A stretch of DNA of 53,921 nucleotides from the IMG/VR virus record IMGVR_UViG_3300024529_000001, positions 1 to 53,921 of that record; one strand, given 5' to 3'. Of this stretch, positions 1-53,921 are shown piece by piece. How positions within the stretch are numbered: position 1 is the stretch's first letter; every line of letters starts with the position of its first letter. The notes under the pieces were generated by a model, which did not search any database, was not told where the DNA came from, and saw only the letters and a program-made list of their open reading frames with translations. Both the position numbers and the translations under genes were made by a program. The stretch comes from a virus.

Positions 1-936
1 GCTAAAAAAGATGAAAAAAGTGGTAATTGGACTACTAAATGGGCAGATGAACAGCTTGTAGAAGATTATAAGAAAAAAGGATATCAATCAACTGGTAAAT
101 CACAAATGGGACACTGTGTTCCTAAGTGGATTGCTAATAAAAAAGATGGTGGTATTTTATTATTAGATGATTGGAACAGAGCTGAAGTAAGATTTATTCA
201 AGCTGTTATGGAATTAATTGACAGACAAGAATATATTTCTTGGACTTTACCAAAAAATTGGCATATTATATTAACTGCAAATCCAGATAATGGAGATTAT
301 TTAGTTAATTCAATTGATTCAGCACAAAAAACTAGATTTATATCTGCAAATTTACAATTTGATGCAGAAACATGGGCTAAGTGGGCAGAATCTGCAGAAA
401 TAGATGGTAGATGTATCAATTTCTTATTAATGCATCCTGAGTTAGTTACACAAGAAACTAATGCAAGAGCAATTACTACTTATTTTAATGCAATTAGTTC
501 ATTTGAAAAATTTGAAGAAAGTCTTCCTATGATTCAAATGATTGGTGAAGGTTCTGTAGGAACAGAATTTTCTACTATGTTTACTACATTTATTAATAAT
601 AAACTAGATAAATTAGTTACTCCAGAAACAATGTTGACACATGAAAATGATCAACATGTTAAAACTTTATTAAAAGAAGCAATTGGAGTTGATCATAATT
701 ATAGAGCTGATGTAGCCGCTGTATTATGTACAAGATTAGCTAATTATGCATTACATTATGCTACTAATAATAGTATTACACAAAATATTATTGATAGATT
801 AATTATGTTATCTACTGAAGATATTTTTGCTAATGATCTTAAATATTTTGCTATCCGTGAAATATTAAATGGTAATAAACAAAAATTTCAAAAATTAATG
901 ATGAATGCAGAAGTTGTAAAAATGGCAACTTCTTAG
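1..936 (+). CDS. MoxR-type AAA+ ATPase, 5' end missing
   Basis: The frame is open from base 1, so the gene begins before the window; 311 residues are visible. It has a Walker B-like strand (ILLLDDWNRA, bases about 154-183) and a sensor-1 region (ILTANPDNGDY), followed by SIDSAQKTRF, which resembles the arginine-finger/sensor area of MoxR/gas-vesicle-type AAA+ proteins. The Walker A motif must lie upstream of the edge. MoxR-like ATPases remodel protein complexes with a VWA-domain partner, and such a partner may lie further left. The stop is TAG followed directly by an in-frame TAA. A GC-rich hairpin follows the gene. The ATPase call is firm; the substrate is unknown. Confidence 0.8.
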   Translation, partial: AKKDEKSGNWTTKWADEQLVEDYKKKGYQSTGKSQMGHCVPKWIANKKDGGILLLDDWNRAEVRFIQAVMELIDRQEYISWTLPKNWHIILTANPDNGDYLVNSIDSAQKTRFISANLQFDAETWAKWAESAEIDGRCINFLLMHPELVTQETNARAITTYFNAISSFEKFEESLPMIQMIGEGSVGTEFSTMFTTFINNKLDKLVTPETMLTHENDQHVKTLLKEAIGVDHNYRADVAAVLCTRLANYALHYATNNSITQNIIDRLIMLSTEDIFANDLKYFAIREILNGNKQKFQKLMMNAEVVKMATS

Positions 937-953
937 TAACTTAATTATAACTT

Positions 954-975
954 AGGGGGGATTAAATTCCTCCCT
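954..975 (+). terminator. Hairpin terminator after the AAA+ gene
   Basis: AGGGGGGA (954-961) pairs with TCCTCCCT (968-975), giving eight base pairs with one G-U wobble and a six-base loop. The run of G is conspicuous in this AT-rich genome. The downstream stretch is AT-rich but is not a clean T-run, so termination may be partial or the hairpin may protect the 3' end. Confidence 0.6.
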
Positions 976-990
976 TAAAAATAATATATT

Positions 991-1140
991 ATGAGTTTAA
1001 ATTGTAAAATAAATAATATTCTAAAAGAATGTATAAAAAGAAAATATAATATTAATACTGCACAAAGATATCTAAAATTATTTTGTAAGATTACTTTATC
1101 AAATGAAGTATTAATAGAACGCCACAAGCTACTGAAGTAA
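991..1140 (+). CDS. Small hypothetical protein, 49 aa
   Basis: This short ORF starts at an ATG preceded by an AT-rich leader (ATAATATATT), a leader style shared with other genes here, and ends at TAA 1138-1140. The product is basic (K, R, N rich), with two cysteines in the N-terminal half and no recognisable motif. Its 3' end overlaps the convergent spanin-like gene by 50 bases. It lies 15 bases after a terminator-like hairpin. It may be real, since the arm is densely packed, but nothing beyond the open frame and leader supports it. Confidence 0.35.
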   Translation: MSLNCKINNILKECIKRKYNINTAQRYLKLFCKITLSNEVLIERHKLLK

Positions 1141-1501
1141 CTAAGGACGTAAGTTTTAATGTTTTAACTTTAACTTTTTCTTTCTTTAAAGACTTTTCTA
1201 AAGTTTTAATATAATAATCATTTGATTTGATTATTTTATTTTGGTTGTATGAAATAGAATCTAAATTAGTTAATTGATTATTTAAATGTAATACTTGATT
1301 ATCTAATAATTTAATTTCTTTATTAGATGCAATTAAAATTAAGTTACATTCTTTTAAATTAATTAATTTTTTAGCAATTTTTTTAGCTTCTTCAGTTGTA
1401 TAACATATAATTGTATCTCCATATTCATTAATCCCAATTTGCCCGTATGATACTGTCAATTTGAGAAACATTAGAATTATCAATATATTTAATTGTTTCA
1501 T
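1091..1501 (-). CDS. Rz/spanin-partner-like protein with signal peptide and C-terminal TM
   Basis: The 136-aa product begins with a hydrophobic signal-like segment (residues 3-20, ending near VSYG-Q). A helical, coiled-coil-prone middle with Asn, Lys and Leu heptads follows, and a C-terminal membrane segment (about 115-135, LTSLVTSVACGVLLILHL) ends the protein. The gene starts inside the preceding membrane-protein gene, overlapping it by 74 bases out of frame; this embedded arrangement is typical of Rz/Rz1 spanin pairs. No lipobox cysteine is seen at the signal cleavage site, so a classical outer-membrane o-spanin is not supported. The two-ended topology is closer to a unimolecular spanin or a lysis accessory protein. 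Role inferred from context; moderate confidence. Confidence 0.55.
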   Translation of the reverse strand: MKQLNILIILMFLKLTVSYGQIGINEYGDTIICYTTEEAKKIAKKLINLKECNLILIASNKEIKLLDNQVLHLNNQLTNLDSISYNQNKIIKSNDYYIKTLEKSLKKEKVKVKTLKLTSLVTSVACGVLLILHLIK

Positions 1502-1736
1502 AATAAACTTTTTTAATTGAGTCTTTATAAATAATTACAGTATCTCTTTGAGATTTAAGATCATTAATAGTTATTGATAATGAATCATTTTTAATTTTAA
1601 GTAAATTTATTTCATTAATAAACCTGCTATTATCCGTTGGTTTAGGAATAATAACAGGTTTAGAGATGATCATATAACCAACTAAAATAATTATTATTAA
1701 AAATAATATTAATATTATCTTAGTAGTTATTTTCAT
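1428..1736 (-). CDS. Inner-membrane spanin-like protein (Rz-like)
   Basis: The 102-aa product has one strong N-terminal transmembrane helix (residues 5-26, rich in Ile and Leu). A periplasmic segment with coiled-coil character follows (NEINLLKIKNDSLSITINDL and onward), ending in RANWD. This is the architecture of i-spanins, which join an outer-membrane partner to disrupt the envelope after holin and endolysin action. It lies directly after the holin-like gene (stop and start abut at 1737/1736) and contains the start of the next cassette gene. I see no endolysin in the cassette. The family call rests on topology and gene order, not on a diagnostic motif. Confidence 0.6.
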   Translation of the reverse strand: MKITTKIILILFLIIIILVGYMIISKPVIIPKPTDNSRFINEINLLKIKNDSLSITINDLKSQRDTVIIYKDSIKKVYYETIKYIDNSNVSQIDSIIRANWD

Positions 1737-1931
1737 TTACTTTTTTTTGAGTCCGTCTGCAAGATGTTCAACACCATTGCCAATTGCATATGTACCAAAA
1801 ACCCATACAACAAAATTAGACCATTGAGGAAAATCACACTTACTTGTGAAAAGAAATATGCTTACAATTAGCATTAATACTAATGCAAAAAACATTTTTC
1901 TACCTCCTAAAAATTTAAAAAATTTTTCCAT
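1737..1931 (-). CDS. Holin-like small membrane protein
   Basis: The 64-aa product has a basic, amphipathic N-terminus (MEKFFKFLGGRK), a transmembrane helix (about 14-30), a polar CDFPQW turn, a second hydrophobic helix (about 37-52, FVVWVFGTYAIGN) and a charged KKK tail. Two membrane helices, short length and charged ends fit a small holin that permeabilises the inner membrane. It is the first gene of the minus-strand lysis cassette, directly followed by the Rz-like gene. Small membrane proteins with a GGRK start and a G-x-x-V-E-H segment occur in Bacteroidota phages, to my knowledge. Holin function is inferred from size, topology and neighbours. Confidence 0.6.
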   Translation of the reverse strand: MEKFFKFLGGRKMFFALVLMLIVSIFLFTSKCDFPQWSNFVVWVFGTYAIGNGVEHLADGLKKK

Positions 1932-1978
1932 AATTTTATTATTTATAATTTATAATTAATAATCTAATATACAATATT
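1932..1978. promoter_or_regulatory. Divergent intergenic region between lysis and replication genes
   Basis: This is 47 bases, almost entirely A and T, between the start of the holin-like gene (minus) and the DnaA-like gene (plus). Both starts have AT-rich leaders (ATACAATATT before the plus-strand ATG). It must hold the promoter for at least the lysis cassette, unless that is transcribed from within the replication block. No unambiguous Bacteroidota -33/-7 pair can be picked by eye. Confidence 0.4.
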
Positions 1979-2422
1979 ATGATAATAACACCAAAAAATA
2001 AAAAAGATGCTGAAGGTTATATAAAAAGATTTAAAAAAAGATTTAAAAAGAAATTTTCAGCAAAAATAGAAATTAAATATACTTTTACTGAAAGTATTAA
2101 TTCAATTGAATTACCATTAATTGAACTTGATCAATTACAAGAAATAGTTGATGAATATTTAAAAGCAAATACAGGGCATAATACTATACTTTGTGAATCT
2201 AGATTAGGTGAAATTGCTTTATATAGACATATTTTTTGTAAAATTGCTCGTGAAATGGATTACCAGTGGACAACTGTTGGTATATTTTTGAATAGAACAC
2301 ATGCAAGTATTATTAACGGACATAAAAAAATAACTAATTGTTTAATGATTAAAGATAAACAAATAACAAAAATGTATTTGGAAATTATTTCACATATAAA
2401 ACTTCTAGAAAATTATGAATGA
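1979..2422 (+). CDS. DnaA domain IV-like protein
   Basis: The 147-aa product has a lysine-rich N-terminal part (residues 1-40). Its C-terminal half (about 70-140) resembles the DNA-binding domain IV of bacterial DnaA: a helix beginning IALYRHIFCKIAREM, then TTVGIFLNRTHASIINGHKK, matching the DnaA pattern of (I/V)G..F..R.H.T(V/I)..... AAA+ domain III, which binds ATP and oligomerises, is absent. Such stand-alone domains could recognise DnaA boxes at a phage origin, recruit host DnaA, or act as repressors. It opens the replication run and overlaps the next gene by 8 bases. Fold call good; role inferred. Confidence 0.7.
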   Translation: MIITPKNKKDAEGYIKRFKKRFKKKFSAKIEIKYTFTESINSIELPLIELDQLQEIVDEYLKANTGHNTILCESRLGEIALYRHIFCKIAREMDYQWTTVGIFLNRTHASIINGHKKITNCLMIKDKQITKMYLEIISHIKLLENYE

Positions 2423-2999
2423 ATTATTTAAAATAATTGTAAGAAACAAGTTAACACCAAACGGTTTATATATATTAAACAGTATGATAGAAAATGTTAG
2501 TTCTGTAAATTTATGCTTAGAAGAAGAATTATTAAAACTTAAAAAAGATAAATGGATAACTAATGATAATAAAATTACTGATAAAGCTAAAAGACTAATT
2601 AATGAAGTTAATGCTTTATTTAAAAAAGTAAAAAAGAAAACTAATGATAAAATAATGGGAAATAACTATAATGAAAAAATTGATGAGTATAATCAATTAT
2701 TTCCTAAGATGAAATTACCAACAGGTAAAGCAGCAAGATCATCAAAAAGTAATTTAGAAAACGCTTTTAGATGGTTTTTTCAAAATCATGATTATGATTG
2801 GGAAACTGTTTTAAAGGCGACAAATGCTTATTTAACTGAAAGAAAATTAAATGAATGGAAATTTACAAGAAATTCACAATATTTTATCAGAAAACAAGTA
2901 ATTGATAAAACCTGGGAATCATCATTAGCAAATTGGTGCTTGATTATTGAAGACGGATTAGATGAAACTGTAAATCCTTTTCAAGAAAAAGTATTTTAA
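2415..2999 (+). CDS. Conserved-type hypothetical replication-region protein
   Basis: The 194-aa product is translationally coupled to the DnaA-like gene (8-base overlap). The N-terminal half (1-85) is helical and charged, possibly winged-helix-like. The C-terminal half (about 90-190) carries LPTGKAARSSKSNLENAFRW, a Y-D-W-E-T-V-L-K-A-T-N-A-Y helix and a SSLANWC segment. I recognise the style of the C-terminal segment from phage replication neighbourhoods but cannot name a family. Position between a DnaA-like initiator and a DnaB-type helicase makes a helicase-loading or initiator role plausible; this is inference from context only. Confidence 0.6.
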   Translation: MNELFKIIVRNKLTPNGLYILNSMIENVSSVNLCLEEELLKLKKDKWITNDNKITDKAKRLINEVNALFKKVKKKTNDKIMGNNYNEKIDEYNQLFPKMKLPTGKAARSSKSNLENAFRWFFQNHDYDWETVLKATNAYLTERKLNEWKFTRNSQYFIRKQVIDKTWESSLANWCLIIEDGLDETVNPFQEKVF

Positions 3000-3046
3000 T
3001 TTTTTATACTTATTGATATTAATATTTAACAAATTAAAATATATCA

Positions 3047-3205
3047 ATGAGTAAATTAACTAAATTATTTTTATTTCATGTAATATCATTTATTATATTG
3101 ATGTTAGTTTTAAAATTAAATTGTATTGAATATATTTTTATTCAATTTATTTTGATTTTGAATTATAAATTTTTAAATTTATCTTCCTCAAGAAGACACA
3201 ATTAA
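3047..3205 (+). CDS. Tiny membrane protein, 52 aa
   Basis: This ORF fills most of the 242-base gap before the helicase gene. It starts at ATG 3047 after ATATCA and ends at TAA 3203-3205. The product has two hydrophobic stretches (about residues 7-24 and 27-43) joined by N-C-I-E, and a basic tail (SSSRRHN). It is likely an inner-membrane peptide. Function unknown; small membrane proteins in phage early regions are sometimes host-takeover or exclusion factors. The remaining gap bases (3206-3241) are AT-rich leader for the helicase. Confidence 0.45.
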   Translation: MSKLTKLFLFHVISFIILMLVLKLNCIEYIFIQFILILNYKFLNLSSSRRHN

Positions 3206-3241
3206 AAACTTACTTAAAACTAACTAAACTTAATATATTAT

Positions 3242-4234
3242 ATGATTGGACAATGGAAATCTCAAAAAGAAGCATATCAAGAATCTTTAGTATATTTAAA
3301 AGGAAGAAAAAATGGTTTAATAACCAGCATTAAAACACCCTGGGTAAAATTTAATGATGCATCTACAAATGGTATTGAATGGAATTCAATGACTGTTATT
3401 GGAGGTAGACCTGGTGCAGGTAAAACATTAATTAAAGACCAACTTGTAAGAAACGCCTTTCCTTTAAATCCCGCTGAAAATTTTAGAGTTTTAGAATTTC
3501 AACTAGAAATGGTTGGTAAAAATTCTGCTATACGTGCATACGCAAGTGAACTCGGAACAAGTTATAAATATTTATGTAGTGCAGATGGTGTTTTATCTGA
3601 CAATGATTTAGCAAGATGTTTTGATTATGCTAAAAAAGCTATCAAATATCCAATTGATATTGTTGAAGAAGCACCTACTGTGTTAGAATTTAAAACAATT
3701 ATAACTAATTATTTAAACCAACATGTAAAAGTATTTAAATGTTCAAAAACTGGAGATGATATAAAAGAATATACTAAAACTATAATAACTTTAGATCATT
3801 CTATATTAATACGTAATAAACCTAAACAAAGTAAGCAAGACATGCTTTATGAGTTAGGTGAAGTATTAACATCACTCAAAAGAAAATATCCAATTGCTTT
3901 TATAATATTATCACAACTTAATAGAGGAATTGATTCTCCTGAAAGAAATGAAGATGGTAAATATGGTAATTATATACTAGCTTCTGATATTTTTGGATCA
4001 GATGCTTTGTTACAACATGCAGATATGGTTGTAGGTTTAAATAGACCTGGTTCACAAAAAATTAGATTTTATGGACCTGAAAGATATATAATTGAAAATG
4101 ATAAATTGTTAGCTATGCATTTTATAAAATGTAGAAATGGTGAAACAGGAATAGCATTTTTTAAAGCTGTATTTGAAAATATGAAAGTTTTAGAAACTGA
4201 AACACCACCAAAAATGAATCTAAATATAAGATAA
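3242..4234 (+). CDS. DnaB-type replicative helicase (RecA fold)
   Basis: The 330-aa product has Walker A GGRPGAGKT (residues 54-62), Walker B TIITLDH (D185), a sensor-like ILSQLNR (222-228) and a C-terminal IKCRNGETG loop resembling the K-N-R-N-G-x-T-G arginine-finger region of DnaB (SF4). It lacks the long N-terminal primase-interaction domain of full DnaB (usually about 450 aa). It would unwind DNA 5' to 3' as a hexamer at the phage fork, with the primase and family-B polymerase encoded downstream. Its stop overlaps the next start (TAATG). High confidence in the ATPase fold and good confidence in helicase. Confidence 0.85.
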   Translation: MIGQWKSQKEAYQESLVYLKGRKNGLITSIKTPWVKFNDASTNGIEWNSMTVIGGRPGAGKTLIKDQLVRNAFPLNPAENFRVLEFQLEMVGKNSAIRAYASELGTSYKYLCSADGVLSDNDLARCFDYAKKAIKYPIDIVEEAPTVLEFKTIITNYLNQHVKVFKCSKTGDDIKEYTKTIITLDHSILIRNKPKQSKQDMLYELGEVLTSLKRKYPIAFIILSQLNRGIDSPERNEDGKYGNYILASDIFGSDALLQHADMVVGLNRPGSQKIRFYGPERYIIENDKLLAMHFIKCRNGETGIAFFKAVFENMKVLETETPPKMNLNIR

Positions 4235-4749
4235 TGAATACAAAAACTAAATTAACTCCTCTTGCAAGAAAAGAAAAAGTGCAAGAGTTAAAAAAATTTC
4301 ATGAACAAACTTTTAAAGAATTGAATGTTAGTGATCCAGTTTATATACCTAAAATGGCTCATTTTGCATCAGGACTTCAAGGTTTGCATATGGGATTTTT
4401 TGAAAGTGAAATAAATCACGGACAAGATGTATATACAGAAAAAGTAAGTAAAATAATGGAGTCAGAAGATCCTAAAAGAGTTTTATATAGATATAAATAT
4501 AATCCTCATTTTCAAGAAGAATATTCTACATCTGCTCCTGTAAGTACAGGTAATGTACGTTACTTAGTTCCAGTAGAGGAACTTGAAATTGTTGATACTT
4601 CAGAAATTGAAGATGAAGAATTTAACTTAATGAATCCTGATGAAGATTTACCACTTGATCAGTTAACAATAAGAGATGTTGCTGCATTATTGTTAAAGAA
4701 ACCCGTCAGCAAAAAAGTATGGTTAAACCAAATAATAAACAAAAAATAA
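4234..4749 (+). CDS. Hypothetical protein between helicase and ATPase
   Basis: The 171-aa product is basic and helical at the N-terminus (residues 1-35) and has an acidic stretch (about 115-145, EIEDEEFNLMNPDEDLP). It ends in a basic tail, KKPVSKKVWLNQIINKK. No catalytic motif is seen. It is locked between the helicase and the AAA ATPase by TAATG overlaps on both sides, so the three are probably translated from one message. An acidic linker between basic ends would suit a DNA-processing adaptor, but that is speculation. Confidence 0.6.
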   Translation: MNTKTKLTPLARKEKVQELKKFHEQTFKELNVSDPVYIPKMAHFASGLQGLHMGFFESEINHGQDVYTEKVSKIMESEDPKRVLYRYKYNPHFQEEYSTSAPVSTGNVRYLVPVEELEIVDTSEIEDEEFNLMNPDEDLPLDQLTIRDVAALLLKKPVSKKVWLNQIINKK

Positions 4750-5432
4750 TGGCACAAAGTATTTTAATAATAGGAGAGTCAGGATCAGGTAAATCTACAG
4801 GAGGTAGAACTTTAAAACCTGAAGAAACTTTTTGGATTAATGTTGCTAATAAACCTTTACCATTTAAAGGTTGGAAAAGCAAATATCCAAAAATTAGCAA
4901 AGAAGTAAAAGATGGTAGATTATCAACAGTAAATAGTCCAAATGGTATCATAAAAGCTATGGAATATGTAAATACTGAAAGACCAGAAATCAAAAATTTA
5001 ATTATAGATGATTGGCAATATATGTCAGCATTTGAGTTTTTTGATAGAGCTGATGAAAAAGGTTATGATAAATTTACAGATATTGGCAAATGGTTAGCTG
5101 CAACTGCAAAAAAACCTATGTCATTAAGAGATGACTTATTTATATATTTTTTAACTCATTCAGAAGAAAATACTGATGCTTTAGGTAAAAGAAAACAAAA
5201 AGCAAAAACTATTGGAAGAATGGTTGATGAAAAACTAACTTTAGAAGGTTTATTTTCTATTGTACTATATGCAAAAGTTAAAAGAAATGATGATGGAGTA
5301 TTAACATATGTATTTGAAACTAAAAATAATGGTATGAATACTTGTAAAACTCCTATGGGAATGTTTGAAAAAGAAGATATCCCAAATGATCTTGATTATG
5401 TTAAAAATAAAATTGTTGAATTCGAAAAATAA
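4749..5432 (+). CDS. Sak4/AAA_24-like P-loop ATPase
   Basis: I place the start at 4749 (ATG sharing its A with the upstream TAA), not at an in-frame ATG ten codons earlier inside the upstream gene; this gives 227 aa starting directly with the P-loop strand. Walker A is GESGSGKS (residues 9-16) and Walker B is NLIIDDWQYM (D87, D88). The T-H-S segment (about residue 140) sits at the sensor position. The pattern matches phage nucleotide-binding proteins related to the Sak4 single-strand annealing/RecA-like group (PF13479-type). A protein with an ssDNA-binding look follows, which supports a recombination role. Confidence 0.75.
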   Translation: MAQSILIIGESGSGKSTGGRTLKPEETFWINVANKPLPFKGWKSKYPKISKEVKDGRLSTVNSPNGIIKAMEYVNTERPEIKNLIIDDWQYMSAFEFFDRADEKGYDKFTDIGKWLAATAKKPMSLRDDLFIYFLTHSEENTDALGKRKQKAKTIGRMVDEKLTLEGLFSIVLYAKVKRNDDGVLTYVFETKNNGMNTCKTPMGMFEKEDIPNDLDYVKNKIVEFEK

Positions 5433-5438
5433 TAAAAA

Positions 5439-6113
5439 ATGATTAGTACTAAAAAAACAAATGATAACGGAACAGAAAGTTCTTTTGTAAATAAATCTTT
5501 ACAGCCAGGTAATACTGTAATAAAAGTTGATAAAATATATTTAGAAGATTTTCCATTTGGAGAAAATGCATATAATTTAATATTAGAATGTCAAGGACAA
5601 GATCTAGAAAATTTTGATGGATTTTTTATTGATAAAGATGATGAGTCAAAAGGTAAATATAAATGTCAAGTAGGAAGAATTAAATCAAGTCAATGGGCTT
5701 ATGCAGATAAGCAGTTAAATGATGATGTATTTATTTCAAGAGATGAAGAAATAGTAAAATTTCTAAGAACATTATGTTATGCTACTGATTCAATTGATTG
5801 GTTAGATGGTGTAGATGGTAAATATGAAACTATTGAAACATTAGTTGAAGCATTAAATACAGATTGTCCATTTAAAGATAAATGGTTAAGTGTATGCATA
5901 GGAGGTAGAGAATATCAAAATAAAGCTGGTTATACTGCATATGATTTATTCTTACCTAAATTCTCTAAAGAAGGAATACCATTTGCAGCATTTGATTCAG
6001 AAAATTCAAATTCACAAATATTTACTTTTAACAATGATACACATATTAAAAGAAAAGTTGTAAAAAATGTTGATTCATTTGAGCCAGCAAGTAAAGAGGA
6101 TTTTGAATTATAA
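5439..6113 (+). CDS. Possible single-stranded-DNA-binding protein
   Basis: The 224-aa product is acidic. It begins with a flexible Ser/Thr/Asn tail (1-25), then a beta-rich core with VIKVDKIYLEDF and YNLILECQGQDL strands, an EGFFID-like FDGFFIDKDDESKGK loop and aromatic residues (SQWAYADK). An acidic C-terminus (SFEPASKEDFEL) recalls SSB tails that recruit partners. Context supports this: it follows the Sak4-like ATPase by 6 bases and is closed by a terminator. OB-fold SSB proteins are expected next to such ATPases. No diagnostic motif exists for the family, so the call is tentative. Confidence 0.45.
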   Translation: MISTKKTNDNGTESSFVNKSLQPGNTVIKVDKIYLEDFPFGENAYNLILECQGQDLENFDGFFIDKDDESKGKYKCQVGRIKSSQWAYADKQLNDDVFISRDEEIVKFLRTLCYATDSIDWLDGVDGKYETIETLVEALNTDCPFKDKWLSVCIGGREYQNKAGYTAYDLFLPKFSKEGIPFAAFDSENSNSQIFTFNNDTHIKRKVVKNVDSFEPASKEDFEL

Positions 6114-6133
6114 AAAATTTTTTTTGTTTACAC

Positions 6134-6160
6134 GGGGAGTTTTTATAGCTCCCCTTTAAT
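6134..6160 (+). terminator. Rho-independent terminator after the SSB-like gene
   Basis: GGGGAG (6134-6139) pairs with CTCCCC (6149-6154) around a nine-base T/A loop and is followed by TTTAAT. It sits between two genes on the same strand, with only 16 bases from the stem to the next ATG, so the next gene has a very short leader or is served by read-through. Confidence 0.75.
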
Positions 6161-6170
6161 ATTTTAAATT

Positions 6171-7118
6171 ATGATAAGTACTATAAATAAAATTGATAAA
6201 ATTCCTACTACATGGATATTTGAAAACTATTGTAATTTAGAAGAAAAATTACATGGACAAGATGTAAAAATTTTGTCTATGTTTAATTCTAATGATACAA
6301 TTCCTTCTATGTTTATATATATGTTTAATACAAAATATTTTTTTAAAGATTATTCATCTGGTAAAACAGGAGATGGAATAAAATTAGTATCATATCTATT
6401 TAATATAAGCAGAAAAAATGCTGAAAAAAAAATAATTAATGATTACTCAGAAAAAAATGAATATATCGCAAGTGATAATTTAAAAAAAGTTGAAAAATAT
6501 AAAGTAACTTCATTTATAAAAAGACCTTGGAATGAATTAGATGCAAAATATTGGATACAATTTAATATTGGATCTACATTATTAAAAAAATATAATGTTT
6601 TTGCTTTATCTGAATATACTATGTCTAAAAAATTAAATAATGAACTATCAGAAATAAATATAAAAAATAATCACATATATGGTTATTTTAAAAATAATGG
6701 AACATTGTATAAAATTTATCAACCTAATATTAAAAAGAAAAAATTTATTAAAGTAAAAAACTATATACAAGGAACTGATCAATTATTATATAATAAACCT
6801 AATTTAATCATTGCATCTTCATTAAAAGATATTATGTGTTTAGATTCTTTGAATCTTAATGCAGAATTTGTATCACCAGATAGTGAGAATACTTTAATTT
6901 CTAAAAAAATTATATCTTCTTATTTGTTAAAGTACAATAATATATATACATTATTAGACAATGATAGTGCAGGACACATTGGAATGAATAAATACTGGAA
7001 TGAATACGGAATAAATGGTATTTATCTAAATTTATCTAAAGATGTTTCTGATTCTGTAAAAGATTTTAATAAAACCACAGTTAAAAATTATATTAATCCT
7101 TTAATACCTATAATATGA
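6171..7118 (+). CDS. DnaG-type primase with Toprim motif
   Basis: The 315-aa product has a C-terminal Toprim signature: a hydrophobic strand NLIIASSLKD (211-220), where the usual glutamate is replaced, then TLLDNDSAG (D263-x-D265, the metal-binding DxD) and a KDVSD turn (290-294). The N-terminal 80 residues resemble the CHC2 zinc-ribbon layout (TIPSMFIY...YFFKDYSSGKTGDGIKLVSYL) but the zinc cysteines and histidine are missing. It would make RNA primers for the family-B polymerase with the helicase nearby. It overlaps the next gene by four bases (ATGA). Primase is the best reading; a non-catalytic Toprim protein is possible given the altered acidic residue. Confidence 0.7.
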   Translation: MISTINKIDKIPTTWIFENYCNLEEKLHGQDVKILSMFNSNDTIPSMFIYMFNTKYFFKDYSSGKTGDGIKLVSYLFNISRKNAEKKIINDYSEKNEYIASDNLKKVEKYKVTSFIKRPWNELDAKYWIQFNIGSTLLKKYNVFALSEYTMSKKLNNELSEINIKNNHIYGYFKNNGTLYKIYQPNIKKKKFIKVKNYIQGTDQLLYNKPNLIIASSLKDIMCLDSLNLNAEFVSPDSENTLISKKIISSYLLKYNNIYTLLDNDSAGHIGMNKYWNEYGINGIYLNLSKDVSDSVKDFNKTTVKNYINPLIPII

Positions 7119-7288
7119 GTGCAGAAGATTTAAAAAATGTTTATACTGAAAAAATTGAAAATGAAAAAAGCCCTTTTATGAAAAATATATTAGAAGCTGA
7201 ATTAAAACATAAACTTGAATTATTAGAATTAGGTATTGAAAATATAACTCCTCCTGATCCTGATGATTGTATTGCATGTAGTGGATGA
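7115..7288 (+). CDS. Small hypothetical protein with C-terminal CxxC, 57 aa
   Basis: It is linked by ATGA overlaps to the primase upstream (7115-7118) and to the resolvase downstream (7285-7288), which strongly suggests a real translated gene. The product has an amphipathic, highly charged helix (residues 1-42) and ends PPDPDDCIACSG. The terminal C-x-x-C could bind a metal between subunits or form a disulfide. No family is recognised. Its fixed position between primase and resolvase suggests a replication accessory. Confidence 0.7.
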   Translation: MSAEDLKNVYTEKIENEKSPFMKNILEAELKHKLELLELGIENITPPDPDDCIACSG

Positions 7289-7728
7289 AAATACTAAGCT
7301 TAGATATTGCCAGTACAACTGGATGGTGTTTGGATAAACACTTATATGGAACCTGGAATTTTAAAACTAGGAAAGATGAATCAATGGGTATGAAACTCAT
7401 TAGATTTTTAGCAAAATTAAAAGAAGTATATGAACTTGAAAAGTTTGATATAGTAGTGTATGAACGCCCTGCAGGAAGACATGCACATGCTATTATACAC
7501 CAAGCTAAATTAATAGCTATATTAGAACAATTTTGTGAAGAAAATAATGTAGAATATAAATCTTATTCTGCATCTGAAATTAAAAAATTTGCTACTGGAA
7601 AAGGTAATGCAAATAAACAGCAGATGATAGAAGCTGCAAAACAAAAATATCATTATTTAGGAAATGATGATAATGAAGCTGACGCAATTCATATGCGTTA
7701 TTTAGCTAAAGAAGAACTAGGAATATAA
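7285..7728 (+). CDS. RuvC-like Holliday junction resolvase
   Basis: The 147-aa product has the RNase H-fold start MKILSLDIASTTGW (D7), a second acidic strand VVYERP (E60), and a C-terminal acidic cluster GNDDNEADAIHM (D128, D129, E131, D133) that would complete the metal site. The conserved H-Q-A strand and a Lys/Asn-rich loop before the last helix also fit RuvC. Such enzymes cut branched DNA formed in phage replication and recombination. The start overlaps the upstream stop by four bases. Length is close to bacterial RuvC (about 170 aa) and typical of compact phage versions. Confidence 0.85.
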   Translation: MKILSLDIASTTGWCLDKHLYGTWNFKTRKDESMGMKLIRFLAKLKEVYELEKFDIVVYERPAGRHAHAIIHQAKLIAILEQFCEENNVEYKSYSASEIKKFATGKGNANKQQMIEAAKQKYHYLGNDDNEADAIHMRYLAKEELGI

Positions 7729-7745
7729 CTTAAAATTTAAAAAAA

Positions 7746-8888
7746 ATGGCATTCAATCCTTTTATAGTATTGGATGATGGTGAAGTCTCAAAACTTGGTT
7801 TTGATTTTACACGTCATCCATATATTTATTATACTGAAAATTACGGAATAAAACTTGGAGAAATATTTAAAGTAAAAGAAGATATTTATAATAAAATAAC
7901 AAAATTAATGTCTGGAAATGAAAATACAACTATCAATAAAAAAGATAAAGTATTTATATGTCCAGGATGTAAACTTCCTTTATACAGAATTAAAGAACAC
8001 TTAAGAACAATTGGTGCAACAATAACAAGAGATATTGAAAAAGCAACAATTATATTATCAACAAATAATATTTGTGAAAATGTTGATAATTGTTATAGAG
8101 AAAATAAACAAGCTAGATTAAGAAAATTATTTTTTGAAGATGATGGTATGTATTTTATTAGAAAAGGAGAAGAACTTACTCTTTCAGATTATACAAATAT
8201 ATCTGATATGTTTGACAATAAAATTACAGATACAGAAGAAATAGAAAATGTAATGTTCAGCAGTCTTGTAAAAGACAATATATCTTTTCATGGTTCTTTT
8301 GTTAGAAATGCTGATTATGATAATCAACATTATCTGTATCCTATTTCAATAAAAATTATATATGAAATATTATCAAAAAAAATACCTATTATTCATGAAG
8401 ATGTTTTTTGTTTAAGTGCAAATTCTGGTCTTAAATTAAATGATAAAGATACTTTTAATAATATTATAATGATGCTTGATAGTGTAGATTCAAAAGATAG
8501 AGAAATGGCAAAAGAAATGATTTCTAATTCAGATTTTAGTGATGCTGATCATCAATTATTTTATTTAGCACAAAATTTTTATATTAGTCTTTCAAATTCA
8601 AAAAATAAAAATCATAAATATTTTGTTGATGAATCTAATTTAAGAAAATATTATAACATGAATGACTTTCAATTTATACAATATTTAAAAAATAATAATA
8701 ATCTTTCTGTTGAAAAATTTAAAGAAAAATTACAAAATTTTATTGAAGAGTGTTTAGATGATATAAGTCATACAAGTTATAAAGAAATGTTTAATATAAG
8801 AATTTCTCTAAAAGAAGAATGGTTAAACTTTGTAAATGAAGAAGATAAAGATTTAAATTACGAACTAAATAATGAAAAAGATGATTAA
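7746..8888 (+). CDS. Hypothetical protein, first of a tandem paralogous pair
   Basis: The 380-aa product is unrecognised. Residues about 70-120 contain KVFICPGCKLPLYRIKEHLR, then a segment ending with a Thr/Ile-rich strand (KATIILSTNN). The next gene has the same arrangement (FFSEGCTIPRHKVRNWGKEK, then SNVSIVSKS). The spacing (strand, Gly-Cys-x-(L/I)-P, basic helix, strand) is BRCT-like, which is only suggestive. The second half is helical and acidic with many Asn residues. The stop lies 17 bases inside the next gene, so the pair is coupled. Probably a DNA-transaction accessory, judged from neighbours. Confidence 0.55.
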   Translation: MAFNPFIVLDDGEVSKLGFDFTRHPYIYYTENYGIKLGEIFKVKEDIYNKITKLMSGNENTTINKKDKVFICPGCKLPLYRIKEHLRTIGATITRDIEKATIILSTNNICENVDNCYRENKQARLRKLFFEDDGMYFIRKGEELTLSDYTNISDMFDNKITDTEEIENVMFSSLVKDNISFHGSFVRNADYDNQHYLYPISIKIIYEILSKKIPIIHEDVFCLSANSGLKLNDKDTFNNIIMMLDSVDSKDREMAKEMISNSDFSDADHQLFYLAQNFYISLSNSKNKNHKYFVDESNLRKYYNMNDFQFIQYLKNNNNLSVEKFKEKLQNFIEECLDDISHTSYKEMFNIRISLKEEWLNFVNEEDKDLNYELNNEKDD

Positions 8889-10134
8889 AATAGATTCAAT
8901 TATTTATATAAAAACTATGAAACCGCCAAATCATAATGATGAATTTCATGAGCATACTTATAGAAATGGTAGATATGAAAGAGTAAAATTTACCAATATA
9001 GGATATTTTGAAAGAAAAATAAGTTTTGATAATTTATCTAGTATTGTATCTTCAGATGAATATATACCAAAAGATAATGATAAATTATTTTTTAGTGAAG
9101 GATGTACAATACCAAGACATAAAGTTAGAAATTGGGGTAAAGAAAAGAACATTACAATAACTGTAAAACCTGAAAAATCAAATGTATCAATTGTATCAAA
9201 AAGTTTTTTTAATAGTGTTATAGATCATAGTTTAACTTATCGCACTATTCTTTTAGATAAACAGAAATATATTGATTTTATAAAATTTAATTATGATACA
9301 GATGCTATTAATATTTTAATAGATAAAATTAAAGCTACAAGTTCAAAATATGTTTTAGTTGCATATAATTGGGATGATAACGTTATGATGTTAGGACATC
9401 GTTATGAAAATAAAGATTTATTTAGTCATTATTATAATAATTATCAATTTTCAGATATTGAATTACATGAAAAACAAGTTAAGAGTACATATTGTAATAT
9501 GTATGAAAATAATGAGTTTGATACTTATCAAGATAAAACTAAATTAAAATATGTAATATTTGATGATAACTTTTTAAAAATGAAATCATTAAATAAAATT
9601 TTAAATATAAGTCCTAATAATACTATAATATTTGATACAGTATTAATTGATGTTGTTAACCAAGACTCTATAACAATTGATAAAGAAATGTTTGAAGGAA
9701 TAAGAAACATGTTTAATAGTGAAGACAAAAAAAATCATTTAATAGCTTTAGAAATATTAGCTAATTGTAATTATAAAACATCTTTACATAAAATATTATT
9801 AATATTTAGAGAATTCGCTCCTATAAAAATAAATAATATGAGAGAAAAATCACATGTTAATTTTAAAAGTCTAATAAAATTTATAAATATTAATGATTGG
9901 TATTATCCTTCATATGATGATATTATTAATTCTTTAATGGATAAAAATTATTTAACTAAAGAAATATTAAGTGAAATATCAATTCTTGCAAAAAAAGAAA
10001 TGGAAGAACGCTTAAGAAATCACGGATATCAAGTTTTTGAAATTAAAAATATAACATTATCTAATAAAGTAAAAAGATACTTTGGACATGATATACCTTA
10101 TTCAGAAAAAGAAATGCTAGAAAATAAAATATGA
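8872..10134 (+). CDS. Hypothetical protein, second of a tandem paralogous pair
   Basis: The 420-aa product shares with its upstream neighbour the segment strand-GC-x-(I)P-basic helix-strand (here residues about 70-105) and, further on, a similarly placed helical region (NSEDKKNHLIALEILANC against DSKDREMAKEMISNSDFSDA), followed by an F-K/N-I-x-F-I stretch. Overall identity is low, which points to an old duplication. No catalytic motif is apparent. It overlaps the nuclease gene by four bases (ATGA). Its start lies 17 bases before the upstream stop; an alternative ATG three codons further on is possible. Confidence 0.55.
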   Translation: MKKMIKIDSIIYIKTMKPPNHNDEFHEHTYRNGRYERVKFTNIGYFERKISFDNLSSIVSSDEYIPKDNDKLFFSEGCTIPRHKVRNWGKEKNITITVKPEKSNVSIVSKSFFNSVIDHSLTYRTILLDKQKYIDFIKFNYDTDAINILIDKIKATSSKYVLVAYNWDDNVMMLGHRYENKDLFSHYYNNYQFSDIELHEKQVKSTYCNMYENNEFDTYQDKTKLKYVIFDDNFLKMKSLNKILNISPNNTIIFDTVLIDVVNQDSITIDKEMFEGIRNMFNSEDKKNHLIALEILANCNYKTSLHKILLIFREFAPIKINNMREKSHVNFKSLIKFININDWYYPSYDDIINSLMDKNYLTKEILSEISILAKKEMEERLRNHGYQVFEIKNITLSNKVKRYFGHDIPYSEKEMLENKI

Positions 10135-11165
10135 TGGATGAAAAACAATTAATAAATAATTTTTATAATAAAGAGTTTTCATATAGTTACTCTTCTTTAA
10201 ATAAACTATTATATGATCCACAATTATTTTTTAAATGGTATGTTTTAAAACAAAAAGAAGATAAATTGGACCAACATCTCATTGATGGGAAGTTGGTTCA
10301 CTGCCTTCTTTTAGAAAAACATAATTTTGAAAATAATTTTGTACTTGTAGATTTTAAAGTTCCATCTGGAAACAATAAAAAAATTGTTGAATACATATGG
10401 AAATTAAATATGGGAACAGATAACTTAGAATTATATGAAATAGAAATTATTCAATGGTTAAAATGGAATAATTTACATCAATCTTTAAAAGATGATAAAG
10501 ATCCTAAAGCTTCAGATTATAAAACTGGTGATCTAAAAAGAATGAAAAAAATTCTAACAGATGAAAATAAAAAATATTTAGAATTTTTATATAAATCTGA
10601 AGGTAAAAACATTGTAGATAAAGAAACATATGAAAAATGTTTAGAATCAGCTGATAAAATAAAATCTAATAAAGATGTATATAAATTATTAAAATTAGAT
10701 GGTTCTGAAGATTTTGAAAATATAGATGTTCATAATGAACTTAAAATAGAGGGTTATTCTGATTATTTTGAATGTAATATAAAAGGTATAATAGATAATT
10801 TAGTTATTGATTATAAAAATAAATATGTATATATAAATGATGTTAAAACATCAGGTAAAACATTATTAGAATTTGAAGACACAGTAGAATACTATAAATA
10901 TTGGGTTCAAATGGCAATTTATGAAGAACTTGTAAAAATATATTTAAAAAATAAATCTTTAAACTTTAATAAGTTAAAAATTATTTCTACTTTTATAGTA
11001 ATTGACAAATATCAAAATGTTTACCCATTTGAAGTTTGTGGATCATCTATAGAAAAATGGAAACATAAAACTAAAATAAATGTAATTGATAAAGCAAAGT
11101 ACCATTATAATGAAAAAAATTATTCATTACCATATGAATTTTTAATAGAGAAAGTAATACTTTAA
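10131..11165 (+). CDS. PD-(D/E)XK exonuclease (RecB/Cas4/lambda-Exo superfamily)
   Basis: The 344-aa product begins with a SYSSLNKLLYDPQLFFKW motif typical of the N-terminal helix of RecB/AddB-type nucleases. The catalytic core is GIIDNLVID (D222) and INDVKTSGK (D237-x-K239), followed by WVQMAIYEEL (Q260 and Y264), matching the motif order of superfamily exonucleases of the PDDEXK_1/exonuclease VIII type. It likely resects DNA ends for recombination with the Sak4-like ATPase and SSB-like protein upstream. ATGA overlap with the previous gene. Confidence 0.8.
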   Translation: MMDEKQLINNFYNKEFSYSYSSLNKLLYDPQLFFKWYVLKQKEDKLDQHLIDGKLVHCLLLEKHNFENNFVLVDFKVPSGNNKKIVEYIWKLNMGTDNLELYEIEIIQWLKWNNLHQSLKDDKDPKASDYKTGDLKRMKKILTDENKKYLEFLYKSEGKNIVDKETYEKCLESADKIKSNKDVYKLLKLDGSEDFENIDVHNELKIEGYSDYFECNIKGIIDNLVIDYKNKYVYINDVKTSGKTLLEFEDTVEYYKYWVQMAIYEELVKIYLKNKSLNFNKLKIISTFIVIDKYQNVYPFEVCGSSIEKWKHKTKINVIDKAKYHYNEKNYSLPYEFLIEKVIL

Positions 11166-11176
11166 ACTATCAACTT

Positions 11177-11755
11177 ATGGAAGAAAATATTATTGAATTG
11201 TATAATGCATATTTCCAAAAATCAAGGGTATTTTTATACCCTTATTTGGAAATAAAAAGAGGTACTAAAATTGTACCTATAGAAACATATGTTTCTTGGA
11301 AAAATAAAATTGAATATTATGAAAATCAATTTATATGTTTATATGAAATAAATAAAACTACAAAATTTCAAAATTTTGAAAATATTTATTTATTAGGAAA
11401 TAAACATTTTAATTCTTTTTATCAAATTGATGAAAATAAAGGTATTTATACATTTAATTTTGAAAAATCAGATTGGAAACATTTTTTATCAGGAAGATAT
11501 TCTTTATTATCTAGAAAGTTAAAAACTAAAATATTAACTTTTTATAAAAATAATCCTAATATAGATAATGTAAAAAGTTATTTATATCCTGAAGAATATT
11601 ATCAAGCATACTCTGAATTACTATCAACAAGCACTAATGAAAAAGATAAATTAAGTAAAATAATAATGGATGTTGGAGAATTATGTGATAAACCTGATTT
11701 AAAAAAAGAACAACTAATTTTAACTCCTAAAACTTTGAAGTTACAAGATATATGA
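11177..11755 (+). CDS. Hypothetical protein, 192 aa
   Basis: No family recognised. The product is rich in Tyr, Phe, Lys and Asn and has no signal peptide or membrane segment. The first third contains many aromatic residues and the C-terminal third is helical and charged. It lies between the exonuclease and another unknown gene in the recombination part of the arm. Its coding sequence contains a strong hairpin at codons 12-26, close to the start, which could slow or regulate translation. Confidence 0.55.
   Translation: MEENIIELYNAYFQKSRVFLYPYLEIKRGTKIVPIETYVSWKNKIEYYENQFICLYEINKTTKFQNFENIYLLGNKHFNSFYQIDENKGIYTFNFEKSDWKHFLSGRYSLLSRKLKTKILTFYKNNPNIDNVKSYLYPEEYYQAYSELLSTSTNEKDKLSKIIMDVGELCDKPDLKKEQLILTPKTLKLQDI
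11211..11253 (+). promoter_or_regulatory. Strong intragenic hairpin near a gene start
   Basis: The inner stem AAGGGTAT/ATACCCTT (8 bp, TTTT loop) is stacked below an outer stem ATTTCCAAA/TTTGGAAAT (9 bp), with a small asymmetric bulge (AATC against A). Two perfect stems within 43 bases of an AT-rich coding region are unlikely to be forced by the protein sequence. The structure starts 34 bases after the ATG, within reach of an initiating ribosome. Regulatory role is inferred. Confidence 0.5.
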
Positions 11756-11784
11756 TTAATTTAGTAAAAATTAAAAACTAACTT

Positions 11785-12234
11785 ATGTCTGAAAAAACAA
11801 AAAAATGGGGAAAGGAATCTATGTTACTTGTTACAGGTAATTATGGTCCTACTTTAACATTTAAATTAATGCCTGTATCATTAGATTCACCTTATATTGA
11901 AGCTATTTTTAATCCAATGGCTAAAGTATTAGCAATAATCGGAACTAGAAAAAAAGATGTTTTTCATATGATTGAAAGACTTGATGAAAATGGTGATCCA
12001 AAAATGAGAAAAGCAAAAATTACAAAAGATGAACCTCATCAGAAACAAAGAGTTTCAGTAGAAAGTTATAGTGAATACTATATTACTGAAAGAGATGAAA
12101 TTGATGATTTCATAACTAATATTGCTGTTAATCATAATAGTTTTGATTATAAAAAATATCTTGATTTAAAAACTATGGAAAGTCCTAATCTTTTAGGAAC
12201 TACACCTCCTCCAGTTGATTTAATTAAAGTTTAA
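11785..12234 (+). CDS. Hypothetical protein, 149 aa
   Basis: No family recognised. The sequence looks beta-rich in its first half (SMLLVTGNYGPTLTFKLMPV, then an EAIFNPMAKVLAII strand pair), has a charged middle and ends with a proline-rich tail (TTPPPVDLIKV). The VESYSEYYITERDEIDDF stretch is acidic. It is the last gene before a strong terminator, so it closes the segment that began after the 6.1-kb terminator. A small replication-associated protein is the most that can be said. Confidence 0.6.
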   Translation: MSEKTKKWGKESMLLVTGNYGPTLTFKLMPVSLDSPYIEAIFNPMAKVLAIIGTRKKDVFHMIERLDENGDPKMRKAKITKDEPHQKQRVSVESYSEYYITERDEIDDFITNIAVNHNSFDYKKYLDLKTMESPNLLGTTPPPVDLIKV

Positions 12235-12254
12235 TAAAGTTAATTCTTTATTAT

Positions 12255-12281
12255 AAGCACGGATAGTCCGTGCTTTTTTTT
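12255..12281 (+). terminator. Strong rho-independent terminator
   Basis: AAGCACGGA (12255-12263) pairs perfectly with TCCGTGCTT (12267-12275) around a TAG loop and runs into T8. This is the cleanest intrinsic terminator in the window. It separates the recombination genes from the polymerase segment, leaving only 25 bases before the next ATG. Confidence 0.9.
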
Positions 12282-12306
12282 GCTCTAATTTTTAAAAATT
12301 AAAAAT

Positions 12307-12651
12307 ATGAAACCAATAATGAATATACTTACACGTCAAAATTTTGAATCAATGCAATTAGCAGGTCAAATATTAAATATTCCTACTTCAAAAATTAAAG
12401 AAAGTGCTGATAATAATAAAATTATTTTAATAAAAAAGAAAAAATATTTGTTTAAATATTCTACTATTACTGAAACAAGAAATTTTAAAGTAAGAAGATT
12501 TACTTTTGGTAAATACAAAAATAAACTTATAAAAAAATGTGATGATCTTTCTTATTTAGAATGGTATATTAAATTACCAATATTAAATGCACAGTTTAAA
12601 CATGCAATTAAAACTAGAATAAAAGATCTTAAAACAAAAAAAAATGACTAA
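12307..12651 (+). CDS. Exodeoxyribonuclease X C-terminus-like small protein
   Basis: The 114-aa product ends with FTFGKYKNKLIKKCDDLSYL and WYIKLPI (about residues 64-95). This matches the FGKYKG...SYL.W pattern of the small domain found at the C-terminus of exodeoxyribonuclease X and in stand-alone DUF3820-like proteins. No exonuclease catalytic residues are present. It overlaps the polymerase gene by 8 bases, so it is likely a polymerase- or DNA-end-binding accessory made in proportion to the polymerase. Domain call moderate; role inferred. Confidence 0.65.
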   Translation: MKPIMNILTRQNFESMQLAGQILNIPTSKIKESADNNKIILIKKKKYLFKYSTITETRNFKVRRFTFGKYKNKLIKKCDDLSYLEWYIKLPILNAQFKHAIKTRIKDLKTKKND

Positions 12652-14629
12652 CCATTGGGTAATGGATTATGAAACTATGGCCAATTGTTTTGTAGCTGTA
12701 TTTGAGCATTATAAAACAGATGAACAAAAAATTTTTGTAATACATGAAAAAACAAATGATTTTAATGACTTTATAACTTTTTTAGAAAAAAATATATTTA
12801 ACAAAGAAAGACATATTTCATATAATGGTCTTGGATTTGATGCACAAATAACTGAATACATGTTAGCTGCAAAAGATGAATGGTCAGAATATAATGCAAA
12901 AGAAATAACGTATGAAGTATATAAATTAGCACAACATGTTATAAATAAGCAATCAAGTCGTGAATGGCTAGATTATTATGAGTATAATATGCAAATACCT
13001 CAATTAGATGTTTTTAAACTAAATCATTGGGATAATGCAGCTAAAAGATCAAGTCTTAAATGGATTCAGTTCTCAATGAGATGGAAAAATTTACAAGACA
13101 TGCCTTTACATCATGGTGATCCTATTTATAAAAAAGAAGATTTAGATATGATAATTGATTATTGTATTAATGATGTTAAGTCTACTAAAGAAATATTTAA
13201 AAGGTCAATTGATCAAATTAAATTGAGAAAATCTTTAACAACTGAATATAAGATAAATTTATATAATGCTTCAGAACCAAAAATTTCTAAAGAATTATTT
13301 TTATATTTTTTAACCAAAAAAACTGGTTGGAAAAAAACTGATATAAAATATTCTAGTACACAAAGATCAACAATTGATGTAAGTAAAATTTTACTACCAT
13401 ATATTAAATTTAACAATAAACAACTTATTGAATTATTAGATAAATTTAAATCAAAAATAATTGATCCTTCAAAAACAAAAGGAGGTTTTAATGCTAGTAT
13501 TAAATTTCACGGAGTCAAAACTGATTTTGGTTTAGGTGGTATACATGGAGCTCGTAGTAGTGGTATATATAAGACTAATGAAGATATGATGATTATGTCA
13601 TCAGATGTTACTAGCTTTTATCCTAATCTTGCTATTAGAAATAAATGGTCTCCAGCTCATTTACCAAAAGAAGCTTTTTGTGAACAGTATGAATGGTTTT
13701 TTAATGAAAGAGTGAAAATACCAAAATCTGATATTAGAAATTATGTATATAAAATTATCTTAAATTCAACATATGGTTTAAGTAATGATAAATATAGTTT
13801 TCTTTATGATCCGCAGTTTACAATGCAGATAACTATTAATGGACAACTTAGTTTATTAATGTTATATGAAATGATTATGGACAAAATACCAGGATCAATT
13901 CCATTAATGCAAAATACAGATGGATTAGAAACTTTAATACCTAAAAAATATAAAGAAAAATATCTTGAAATATGTAAAGAATGGGAAGATATTACTAGTT
14001 TAAATTTGGAACATGATAGTTATAGAAAATTAATATTAGCTGATGTAAATAATTATATCGCAGTACATGATTGGAAAAGAGTAGAACGTGATGAATACAA
14101 TAAACTAAAAGAAAATCCTCATAATTTAATTAAACAAGAAAAAGGTAATTTTTATCATTCTAAAGTTAAATGTAAAGGTAGATTTGAATTTCAAAATTTA
14201 CCATTACATAAAAATCCAAGTAATTTAATAGTCCCTCAAGCATTGTATCATTATTTTTTAAATGATGTAACGCCTGAAAAGTACATAGAAAATAATAAGA
14301 ATATTTTTGATTATTGTATTGGTAAGAAAATTAAAGGTAATTGGAAATTTGAAAAAAGATGGATTGACAAAGAATATAAAACTGAAGATTTACAAAAAAC
14401 TATACGTTATTATGTAAGTAATCAAGGTTGTAAAATTGTAAAAGTAAATAAAGGAGATGGACGTGAAATCCAAACAGATAGTGGAAAATGGCTATTAACT
14501 TTATTTAATGCATATAAAAAAAAAGAATGGTCTAAATACAATATTAATGATAAGTATTATTTGAATTCTATTTATACAGAAATAGAAAATATTGCAGGCC
14601 CTAAAACTAAACAAATAAAATTATTTTAA
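12644..14629 (+). CDS. Family-B DNA polymerase with proofreading exonuclease
   Basis: The 661-aa product has all three exonuclease motifs: MDYETM (D8, E10), YNGLGFD (N61, D66) and YCIND (Y173, D177). Polymerase motif A is DVTSFYP (D321), motif B is KIILNSTYG (K370) and motif C is QNTDGLE (N424-T-D426). In motif C the first Asp of the usual D-T-D is Asn, leaving D426 and D321 as metal ligands. It is the phage replicative polymerase, working with the helicase and primase upstream. It is shorter than cellular family-B enzymes (usually above 750 aa). No intein or intron interrupts it. Confidence 0.92.
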   Translation: MTNHWVMDYETMANCFVAVFEHYKTDEQKIFVIHEKTNDFNDFITFLEKNIFNKERHISYNGLGFDAQITEYMLAAKDEWSEYNAKEITYEVYKLAQHVINKQSSREWLDYYEYNMQIPQLDVFKLNHWDNAAKRSSLKWIQFSMRWKNLQDMPLHHGDPIYKKEDLDMIIDYCINDVKSTKEIFKRSIDQIKLRKSLTTEYKINLYNASEPKISKELFLYFLTKKTGWKKTDIKYSSTQRSTIDVSKILLPYIKFNNKQLIELLDKFKSKIIDPSKTKGGFNASIKFHGVKTDFGLGGIHGARSSGIYKTNEDMMIMSSDVTSFYPNLAIRNKWSPAHLPKEAFCEQYEWFFNERVKIPKSDIRNYVYKIILNSTYGLSNDKYSFLYDPQFTMQITINGQLSLLMLYEMIMDKIPGSIPLMQNTDGLETLIPKKYKEKYLEICKEWEDITSLNLEHDSYRKLILADVNNYIAVHDWKRVERDEYNKLKENPHNLIKQEKGNFYHSKVKCKGRFEFQNLPLHKNPSNLIVPQALYHYFLNDVTPEKYIENNKNIFDYCIGKKIKGNWKFEKRWIDKEYKTEDLQKTIRYYVSNQGCKIVKVNKGDGREIQTDSGKWLLTLFNAYKKKEWSKYNINDKYYLNSIYTEIENIAGPKTKQIKLF

Positions 14630-14630
14630 A

Positions 14631-16052
14631 ATGCCAACAAAAATAGGAAACATAAGTGAAGCAGAAATTAAACAAGTTTCTCTTCCAACAGGATTTAGTA
14701 AACAATATGTAACAGTTCCTCACGGATATATAATTGATACTGTTAAAAATTTATTAAGTCAGAAAAATTACGAAATAAATAAAACTGAATACAGATGTAC
14801 AAATGGTGGAGAAGTAGTTCAGGGTGTATATTATATTAATCATGGTGATGATCCAGAATTAGGTCTTATGTTTGCATGGTCAAATTCATATGATAGATCT
14901 CAGAGATTTAAATGTGCAGTAGGTGCACATGTATTTGTATGCGGAAATGGTATGCTTGTAGGAGATATGGCCAATTATGGAAAAGTACATAAAGGTGATA
15001 AATCTCAAGTATTAAAAAATGTAAGTGATCATATTGAGTTACAAATAAATTCTGCTTCTAATTTTTATGATATGATTAAAAAAGATAAAGAAGCTATGAA
15101 AAATAAATGTTTAACTGAAAGTGAAATAGCTGAATTAATGGGTGTTTTATTCTTTAAAGAAGATTTAATTACAAGTGGACAATTAATTACTGCTAAAAAG
15201 CAATATTTAGAACCTGCTCATGATTATAATGCTCCTTTAAATTCTTTATGGACTATATATAATCATATTACATATGCTTTTAAATCATCTCATCCTAAAA
15301 AATGGATGGATACATTAGCTAATTTTCATTCATTTATATCAAAAAGATATATAGAAGACAATACAGTTACTGTAAATCCAAACCAGGTAACATTAGATCA
15401 GTTAATTAATCAAGAAGATGTTATTGATAAAGAAGTGACTCCAAACCCACTTGATAATTTATTAGGAACAGACGATATGAATTCTTGTCCTGAAGCTACT
15501 GAAGAAGAAGCTAATGAACTCTTACATGGAGTTGATAATACTGGAGGTTTAGAACCTGAACATAATCCTGTTAGTTTAAGAGTGAGAGATGATAAAATAG
15601 AACAGTTTGATGATGAAACAGGTGAAGTAATAAGAAATGAAGCTTTAGATAATTTAGCTGATGAGGAAGCTGATATGATTGAAAAAGAAGAGATCATTGA
15701 GGAGAGAGAAGAAGAGGATGTGTTTAATGCTATTGCTGATAAAGTCAGACCAGAAGTTTCTGAAGAAATAATTGAAAAAACAGAGGCTGAAGACATTTTA
15801 GGTGAGGCAGAAAATATAGAAGAATCTAATAATGATTTATCTTTTGATAATTATTTTGGAGAAGAGTCTATAGATGAAGACATAAATCTTTCTGATATTA
15901 ATGACATTAAAACTGAACTTAAAAATGGATCTCAAGAAGATTTTGATGAGAAAGTTGAAAATGAATCAGACGTTGAAAATGTGGAAGATGTGGAAGATAT
16001 TGTTGAAGAACCAAAAGAAGACAAATTGGAGTTGCCTGAATTTGATTTTTAA
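14631..16052 (+). CDS. DUF932-like protein with long acidic tail
   Basis: The 473-aa product starts one base after the polymerase stop. Residues about 1-260 resemble phage/plasmid DUF932 proteins: a Gly-rich strand region with FAWSNSYDRSQRFKCAVGAH and VFVCGNGMLVGD, followed by helices. Residues about 265-473 are extremely rich in Glu and Asp (for example EREEEDV, VENVEDVEDIVEEPKEDK) and probably disordered. DUF932 proteins have no settled function but travel with recombination genes. The acidic tail could mimic DNA or recruit partners. A terminator follows directly. Confidence 0.65.
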   Translation: MPTKIGNISEAEIKQVSLPTGFSKQYVTVPHGYIIDTVKNLLSQKNYEINKTEYRCTNGGEVVQGVYYINHGDDPELGLMFAWSNSYDRSQRFKCAVGAHVFVCGNGMLVGDMANYGKVHKGDKSQVLKNVSDHIELQINSASNFYDMIKKDKEAMKNKCLTESEIAELMGVLFFKEDLITSGQLITAKKQYLEPAHDYNAPLNSLWTIYNHITYAFKSSHPKKWMDTLANFHSFISKRYIEDNTVTVNPNQVTLDQLINQEDVIDKEVTPNPLDNLLGTDDMNSCPEATEEEANELLHGVDNTGGLEPEHNPVSLRVRDDKIEQFDDETGEVIRNEALDNLADEEADMIEKEEIIEEREEEDVFNAIADKVRPEVSEEIIEKTEAEDILGEAENIEESNNDLSFDNYFGEESIDEDINLSDINDIKTELKNGSQEDFDEKVENESDVENVEDVEDIVEEPKEDKLELPEFDF

Positions 16053-16059
16053 CAATAAA

Positions 16060-16085
16060 AAAAGGGAGGTGAAAACCTCCCTTTT
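16060..16085 (+). terminator. GAAA-tetraloop hairpin terminator
   Basis: A perfect stem, AAAAGGGAGGT with ACCTCCCTTTT, closes on a GAAA (GNRA-type) loop at 16071-16074, just after the DUF932 gene stop. Downstream bases are TAAACTTAAAA rather than a long T-run; the stem's own T4 may serve. It is built like the terminator at 17.55 kb (same AAAGG start and GAAA loop). Confidence 0.8.
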
Positions 16086-16179
16086 AAACTTAAAACTAGA
16101 ATTCTATGAACATATAGAAAACAAACACATTTCAAATATAAACATTATTTATTTATAAACAAATTAAATTTAAAAAAAA

Positions 16180-16656
16180 ATGGCATCAACAAAAACATAT
16201 CTTAGAGATGGTAAAAATTGGACAAAAGAAGAATTAAATACTTTATTGGACCAACATATAGAAGGTGAAACTGATAAAACTATTGCATATGTACTAGATA
16301 GAAGAATCAAAGGAGTACGTAATAAAAGAACTGAACTTATGAGAGAATTAGTAAATGACTTTACTAAACTAGATACTAATGGTTTAGATGAAAAAGGAAT
16401 AGAACCTGGAGAAGGTTACTATATAACTAAAGAAAATTATGAGAAAATATTAAAGCTTATTAATAGTGATTTAGATTCTAATTTATTTAATTTATTAATT
16501 AAAGAAAATTTAGAAAAAAATGCTATAATGAATACATTATTTAATGATGGTGTAGCAGGAATTGTAATACAAAATGCAATTGATGCTGCAAAAGCAATTA
16601 CAAATGATGACATTGAAAAAAGAAAAATAGAACTTAATGATTCAAAAAGTAACTAG
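16180..16656 (+). CDS. Small Myb/SANT-like protein
   Basis: The 158-aa product has an N-terminal segment (about 10-50) with NWTKEELNTLLDQH, then TIAYVLDRRIKGVRNKRTEL, which follows the W-T-x-E-E...L...R...R..KR pattern of Myb/SANT helix-turn-helix domains. The rest is helical and mixed-charge. It stands alone after the 16.06-kb terminator behind an A-rich leader of about 95 bases, so it probably has its own promoter. It ends with TAG and overlaps the radical SAM gene by 20 bases. A DNA-binding regulator is plausible. Confidence 0.6.
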   Translation: MASTKTYLRDGKNWTKEELNTLLDQHIEGETDKTIAYVLDRRIKGVRNKRTELMRELVNDFTKLDTNGLDEKGIEPGEGYYITKENYEKILKLINSDLDSNLFNLLIKENLEKNAIMNTLFNDGVAGIVIQNAIDAAKAITNDDIEKRKIELNDSKSN

Positions 16657-17491
16657 AAAATCTATGATAATAAGGCCATCAGGAAGGAGTAGTGATTATA
16701 TTGCTCCTTCTTTTGGTTATGGTTGTTTATTAAACTGTTCTTATTGTTATATGAAACGTAATGTTCCAGAAGGATTAAGTGTTGCAAAAAATATAGAAGA
16801 TATATTAACTGCAATAAACAATCATTCATTATTTGATACAATAGAAAAACCAAACCAAACTGATCCTAAGTATATAACATATGATATTGCATGTAATGAA
16901 GATTTTGCTCTTCATTCTAAATATTATAATTGGAAAAAGATATTTCAATTTTTCCTTGAACATCCTTATGCAAAAGCAACATTTGCTACTAAAATTATTC
17001 CTATTAAATTTTTAGAATACAATCCTTTAAAAAAAGTTAGAATAAGATTTAGTTTAATGCCACAAAAAATATCTAGTATTGTAGAACCAAATACTCCTGA
17101 TATTATAGACAGGATTAAAGCTGTTAATGCGTTTATTGAAGCAGGATACGAAGTTCATTTAAATTTTAGTCCTGTTATAATTAATGATAACTGGCTTAAA
17201 GATTATAGTTTATTATTTAATATGTGTAATGATTATATAGATTACAAAGATGAAGTAAAATCAGAAGTTATATTTTTAACACATAATAAAAATAAACATC
17301 AATATAACATTGATAATAATATTCCAGGAGAAGATTTACTATGGAATCCATCAACACAAGAAGAAAAGACTTCTAGTTATGGCGGAGTTAATGTAAGATA
17401 TAAAAGATCATTAAAACAAGAATCTATAAACTTGTTTAAAGAATTGCATGATAGTATTATTCCATGGAATACAATAAGATATATTTTTTAA
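16637..17491 (+). CDS. Radical SAM protein, spore photoproduct lyase-like
   Basis: The 284-aa product carries the radical SAM iron-sulfur motif C-x3-C-x2-C as GCLLNCSYCYMKR (C30, C34, C37). Its length and the I-x-P-S-x-G-Y-G-C context fit the SplB-like branch, which in bacteria repairs spore photoproduct in DNA. Some phages carry related radical SAM enzymes. A second possible start at 16664 (MIIRPSG) lies 8 bases after the upstream TAG and would drop nine residues. The substrate is unknown: DNA repair or base modification are options. Last gene of the plus-strand arm. Confidence 0.75.
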   Translation: MIQKVTRKSMIIRPSGRSSDYIAPSFGYGCLLNCSYCYMKRNVPEGLSVAKNIEDILTAINNHSLFDTIEKPNQTDPKYITYDIACNEDFALHSKYYNWKKIFQFFLEHPYAKATFATKIIPIKFLEYNPLKKVRIRFSLMPQKISSIVEPNTPDIIDRIKAVNAFIEAGYEVHLNFSPVIINDNWLKDYSLLFNMCNDYIDYKDEVKSEVIFLTHNKNKHQYNIDNNIPGEDLLWNPSTQEEKTSSYGGVNVRYKRSLKQESINLFKELHDSIIPWNTIRYIF

Positions 17492-17495
17492 AAAT

Positions 17496-17509
17496 TTTGT
17501 ATATTTACA
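17496..17509 (+). promoter_or_regulatory. Promoter-like TTTGTATATTTACA element
   Basis: These 14 bases match exactly an element on the minus strand directly upstream of the 1030-aa gene (45489-45502). The TATATTTAC part resembles the Bacteroidota -7 box TAnnTTTG with one change. No clear TTTG -33 box is seen at the right distance, so the call is tentative. Transcription from here would give a message of roughly 65-75 bases ending at the 17.55-kb terminator. Confidence 0.35.
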
Positions 17510-17551
17510 GCATAATTATGTTTTTTTGCGTAATTATTGTTTTTCATGTTT

Positions 17552-17580
17552 AAAGGTGGCAGAAATGTCACCTTTTTTTT
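17552..17580 (+). terminator. GAAA-loop terminator between the two convergent arms
   Basis: AAAGGTGGCA (17552-17561) pairs with TGTCACCTTT (17566-17575), 10 bp with one G-U wobble, around a GAAA loop, and continues into a run of eight T. It ends the plus-strand arm. The minus-strand SET gene stops right at its T-run; in that direction the stem is followed by only three T, so it should work mainly on the plus strand. Confidence 0.88.
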
Positions 17581-17942
17581 TAATCAATAATATCTCCTTC
17601 TTTTTTTCTGAAAGCTTCATAATCATGCAAAATTTCTGAATCTTTTTTAATATTAGTTTTAGTAATAACTGTTATAAGATTTTTTTCACAATTTATTGAA
17701 ACTCTTATATTAGGTTTAGAAGAACTATTATAAATTCCAAGATATCCTAATGGAAATAATACTGCCCAAGGTTTTTGATTATGACTATAACAATACTTAA
17801 AAAGTATATCTTGAGGTTTTTTAGTTAATAAGATACCTGGAGAAATTTCTATCTTTGTTCTTTTAGGTATGTCCTTCTTTGCAAATACACCTAATCCATG
17901 TAAATTAGATTCTCTAATTTCAATATAATCACTAATAAACAT
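17580..17942 (-). CDS. SET-domain protein
   Basis: The 120-aa product is a minimal SET domain: N-terminal IRESNLHGLGVFAKKDIPK (residues 9-27, the G-x-G-x-F-A SAM-binding turn), then YNSSSKPN (the N-H-S-x-x-P-N motif with His replaced by Ser), and DSEILHDY (the G-E-E-(L/I)-x-x-D-Y motif). SET proteins transfer methyl groups from SAM to lysines. It is the last gene of the virion-protein arm, its ATG overlapping the giant gene's stop (TAATG). Methylation of a virion or host protein is possible; the altered NHS motif leaves activity uncertain. Confidence 0.75.
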   Translation of the reverse strand: MFISDYIEIRESNLHGLGVFAKKDIPKRTKIEISPGILLTKKPQDILFKYCYSHNQKPWAVLFPLGYLGIYNSSSKPNIRVSINCEKNLITVITKTNIKKDSEILHDYEAFRKKEGDIID

Positions 17943-20900
17943 TATCTAAATCTTTGTCTAAACGAATTAAAGTTTCTTGCTCCTAAATAAGGATCCATTG
18001 AACTTCCTGTTATACCAAATGCTTTAAATGCATTATTCCATATTTTAAAAGAATCTTCTTTTTGCCAAACATATGGGCCAACATCTTTTTTATATCTTGA
18101 TTTTTTACCTTCCCCAAAAAACTCTTCATTCATATCTGTAATTATTTTTACATATGTATCAGTAGTAGGACCAAACACAACTGAACTAACATTTTTCATT
18201 TGTGATAAATCTTTTAATCCATATTTTGATAAAGGAATAAACTGCTCATTCTCTGCTCTTATATTCATAAGAAGATATAATAAATGTTGTTGTAAGTATC
18301 CACCTAATTTAAATTCTCTGTCGTCTTCAACAAAAAATCCAGGTAATGGACCAGAAAGTTTTTTCATTTTTTTCCATCTATCCTCATCATCGTCATTATA
18401 TCCAACTAAGCCGTATGCTAATACTGTAAGATTTAACATAGCAAATTCTAATATAGTTCTCTTAAGAGCATTTGCTTGATCAGGAGTCATATATTTAATA
18501 GCAGTAGTTCCTCTTTTTAAAACTTCACCTGCAAATTTAAAAGTTTCTATATAATAACCTAGCTGTACTTCTGCTAATCCCATATTATATCTACCATCTA
18601 TTGAATAACCAAAAATCTTATTTGAATCTTTAGTAAGTTTCATACCAAATCTTCTCATCATCATAGTTGTAAAATACTTTCTCATATATGATGCCATTCT
18701 AAACATTAAATATCTATTAGCTTCAGGCTGATCTTCTGCTGCATATGCACCTTGCAAATCTCTAGTGACAGCACTCATTCTATTTTTTATTTCAAAAAAC
18801 TTTTTCCCATTAACATCATATTCAGGATCTAATCCTTCTTTCAAAGATAATTGTCCATCTACTAATTCAAATGCTTCCGCATAAGGAACACTTTGGGTAA
18901 TTTCATCTACTTTAATTTGATTACCATCTTTATCTACTTTTGGCACATTAACATTATACATCATTCCTCCAAATGCTTGCAATGTAGCACCCATTTCCAT
19001 AAATTTTCTAGGAGAATAAACCCAACTACCTGAAACAACATCTCTAAGTAAACTTCTTCCAGCAGCATCACCTTTTCTTTCTTCCTGATAACCTTGTATA
19101 GCATCAAATGCAAATACTAATTGAGCATTTAGTGTTTTAGAACCTACTTTATATAATTGTGATGTAATTTCCATTTGAGCTTTTGCTGACCAAACCCTTC
19201 CTTGGGCATAAGAAAAAGGAGTCATATACTTCATAGCAGCTGTTTCTATTATACTTTGAAATATTGCACCATATCTGTTTTTAAGAGCTGATGGTATGTT
19301 TAAAGCAAAGAAACCAAAAGACGCCCTTTTTTGTAACCAACCAACTGATTTATGCAACCAAGCTTGATCTTTTGTTCTACCTGTAATATTAATACCATAA
19401 AAGTCTCTTTCTATAATATTATCTATACCTTTTGCTCTTACACTTTTTCCTTCTTTTTTCAAACTAGTTTTTAAACCATAATTTTGATATGTTTTTTTAA
19501 TGATTTTTTTAACACCATTAACAGTATCTATTACACCTTGTTCATTAAGTGTTGTTGATAAAGCTTCTGCAATCGGACTTATTTCAATTAGTTTTAATTG
19601 TCTTTTAGCTGATAACTGATATTTTTCAACTGCTGACAACAAATCTAATGATACTTCATCTAAATCCATTTGATATCTTCCTGATATAGGTATTTTTGCG
19701 GTTTTATCACTAAGTAAATCTAAATTTACCTCAACATGCTGATCATCTGGATTTAATCCAACTTCCCAATCTTCTTTAGTTTTAACAAATTTAGATTTTG
19801 TGTCTTTAACAAAAGCTGTCCAACCATTTAATTTTTCTTTTCCTTGTGTGACAATATTTTTTCTTTGAAATAACCCAAGTCTTTCTAATCTATATCTAGG
19901 AACATCGTATCCTAATTTACTATTTCTATTTAACCCTTTTTGATTATTAATATGATATTTTTTAACTTTTTCTAAAAGTTTAAATTCAGAGCTATTCTTA
20001 TCCATATTTTCATAATCCATATTTATATATCTATAAGGATCTTCTAATTGTGGATTTTTAGCAACTATTTTTTGCATTTCAGAATAAGATTTTGGCAACC
20101 AATTCCCTTTTACATCAACAGTTTTTCCAATTTCTTTAGGAGTATGATATTCTTTTTTAACAACTTTCTGTCTAAATTTATAAGAAGGTTTTCCAAAAAT
20201 TTCATCTATTTCATTTCCTTGAGCGTCATAAAGTTTAGTTTTTTCATAAAACTTACTTGGACCTGTAGATCTAACTACACCATCTTTTTCTTCAAATTCA
20301 TCTTGAGGTTTAACTTTGCTCCAAACATATACTCTTTTATATGATGTATATTCATCACCATTCCTATCTACCTTATCATTTGCTAAATGATTTTTATCAA
20401 ACCATTTTTTAAAACCTTTATTTCTTCTTAATGAAGCCAATACACCTGAAAAATCTTTTGTTAAAAGCTTATTTGCTAACTCATTATCAAATTCTTTTTT
20501 ATCTGTAGAATTTTCTAAAGTAGAACTTAAATTTTCTTTTTGTATAATATTATTTATTTCATCGAGATAATATATAGTAGCATCAGTTTTTTGTAATTCT
20601 GATAATCTTTCAAATGCAGCAAATAATCTTTTTTTCTGTAGTTTACTTAAACCTAATTCAGATCTAGTTTCTGATAAAGTTTTAAATTCATTAAATTGCG
20701 ATTTAGTTAACTTTTGTTTATTACGCAACATTCTAAAATAATTTTGTAATGTTTCATATTCTAATGTAGTTAAACCAGTTAAACCCGCATATTCTTCCTT
20801 TATTGCTTCTATATCATATTGTAATTGTTTTACATCACTAATCCTTTTTTCATCCATTTCTAAAGCATTAGGCTCATTATCATCATCTCTAAAAGGTGTT

Positions 20901-23900
20901 ACTGCGTCAAATATTTTTTCATATGCTTCTTCAATATTAATACTTTCTTTAACATTAACAGGTAAATCTTTTGTGATATCTTTTATTATATCAAACTGTT
21001 GTTGTCTTAGGTCATACCATTCTTGTGATACTTGAGGAATAGTATTTTTATCTATCCATTCTTGTTTTAATCTATTATATTCATTATCATATTTACTTGT
21101 ACCTTGTTCAAATTCTTCATCAGATAACTTTTGTTCTAATTTTTCAATAAAATTTAAATATGCGTTATTAAATACATTTGGTAATTCAACCCAATCATAA
21201 AATTCATTTTTAGCATTTCTATACTCTTTTAATAATTTTGCTTTTGCTTTTCCTTCTTCATCTTTACCGTATTCAGAAAATAATAATCTATATTTTTTCC
21301 ATAATTGATCTAAAACATCATAGTTTTGAAATTCATCATATTCATCTTCCATTTGATCTTGTAATAATGATATTTCTTCTAATATAGAATCTCTTTCTTT
21401 TAATGCTTCTCTTCCTATTTCATTTTCCATCATTTTATCAGGTTCATAAAATGAATCTAAATATGTATTATTAAAAAATAACTTTTTATGATTTCTATAT
21501 TTTTCAACTAAATCTGCATAAATCTTAAAATCTTTTTTATCTCTTGTAGAGCTATACTTTTGTTTTGCTTCATCTACATTTTGTTGCATTATTGCCATTT
21601 TAAGCCTATAATTTTTATATGGATTTAACATAGTCCATACTTCAAATTTTTCAATATTACCTTCATCATTTTTAGTAACATCCTCATCAATAAATAAATA
21701 TTTTTTCCAGAACTTTTCTAAATTATTTGGATTATAACCCGCATCTTTTAGATCACTTTTTATACTATTTAAAAATTTATTTGATTCTCTATCACTTTCA
21801 TTCATTATTTCAGTCAAATTATTTCTTAAATACACTCCAAAACTTGAAATTATTGGATCATTATTATACATATAACCTTCTAAGAAACTGTTAAATGCAT
21901 TTGCATCTCCCATCTCACCTTTAAGATACTCTTTCATCTTATCTTTAGAAATCAAATATTTTTTATAATCATTGTATTCTTTTTCTATTTGACTTTTAGG
22001 AGCTTCTCTAGCAACTAATTTTGCTTTTCTTTGTTCCCATAATTCAGTCATTCTATCATTTACAACATCAAACTGTTCTGATAATATATCAACTAAACCT
22101 TTTTCAAATACTTTATTTATAATAGTTGTAGAATCATCAATTCTATCTGAAATATTACCAACTAAATTACCTATATCTGAATCTGATTGTACACCAGCTT
22201 CACGCATTGTCTTTTTTGTATCATCAATAAAAGTTTTCCAATTCATAAGTAAGTTATTATAATAAGTTATTTGAATTAAATTTTCCTTATTATTAGGACT
22301 TTCTTTCATTAAATTAATATGCTTATATATATGCTTTATTAGCTTGTTAGTTTTAATTAAATTACCTGTAAGTGCTAATGCAGCCTTTTTTTGAAATTCC
22401 ATACTATCTAACAACTCTTCAATTGATTCATCTGTGTTTGTTAAAGTTTGTACTTTAGAAATTCCTTGTTGTAACTCATCATAAAGACCAGTTCCTTGTT
22501 CAGGAGCTAATATGTATTTTAAACCTTCATAATTTTCATCATCTCTCACTTTTAAAATATGAGATCTAATCAACTCATACTGTGAATTAATTATTTTAAT
22601 TACTTCTTCTCCTTCTATGTTTAAAATATCTTTAGCAAAATTTTGAGTATCTGTTAAATATTGCACTACTTTATCTTCTGTTACTATACTAGTATTTACA
22701 TTAAATGAAACATTATTATCAGGATCAGCAGCTTGATTTAACATTTCTGCTAACTCTTTTAAATTTGTTAATGGGTTTAGTTTTTCAATTTTAATTTTTT
22801 TACCAAATAATTTTCTTAGAACTTTTTTTATACCAAGTATTATCCTTTGCACTATACTTTTCATTTCAGAAGAGCTCTGTTCTTTTTTATTAATAAATTC
22901 AGCAGCATTTGTTAATGCTTTTACTAACATTTCATCTGTTACAGCATAATGATTTGAATCAAAACCTGGATATTCATTTAAAGATTCATCTAATAACTTT
23001 TTTCCTATTGCAGTGTTTTTTAAATCAAAAACTAACTTATTATATAAATTTGGATTTGATTCTCTTATAGCGGATATAAAAGGATGAGAAAATTCATGTA
23101 ATAATTGTTCAGTTGATTGCAACTCATTTATAAAATATAATTCACCTTGATAATAAAAAGAAGGGTTTTGTCCTGTATAAGGATTCTGAGATTCTTCAGT
23201 TAATGTTATTGCATCTTTCTTTGATATCATATTATAATTGATATTAAAAGAATTTTTTAATGCTAAAGCTATTTGTGTTAATGCATCATTAGCTATAATA
23301 TTTTTTTGACCTTCTATATCAAGATCTACAAGATGAACATTTTCAGTTGGATTTAATAAAGCAGCATCTTCAAAAAATTCTTCATCTGTAACAATATCTT
23401 CTTTTAATGTAAAGAATCTAAACCCTTTATTTTTTAATTTATATTTATCTTTAACAAAAGGAACAAAAAATATTAAATCATTTAAATCTTTTGTTCTACC
23501 CATTTTTATTTTAGCTTCAAATATTTCTTTCCAATCTTTAAAATAATTACCAAACATTTGAGGATATGCTTTTTTATTTTTGTCATATGGAACAGTTCTA
23601 AGAAAGAAATCTACTTGGTATCTTTTTGGCATAAATTTTCCATGATCAGGGCTAAAAACATTGTTTACATTTTCCATTTTTGTAGGATGTTCAATATATC
23701 CCATTATCACAACAGTTTCACCATTTTTTTCAGATTTTCCAATAAATGATTTTTCAAAAACAAATTTTCCACCTTTACTTTTGCTAGGAAATTTATCTGT
23801 TATTTCTTTATACCATTTTTGTTGTTCAATAAATTTTTTAACTCCAACGTTAAACTCAAAAGCTCTACCTCCATGACTTAATGCAATACCTGTATCTTCT

Positions 23901-25414
23901 ATCCATTTTCTAAAAACTAAAGCATTACTTTCTTTTATAAAATCATCATACAATATTGAACCATCAATATCATGTATTTCTTCATTTACTGATCTTAATA
24001 TTTTTCCGTATTTTCTTAATGCTAATGATCCAGATAATTCAAAATTTGCTGAAGAAAGATTAAATAAAGTTTTTAATATCCTAGCTGCAAAAGGATCATT
24101 ATTTAATGACTCTTGATAATTTTTAATTTCATATTCAACATTTTTTACGTCCACAACTTTTTGAGTTACAGGATCAATATTATATGCTCTTATAATTTTA
24201 TTAAAATTTTCTTTATAAACATCATCAGCTACATCTAAAGCAATATCTACCAGGTTATCATAATTTAACTTTTTAAATGTTTTATTATTAAAAACTCTAT
24301 GTAAAAAATTCCAAATAGCATTATAAAATGCTTTTAATACATTTTCTTCAAATCTATCTTTTGCACCTGATTTTAATATAAAGTCTTTAGTTATATCTGG
24401 ATTCTCTCTTTTTTCTCCTAAATATTCATTATCTAATCCATGCTCAAGAGCTTGTGCAATAAACGTAATAACTACTTGTTTTCTAATCCAATAATTATCT
24501 TTTTTTATATCAAAAACATCACCATATATATCTTCGTCAATCTCTGATTCAAATCTATTATACTTATCTTTATCTTTAATTTTTTCAAAACTTACTTTAT
24601 ATTTATCATAATACTTTTGATATTCAGACCATTCGCTAATATTTTTCATAAACTGAAAAGATAAAAATGATCTTTTACCAAGCATTGTAAAGATTATATT
24701 AGCAGATTGCATTAATAAATCTTTATCTGTAACATTGTCTCTTAATACTAATATTTTTTGAAGTTGATCATATCCAGACATTGGATTTTGACCACGTATA
24801 TTCATTTCATCTAATACCTTATCAGCATCTTCATTTGTTATTTCAATATTTAAACCTTTTATATACTTACTTAATTTTTTTCTTAATTCTAGATTAAACT
24901 TTTGATGAGCCATTTCACCTAATGTTTTATCTACTTCTTGATTTGATATCTCATTATATGAATTTGGTAATATTTTAAATGCATTATTTTTTTTGAATAT
25001 AACATAATCAGTAATGCCACTTTCATCATTAACTCCTATATAACCTTTAGAATTTATATTTAAATTTTCAGTTTTTAATATTTCTGGATTAACACTTGTT
25101 AAATTTTTAGCAGATATTACATATGGTGATTCATTTTCAATATATGCAGTTGTAAATTCAAATCTATTAGTAGTCCCCTTTTTTTTATAAACTAAAATAG
25201 GTTCATTATTTTCATCTTTTACATTTGAATCAGAAAACCATTTTTTAAAAGCTGGTGTATAAACTTTAGCCCAAATTCTTAAAGCGTCTTCTTTTGATTT
25301 TACTTGCGGTAAAGATTCAATTTGCGCATAAAGTTTTGACTCAGCACCAGTAGGTGAAAGAACACTTGTTATTTGATTTGATTTTTTATCTCTTATAATT
25401 CTACAAGTTGCCAT
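17942..25414 (-). CDS. Giant virion/RNAP-associated protein (ART-like, NTase-like, zincin)
   Basis: The product is 2490 aa. Residues about 48-85 (VYTPAFKKWFSDSNV and ENNEPILVYKKKGT) match the start of the ADP-ribosyltransferase fold of phage polyvalent proteins, with the usual Y-H-G-T changed to K-K-K-G-T. Residues about 455-610 hold GS (462-463), HDID (D482, D484) and QVDFF (D602), a pol-beta nucleotidyltransferase signature. HEFSH (773-777) is a zincin motif. Long helical, charged stretches follow (about 900-1700). The C-terminal 450 residues include one likely membrane helix (LEFAMLNLTVLAYGLVGY). It follows the RNA polymerase giant with a 3-base gap, so the two are probably co-translated and co-packaged. 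Virion cargo role is inferred. Confidence 0.75.
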   Translation of the reverse strand: MATCRIIRDKKSNQITSVLSPTGAESKLYAQIESLPQVKSKEDALRIWAKVYTPAFKKWFSDSNVKDENNEPILVYKKKGTTNRFEFTTAYIENESPYVISAKNLTSVNPEILKTENLNINSKGYIGVNDESGITDYVIFKKNNAFKILPNSYNEISNQEVDKTLGEMAHQKFNLELRKKLSKYIKGLNIEITNEDADKVLDEMNIRGQNPMSGYDQLQKILVLRDNVTDKDLLMQSANIIFTMLGKRSFLSFQFMKNISEWSEYQKYYDKYKVSFEKIKDKDKYNRFESEIDEDIYGDVFDIKKDNYWIRKQVVITFIAQALEHGLDNEYLGEKRENPDITKDFILKSGAKDRFEENVLKAFYNAIWNFLHRVFNNKTFKKLNYDNLVDIALDVADDVYKENFNKIIRAYNIDPVTQKVVDVKNVEYEIKNYQESLNNDPFAARILKTLFNLSSANFELSGSLALRKYGKILRSVNEEIHDIDGSILYDDFIKESNALVFRKWIEDTGIALSHGGRAFEFNVGVKKFIEQQKWYKEITDKFPSKSKGGKFVFEKSFIGKSEKNGETVVIMGYIEHPTKMENVNNVFSPDHGKFMPKRYQVDFFLRTVPYDKNKKAYPQMFGNYFKDWKEIFEAKIKMGRTKDLNDLIFFVPFVKDKYKLKNKGFRFFTLKEDIVTDEEFFEDAALLNPTENVHLVDLDIEGQKNIIANDALTQIALALKNSFNINYNMISKKDAITLTEESQNPYTGQNPSFYYQGELYFINELQSTEQLLHEFSHPFISAIRESNPNLYNKLVFDLKNTAIGKKLLDESLNEYPGFDSNHYAVTDEMLVKALTNAAEFINKKEQSSSEMKSIVQRIILGIKKVLRKLFGKKIKIEKLNPLTNLKELAEMLNQAADPDNNVSFNVNTSIVTEDKVVQYLTDTQNFAKDILNIEGEEVIKIINSQYELIRSHILKVRDDENYEGLKYILAPEQGTGLYDELQQGISKVQTLTNTDESIEELLDSMEFQKKAALALTGNLIKTNKLIKHIYKHINLMKESPNNKENLIQITYYNNLLMNWKTFIDDTKKTMREAGVQSDSDIGNLVGNISDRIDDSTTIINKVFEKGLVDILSEQFDVVNDRMTELWEQRKAKLVAREAPKSQIEKEYNDYKKYLISKDKMKEYLKGEMGDANAFNSFLEGYMYNNDPIISSFGVYLRNNLTEIMNESDRESNKFLNSIKSDLKDAGYNPNNLEKFWKKYLFIDEDVTKNDEGNIEKFEVWTMLNPYKNYRLKMAIMQQNVDEAKQKYSSTRDKKDFKIYADLVEKYRNHKKLFFNNTYLDSFYEPDKMMENEIGREALKERDSILEEISLLQDQMEDEYDEFQNYDVLDQLWKKYRLLFSEYGKDEEGKAKAKLLKEYRNAKNEFYDWVELPNVFNNAYLNFIEKLEQKLSDEEFEQGTSKYDNEYNRLKQEWIDKNTIPQVSQEWYDLRQQQFDIIKDITKDLPVNVKESINIEEAYEKIFDAVTPFRDDDNEPNALEMDEKRISDVKQLQYDIEAIKEEYAGLTGLTTLEYETLQNYFRMLRNKQKLTKSQFNEFKTLSETRSELGLSKLQKKRLFAAFERLSELQKTDATIYYLDEINNIIQKENLSSTLENSTDKKEFDNELANKLLTKDFSGVLASLRRNKGFKKWFDKNHLANDKVDRNGDEYTSYKRVYVWSKVKPQDEFEEKDGVVRSTGPSKFYEKTKLYDAQGNEIDEIFGKPSYKFRQKVVKKEYHTPKEIGKTVDVKGNWLPKSYSEMQKIVAKNPQLEDPYRYINMDYENMDKNSSEFKLLEKVKKYHINNQKGLNRNSKLGYDVPRYRLERLGLFQRKNIVTQGKEKLNGWTAFVKDTKSKFVKTKEDWEVGLNPDDQHVEVNLDLLSDKTAKIPISGRYQMDLDEVSLDLLSAVEKYQLSAKRQLKLIEISPIAEALSTTLNEQGVIDTVNGVKKIIKKTYQNYGLKTSLKKEGKSVRAKGIDNIIERDFYGINITGRTKDQAWLHKSVGWLQKRASFGFFALNIPSALKNRYGAIFQSIIETAAMKYMTPFSYAQGRVWSAKAQMEITSQLYKVGSKTLNAQLVFAFDAIQGYQEERKGDAAGRSLLRDVVSGSWVYSPRKFMEMGATLQAFGGMMYNVNVPKVDKDGNQIKVDEITQSVPYAEAFELVDGQLSLKEGLDPEYDVNGKKFFEIKNRMSAVTRDLQGAYAAEDQPEANRYLMFRMASYMRKYFTTMMMRRFGMKLTKDSNKIFGYSIDGRYNMGLAEVQLGYYIETFKFAGEVLKRGTTAIKYMTPDQANALKRTILEFAMLNLTVLAYGLVGYNDDDEDRWKKMKKLSGPLPGFFVEDDREFKLGGYLQQHLLYLLMNIRAENEQFIPLSKYGLKDLSQMKNVSSVVFGPTTDTYVKIITDMNEEFFGEGKKSRYKKDVGPYVWQKEDSFKIWNNAFKAFGITGSSMDPYLGARNFNSFRQRFR

Positions 25415-25417
25415 TAT

Positions 25418-28400
25418 TTAACAATTTTGATCAAATATTTCTAATATTTGGTTTATACTATTCTCTATATTATCTTCTAACATCTTATTAGTTATATTCT
25501 GACTATTATTTATATTATCAGTTATAACACTATTTTCTATAGATTTTGGATTTATGTATCCAAATTTTTTATAAAGCTGTTCACTAAGATATTGATAAGT
25601 TTTAGGTGCTTTTCTATATAAATTTTCTCCATAACCACTGCTTAAAAATAATAATTTATTTCCATTATTCATTTCTGTAACATAATAATCTATATCAGTA
25701 TCAATATTTTCTTTATTAAATTCAAAATTTTCATCATTTTGAATATCATTTAAAATAATTCCCATATTTCCATCTACATAATTTTTAGACTTAATTTTAT
25801 ATGCTTTGTTATTTAGATAAAAGTTTTCATTTTGTACTGGTAAAACAATTAACTCATTAGTATTTTCAGTTTTTTCAACTAAACTGTCTATATAAGCACC
25901 ATTTTTTCTATAAGTATTAATAAGCTGTATAGATGAATTATTTATATAAATATTATTTATATCAGTAAGTGTTTCTTTTAAATTACTTGTTTTTTCTGTC
26001 CAATTTTTAAATCTCCAAGCTTTTTGATTTTGATCTTCATATTTATTAATAAGACTTTTAGTAAATGAATCTAAATATTCTGCACTTTTCATTCTTCCAT
26101 CATAAGTTTTATCATTAAACATATCAATGACATCCTTATGAGCAGACTTTAATACTTCTAATATTTTTTCATTAGGTACACCTCTTACTAAAGATAGCGG
26201 ACTATTTATATCTTGTCCTGTTTGAAAAAACGCAAAAAATGGAAAATCTTTAAAAAACTCTGTTATCATTTTATTATCTTCTTCATTTTCTACCTTTTTT
26301 ATATTTGGATCCATTAATTCTGAAACATTTAAATAATAATTTTCAAAAGTTTCACCGTCATCTATTTTTTCGTTATACTTTAAATTAGTCACATAATTTC
26401 CTTTATCAATTACTAAATTGCTTAATATTTCGTATTGATTAATTAAATCTGGATGTTTATCTAAAATTTCTGATAACCTAACCGCATAAGTATTAGTTGA
26501 TTTAAATAGTTTTTGTTTATTATATATGTTATCTAATGTTTTTTGATTTAAATAAAAATCATAAACTTTTTTTAGACTTTCTTTTTTCTTTTCTGTTTCT
26601 TCTTCAGCAACATATTCATCATATAAATCAGTAAAATATTTATCATCATATAAATCTTCTGCTGTTGTTGAAGATTTTAATAATTCTTTTTGTAAAGCAA
26701 ATTCAAAATAATCATCAAAAGAAGTTATATATCTACCAATTTTAGGATCTTTTTTAGCATCTAAAAAATCGCTATTAAGTTTATTTGAATTTACATATAT
26801 AACATCATCTTTAATTGCTACACCTTGTTTTAGATTTTGTACATATTCAATTTTTAAATCTTTTTCAACTTTAAGGCCGCTTAATACTAATTTTCCATCA
26901 ACAATTTTAGGTAAAAAAGATTCTCTTATTTTATTTTGAAACATAAATGATACAAGATCATTTTTAAAAATATTAACAAATCTTTCTTTACCATCTACAT
27001 CATTAGTCATTCCCATCTTTTTCAATGGAACGCTTCCTGAAGCTATTTCATTAGATAAATGATTATTTATATCTGGATGATTTCTTAATTCAAATAAATT
27101 AGATAAATACTTTAATGAAAATTCTGATATATCAAATAATCCTATTATAGATGTATTAATCATTTTACTAATTAAATTTGGATCAAAATAGTTTAAATTT
27201 AATAATCCTAATTTTGCTTTTTCTCTTTCAAATGCTGCATATAATGAAGTTGATTTTTTAGTATCATAAGTTAAATTAGTTTTAATCTGTGTCATTTCAT
27301 TAGATGGAGCTCTAAGTTTTAAATAATGATAAAACGCTGCTTGCGCAACTTCTCTATTATTATCATCAATACCATTCATTGCAATATCTTTTAAAATTTC
27401 AATATTATCTATTTCTTTTTCATACTTTTCAATTTCTGTATTTGCAATCTTAAAAGAATTAAAATTAAAATTTTTCTTAGATGTATTAAATTCTTTAGGA
27501 AATTTATTTAAAGGATTTAATATAACAGCTTCTTCAGCTTTTATATTTATTAACCTAAGACCAAATGGAGATTTACTCGCCTCTTCAGATTGCTTTGTCA
27601 AGTATGCTTTTGATAATTCATAAAATACAGATTTTTTTATTCTAACTTGTTTTATATAATTTACTACATAAGGATTAGAAATAAAATAAATTGCTTTTTC
27701 TTCTGGAACACCGCTTTCAGTTAACAAAGTAAGTAAAGGAGCATTTTCAATTCCTGCATTAATATCAAATAACCAGGCTTTCTTTTCAACATCTACTGCA
27801 CCATTTATTAATTGAGAATTTGTATCAGATATTTTAGTTGTACCATTAACATCATAAATATTAGAAAGAGATATATACTCTTTTTTATTTTTTAAAAATT
27901 TATTATGTGATAGCTTTAATTTAACTTTTTGTGTAATTCTTGGTTTATTACCTGTATGATAAACAGTAAATTTTGCATCTATAAGTTGTAAATATTCAAT
28001 AAATCTTTCATCAACACCAGGCATATCACCAACAATAAAAGTTACTCCTCTTTTAGCTTGTTCTACTATTTTTTGTTTTGTATACTCACTTAAATCAGTG
28101 TACTTATATGAAGCATTACGTGCTAACATAACAACTGAAGTTTCATCATTTAAAATATTTTTTGAATCTTCATTTTCATCAACTTCTTCTAAATTTATTT
28201 TTCCTTTTATTTTATTTAAAGATGTATTACTACTACTATCTTCTTTTCTTATTTCACCAATAAAACCATTAGCATCTTTACGCATTGCAGCATCTTTAGC
28301 ATCTCCTTCAGCTGTACCTTTTCCTTTATTACTAGATCCAGGAATAGCTTTTGTATTAAAATCAATATCATTTATATATGCTCCCATTCTATTATATACA

Positions 28401-31400
28401 GAATTAAATGTATTGTTTACAGCATATAAACCTAATACAGCTTTTCCAATTGCATTAGATGCATGTTTATACAAATTATAAATTGGTTCAAATATTCTTG
28501 CAACTTCTAATACATCACTTTCACCTTCATCAGTATTTAATTGCTGATATTGAGAATATTTCTTTTTACCAGCAGGACTTTGAGCCATTTTATCAGCTAA
28601 TGCTTCTAATGATGCATTACCTAATGGTAAAACTAAATCAATAAAATTTTCTGGTTGCTCAAGTATTTCTCTTATAACTTTAATAGTGTCATTATCTATA
28701 CCTTTTGAACCAACAGAATTTAACTTTCTTTTATTTTCAGCTAATTTTTCATATAAAGGTTTTAGAATATTTTTTTCTTCTTTATTAAAAATTTCATATT
28801 CTTCTGTTAAATAAAATTGTTCTAATGCTTCTAATCTATTTTCTACCTCATTAATAGCATTTCTAGTTTCATATAGTTTATTAGTAACATATGTTCCTTT
28901 TACTTTTAATGATTGAGTATATAATTCATTCCAGGTAGTAAGTAATTGTTTTTTAAGTTTTCTATCAACTTTTGATTCTTGTCTAAAAGTTTCTTCTTTT
29001 TCTTGAAACTCAATTTGAAGCTCAGGACTTAATTTTTTCTTTCTTTCTTTCCACTTACTTTTTCTCCAATTATTTCTTTTTTCTTTTATTTGATCTTTTA
29101 TAAAATCTATTTTATTTTCTAAGTCTTCTTTATTTTCAGTTACATCTAAATTTTTAATTAATTCTGTTTTACCATTAATAACTGTTAAGTTAGGCATATA
29201 TATAGAAAGCTTATCAACATCAAAATCTGAACCTGATTTAGCAACCATTTCAGAAGGAGGTATAATTATATTACCAGCTGATTCAGGCAAAAATTCTCCA
29301 ACTTCCATAAATTCCATAGAGTTAAGACCTTGAACTGGTATACGTACACCAACCATAGTAATCATTCTTCTATTGTCATCTTTATTTAACCAATCTTCAT
29401 TTTTTATTACCTTATTCAATCTTTCTCTAGTACGAATTTTATCACCTTTTAAATCTGTTAAATTAAGTAATTTTGTAAAATCACCTTGTAATGCAATTTT
29501 AATTTTCATTGCAGAGGTCAGACCATTATTAGCATTTTCTTGATATGAAGCTAAACCATCAGTACCATATGTTTGTTTATCTAATTCTGTTGCGTTTGTA
29601 AACTGTGAACTTTCAAAACCAGAATTAGAAACTAATACAAGCATTTCTCCATTTAGTTTTGACTTAATTAATTTATTATTAACTAATGCCATTAACATTT
29701 TTTCTATTTGTGGAGCATTTAGAGATAAAGATAAATCAGTAACTATTTCACCATTATAATCAACATTAATAAAATCAAGCTCATGTGCAGCAAGATCTCT
29801 AGCTTTTAATTGCCTAGCTACCATTTCAACTAAACCTGAAACATCTTCAGATCCTAAAGTATATCCTGATTCTCTTAATATTTCTTTTTTAGTACTTTCA
29901 ATTTTTTGTTCTAATAAATTTTCATATGTAGTAGCAAAAGCTTTCATTTTTTTAGAAATAGCTCTTCCTTTTTCAAATATATTTAACTCTACTAATTTTC
30001 TAAATTGAGTTGAAAATGTAGCCTTTCTTTTAAATTCTGGATGAATATCAATTTGATCTTTTAAGTATTCTAAATAAATTGGATTAGAAATAAATTTACT
30101 TTCTTCATTAAATTCTCTACTTTCTGTAGGTTTTATATCTCCTTTATATAATAATGAATTTTCACCATTTTCAGTTATTGTAGAAATCTTACTTCCTGAA
30201 CCATATGTACCATAAGTAATATTTTCTCTTGTCATTTTATTATGTAACTTTTCCAAGTTAGTTCCTTCAATTACATTTGGTATTAAAGGCATTAATGAAT
30301 ATTTATGAAAACCTGTTAAAGGTACACTATTAGTAGTAGCTAAAGGTCCAAAATATTGATATTTTCTAACTGGAAAAAATTCTGATAAATTGTATTTAGA
30401 TACATCTTCTTTATTAATAATTTTTTGGAATAACTCTTCTTGTTTTTTTGACCATTTACCTTGTAATTTACCAAGTATTCTATAAGCATCAAATGTAAGA
30501 TATCCTTGACCATCACCTTCTTCCATTTTTAGATATGGTTTTATTGCACTTTGAACTGCATTATTTATCATATCATCTTTTACAGTTTTAGATAATTTAA
30601 GATTTTTATATCTTTCTATATAATATTTTCTAAATGCTTTTTCATAATTTTCAGCATATGCAGATTCTATTTCATTTTCTTTTAAAACTATAGTATTAAG
30701 TTTACCATTAAAATATAAAAGAACATTAGACATTAAACCAAGTGATTGTGCGTATGTTGTATTACGTGTTGGATTTGAAGTATTAGGAGCAGTAAATACA
30801 TTATTAATCCAATTATACATTGCTTGATCAGTTCTAAAGATTTGACCTGCAGAAGCCATCGCTGCATTTCTTTTATGAAAATCTTCTTTTAGCATATTAT
30901 ATTGAGAAGGATCTCCATAAAATATTGTCATTAAATCAAATTTATTTAACATTTGATTTGCAACATATGAGCTTACTATTATTTCTGCCATTTGTTCTTT
31001 TGAAAGCTTTTCATCAGTATATTCTCCTAATTCTTTAGATATTTTATTTTCTAAAGACTCTGATATAAAAGGCATTTCATTAAATTTCTGATATGTCTGT
31101 TCATAAACATTATTTAAATAATCATTTAAATCAAGAGTTAACCAATCTCTTAATGACCAATTTAAATCATAGTCATCATCAAGAAATTCTTCAACTGTAT
31201 CATATTCTTTATCTAATACATCCATATCCAATTGATCTTGAATATTATCATAAAGCTCTTCACTTATCATTCCTTTAAAAGTATACAACTCTGTACCTTT
31301 AGCTTTTATTTTATTTGTACCAACTGTATATCCTAAAACTTCAGGTTGACCACCTTTTTTTATTATTTCTATTTTTTTAATATCAGCTATTATATGATCT

Positions 31401-34400
31401 ATAATTTTGTTAATAGTTTTTACTGTTCCATCAGTTGTAACAACTTCACTAAAATTCTCACCATCATAAAACTTTATTGTTTTCTCATAATCTTTAGAAA
31501 ACTCTACACTGTCAATATATACATGTTTATTTTTTCCAGAATTTTTAACTCTTGATGGCGAAGCAGCTAGTGATGTAGATTTTGAAGCATGTCTTGGAAA
31601 TTCAGGATTACCTCTTATTATAGTATCATGTATATCTTGAATTAATTTATCATTATCTGTTAAATCAGCTGTTACATTTGACTTATCTAAAATTTCATCT
31701 TTTACTTTAGCAACTCCAGATAAATTTGTTAATTTAAGTACTATTTCTTTTTTAGTTGTTTTATCAATCAGTTTTGGACCTTCTCCATTTCCAATATCAA
31801 ATATTGAATTTAATATACCATTTGATAATACAGAAGGATTATTTCTAAAATCTAAGAAAGACATATAAGGTTTAGAAACTAATTCAGAATAAGTTTTAGA
31901 TTTATTAATTGCATTTACAATTCTATTTACAGTCCCATTATAAGTATGTTCATTTTGTAAATCATTGTTTGCGTTATTTACAGAAAAATTAGAATATTTA
32001 TCAGAAAATTTAGATTCAGCATTTAATATTTCAGTTACTCTAGCAGTTTCACTTGATAAGTCTTTAATTATATCAAATATTAAACCTTTTCTTTTTTTAT
32101 CTATTAATGCAGTATATATGTATTTTATTGATTCTTTATATTTTTCTTTATTATTAATCTCATTAATTAATAAGTTATTATTATCTAAATTAAAACCAAT
32201 ATTTTTTAAAAATGTAAAAGGATTTTTTTGAGCAGCATAATAATCAGGATAAGTTCTTCTAAACTTAGTATTTTCTCCAGTTTTTAAAACAGGTACTTTT
32301 CCTCTTCCTTTTATTTTTATTTCTGTTATATACTTATTTGGATCTCTTTTTATTGATTTAAAAAATGAAGAAAAATTAGCTCTTATTTTTTGTAAATTAC
32401 CATGTGCAGCACCAGAAGTTAATTCATATTCAAGAATAGATTCATAATCTTTCTTCCCAGATTCACTTTTTATTTCTTTTTTAGTATTTAATTTAACAGT
32501 TATCTGCTCTAATGGTACTCTTGATTTATTAAACACTTGCCAAAAATCTGTCCATATGTCTACTTCAGAATCTGCTTTAGCTAAATTAGGATCACCTAAT
32601 TTTTTTAATAATTCATTTATTGTACCTGCTACATTTGCATCTGCTTTAGAAGCTTTTTTAAGAGCATCATACATTTCTTCTGGATGTTCTATTGACTCTA
32701 AAGTTTTTAATAATCTACTCCAAGTTTTATTAAATTCAGAAAGTTCATGAATATCAATTTGATTAAGTTTTGGTGAACCATCTTCATTATATTTATGTAA
32801 ACTTTTTATTAAAAATAAAATTTGTTTTGACGCACTTTGAATTGTTGAAAGCTTATTACTTGACCCTTCAATTACTTGTTGCCATTGTTGATTTTCTGTG
32901 TTAACACTTATTAAGTCTTTTACTGCTTCTGCATCTAAAGAATCAGTTAAACTTCCTGTATATTTAGAGTTATTTCTATGATATGCTGCTACACCTTTTG
33001 TAGATCCTAAATCACTTATATCACCCCATTGAGATATTGCATAATCTAATAATTCTTTTTTATATTCTGTATCTGCAGTTTCTCTAAGTTCTGTAAACTT
33101 ATATAAAGCAAATTGATATGCATGTTTATAGAAAAATTCAGGAGCGGTATGCCATGCAGATGACCATTTAGTATTTTTATCTTGATCAATCCTCATATTA
33201 ATAAATGTAGAAATAAATGAATCTATAGATTTCATTAATACTCTTGACTTTTGAATGTCTAAATTTTCTACATTTTCATTTAAAGACTCTATTCCGTAAT
33301 TTAGTTTTCCCCATTTAACATTGTTAATAGAATAATTTCTCTGTTCAAAATCCCCATTATAAAGCTCTTTTTGTAATTTTCTTACTGAATTTAATATTTC
33401 TGGCCTTACAATTGCACTTTCATAAGAAGTATTAGTAAATAAAGATTTTAGAAAGTTAAATATTCTACTAAATATATTATTTCTTTTAGGAGAATCTTTC
33501 TTAGTAATTTTTCCTCCTGAAAGGCCATACGCTCTATAATCTTCTGCTAAATACTCTTCTATTTCTTTATCATTAGCTTCAGAAAACTTTTTAGTTACTC
33601 CTTTATATGTTACAAAAGTCCCAGTATCTTTTTTTACTTCATTATATAATTCAGATTTTTCTTCTAGAGTTAAAAATAATTGGGTGAAACCATGCCATGA
33701 TTCATGGTAAAGATCTGTGTAATTAAAACCATCATGTAATGTTATACCATCTACTGTAAACTGTGCATATATATTAGAGTTTACAATATTAGATATTATT
33801 TCATATGGTAAATACTTAGACATAGGATTTGAATCATACCATTGTTTAGCTCTTTTTTGTTGTCTTTTTGTTTCGGCTCTTTGAGTTTCTCCTGCAGGTT
33901 TTGTTCTATATAATTCTTCAGAAAGATCATCAGTAGAATTAAATCCTGTATTATTCTTTTTAGGTTCTTTTTTTATTTTTACCTCACTAGTTTGTGCTGG
34001 TTGAGTAGATTCTAATTCCTGTTGAGCTAATTTTAAACCTTCAAGAAAAGCTTGGTCAATTAACTGATTAGTATTATGCGTGAAATTTTCATATTGCATT
34101 AACTTTTTAGCAGGTTCTGAATTAGGATTTTGTTTAAATGATTCAACTACAAGTTGCTTCATTAAACCTAAACTATCTGCTGCTTTCATTTGTGCAACAG
34201 TAGCTTTGCCTCTTATTTTTCTTCCGTATCCAGGTGTAGTTTTAAGATTATTATATTTATTATAAGTTGTTTGATCAAAAGTACCAGACTTATTAGATTG
34301 ATAAGCATGTTCTACACTACCATATTCTCTACCTTCCCAAGTAAATTTTCTTGGGGCTAAATTAGATAATACTTTGGTAGATTTTTCAGATTCAGCTTGT

Positions 34401-37400
34401 CCCCAATAAACATTTATAGTTCCTTTTCTTTCAACCTCACTAGTTTGTGGTGTTGGTTGAGCTTTTAATGCAGTAGTAAGAATATTTTTAATATTTGTTT
34501 TTTCTTGAGCGGTAAGTTTACTACCTCTATTACCTGCGACATTAAGAGTTTTAATATTATTATCAGCTAAGAATTTTCTTAATTGTTCCGCTGTAGGGTT
34601 TAGAATAAAAGGCTTACTATGTTTTTTAGCATATCTTTCTGTAGCAATTTTTCCTGCACTATCTGCACTAGTAGCAAAATAAGCTGTTCCATCTGAATTT
34701 AAAGTATTCATTTCTGTTCTAGCAGTATAAGCATCAGTTTTACCTTCTGCATATTTATCCTGTTCTTCTGCTGTGATTTCTTTGACACCATATTTTTCTG
34801 CTAAAGAAGGGTCTTTTTTACCAGCTTCTGTTAAAAATCCTACAGGAGCTGTTCCACCAGTTTTCATTCCTAATGCTTTTCCAACTTCTAAACCAATCTG
34901 ATCTACACCTGTTTGCCCTCCAGAAATAACTTTAGTAACTTGTTGTGTTGGTTTTAAATTAGGTATTTTTTCTAATTTTTTTAATTTATATGGTTTTTCA
35001 ATTCCAGAAAATTCAGATGGATAAGTTGTATATTCACCTCTTACAGATGCAGCTTTAATAGGAATTATTAATAATTCAGATGCACTAAGACCATCTGTGT
35101 TATTTAAGAGAATGTTATATGTTGATAATTGTTTTGAAAACTTAGAAGCATCACTTTCACTACCTTCAAAACCACTGTCAAAGAACTTACTACCAGCTCT
35201 TTTGGTTTTCATATCCCAAATCTTTATTTCTCCAGTCTTCTTATTTATAGTTAAAAGATCTAATGTTCCTGCTATACCTAACTCATCATTATAAACAAGC
35301 ATTCCTTCTGAATAAACTTTTTCATCTTCTGAAATATTTTCTTCAGTCCAATAATCAATTGCATCAATAACATCTTTATACGCTGATCTTTTAATTGCGT
35401 TCTTTTTAAACTCACTATTAGCAATAAAGTTTTTATATAATTTGGGACCATCTTCAGAAAAATAATCTCTAAAAATTTCATCAAAAGTAGTTCCAATAAC
35501 TGCTCCTGTTTTAATTCTTAATATTGCATCTTCTTCAGTGTTATTATTTTTATCTATAGGATTATCTAATAAATCTAAAAGATAACTAGACTCAAGCCTG
35601 TTTCTATCAATATTTATAGTTCCATCATCATTAAACACAAATGCATCTTTTTTTTCTACTTCTCTTAAATTATCAAGAGTGTCAGATGATTCAGATATTA
35701 CATCCGTTACTCTATTATAAGTACGTATTACATTTCTATTTTCATCAAGTTGAATATATGTTTTTTTATCAGGCGATAATATAAAATTTTCTGATCTAGC
35801 TACAATCTGATCTAATACAACTATACTATTAGCTACAGAAGAATTTTTAAGACTTGTATTACCTTTTATTATTCTTTTATTTCTTTTAAGATTATTTAAA
35901 TCAGATACAGAAAAAGTGTAATAACCTCCAAGTAATGGTACTTGACCTTCAGCATTAACTACAAAAGGAGATGAAAAGTTTTCTTTTACAAAATCATTAT
36001 AATCTTTTTCTTGTGTTTCAACTTTATTATTTTCTATAGAAATTATATCATTTATTTTAGTTCCTAATGATCGTGAATCAAGATTTAATTGTAAAACAAA
36101 GCTTTTTTCTATTTTCTTTTTATTTTTATCTGTTATAGAATATTTATAACCTTCTATTTTTTTCTCTATATCTTTTTTTAATTGCTTCTTAGTATATACA
36201 TCCCCTTTTTTATTTTTTACAATTAATTCTTTTGGATTTTTTTTGTCATAACTATATTTATAATCACTTATATACGTATATTGTTTAATTAATTTAATTC
36301 TTTCTAAAGCCTTTATATCCAAGTCATCATTTAAAAGAAGTTCTTTTATAAAATCTGCGTACTTAGTATCCTTTAGAAGTAAATAATCTATTGGTATATT
36401 AGGTGTAAAAGGATCAGAAACTTTTATAACAGCCTTTCCTTTATTCTCTCCTACTTTTTCTATTTCAATATCAAAAGGTAAAGTTTCATTAAAATTTATT
36501 TCACTTAATGGAACCTTTTCTTCATAGTTAACAACTGCATGACCTGGATTTACAGTTGTAATTTCAGTAATAACTTTATTATTCTTTTTATCACTTTGAA
36601 TATATTTTATTGCATCATCTACAGCTTTCCAATCTGCATCAAATCTTTTTTTAACTTCTTTAACTGATTCTCCAGTTTTTTTAGCTACATCTTGAAAAGA
36701 TGCTAAACCTCTATAAAAATTTTCTTTATTTCCAAAAGTTCTTCTAACATTATCATATGAAGCAATTCCTTCTTCAGCAGATACCACATTATAATTACCA
36801 GAGTCATCTTCCTTAAAATATAATATATTACCATTATTATCTGTAATAACAGCAGATATACCATTTTGATAATCTACTTTTCTCTGAGCTAATGTTTGTT
36901 TCTTTTGAACTACATCTTTTTTTAATTTTTCATCCCATCTATAATCAATATGTTCTTTATCAGTAATTCTTCTTAAATGATCTGGTCTTAAATCTTCTTT
37001 TCTCAACATTGTTTGAGACATAAGAGTTATTTTAAAACCTGTATGTCCTCCAAAAGTAAGATCAGACATTGATAAATTATCTGATTTATCTAATGCTAAT
37101 GCAAATGCTTTTTTTAAATTTTTATAAAATGTATTTTCTTTATCTAAGATTCCTTGTTGAGATGATAGTGCAGCATACAAGTGAGGTCTAGTTATTGTTG
37201 ACGCAACATCTTGCGGTTTAGCATCAAAAATAACATTTGTTACTCTACTTTTTTCATCTATTGAATTTCCTGCATTATTTCTTTTTAACTTCTTTTTTTG
37301 TTTACGAGATAATGTAGAAGGATCAATTTTAAAATATTTAAAAAACTTGTTAAAATCACTAAATTCTTCTACTAATTTTCCTAAATTATCTAAACTAAAA

Positions 37401-37657
37401 CCTTTACCTATTTGTTGCAACAATAATTCTTGATTTCCCGATATAACTTGCAACATTATACTTGGTGTTAATTGCATAAGAGATAATGCTGTTAAAGGTA
37501 CTACACCGTCTTCTATTGAAGCATTATAATAAGTATCAATAATATTTTCAACATTAATTAACTCATCTTTTTGAAAAGATTGTTTAGCAAAAGCTGAAGC
37601 AACACCTAAAACTGCTATTTGCTGTTCTTCATTTAATATTACACATTTAACAGACAT
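25418..37657 (-). CDS. Giant crAss-type virion RNA polymerase polyprotein
   Basis: The product is 4079 aa. The RNA polymerase catalytic loop is GSDFDVDK (D2811, D2813, D2815), the DxDxD that holds Mg in the double-psi beta-barrel of beta'-like polymerases and in crAss-like virion polymerases. Upstream modules: PD-(D/E)XK nuclease (about 720-860; D800, D815-x-K817), cpYpsA-like SLOG Rossmann fold (about 905-1070; GGQTGVD 913-919), NADAR (about 1085-1235; SVEHAYQ with E1116) and HESWH (1318-1322), a zincin motif. Downstream is a second SLOG-like fold (about 3170-3240; IVGDMPGVDERF). It ends in Asn-Cys. Likely injected to transcribe early genes; roles of the other modules are inferred. Confidence 0.88.
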   Translation of the reverse strand: MSVKCVILNEEQQIAVLGVASAFAKQSFQKDELINVENIIDTYYNASIEDGVVPLTALSLMQLTPSIMLQVISGNQELLLQQIGKGFSLDNLGKLVEEFSDFNKFFKYFKIDPSTLSRKQKKKLKRNNAGNSIDEKSRVTNVIFDAKPQDVASTITRPHLYAALSSQQGILDKENTFYKNLKKAFALALDKSDNLSMSDLTFGGHTGFKITLMSQTMLRKEDLRPDHLRRITDKEHIDYRWDEKLKKDVVQKKQTLAQRKVDYQNGISAVITDNNGNILYFKEDDSGNYNVVSAEEGIASYDNVRRTFGNKENFYRGLASFQDVAKKTGESVKEVKKRFDADWKAVDDAIKYIQSDKKNNKVITEITTVNPGHAVVNYEEKVPLSEINFNETLPFDIEIEKVGENKGKAVIKVSDPFTPNIPIDYLLLKDTKYADFIKELLLNDDLDIKALERIKLIKQYTYISDYKYSYDKKNPKELIVKNKKGDVYTKKQLKKDIEKKIEGYKYSITDKNKKKIEKSFVLQLNLDSRSLGTKINDIISIENNKVETQEKDYNDFVKENFSSPFVVNAEGQVPLLGGYYTFSVSDLNNLKRNKRIIKGNTSLKNSSVANSIVVLDQIVARSENFILSPDKKTYIQLDENRNVIRTYNRVTDVISESSDTLDNLREVEKKDAFVFNDDGTINIDRNRLESSYLLDLLDNPIDKNNNTEEDAILRIKTGAVIGTTFDEIFRDYFSEDGPKLYKNFIANSEFKKNAIKRSAYKDVIDAIDYWTEENISEDEKVYSEGMLVYNDELGIAGTLDLLTINKKTGEIKIWDMKTKRAGSKFFDSGFEGSESDASKFSKQLSTYNILLNNTDGLSASELLIIPIKAASVRGEYTTYPSEFSGIEKPYKLKKLEKIPNLKPTQQVTKVISGGQTGVDQIGLEVGKALGMKTGGTAPVGFLTEAGKKDPSLAEKYGVKEITAEEQDKYAEGKTDAYTARTEMNTLNSDGTAYFATSADSAGKIATERYAKKHSKPFILNPTAEQLRKFLADNNIKTLNVAGNRGSKLTAQEKTNIKNILTTALKAQPTPQTSEVERKGTINVYWGQAESEKSTKVLSNLAPRKFTWEGREYGSVEHAYQSNKSGTFDQTTYNKYNNLKTTPGYGRKIRGKATVAQMKAADSLGLMKQLVVESFKQNPNSEPAKKLMQYENFTHNTNQLIDQAFLEGLKLAQQELESTQPAQTSEVKIKKEPKKNNTGFNSTDDLSEELYRTKPAGETQRAETKRQQKRAKQWYDSNPMSKYLPYEIISNIVNSNIYAQFTVDGITLHDGFNYTDLYHESWHGFTQLFLTLEEKSELYNEVKKDTGTFVTYKGVTKKFSEANDKEIEEYLAEDYRAYGLSGGKITKKDSPKRNNIFSRIFNFLKSLFTNTSYESAIVRPEILNSVRKLQKELYNGDFEQRNYSINNVKWGKLNYGIESLNENVENLDIQKSRVLMKSIDSFISTFINMRIDQDKNTKWSSAWHTAPEFFYKHAYQFALYKFTELRETADTEYKKELLDYAISQWGDISDLGSTKGVAAYHRNNSKYTGSLTDSLDAEAVKDLISVNTENQQWQQVIEGSSNKLSTIQSASKQILFLIKSLHKYNEDGSPKLNQIDIHELSEFNKTWSRLLKTLESIEHPEEMYDALKKASKADANVAGTINELLKKLGDPNLAKADSEVDIWTDFWQVFNKSRVPLEQITVKLNTKKEIKSESGKKDYESILEYELTSGAAHGNLQKIRANFSSFFKSIKRDPNKYITEIKIKGRGKVPVLKTGENTKFRRTYPDYYAAQKNPFTFLKNIGFNLDNNNLLINEINNKEKYKESIKYIYTALIDKKRKGLIFDIIKDLSSETARVTEILNAESKFSDKYSNFSVNNANNDLQNEHTYNGTVNRIVNAINKSKTYSELVSKPYMSFLDFRNNPSVLSNGILNSIFDIGNGEGPKLIDKTTKKEIVLKLTNLSGVAKVKDEILDKSNVTADLTDNDKLIQDIHDTIIRGNPEFPRHASKSTSLAASPSRVKNSGKNKHVYIDSVEFSKDYEKTIKFYDGENFSEVVTTDGTVKTINKIIDHIIADIKKIEIIKKGGQPEVLGYTVGTNKIKAKGTELYTFKGMISEELYDNIQDQLDMDVLDKEYDTVEEFLDDDYDLNWSLRDWLTLDLNDYLNNVYEQTYQKFNEMPFISESLENKISKELGEYTDEKLSKEQMAEIIVSSYVANQMLNKFDLMTIFYGDPSQYNMLKEDFHKRNAAMASAGQIFRTDQAMYNWINNVFTAPNTSNPTRNTTYAQSLGLMSNVLLYFNGKLNTIVLKENEIESAYAENYEKAFRKYYIERYKNLKLSKTVKDDMINNAVQSAIKPYLKMEEGDGQGYLTFDAYRILGKLQGKWSKKQEELFQKIINKEDVSKYNLSEFFPVRKYQYFGPLATTNSVPLTGFHKYSLMPLIPNVIEGTNLEKLHNKMTRENITYGTYGSGSKISTITENGENSLLYKGDIKPTESREFNEESKFISNPIYLEYLKDQIDIHPEFKRKATFSTQFRKLVELNIFEKGRAISKKMKAFATTYENLLEQKIESTKKEILRESGYTLGSEDVSGLVEMVARQLKARDLAAHELDFINVDYNGEIVTDLSLSLNAPQIEKMLMALVNNKLIKSKLNGEMLVLVSNSGFESSQFTNATELDKQTYGTDGLASYQENANNGLTSAMKIKIALQGDFTKLLNLTDLKGDKIRTRERLNKVIKNEDWLNKDDNRRMITMVGVRIPVQGLNSMEFMEVGEFLPESAGNIIIPPSEMVAKSGSDFDVDKLSIYMPNLTVINGKTELIKNLDVTENKEDLENKIDFIKDQIKEKRNNWRKSKWKERKKKLSPELQIEFQEKEETFRQESKVDRKLKKQLLTTWNELYTQSLKVKGTYVTNKLYETRNAINEVENRLEALEQFYLTEEYEIFNKEEKNILKPLYEKLAENKRKLNSVGSKGIDNDTIKVIREILEQPENFIDLVLPLGNASLEALADKMAQSPAGKKKYSQYQQLNTDEGESDVLEVARIFEPIYNLYKHASNAIGKAVLGLYAVNNTFNSVYNRMGAYINDIDFNTKAIPGSSNKGKGTAEGDAKDAAMRKDANGFIGEIRKEDSSSNTSLNKIKGKINLEEVDENEDSKNILNDETSVVMLARNASYKYTDLSEYTKQKIVEQAKRGVTFIVGDMPGVDERFIEYLQLIDAKFTVYHTGNKPRITQKVKLKLSHNKFLKNKKEYISLSNIYDVNGTTKISDTNSQLINGAVDVEKKAWLFDINAGIENAPLLTLLTESGVPEEKAIYFISNPYVVNYIKQVRIKKSVFYELSKAYLTKQSEEASKSPFGLRLINIKAEEAVILNPLNKFPKEFNTSKKNFNFNSFKIANTEIEKYEKEIDNIEILKDIAMNGIDDNNREVAQAAFYHYLKLRAPSNEMTQIKTNLTYDTKKSTSLYAAFEREKAKLGLLNLNYFDPNLISKMINTSIIGLFDISEFSLKYLSNLFELRNHPDINNHLSNEIASGSVPLKKMGMTNDVDGKERFVNIFKNDLVSFMFQNKIRESFLPKIVDGKLVLSGLKVEKDLKIEYVQNLKQGVAIKDDVIYVNSNKLNSDFLDAKKDPKIGRYITSFDDYFEFALQKELLKSSTTAEDLYDDKYFTDLYDEYVAEEETEKKKESLKKVYDFYLNQKTLDNIYNKQKLFKSTNTYAVRLSEILDKHPDLINQYEILSNLVIDKGNYVTNLKYNEKIDDGETFENYYLNVSELMDPNIKKVENEEDNKMITEFFKDFPFFAFFQTGQDINSPLSLVRGVPNEKILEVLKSAHKDVIDMFNDKTYDGRMKSAEYLDSFTKSLINKYEDQNQKAWRFKNWTEKTSNLKETLTDINNIYINNSSIQLINTYRKNGAYIDSLVEKTENTNELIVLPVQNENFYLNNKAYKIKSKNYVDGNMGIILNDIQNDENFEFNKENIDTDIDYYVTEMNNGNKLLFLSSGYGENLYRKAPKTYQYLSEQLYKKFGYINPKSIENSVITDNINNSQNITNKMLEDNIENSINQILEIFDQNC
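33981..34005. repeat. Linker repeat copy A (NADAR side)
   Basis: ACCTCACTAGTTTGTG plus CTGGTTGAG. The first 16 bases are identical to copy B and the rest differs by a 3-base gap and one change. On the coding (minus) strand it encodes a QPAQTSEV linker that ends the NADAR module of the 4079-aa protein. Confidence 0.7.
34434..34461. repeat. Linker repeat copy B (between SLOG and NADAR)
   Basis: ACCTCACTAGTTTGTG plus GTGTTGGTTGAG, encoding AQPTPQTSEV. A weaker third relative (TTGTTGTGTTGGTT, about 34940-34953, encoding KPTQQVTKV) precedes the SLOG module, so each of the two NAD-related modules is bracketed by the same linker. Confidence 0.7.
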
Positions 37658-37674
37658 ATTCTAAAATATTTAAC

Positions 37675-40600
37675 TTAACAATTATTTTTAGTTTTATTAC
37701 TTGAATTTTTCATTGCAGCAAGCGGATCTATTGCATCATCAAATCCTTTTTTGATTTGGTCATTAGAAATTTCTATATTATTTTGATTTTCATTTGCTGC
37801 ACCAGCTTCCCCATCAGTTGGATTTACATCATCATCTTCAATAGGAGCAGTATCATTAATAAGTTTAAAACTTTTATCTTTCATAATTTCTTCTGTAAAT
37901 TCATATTCTTCTAAATCAGCAATGTTAACAGATTTATATAATATTTCATCATTTGTTTTATTCATAATATAATATTTTTTTCTTTTATATTTAAATACCT
38001 GACCTACTTCAATATCTTCAATAGGCACATTAGATAATACTTCATTTAAATACTCATTTAAGATTTCATCAATATCATTTATTTCATCATTATATAATTT
38101 TATTTCATCTTTACCTTTTCCAATTTTATCATTATTTGATGTAAATTCATTTGTCCATCTTTCAAATTCTTGATCTGCATTTGATCCAGCTTTTTTAAGT
38201 CTATCTTTTATTTCATTTATATAATTTGAAATTATACTTTGTCTTTCATGTTCATCTATATCTGGAGTTGTTTTCATTCTTTCAAATGAATATACATTCA
38301 TTTTACCTTGACCTTCAAAATAATTTTTTAAAGTTTGAGGCATATAAACAGTCAATAAATCTGTACCTTCTTGATATTCATATTTTTCAGTATTAACTTT
38401 ATCTGCTTTTGTAGGATAATTTTTTAATATACCTCTTAATGTATTTAATTTATTTTCTCTACCTAAAACTTCATCAAAACTAATGTAACCAAAATATTTT
38501 AATTTAAGACTATTTTTAGCATCTATAAAGGTTTGTCCTTTATCTTTCACTTCGTCTAAATTTTTTATTTTATTGTTCACACCTTTAAAAAAGTATCCTG
38601 ACCTTGCATCTGGATCTAATTCATTTATTATTTCATCATTTAATGTAATAGTTAAATCTGTAGGTTGAGATTCAGATGATAATTGTGCTAGTTTATTTTC
38701 TAATCCTTCTATTTTTGCATTTTGAGCTTGAATTATAGGACTACTACTTTCATAGTCATCTAACAACTCTTCTAATTGTTTGTAAGCATTTTTTATGGCT
38801 TCTTCTAATTTTTCTATTTCAGTAAGCTTTTTCTTTTTAGTTTTTATTTTTGGGTCACCTTTTTTATTTTTAAAAGTATTTATAATTCCTGTTATAATTT
38901 TTTTATTCTTTTTGTCTTTGTACCAATTTTGAAATTCACCACCTTCTAAATTGTCTATATCAATATTATTTGTTTCTGCAAACTTTAAAAATCTGTTTTG
39001 TAACTTTTCAAATAATTCTTTTGGAAGATCTTCAATTGCAGTATCTACAGATAATTCTTTTTCATCCTCTTTTCCTTTCCCTTTTTCCTCCCCTTCTTCT
39101 TCTTCTACTACTACATCCGTTGTCACATTTATACTAGGTAATTTAGATTCTTTTAAGAATTCATCAACTACCTTTTGTATTTCCGCTAAATCTTTTTCAT
39201 CAGTTACTTCCTGTCCTGCATTTTCTTTATCATCAAACTTATAATAAAAAGGTATTTTTTGATTCATACCACTATTGCCTTTAGTTATTACTGGTAACCA
39301 AATTGGCTGTATCCAATAACCCGCATCCCATAATTTATTTGCAAAAATATTTCCGTTTAAAAGATTTCTATATTTATCATATGCATATCTTAAATCTTCT
39401 TCTTTGTTACTAAAATTTCTTTGAAATTCTTTAAAGGCATTTTGTCTAAACTTTTCAAATCCTCCTGGATTCAAAAGTATATTAACTGCATTTTCTAGAT
39501 TTAAAGCATCTGACTCAAGCTCATGATGATCAAGTATAAGTTCAAATGATTCTCTTATTTTATCACTTGTTATATATTCTCCATTTGATCTTGCCAAAAC
39601 TTTTAAGTAATCTTCATATAAATCAAAAAGATCATTAACTACCCTTTCAGTATTTTTTGCATTTTGAACGCTTAAATAAGAAATATTATTTTTTGATACT
39701 GTAACAGTTTTACCATCTGACCTTTTAACTTTTACTTTACCATCATCTAGTTCTTCTATAATAGTTCCTTTAATTTTTTGTTTTTTACCATTTAAAGTTC
39801 CTTCATATTGAATCTCAGTTTCATCAGCTGGTTTATCTTTTTTCTTTTTCTTAAATTCTTCTTTTATTTCTGATAGTTTAGTATTGAATGTCTCTAATTT
39901 TTCTCTTTTATCCTTAAGATTTTTAAGTTGTTTTTTCTGAGACTTGGTCATTGATTCATTTTGCTCTCTTGAAAATATATCAGAATTTAATATATCCAAC
40001 TCTTGATTCATACTAATTTCATTTAATAGTATAGTAAAATCAGTTGATGATACTTTTGACAAAGGTTTATTTGAACTAATAGTATTTGCTATATTAGTCA
40101 TCCTTTCTAATGTCTTATCAAAACTATATTGCATAAATACAAGTTTATCTTTTGCGTCTTCAAATGATATATAATTTTCTTCTGCTTGCTCTCTTTCTAT
40201 AGTATCTGGTTTAAATGCATTTGGATTAAATGGATTTACTTCTTGATCTGCTATTGTTTTTCTTTTCTTTATATTTTCAGCATTATCTAAAACACTTTGT
40301 AACTTAGCTCTTAAATCAGTATTTTCTAATTCTTCAAGAGTCATAGAAGAACTAAAAGCTTCTTGTAAAGATTGATCATCTAATTCTTGAAATTGTTTTA
40401 TTCTGTCTACAAAACCATCATATAAACCTAATTTTAATACACTAGATACATGAGTATATTGTTGAGTATTAACAAGGTCCCTATATGCTTTAACATCTCC
40501 ACTTTTTATTGCATCAATTTTAGCTTGTTCAATTCTTGTTTGATTTACTACATTATCTTGTAAGGCGTTTGCATATTTAAGAGGACTACTAAAAACTTCA

Positions 40601-42387
40601 TTTAGCATTTTTATATTTGCTTCTCTTACATCTTCTTCTTTTTTTTGATTTGCTTTATATTTAGCAGCTCTACTTCCTGTTCTAGCATAAACATCTAGAG
40701 CAGCGGATTTAGCTCCTCCAGTAAACCCTACTAATCCACCCATTGTAAATCCAGACATAAACACTCCAAAGCCTTCCATACTTTTCATAGTGTTCATTCC
40801 TTGTATCATAGTATTATAATAACCTCCTCTTTCTAATTCATCTTTAACATAGTAATCAGTTAATCCTGCAGCAATTCCTTCTTGATATAATTCTTGAACA
40901 CCTTCTGCCCAGTTTCTTGAAGTGTATTTTCCTATATTTCTTGCAATATTTTTAGGTTTATAAAATCTTTTTAACCAAGGTTTTGCAGTAAAATTTTCAA
41001 TTGTTGCTGAACCACCTTTTGCTACTTTTGAAACATCAGCAATCTGACCTCCAGGAAGCTTAGATTTAAATCTTCTAAAAGGTTGCATTATACCATCAAA
41101 TACAATTTGGTTAGTTCCATATATTAATGGAAAATTCCAAAGTAAAGTTTCATATCCAGCTTTCTTAGAATCATGTGTTATTGATTTTACTTGTTCTTCT
41201 GAAATAGGACCTTCTTGTTTATCAAGTTCTTCATATCTTTTTTTAGAAACTTCTAGTTCAACTAAACCTGCTTCAAGTTTAGACTCAGCTAATGCCATAT
41301 TAACATTACGCACATCTCTAACCATAGCTCCAAACATAGTGTAGCCATCAATAAAATCAACAGCATTTTCAGTTGATTTAACTTTGTTTGCTGCACTTTT
41401 TGCAGCTAATAATCTTCCTGTACCTATACTACCTTCAAGTGGATTTATAATTTTTCCAGTGTTTTTAACTGTATTCCATGCTACTCTAGCTGCACCAAGT
41501 TCATTAATTTTTTTCATGTCACTAATGAGTCCTCCTCCTACTCTTCCAAACTTACCAATTGAACTCATTCTTGCACTTGCCTGTATACCTTGTTTAAATC
41601 TAAATGCCCCATGTGCCATTTTTGCTAAAAAAGGAGTAGCTCCAGCACCACCTGCAGGAGCAGTACCTATACCAGCTAAAGCAGCACCAAAAACTAATGC
41701 AGCTTCTTCTGCCATAAATGCTCCAATCATACCAAAGGTCATTCCTGAATTTATAACAGTATTATTTGCCCAAGAAGCAATACCTTCTCTAGATGAACTA
41801 CCAATAGCCATTGCTCTTTCCATTCCTCTTGCACCTTCAAGATCAGAACCTGTTATGTCACCAGAAAATATATCACCATAACTTGTAAAATAATTTTTAA
41901 AACCAACTCCAAAAACATTCCAAAATTGATTATTACCTCTTTGCCAATCTTTCCATCCAGAACTATGATTATTATATAAAGTTTCATTATCTCTAAAAGG
42001 AGAAAATCCTAATTTTTGAAATAAACCAGAATCTGTATGACTTGAATATCTTTCAAAGTTGTAACCATCATAATCTGCATTGTAAGTACCAACAGCACCT
42101 GCTATATTATCATCTGTAGAATTACTTATAGCATTTGAAATATTATTATTAAAACGAGCCACTGGATCATCAACTACTTGACGTGGAGGATTATTTAAAT
42201 TACCAGCTTCAGTATTTGAAATTGCTATATTCTTATATGGACCATTATCCCACGGAGATTCAGGACTTAGTAAATCAGGAAAATTTGGAGTTAAATCAGG
42301 TTGATTAACATCCATATTCAGACCTTGATTAGAAGGATTAAATAAAGAACTATTATCTAGTTCTGGAATATCTTGTTCTTCATCCAT
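37675..42387 (-). CDS. Large virion protein with membrane-active segments
   Basis: The product is 1570 aa. The first 110 residues are polar and Pro/Asn-rich. Residues about 205-260 are Ala/Gly-rich and hydrophobic (TFGMIGAFMAEEAALVFGAA), and a second Gly-rich hydrophobic stretch lies near 540-560. The middle is helical with coiled-coil segments. A small SH3/KOW-like beta segment (KGTIIEELDDGKVKVKRSDG) and a second one near the C-terminus (GQVFKYKRKKYYIM) are visible. It ends KNNC, sharing the terminal Asn-Cys with the 4079-aa protein. Its genes on both sides are giant virion proteins, so a DNA-ejection or membrane-pore cargo protein is the likely role. Confidence 0.6.
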   Translation of the reverse strand: MDEEQDIPELDNSSLFNPSNQGLNMDVNQPDLTPNFPDLLSPESPWDNGPYKNIAISNTEAGNLNNPPRQVVDDPVARFNNNISNAISNSTDDNIAGAVGTYNADYDGYNFERYSSHTDSGLFQKLGFSPFRDNETLYNNHSSGWKDWQRGNNQFWNVFGVGFKNYFTSYGDIFSGDITGSDLEGARGMERAMAIGSSSREGIASWANNTVINSGMTFGMIGAFMAEEAALVFGAALAGIGTAPAGGAGATPFLAKMAHGAFRFKQGIQASARMSSIGKFGRVGGGLISDMKKINELGAARVAWNTVKNTGKIINPLEGSIGTGRLLAAKSAANKVKSTENAVDFIDGYTMFGAMVRDVRNVNMALAESKLEAGLVELEVSKKRYEELDKQEGPISEEQVKSITHDSKKAGYETLLWNFPLIYGTNQIVFDGIMQPFRRFKSKLPGGQIADVSKVAKGGSATIENFTAKPWLKRFYKPKNIARNIGKYTSRNWAEGVQELYQEGIAAGLTDYYVKDELERGGYYNTMIQGMNTMKSMEGFGVFMSGFTMGGLVGFTGGAKSAALDVYARTGSRAAKYKANQKKEEDVREANIKMLNEVFSSPLKYANALQDNVVNQTRIEQAKIDAIKSGDVKAYRDLVNTQQYTHVSSVLKLGLYDGFVDRIKQFQELDDQSLQEAFSSSMTLEELENTDLRAKLQSVLDNAENIKKRKTIADQEVNPFNPNAFKPDTIEREQAEENYISFEDAKDKLVFMQYSFDKTLERMTNIANTISSNKPLSKVSSTDFTILLNEISMNQELDILNSDIFSREQNESMTKSQKKQLKNLKDKREKLETFNTKLSEIKEEFKKKKKDKPADETEIQYEGTLNGKKQKIKGTIIEELDDGKVKVKRSDGKTVTVSKNNISYLSVQNAKNTERVVNDLFDLYEDYLKVLARSNGEYITSDKIRESFELILDHHELESDALNLENAVNILLNPGGFEKFRQNAFKEFQRNFSNKEEDLRYAYDKYRNLLNGNIFANKLWDAGYWIQPIWLPVITKGNSGMNQKIPFYYKFDDKENAGQEVTDEKDLAEIQKVVDEFLKESKLPSINVTTDVVVEEEEGEEKGKGKEDEKELSVDTAIEDLPKELFEKLQNRFLKFAETNNIDIDNLEGGEFQNWYKDKKNKKIITGIINTFKNKKGDPKIKTKKKKLTEIEKLEEAIKNAYKQLEELLDDYESSSPIIQAQNAKIEGLENKLAQLSSESQPTDLTITLNDEIINELDPDARSGYFFKGVNNKIKNLDEVKDKGQTFIDAKNSLKLKYFGYISFDEVLGRENKLNTLRGILKNYPTKADKVNTEKYEYQEGTDLLTVYMPQTLKNYFEGQGKMNVYSFERMKTTPDIDEHERQSIISNYINEIKDRLKKAGSNADQEFERWTNEFTSNNDKIGKGKDEIKLYNDEINDIDEILNEYLNEVLSNVPIEDIEVGQVFKYKRKKYYIMNKTNDEILYKSVNIADLEEYEFTEEIMKDKSFKLINDTAPIEDDDVNPTDGEAGAANENQNNIEISNDQIKKGFDDAIDPLAAMKNSSNKTKNNC

Positions 42388-42392
42388 ATGAA

Positions 42393-45300
42393 TTATTTCT
42401 TAATAGAATTATTATAATCATTAATAACACTAATATTATAAGATTCATTTTCTTGTAATATTGCCCATAAATTATTAAACATCTCATCAGCATTATAATC
42501 TTCATCAATTAGTTCAGAATGAGAGTATGGTACTGAAACATCAGTTAACATATCATCACCGTTTTTATCTTTAATTATTTTATTAGTTAATACTGTACCC
42601 TTAACAACTAAATATCTTTGACCATTCTCTTCAACAACATTAGCAAATGTAGTTCCTGAAGTATTTGAAAACTCAGTAATTTTAATTTCATTTAATAAAT
42701 TTTGATCAATTCTATCTTCTTTAGAAACATAAAGATCTACATCTTCTATTTGATCTTTTGGAACTTTATATATAATACCTTTATTATATTCACTCCAATC
42801 ATATGTAGCTCCTTGTAAGTTTTCAGTTCCTGAATGTTTTTTTACAAAGTCAAGACTAGGTGTAACTTTAAAATAAGAATAATCAGGATCTGCATCAGTT
42901 CCCTCATCTAAAGGAAATAAAGGATTAAACTCAACTTTAAAATCATAACCTTTACTATTATTATCAGTTAAGTCATCTAATACTAAATCTGATATAGCAG
43001 ATTTTTTAGAGTCATTTGATGATATATCCCCCTCAATAATAGTTTCTATATTAGGATTATTTTTTATAATATCTGCAATTTGAAAAACTTCTTCATTTGC
43101 AGGTGAATCATCAAATTTTGTATTAATGTTCATTAAAGTAGTTTTTGCTGTTAATTCATTTCCACCTTTAGTATCAATTCCATCAAAACGAGGAACATGT
43201 TGTGCAGCAAACTCAAAAAATCCATTTGAAGCACTTTTATAAATATCTACTGCATGATATGTTGCAATATCTTTCCAGTCTTTTTTTAGTTTTTTTGGTA
43301 TACCCATCAATGTTGATCCTGAAGTCCAATATTTTGTTACTTCATCTCCAAACTCTTTATAAAATCCTGTTCCTCCTCCTTGAATACCTGTTACTTGACC
43401 CTTTTTTACTAAATACAAATAATCTTTTATAAATTCATCTTCTGTTTTTAAAGTACTACCAACTGGTGCTTTAAAATCAATAAGCATTGAATTTATTTGT
43501 TCAACACTTAATTCATCTTTTTTAGGATATAGATTATGCATAGTTTCATAATCTCCATCATATTTTTTTCCATCTTTTTCTCCCTTATAAAATATATCAA
43601 TATTCTTATCTATAGCAGTTTGTGTTTGCTTATTTACTTTAATTATTTTATTATTAGATTTAGCCATTTCTCTTCTCACTGAACTTAAATTGTATTCTGT
43701 ATTATTCCATGCTTCTTTTGCTTTATCATCTAACATATTTGGATATAAACCAGCATTTTTAGCTTCAGGGGAATTTAAATCAGGTTGATAATCATGATAA
43801 TTATTTATTAAACCGTCTATATAAGAATTTACCATTTGAATACTAGGTTTCCCTTCACCAGCATTATCAGGAAGTGCGGAGATCATCTCTTTTAACGCTG
43901 AAGGTCCCATAGTATTTATTGTATCAGGATCAGTAATACCTAAAATATCATATAAACCAGGAGCTGTTAATTTATATAAATCTGAATTTTGTGATATATT
44001 ATCTATAAAAAGCTGAGGATAATTTTTAGTATAATATTTTATTTTTTCACCTTCGTCATTACTTACTTCTTCAACTAATGTTATTAATTCTTTTCCTTGA
44101 TCTGCCAATGGTTTTTTATTTAACTTTTGATTAATTGAATTATTAGTTCTTATTTTATTTACTCTATCTTCATATGCAATTTTAGCTTTTTCTTCTTTAG
44201 TTAGCTTTTTATTTTTACCACCTTCTAATTTATTTTTAGCAATCATTTTTATTATATCCAGATCATGCTGACGTTCCATTCTATTAAGAGCTAATTCATG
44301 ATCATATCCTGATTTTGCAAACTGATTTATTTTAACTTCTTGTTTTACTCTTCCTTCTTGCCAAGATTTAGCAAAACCGTTTATTTCAGTTTGTAATAAC
44401 TCTTGTGCTACAATACTATTGATTCTATCTTTATATGTATTAATATCATTTATATCAATACCATTAGTTAAAAGATAATTTACTTTTACTAATCTTTGTT
44501 TTTCTGCTTCAACTACTTGTTTTTCACTTTGTAATTGAGCAACTCTTTCAGTTTTTAAATTATTATTAGGAGATTCATGGTTTTTAAGATACTTTTCAAA
44601 CAAACTTAACTCTTGATCAACTTCATTAGAAACTCTATTAATTTGTAAATCTTGTTCATCATAAATATCATATAAAGCGTTTAAAGCATTCATCGCATAT
44701 TTTGATTCAGCTTCTTCAGGAGTAGCAAAATATTTTTCATTTTCACCTAACCAATTTCTTTTTTGCAAATCAGCTTTAACATTATAATAAGATGTGTATT
44801 TAGGATCATTTGCAAACACACTATTTAAATAACTAGTTAAAGGAGCTTTTAGTGCTTCACCGTTTTCAGTAGTAAATATATATTGACCTTTGTTTCCTTC
44901 AAAAGTTACAACTTTAGTTTCAAACCCTGCATCTTTTAATAACTTAGTAGCATCTTTAGCTAAGTTTTGAGCAGGAACATATGAAGGTGCTCGCATTGAT
45001 AAAGCTTCTTCATCTGTAGAATTAGCGTAATCTTGAGCTTGATAATTTAAATGTTGAACACCACCATCCCAATACATTCCATCACATTTTTCTGGATCAG
45101 TACATCTCTTTAGTGCATCAGCTTGACCATATGAAGATTTTAATTTCTTAGTATATGAAACATCATGTATAAAGTTCTCATTTTCATATAAAGGTTTAAA
45201 CAAGTCTGTTGCTGCTCTTAAGTTTTGTTGATTAGATAAATCAACAGAAGATAATCTTTTAATTTCAAAATCAGCAAGTTTTAAAAACTCATCTCTCATT

Positions 45301-45485
45301 TGAATATCACTAGGACGTGTTAAATCACTATTAAATAAGCTACCATATAATGAATTAACTTTATCAAAATTAGTATCATATTGTTTTTGTCTACGTAACA
45401 AAGCATTTTGATACAACTGCAAATTAGGTTGCCATGGTTGTATTTGTGGTACGTATTCTGGTATGTCTTTAATATATTGTGGCAT
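42393..45485 (-). CDS. crAss-type virion cargo/structural protein, 1030 aa
   Basis: The N-terminal region (1-110) is rich in Gln, Tyr and Asn (QPWQPNLQLYQNALLRRQKQ) and helical. It is followed by a Cys-containing loop (CTDPEKCDGMYWDGG) and a long coiled-coil region (about 270-440). The C-terminal 300 residues look beta-rich. No enzyme motif is seen. Its position between the 1213-aa protein and the membrane-active protein is typical of the crAss structural run upstream of the RNA polymerase genes. The promoter-like element TTTGTATATTTACA ends only three bases before the ATG. Confidence 0.65.
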   Translation of the reverse strand: MPQYIKDIPEYVPQIQPWQPNLQLYQNALLRRQKQYDTNFDKVNSLYGSLFNSDLTRPSDIQMRDEFLKLADFEIKRLSSVDLSNQQNLRAATDLFKPLYENENFIHDVSYTKKLKSSYGQADALKRCTDPEKCDGMYWDGGVQHLNYQAQDYANSTDEEALSMRAPSYVPAQNLAKDATKLLKDAGFETKVVTFEGNKGQYIFTTENGEALKAPLTSYLNSVFANDPKYTSYYNVKADLQKRNWLGENEKYFATPEEAESKYAMNALNALYDIYDEQDLQINRVSNEVDQELSLFEKYLKNHESPNNNLKTERVAQLQSEKQVVEAEKQRLVKVNYLLTNGIDINDINTYKDRINSIVAQELLQTEINGFAKSWQEGRVKQEVKINQFAKSGYDHELALNRMERQHDLDIIKMIAKNKLEGGKNKKLTKEEKAKIAYEDRVNKIRTNNSINQKLNKKPLADQGKELITLVEEVSNDEGEKIKYYTKNYPQLFIDNISQNSDLYKLTAPGLYDILGITDPDTINTMGPSALKEMISALPDNAGEGKPSIQMVNSYIDGLINNYHDYQPDLNSPEAKNAGLYPNMLDDKAKEAWNNTEYNLSSVRREMAKSNNKIIKVNKQTQTAIDKNIDIFYKGEKDGKKYDGDYETMHNLYPKKDELSVEQINSMLIDFKAPVGSTLKTEDEFIKDYLYLVKKGQVTGIQGGGTGFYKEFGDEVTKYWTSGSTLMGIPKKLKKDWKDIATYHAVDIYKSASNGFFEFAAQHVPRFDGIDTKGGNELTAKTTLMNINTKFDDSPANEEVFQIADIIKNNPNIETIIEGDISSNDSKKSAISDLVLDDLTDNNSKGYDFKVEFNPLFPLDEGTDADPDYSYFKVTPSLDFVKKHSGTENLQGATYDWSEYNKGIIYKVPKDQIEDVDLYVSKEDRIDQNLLNEIKITEFSNTSGTTFANVVEENGQRYLVVKGTVLTNKIIKDKNGDDMLTDVSVPYSHSELIDEDYNADEMFNNLWAILQENESYNISVINDYNNSIKK

Positions 45486-45488
45486 GAT

Positions 45489-45502
45489 TGTAAATATACA
45501 AA
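45489..45502 (-). promoter_or_regulatory. Promoter-like TTTGTATATTTACA before the 1030-aa gene
   Basis: Read on the minus strand, this is the same 14 bases as at 17496-17509 (plus). It lies three bases upstream of the ATG, so a start site downstream of it would make a leaderless or nearly leaderless message. A related ATTTTGTATATT lies upstream of the 804-aa gene (51591-51602, minus). Shared sequence is observed; promoter activity is inferred. Confidence 0.4.
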
Positions 45503-45506
45503 TTAA

Positions 45507-48500
45507 TTAACTATAATATCTAGGGTCTATATTAGGATTTCTTAGTCCTTTCATGTATGCTGAGTATTGATTATTAGGTGTATATGCAGAGGCTCTATTT
45601 TGTTTTTGCCAAGTCTTCATTTTATTATACCTATCAAACTCTTCTTTAGGTAATTGTCTAAGTTCATCCCAACTTAATTCTGGAGACTTTCTTCCATCAA
45701 GTTGATTACCTGGACCTACAAAATTAGGAGCAAAGTTTGTTATACCATACTGATCAGTAGCTAATAAACCTAAATTAATTGCATTTTCTGCATCTGATTT
45801 ATTTAACATTCTGCCTATGTCATTTCTCATTAACCATCTCTTACGATAATTTAAATCTTCTTTATTTAAATCTGCAAAATAATCACTAAGCTCTCTTGCA
45901 TTTAATGCATTAAGTTGAGAGTCTGCTTGAAAACGTCTAGTTGCATCTTGGTTTAATATATTAACATTTGCTTGATCAATACTATTAGATACTTTCATTT
46001 GATTTTCAAAGTCAGGAGCAATCATTTGTTTATTCCCTGCATATGATCTTTGCATTTCTCTTTGTGCATTTGTATCTGCTAAAACTTTATTTGCTAAATA
46101 ATCTTTTTCTAATAAAGCAACATCTGAATCAGCTCCAGGAGTCATAACAAAATCTCTTTTTTCTTTTGGTGGAATACGAAGACCTCTTAAAAAATTATTT
46201 GGATTTACATATCCATAATTAGGTTGTACATAACCTGGTTTAGTAACATCCATTGGAGTTTTTTCTTTTTCTTCAGGTTCTTCAATAACTTTATCAGTTA
46301 CTATATCTACCATATCAATGTAGGGATTAAAATTATGATGACTAAAACCATATTTATTATTTGTTCCAATTTTTTGTTCTAATTCTGCTATTTTTGCTTG
46401 CTTTTGAGCTGTTGGAAGATTTGAATTTTTAATTTTTTCCAGTTCTTCATATTCAAACTTACCTCTTAAATCAGGTATATCAATACCTGACTCTTTACTA
46501 ATTTTCATTAAGTTATTTATTGAAGCATAATAAGCTTTACCAGCTGGAGTATCTAATTTATTTTCTGGAATATACTCTGCTTTTCCTTTACCTAATGTCT
46601 TTCCTGCCTTCCAATAATCTCTTTCTATAATTGCTTTATTCCTAAGATAATCATCTATTGCATTTTTAAGTGCCATTGCTTTAGTTCTAGTAGTTTTACC
46701 AGACCACTGTCTATTATCTTTACTTGAATCAATTTCTACTCTTTTTTTAGTTACAGGATCCCATACCCAACCATCATGTAAACCTAATACTTTTACCATA
46801 TCATCATCTACTTCATCTCCTCCTTGGTATTTCTTATAAGAGCCTCCATGTCTGTATTCTGGTTTTGCAGATGAAAATGTATCTTTATTAAGCCATTCAT
46901 ATATTTTTTTATTTTGTTCTTTTATAACTGCTGGATCAGAAGTCATACCAGAAGATATTATTCCTGCATCTAAAGCATCCATTGACTCTTGTAAACTAGG
47001 TTTAAAACCTTCAGGCATTTCAGGAATATTTCTTACAACCTTAGTTCTTGAATCTTTACTTACATCACTTATTTCAGCAGGAACTTCTAAATTATGTCTC
47101 TTAGCAAGAGAATTAATTCTTTCTTTCCATGCTAAGTAATTTTCTCCTCTAGTATTTGGATCTGTATTTTTATAAATATCAGCTAATTCTTCAAGTAATC
47201 TATCAGGATCTACTTGATTTAAATCAATACCTTTTATATCATCAATATCTAATGTACCTTTAAGATACTTACTTCTGTCTTCAGAAGGTATTAAACCTTG
47301 TGCAATAGCTGCTGCAACTCTTGGATCCCATCCCATATTAACATTCATCATTCTCATCATTTCAGATTGAGGTGAATTAAATAATTGTACATTATTTTTT
47401 AATTCAGGAAATAATTTTCTAATACCTTGTTTTGGTTTATTATTTTTCATTTGTTTTTTTCCTGTAAGATCACCATCAATATCATATCCTGCTATTTCTT
47501 GTGGTGTATGAGGTGTAGAACCCATTGTTCCACTTTTTGATTCTCCAATATTTTCTTCCATTATAGATTGGAAATTATTAAAATCACCTTTAATAGCTGC
47601 ATCAATGTTAGCTCTTGTATTAGGATTTAAAGCTGTATTTTCAAAATCATGTGATTCTAAAATTTGTTTATTTCTATCTTTTACTCTTTGATCTCCAGTT
47701 CCTGTCATTCTTGCATTACCTTGCCTATCAACATTTGCATAAAGTCCTTGATCTTTATTTGCATAAAAGTTTTCATCACTAAAAGGATTGTTAGCTTCAT
47801 CTTGAGTATCATCTTTTCTAAAAGAATCTAGGAATCCTGATAAATTTCTTCTTTTGTTTCTTTCATCATATTGATTTCTTACATCTTCTAATGACATATT
47901 TTCATCAAATGTAAATGCATTTTTATTAGTATTTGTATCATTAAAGTATTCATTATAATTATACATTCTTCTACCTTCACCTAAATCATCATAACCTGGA
48001 GTTCCTCTTCTACCATCATTAAAACTTCTGTCATATAAATCTAAATTTGTAGGATCATCTAAACCTTCTTTAATTGTACTTCTATAATCTCTTTTTATTT
48101 TTCTAAAATCTCTAGGTGTAAGTCTTCCTTGCTCAGTATCATAAATTTGTGAAATAGGTGTTGTCCCTTCTTCTCCTGTAAAAGTTAATGGATTACCTTG
48201 TTTATCTTTAAATTCATCAAATCCTAATTCATTTAATTTAGATTCTAAACCGCCTTTTGGACTATAATAATCTTGAGATAACTTATCAGTATATGCATCT
48301 TTGTATTCATTAACTAAGAATCTATTAAATCTTTTATCATCTCTTCTATTTCGTCTTATTTCTCTTTGTTCAGGAGAAAAATAACCACGTTGAGCCATTG
48401 GTATATCCATTCCATATCTTGCCATTGGTTGTTCAGGCATTCTTTGTTCAGGCATTTGTTGTTGTTGTCCTTGTTCTTCTTGAGGCATAAACATTTGAGG

Positions 48501-49148
48501 ATCAATATTGTTTGTTTGAAGATAAGGCATAGCAATATCTGGAACACCATTTGGAAAACCTTTATGTGCTTCTTGTATAAGAGCTAGACCTCCAAGTTTA
48601 TGCATATAGTTATTTATCATTAGTTCAGATGTAGTTTTATCATATTGGTCTGTATCACCTGAAAGTAATCTTTTCTTATAATCATTTAAATTATACTTCT
48701 TTGCTATGTCAGCAGGTGTTGAAGGACCTTTCATTCCAAACATTTCTAAAGCTCCTTCATTAGAAATCTTCATTCCTCTTTCTCCATCTTTTCCTTTTTT
48801 ATAATCAGAAAAAATAAAAGAACCTTCTGGAATATCTAAAGCTGTTCCACCTTGAGCATGTCTTTTTCCACCAATTATATAAGTTTCAGGAATACCATCT
48901 CCAAATGATGGCGTACTAGTCAAACCTTGACCTGTATCACTACCATTATAATTTGTTACAGCTACTTCTCCTTTTTCAGCTTCTATGTTTGCTGCTTCTC
49001 CTTTTTTAACAGGTTGTAATGTTCTGTTAACTTCAGTTTTAGGATCACTATAATCATTCAATGTATTAGCACTAAAAGTTTGATTGCCATAAGGGACTTG
49101 AGCTCCTCCTCTTGCAACTGGTAATTTCTTTATTCTAACTTTTCTCAT
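45507..49148 (-). CDS. crAss-type virion structural/cargo protein, 1213 aa
   Basis: The N-terminal 220 residues have a pattern I associate with a conserved crAss structural protein: KKGEAANIEAEKGEVAVTNY, then ETYIIGGKRHAQGGTALDIP, FIFSDY, a FGM.....TPADIAKKY segment and GFPNGVPDIAMPYL. A Gln/Met/Pro-rich linker (about 215-250) and a long polar, Asn/Asp-rich region follow. Double-glycine sites occur as RHGG and YQGGDEV. No enzyme motif is seen. It lies downstream of the 804-aa gene with a 10-base gap. Virion location is inferred from the family pattern and the gene run. Confidence 0.7.
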   Translation of the reverse strand: MRKVRIKKLPVARGGAQVPYGNQTFSANTLNDYSDPKTEVNRTLQPVKKGEAANIEAEKGEVAVTNYNGSDTGQGLTSTPSFGDGIPETYIIGGKRHAQGGTALDIPEGSFIFSDYKKGKDGERGMKISNEGALEMFGMKGPSTPADIAKKYNLNDYKKRLLSGDTDQYDKTTSELMINNYMHKLGGLALIQEAHKGFPNGVPDIAMPYLQTNNIDPQMFMPQEEQGQQQQMPEQRMPEQPMARYGMDIPMAQRGYFSPEQREIRRNRRDDKRFNRFLVNEYKDAYTDKLSQDYYSPKGGLESKLNELGFDEFKDKQGNPLTFTGEEGTTPISQIYDTEQGRLTPRDFRKIKRDYRSTIKEGLDDPTNLDLYDRSFNDGRRGTPGYDDLGEGRRMYNYNEYFNDTNTNKNAFTFDENMSLEDVRNQYDERNKRRNLSGFLDSFRKDDTQDEANNPFSDENFYANKDQGLYANVDRQGNARMTGTGDQRVKDRNKQILESHDFENTALNPNTRANIDAAIKGDFNNFQSIMEENIGESKSGTMGSTPHTPQEIAGYDIDGDLTGKKQMKNNKPKQGIRKLFPELKNNVQLFNSPQSEMMRMMNVNMGWDPRVAAAIAQGLIPSEDRSKYLKGTLDIDDIKGIDLNQVDPDRLLEELADIYKNTDPNTRGENYLAWKERINSLAKRHNLEVPAEISDVSKDSRTKVVRNIPEMPEGFKPSLQESMDALDAGIISSGMTSDPAVIKEQNKKIYEWLNKDTFSSAKPEYRHGGSYKKYQGGDEVDDDMVKVLGLHDGWVWDPVTKKRVEIDSSKDNRQWSGKTTRTKAMALKNAIDDYLRNKAIIERDYWKAGKTLGKGKAEYIPENKLDTPAGKAYYASINNLMKISKESGIDIPDLRGKFEYEELEKIKNSNLPTAQKQAKIAELEQKIGTNNKYGFSHHNFNPYIDMVDIVTDKVIEEPEEKEKTPMDVTKPGYVQPNYGYVNPNNFLRGLRIPPKEKRDFVMTPGADSDVALLEKDYLANKVLADTNAQREMQRSYAGNKQMIAPDFENQMKVSNSIDQANVNILNQDATRRFQADSQLNALNARELSDYFADLNKEDLNYRKRWLMRNDIGRMLNKSDAENAINLGLLATDQYGITNFAPNFVGPGNQLDGRKSPELSWDELRQLPKEEFDRYNKMKTWQKQNRASAYTPNNQYSAYMKGLRNPNIDPRYYS

Positions 49149-49158
49149 ACTATATAAT

Positions 49159-51573
49159 TTAATCTAAAAATTCTATTTGTCCACCCATTGATATAAATTC
49201 TTCAATTTGTTGAGGAGACATTTCTTGTACATCTCCTACTTGCATTCCTTTTCGACCTACTGGAGCATTAAATAAACCATAAGAGTCAGCACCTGTTGAA
49301 AACTCCCATTGTTTACCAGTATTTGGATTAATACCATATCCTAAAGCACCTTGATCTTCTGATTCTCTTTTTCCAAGTGCACCTCTATATTGCATATCTG
49401 CAACAAGATTATCTGTCATACCTGCACCTCTTTTTTGCTTATAATTATTTCCCTTTGTAAAGTTAGCTAATAATTCAGTTGTAGCAACAGGATTTAATAA
49501 AGCTTTTTTACCTAAACCTTCTCCAAACATTCTAAGTCTTGATTTGTTATCTGGATCACCAACACCTGATAAAACTCCTTCATCAGTTCCTACAGAAACC
49601 TTTGATTGATAATCTGCATCATATTCTTTTGAGTTAAAATCTAATTTAGGATTATAATTTGGTGTACCTGCAATACCTGATTCTTGATCATTAAAGCTTG
49701 AAAATTGATCCCCGCCTCCGCCAGTATCACCAGCATTATCATAATAATTTTTTATATAATCAGATGTAAATGACTCTCTATTTGCATCAGTATTTTTATA
49801 ATCTATTCCATAATCTAAACCTTCATATTCAGGTTTTGATGCTTGTAACAAATCAATATTTTGATCTGTATAACTCCAAGATGGAACATTAGAATCAGTA
49901 GCTTTATTCCATTTATCAAACCAATTGTCATCATCTGATTCACCACCTTTATCATATTTAAAGGAAGGATTAATATCTCGGTATTGTTTTATTGGAGCTC
50001 TTAAAGGTCTTTCAGGTAGTCCAGTTGATTCAGTTGGAGATAAAAGATTTAAAACATCAGGATTCATTACTGCATTTTGATATTTTTGCTCATCAGTTAG
50101 AGGTTTAGACGCATTAACATTCATGTTTCCTATATCTCCATATACACGTCTTTTATAAGTAACATCTTGACCTTTACTTTTATAACTATTATTTTTAGAG
50201 TCTCCCTCCATTACATCAAGATGCTCAGTAAAAGTTTGAGGAGGTTTGACACGAATCATATATCTATTAATTAAATCTGATAATTGATTATTAGATGCAT
50301 TTGAATCTCCTGTAAATTCTTGATTAGCTTCAGTACTTATAGGAGCTATTCCTCTTGGTTGTATTTGACCTTCCTTTTGATACATTGGAATGTAACCACC
50401 CATTTGCATTTTACCTGCAACTTTCCATGATGCTTTTGCAAATGCAGCTTTCTTATTTATAGCTTTACTATTTGAATTTAATCCTCTTTTTATACATTCT
50501 AATGTTACTTTACCTCCACAATATTTTGTAAATGAACCAACAGTTCCTCTCTTCTTCATTGAATCAGAAGCTTTCTGCATCCATTGTTGACCACCTTCTC
50601 TTGCAAATTGATAAGGCATGTTTTCAATCATATCTGCTTCTTCTAATAATGAGTTATATAATTGTTCTTCTTGATGTTCAGATACTTCTTCTTGTAATAT
50701 ATTTATAAATTGTTGTTTCTTATCATCATATAAAGACATTGGTTGTTCTTGCTCTTGAGGACCTCCTTCTTGAAATTTAACATTTCTGTTTGTTGCAGGA
50801 TCTACTATTCTATAAGATTGTAATACTTTATTTTTGTCATAATAAGGAACTACATTAAAACCATGTTCTGATGCTTCTTTTGTTAATGTACTTAAATTAG
50901 CCCCTTTATTAGCAAAACCTGATGTATTTATATTCCAATGTTTTGCCCAAGCACCTAAATCTGGTTTTACTGTTTTACCTTTATTAGGTAATGTTTTAGG
51001 AGTATTTACAGCTTTTGAAAAATCTATTTTAAGTTGCTTACCTGCTGCTTCTAATCCTTCTTTAACTATTTTTCCTCCAACAAAAGGTAAAGCGGCAGCT
51101 CCACTATACATTAAAGTATTACTAACATCTCCTTGCATAAGATAATCAAGAGCACTTGTAACATCTGCAGCTTCTCCAACTAAAGGATAGTAACTTAAAT
51201 TATCTCTTCCTTCTTGAGTATTTGCGTCAAAAGAAGTTGTATTTATATAATTTTGCAATATATCCATAGCGGCTGGATTACCTGATTCTGGATAACTTTG
51301 ACTTATTTTGTCAAGCATTGCCTTTACTTCACCTTCTTCCTGATACATATCCAGTTCTCCACCCTCTTCATACACACCACCACCACATTCAAAACAAGGC
51401 TTTCCACCTTTACGCATTATAGGTTCATGACCATAATCCATATTTTTCATTTCTAGATGATCTTGGTATACATTTGCCATTGCACCCTCTCCAGTTTCTG
51501 GATTATACATCATATGAGGTTTAAATGATTCTCCTCCTTTTTTATATACTCTAACTCTTCTTTTTTTAGTCAT
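49159..51573 (-). CDS. Virion cargo protein with repeated Gly-Gly sites, 804 aa
   Basis: The basic start MTKKRRVRVYKKGGE is followed by a Cys pair (CFEC) and many double-glycine sites (KKGGES, MRKGGK, YEEGGELDMYQEEG, FQEGGP, AREGGQQ, MQMGGYIPMYQKEG, DKGGES). A small Ala/Gly hydrophobic segment lies near residues 140-170 (LMYSGAAALPFVGGK). The C-terminus SPQQIEEFISMGGQIEFLD closely resembles that of the next protein upstream in the run. Otherwise it is polar and probably partly disordered. No enzyme motif is seen; the HEP segment near residue 49 lacks the second His of a zincin. Packaged cargo is the likely role. Confidence 0.6.
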   Translation of the reverse strand: MTKKRRVRVYKKGGESFKPHMMYNPETGEGAMANVYQDHLEMKNMDYGHEPIMRKGGKPCFECGGGVYEEGGELDMYQEEGEVKAMLDKISQSYPESGNPAAMDILQNYINTTSFDANTQEGRDNLSYYPLVGEAADVTSALDYLMQGDVSNTLMYSGAAALPFVGGKIVKEGLEAAGKQLKIDFSKAVNTPKTLPNKGKTVKPDLGAWAKHWNINTSGFANKGANLSTLTKEASEHGFNVVPYYDKNKVLQSYRIVDPATNRNVKFQEGGPQEQEQPMSLYDDKKQQFINILQEEVSEHQEEQLYNSLLEEADMIENMPYQFAREGGQQWMQKASDSMKKRGTVGSFTKYCGGKVTLECIKRGLNSNSKAINKKAAFAKASWKVAGKMQMGGYIPMYQKEGQIQPRGIAPISTEANQEFTGDSNASNNQLSDLINRYMIRVKPPQTFTEHLDVMEGDSKNNSYKSKGQDVTYKRRVYGDIGNMNVNASKPLTDEQKYQNAVMNPDVLNLLSPTESTGLPERPLRAPIKQYRDINPSFKYDKGGESDDDNWFDKWNKATDSNVPSWSYTDQNIDLLQASKPEYEGLDYGIDYKNTDANRESFTSDYIKNYYDNAGDTGGGGDQFSSFNDQESGIAGTPNYNPKLDFNSKEYDADYQSKVSVGTDEGVLSGVGDPDNKSRLRMFGEGLGKKALLNPVATTELLANFTKGNNYKQKRGAGMTDNLVADMQYRGALGKRESEDQGALGYGINPNTGKQWEFSTGADSYGLFNAPVGRKGMQVGDVQEMSPQQIEEFISMGGQIEFLD

Positions 51574-51637
51574 GACTTATACTATATTATAATATACAAA
51601 ATTTAAATTATATTGTTAAATTTATAAAGTTTATAGA
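51574..51637 (-). promoter_or_regulatory. AT-rich intergenic region upstream of the 804-aa gene
   Basis: This 64-base gap lies between the stop of the edge protein and the ATG of the 804-aa gene. On the minus strand it reads ATTTTGTATATT then ATAATATAG toward the start. It is the longest gap in the minus-strand arm and a reasonable place for a promoter. No hairpin terminator is visible in it. Confidence 0.35.
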
Positions 51638-53920
51638 TTAATCTAAATATTCTATATCATATCCTTGATTTATTAAATCTCTTATTTCTTCTTCACTTTT
51701 ATATCCTATTTCTCCACCATCTTCTTCTTGTGATAAGATTGTTCCTGTTCCAATTGCTCCAGCAACAATAGGAGTTTTATTTATTAAATCTACTATACCA
51801 GAACGTCCTTTTTTTGATGGTTGTAAAAAACTTAATATTCTATTTTGTTTTCCATTATCTGATCTCCAAAAATTCATTAATATCTTGTCATCAATAGGAT
51901 CTTGAAAATTCTTGATTGCTCCAGATTGATATAATTCATTTCTAAGTTCTCTTAACATTGCAAGAGGTTCAAGTTGCAAACTTGTCTTGTCTATATGAGC
52001 ATCTTGATTTGGAAATCTTTTCTTAAAATTATCAAGATTTCTAGTTGCTTCTTCAACATGATCATTAAGTGATTTAACAAATTTTTCATCACTTCCTCCC
52101 CATTGTTTGTCAAATTCAAGATTTCTTTTTGCTCCCGCTAAGTCATCTTGTAAATCTGATAATTCAACATTATATCTATCTTCAGGTAATAATAAATTTT
52201 TTCTATTAGGTCCATAATCTTTTTGTGTATACTGATATTTTTCTAATTCATTAGTACCTATAAAGTCATCTGTTCTTTTATTTTCTCTAAAAAATTTCGA
52301 AGCAATCCTATCAAAGTCAGTAGATCTATTTTTTATTAAACCTCTTTTTTCCATGTATAATTGCATTAAATGACCTATTTCATGATCACCAACTGTAGAG
52401 GTTGGATTTGGAACATGACTAAATACTTTATTATGCTTATCAATACCTAAGTTAAGTAAATCATCTACATTATCTACATTTCCTTTTGCTAGTTTTCCTG
52501 CAAATGCCTTTCTTACTGGTATATTTGTATATTGAACTTCGTTCATAAGATAACTCATAAAATCATCTGGATCTTTAATTCCTAAATTAACTAGTTTTTC
52601 TCTAGCAGCAGGATTATTAAAATTTTCAATTAAAGGTTTTATATATTCATCAACATTTTCTAAAGGTTCAATGCTTGTTAATAATTCATTATATTGCACA
52701 TCTTTATACTGATCTCTAATTCCTTTATTTTTATTATTTTTTAATTTTTTTAACTCTAAGTTTTTAGCTTCTATTTCTTTATTTGCTAATGCTAATTGTT
52801 CATCTATATTTTGATTATATGCATTATTACCATGAAAAAAAGATTTTGTAGGTTTTTGTTGAATTTGTGGTACAACTATGTCATCAATTATTTGGGTTTG
52901 TTTTAAAGTTTTATTTAGAGGATTAGTTAATTTTGGTATTATATTTTTAGCACCTTTTAAAACATTTCCAGCAGGTTTTATTAAAGGAGCCATAATCATT
53001 GCATCTGTAGCTCCTTCAATCCCTGAACCATATGGATTACCAAGAATATTTTTATCAGCTGAATTAAAATCAAAAGGGTTAATTTCTTTTTTTAGAAGAG
53101 CTCCTATATCAACAGCTGTATTTACAACATCTTTAGCAATTTGTTTAGGATGGTCAATAACACGTAAAGCTGATGGTATTCCAGTAAATTCTGCCATACC
53201 AGCTGTTTGTTTATTCATATCTTTTACTACACGTGGTATGCTATAATAATAATCATCAATTCTTTTTTGTACTTCAGGGTCTATTCCATCTGCTTCTCTT
53301 TTAACTTGCCAATCATTAGTTGCATCTATTGGATCATGTAAACCATATGATGAAACTTGTCCTGGTGCTTTTTGATGTTTGGATATTTTATTTTCTCCTT
53401 TTAAAAATGCATCAAGAACTGATTGGCTAAGTGGACCTTTAGTAGTTTTAGGTATTTTACTTAACTGATCTTTTTCTAATTGTTCTTTAGTTATTTCTTT
53501 ATAATTACCATTTTTATCCTTCTTAAGTATTCTTCCTTTATTTAATGGTACATGTTCTCCTGTTGCAACTACGGGTTTTCCAAGATAACCTGCTGTTGTA
53601 GGAGTTTCTAAAAAAGAATCTTTTGAAAGCTCAACTATATAATCTGAATCATAGCTACTAGCTGTTTCAAAACCTTCTTTACCCGCACCATAATGTACAC
53701 CTCTGTGTTTGGATATTCCTGGCATAGCTTCATGAGATTGTGCTTGTCTAAACATACCTGTAGTAAGAGCATCATCATAACCTTCTTTTCCAATACCTCT
53801 ATAAAATTTAGTTGGATCTGGTGTAAAAACATTTGTATTAGGAGAACCTGGTAAAGTTTTTGATAGAGGTTTTTCTACAGGTTTATATCCTTTTAACCAA
53901 TGAGGAGTATTTAGTTCATT
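51638..53920 (-). CDS. Virion protein with ART-like start and zincin motif, 5' end missing
   Basis: The frame is open through the right edge: upstream of the internal ATG at 53755, 55 more residues are readable, so 760 are visible and the true start lies outside. Near the edge, KFYRGIGKEGYDD and a following YGAGKEGFETASSY/YIVELSKD segment recall the R-G and S-T-S-like strands of ADP-ribosyltransferases (weak). HEIGH (52370-52384) is a full zincin motif in GDHEIGHLMQLYMEK. A hydrophobic Ala/Pro/Gly segment and a coiled coil (about 52700-52820) are also seen. It ends SEEEIRDLINQGYDIEYLD, similar to the 804-aa protein's end. Likely injected protease or cargo. Confidence 0.65.
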   Translation of the reverse strand, partial: NELNTPHWLKGYKPVEKPLSKTLPGSPNTNVFTPDPTKFYRGIGKEGYDDALTTGMFRQAQSHEAMPGISKHRGVHYGAGKEGFETASSYDSDYIVELSKDSFLETPTTAGYLGKPVVATGEHVPLNKGRILKKDKNGNYKEITKEQLEKDQLSKIPKTTKGPLSQSVLDAFLKGENKISKHQKAPGQVSSYGLHDPIDATNDWQVKREADGIDPEVQKRIDDYYYSIPRVVKDMNKQTAGMAEFTGIPSALRVIDHPKQIAKDVVNTAVDIGALLKKEINPFDFNSADKNILGNPYGSGIEGATDAMIMAPLIKPAGNVLKGAKNIIPKLTNPLNKTLKQTQIIDDIVVPQIQQKPTKSFFHGNNAYNQNIDEQLALANKEIEAKNLELKKLKNNKNKGIRDQYKDVQYNELLTSIEPLENVDEYIKPLIENFNNPAAREKLVNLGIKDPDDFMSYLMNEVQYTNIPVRKAFAGKLAKGNVDNVDDLLNLGIDKHNKVFSHVPNPTSTVGDHEIGHLMQLYMEKRGLIKNRSTDFDRIASKFFRENKRTDDFIGTNELEKYQYTQKDYGPNRKNLLLPEDRYNVELSDLQDDLAGAKRNLEFDKQWGGSDEKFVKSLNDHVEEATRNLDNFKKRFPNQDAHIDKTSLQLEPLAMLRELRNELYQSGAIKNFQDPIDDKILMNFWRSDNGKQNRILSFLQPSKKGRSGIVDLINKTPIVAGAIGTGTILSQEEDGGEIGYKSEEEIRDLINQGYDIEYLD

Positions 53921-53921
53921 A

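Follow-up and report, generated by a model that had tools for sequence, protein, structure and literature searches.

A probable exchange slot for SLOG and NADAR modules, bounded by a repeated in-frame DNA linker, in the polymerase polyprotein of a crAss-like phage

The window analysed here is a viral metagenomic stretch of 53,921 nucleotides (nt), which as a whole gave no match to a phage collection by megablast. Its minus strand carries an open reading frame (ORF) of 4079 amino acids (aa), in agreement with the original prediction of a polymerase protein of this length (Table 1). Its DxDxD region is homologous to annotated RNA polymerase (RNAP) catalytic subunits of crAss-like phages (E = 2e-9), and the same core is homologous to that of phi14:2 gp66 and of phicrAss001 gp47, gp49 and gp50. 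By this homology, on which the term virion also rests, the protein is of the crAss-like virion RNAP (vRNAP) type. Like the known members of that group, it is a giant multidomain protein, and its gene lies in a transcription block located opposite that for replication.

Table 1. Features of the polyprotein gene and its slot, in window coordinates
Feature	Position	Strand	Evidence or remark
crAss-like vRNAP-type polyprotein, 4079 aa, hosting the slot	25418..37657	minus	ORF and DxDxD-region homology
RNAP catalytic region with SDFDVD (DxDxD)	29123..29440	minus	
HEXXH (HESWH), zincin-like metallopeptidase region right of slot	33692..33706	minus	motif; region 35-43% identical in L014-L016
Right joint, linker GCACAAACTAGTGAGGTAAAA (AQTSEVK)	33977..33997	minus	
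Stretch with 971 nt of unrelated ART-like and AlkB-like modules in its place in L011	34002..34937	minus	blastn breakpoints
Module 2, NADAR domain, phage (His) type; E38, K45, H116 kept	34013..34423	minus	Pfam, alignment, AF2 model
Middle joint, linker CCACAAACTAGTGAGGTTGAA (PQTSEVE)	34430..34450	minus	
Module 1, cpYpsA-type SLOG domain	34499..34930	minus	Pfam and PDB match
Left joint, partial linker AAACCAACACAACAA, TSE codons missing, reads KPTQQ-V	34940..34954	minus	second-highest-scoring linker-consensus place in the 12-kb gene
PD-(D/E)XK-like domain, aa 759-867, left of slot (weak)	35057..35383	minus	Pfam PDDEXK_1, E=0.002, below cut-off

A SLOG fold of the cpYpsA kind followed by a NADAR domain had been proposed within this protein, and both were recovered. 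The cpYpsA family (Pfam PF12694) matched aa 910-1052 with E=9.6e-23 over model positions 1-134 of 145 (81 bits; cut-off, 26.2); PDB entry 3imk agrees (E=2e-10), and the GGQTGVD motif is located at 34901-34921. The second module is, from its sequence and predicted structure, a divergent NADAR despite a Pfam score below the cut-off. Pfam did not detect it when the full 4079-aa protein was scanned; the excised segment matched PF08719 with E=2e-4 and 22 bits (curated cut-off, 35.1) over the first two thirds of the model; in the classification this cut-off was taken as a detection limit and not as a defining property. All eight scanned relatives also match Pfam NADAR (best E 2.2e-4), and a profile search of PDB sequences returned no NADAR, only chance matches near E 0.14. 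An AF2 model of the segment (pLDDT 76, pTM 0.74) found NADAR/YbiA structures as its only credible PDB matches, with weak E-values: 8bau (prob 0.99, E 0.06, TM 0.48) and 2b3w (prob 0.82). The SVEHAYQ motif lies at 34298-34318. Known NADAR enzymes have a catalytic glutamate (E43/E88), a phosphate-contacting lysine (K50/K95) and a last-strand E, D or H (PMC11543638); all 18 sequences compared keep E38, K45 and H116 of the segment, to which the relatives are 60-87% identical, and the predicted catalytic glutamate is not lost. The reference pair D130-x-x-W133 appears as D123-x-x-F126.

All three joints of the slot carry a DNA linker of about 28 nt, AACCAACACAACAAACTAGTGAGGTTGAA, read in frame as PTQQTSEVE. 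In relative L011, whose flanks are 96.1% and 98.4% identical to the window by blastn, both SLOG and NADAR are absent. This bears on the original reading of the two domains as a dedicated, fixed unit on the polymerase, injected against DarT-type DNA ADP-ribosylation or Thoeris signals. Such a unit would fit two real domains with their catalytic residues kept and the known association of SLOG with NADAR in phages (PMC9503650), but the L011 replacement, the occurrence of NADAR without SLOG and that of SLOG without NADAR at the C-terminus of the L014 polyprotein (38% identical to the window module) make it unlikely, and point to separate, exchangeable modules. As for its target, the T4 NADAR, also of the phage (His) type, cleaves guanosine-ADPr in vitro and gave cells no protection from DarT1 (PMC11125620); because of this failure, counteraction of DarT by the window NADAR is only weakly suggested, and DarT1 specifically is a quite doubtful candidate for the defence countered.

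Several observations indicate how modules change. The same slot holds zero, one and two modules in L032, L017 and L046, respectively. Homology between relatives begins and ends at the linker, with HSP ends coinciding with linkers in several independent pairs, and among 91 sites nine left modules are each found with at least two right partners, and 12 right modules with at least two left partners. We consider it highly probable, from these sequence comparisons, that SLOG and NADAR occupy an exchange slot as cargo modules, and that recombination at the repeated DNA joint diversifies the virion cargo. The slot would lie between the conserved N-terminal part of the polyprotein and the zincin-like region, with modules of about 50-180 aa set apart by the in-frame linker. 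Linker copies would recombine, most likely by homologous recombination or single-strand annealing during co-infection, the linker presumably serving as the homology. Whole modules would be inserted, deleted or replaced with the reading frame intact, so that related phages would differ in cargo on a common polymerase scaffold. The left joint of the window, three codons short, counts against exchange at linkers, and L005, L007 and L008 have NADARs without a linker, which is thus not the sole route.

A scan with the linker pattern found it in 39 viral-contig stretches, compared with one for the reversed pattern and six for a synonymous-codon control. Two of these six share a 31-aa frame and the others lie in ORFs unlike RNAP polyproteins. 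In 257 Gb of cellular genomes there were three matches, of which two have nearby stop codons in the linker frame and none resembles a joint in an RNAP polyprotein. With a second, looser pattern there were 43 stretches, of which many had not been hit before and nearly all again lay within long ORFs. The crAss-like RNAP core motif is present in 33 of the 40 records scanned. All sequences are metagenomic contigs; against cultured phages there were chance-level partial matches only, and no isolate with the linker was found.

Conservation drops sharply beyond about 28 nt, and within the linker, in copies left free by the scan pattern, it is 0.865 at third codon positions and 0.778 at first and second positions. 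As third positions are as conserved as the others, the linker appears to be kept as DNA rather than as protein. A role of PTQQTSEVE in the protein, as a flexible spacer or as a cleavage site for a zincin or other protease that frees the modules, with recombination independent of the linker, would account for its always being in frame within long ORFs, and zincin peptidases have been proposed to cut polyvalent proteins (PMC5512222). If the peptide alone mattered, however, the control with commoner codons should have matched about five times the 39 places, and amino-acid changes (T to S, S to N, S to T, E to G, V to I) occur while silent sites hold. We therefore regard a purely protein-level explanation as rather improbable; an additional role in the protein may exist beside that in DNA.

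The linker could also be the site of a site-specific recombinase, with module plus linker forming an integron-like cassette, or part of a small in-frame mobile element. The unit structure of module and linker, the alleles with zero, one or two cassettes and the single linker orientation within each record would suit this proposal. On the other hand, the linker consensus has no hairpin beyond chance (z -0.6 and -0.2; one window copy reached -2.75), its copies vary at many positions, and neither a stand-alone cassette nor a dedicated recombinase was identified in an unsystematic search. This proposal has a low probability, similar to that of the protein role.

Unrelated modules could have been joined by short-read assemblers, since a 28-nt repeat can cause misassembly when word sizes are small, and L045 does show a frame break at a linker. 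Nevertheless, 42 of 43 linker sites share one reading frame, in long ORFs, continuous homology bounds the swaps on both sides, and the same junctions recur in separately assembled metagenomes at 99.7-100% identity, with three groups (L017/L021/L037, L034/L048/L050 and L025/L035/L047) each near-identical in at least three separate metagenomes. Independently of linkers, the window and L003 are 87% identical in NADAR and 34% in RNAP, and the NADAR and RNAP trees conflict (AU tests, p=0.014 and 0.00013), which on phylogenetic grounds shows that the two have different histories. An assembly artefact is accordingly very improbable.

Two studies describe crAss-like vRNAP as translocated into the host together with DNA (PMC7886860, from phi14:2 work) and phicrAss001 RNAP proteins as detected in virions by mass spectrometry (PMC10172136), so that by analogy injection of the window polyprotein is plausible, and it would enter the host with the DNA. 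The passages searched in these two studies mention no SLOG, NADAR, ART or AlkB-like modules on crAss-like vRNAP; polyproteins of the window type differ in having these and other exchangeable modules added. Once inside, SLOG would bind and NADAR hydrolyse an NAD-derived nucleotide or ADP-ribosylated base and so blunt host NAD/ADPr-based defence, a reading to which we give roughly even chances. No description of the fusion had been known to the original reading, but as it was put there the idea is not new: for phages, both the fusion of SLOG with NADAR and the packaging of ADPr-processing domains in virions had earlier been reported or predicted (PMC9503650). Viral SLOG-NADAR-Macro networks likewise couple SLOG with NADAR, with soluble ADPr derivatives as their predicted substrates, and are in some cases packaged in heads. 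They differ in having no exchange joint, and no fusion to a crAss-like polymerase is reported there, the word crAss having no occurrence in the text.

Another similar case is that of the polyvalent proteins found in phages and conjugative elements (PMC5512222), as they join many unrelated enzymatic domains and zincin-like regions in a probably injected polypeptide, and cassette-wise recombinational variation has been suggested for them. SLOG, NADAR and the HEXXH region of the window conform to this description, and the ART-PolyVal domain common to both systems was found in L011 and L049. What distinguishes the window system is the conserved DNA linker as a common joint, together with precise swap alleles; that text describes neither, and the word linker is absent from it. 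Polymorphic toxin systems (PMC3482391) similarly combine a constant delivery body with recombining cassettes, but exchange a C-terminal tip along with an immunity gene, whereas the modules here are internal with linkers on both sides. The exchanged stretches lie wholly within the ORF, which would leave no room for an adjacent immunity gene.

The boundary sequences of lambdoid phages lie between genes. Like the joint, they are short and conserved, and they have been put forward as the places of recombination behind mosaicism (cited in PMC3029335, refs 21-22), while the joint differs in being coding, in frame, repeated within one gene and common to distantly related phages. It offers a directly testable case of the long-standing idea that phages retain short conserved recombination points, here intragenic and in frame. 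If cargo is reshuffled at a common joint, the joint would also offer an easy way to find new counter-defence or host-takeover domains.

Among phages, the crAss-like group is one of the most abundant. Tentatively, with chances somewhat below even, these phages may draw on a shared pool of modules that have in common an in-frame DNA joint, kept for promoting recombination, virion-polymerase cargo being assembled combinatorially across lineages. This would amount to a cassette-like system within one gene that diversifies injected effectors. Most modules adjoining the linker match nothing in Pfam, and a search over 69 linker-adjacent segments gave six families only, each in one to three members; one of the six, Lipase_chap, is probably spurious. 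An L051 module had been guessed to be DUF4326, an assignment dropped when Pfam gave nothing. The suggested cargo role draws only on the few recognised domains, namely SLOG, NADAR, ART, AlkB-like, GNAT-like, kinase-like and DUF7831.

The window (53,921 bases) is a single virus record from IMG/VR. It has a plus-strand replication block (DnaB-like helicase, primase, PD-(D/E)XK exonuclease and DNA polymerase) opposed by a minus-strand block of giant ORFs, the layout known from crAss-like phages. In one of these ORFs, the 4079-aa polyprotein P0001, the surroundings of SDFDVD match annotated crAss-like phage RNA polymerase (RNAP) subunits (best E about 1e-9), and matches to this region were found in 80 records, Bacteroides and Cellulophaga phages among them. 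The segment at aa 3107-3269, which includes a second SLOG-like stretch, may be another mobile module, because its order differs in the related contig L015 (aa 2911-3095, behind the part matching 3243-3573).

Positions of the polyprotein and of additional features in the window
Feature	Position	Strand	Remarks
4079-aa ORF (P0001)	25418..37657	-	SDFDVD at aa 2810
DUF932 protein	14631-16052	+	adjoins DNA polymerase gene
Radical SAM gene	16637-17491	+	spore-photoproduct-lyase-like; within replication block; PF20903 E=3e-24
Second SLOG-like stretch	~27,900-28,120	-	P0001 aa ~3180-3250; GVTFIVGDMPGVDERFIEYLQ

Both domains named in the original prediction were recovered. From sequence comparison, the SLOG assignment is clear (Pfam cpYpsA E=9.6e-23, 134 of 145 model positions covered; PDB 3imk E=2e-10). 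The NADAR domain is divergent: the excised segment gave a Pfam E of 2e-4, under the cut-off, and the alignment leaves the last third of the model uncovered. Relatives were collected using the segment and an alignment as queries. Loss of the catalytic glutamate was looked for in 18 sequences (relatives 60-87% identical to that of the window), and E38 is kept in all 18, as are K45 (both in SVEHAYQSNK) and H116 (FTH). These agree with the key NADAR residues E43/E88, K50/K95 and a last-strand Glu or Asp, which in phage NADARs is a His (PMC11543638; PMC11125620). D123/F126 are spaced like D130/W133, with Phe for Trp, in an alignment by spacing rather than structural superposition. The only credible structure matches of the AF2 model (pLDDT 76, pTM 0.74), with weak E-values, are 8bau (NADAR-ADPr, prob 0.99) and 2b3w (YbiA, prob 0.82), and we take the segment as a phage-type NADAR.

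SLOG and NADAR are exchangeable modules. The same polyprotein is encoded in L011 (IMGVR_UViG_3300027861_000040), where its DNA is 96.1% identical to the window up to 34938 and 98.4% from 34001 onward; between these flanks, 936 nt of the window are exchanged for 971 unrelated nt. The replacement codes for two other modules, one ART-like, with an ART-PolyVal match short of the cut-off (E=4e-4), and one an AlkB-like 2OG-Fe(II) oxygenase that exceeds its cut-off (PF13532 E=1.7e-8). L076, with an RNAP core 70% identical, has NADAR in the same position and lacks the SLOG motif. No matching module was found at this position in L014, L015 and L016; L014 has a SLOG (38% identical) at the polyprotein C-terminus, and NADAR lies at several distances from DxDxD, on either side, in other vRNAP polyproteins. 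Among the related contigs, L032, L017 and L046 hold zero, one and two modules in one slot, with flanks of 88-97% identical DNA and breakpoints within linkers. L020 and L026 have in common 8 kb on the left (92%) and 1.2 kb on the right (97%), enclosing one versus two, different, modules, and L025 and L035 are 99.7% identical over 1.5 kb until divergence begins at the linker. Overall (91 sites), nine left modules have multiple right partners and 12 right modules multiple left partners; a module starting with YPVDTN follows four different left modules.

L003 overlaps the window only in the NADAR module and its linkers (84% DNA, 484 nt). It is also nearest to the window in the NADAR tree, whereas the RNAP tree, in which L011 stands in for the window with the same protein sequence, groups that row with L076. 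Either partner pair imposed on the other tree was rejected (AU p=0.014 and 0.00013), and the trees thus agree with module exchange. Misassembly is disfavoured, because junctions are 99.7-100% identical across separate metagenomes. In one of four near-identical records, L045 (position 8632), the frame is broken at the linker, unlike in L034, L048 and L050, either by sequencing error or by a failed exchange.

An exact CACAAACTAGTGAGGT occurs both between SLOG and NADAR and at the right joint, and the left joint retains AAACCAACACAACAA, without the TSE codons; these three are the top linker-consensus matches across the entire 12-kb gene. A 36-bit pattern derived from the first few copies found 43 sites in 39 viral-contig stretches, 42 of them inside a long ORF and in the frame giving (P/Q)QTSEV(E/K). 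The reversed pattern gave one match (none in the 40 records scanned), the same peptide in commoner codons six, and cellular genomes (257 Gb) three. Copies within each of the 40 records are all on one strand, and 33 records contain the crAss-like RNAP core, the remaining seven being incomplete. A looser pattern found 43 stretches, many new and nearly all again in long ORFs; two matches (L093, L094) are apparently unrelated and due to chance.

Information in the linker core is near 2 bits per column over much of its length; on the upstream side it drops to background about 8 nt from the 21-mer, and on the other side immediately past it. In copies outside the scan pattern, agreement with the consensus was 230/266 at third codon positions and 414/532 at first and second positions, with some bias left by restricting the set to six or fewer mismatches; the synonymous-codon scan is free of this bias. 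As these genes use GAG at 21% and AGT at 29%, conservation of the peptide alone would predict mostly GAA and TCT in the joint, which is not what is seen.

These comparisons demonstrate the modules, joints and swaps; during co-infection, the repeated linker would most likely offer an in-frame stretch of homology of 20-30 bp, where any module could be linked to any other by strand annealing or homologous recombination. The polyprotein would probably accompany the DNA into the host cell, because translocation into the host is described for the vRNAP of crAss-like phages (PMC7886860), and virions of phicrAss001 carry its RNAP proteins as cargo (PMC10172136). SLOG-NADAR would then most likely bind and cleave an NAD-derived nucleotide; phage versions have been argued to act on soluble ADPr derivatives (PMC9503650). 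As for the proposed counteraction of DarT-type ADP-ribosylation, a role against DarT1 seems unlikely for this NADAR, because the T4 His-type NADAR cleaves guanosine-ADPr in vitro yet did not rescue cells from DarT1 (PMC11125620).

SLOG-NADAR fusions are already published, as are packaged ADPr domains and polyvalent proteins varying in a cassette-like manner (PMC9503650, PMC5512222). Searches of open-access journal papers found none that locates either domain in the polymerase of a crAss-like phage or describes the linker joint, and because of this search scope their novelty is provisional.

DUF7831, an unknown-function family, adjoins the linker in L025, L026, L053 and L102 with four different left neighbours, and is a candidate effector or ADPr-related domain. 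By eye, modules to the right of the linker in L101 (6646) and L095 (5415) resemble another NADAR-type domain (GREFRNAEHAYQ; NPTELAKSKGNLAESYPITFNGKNY).
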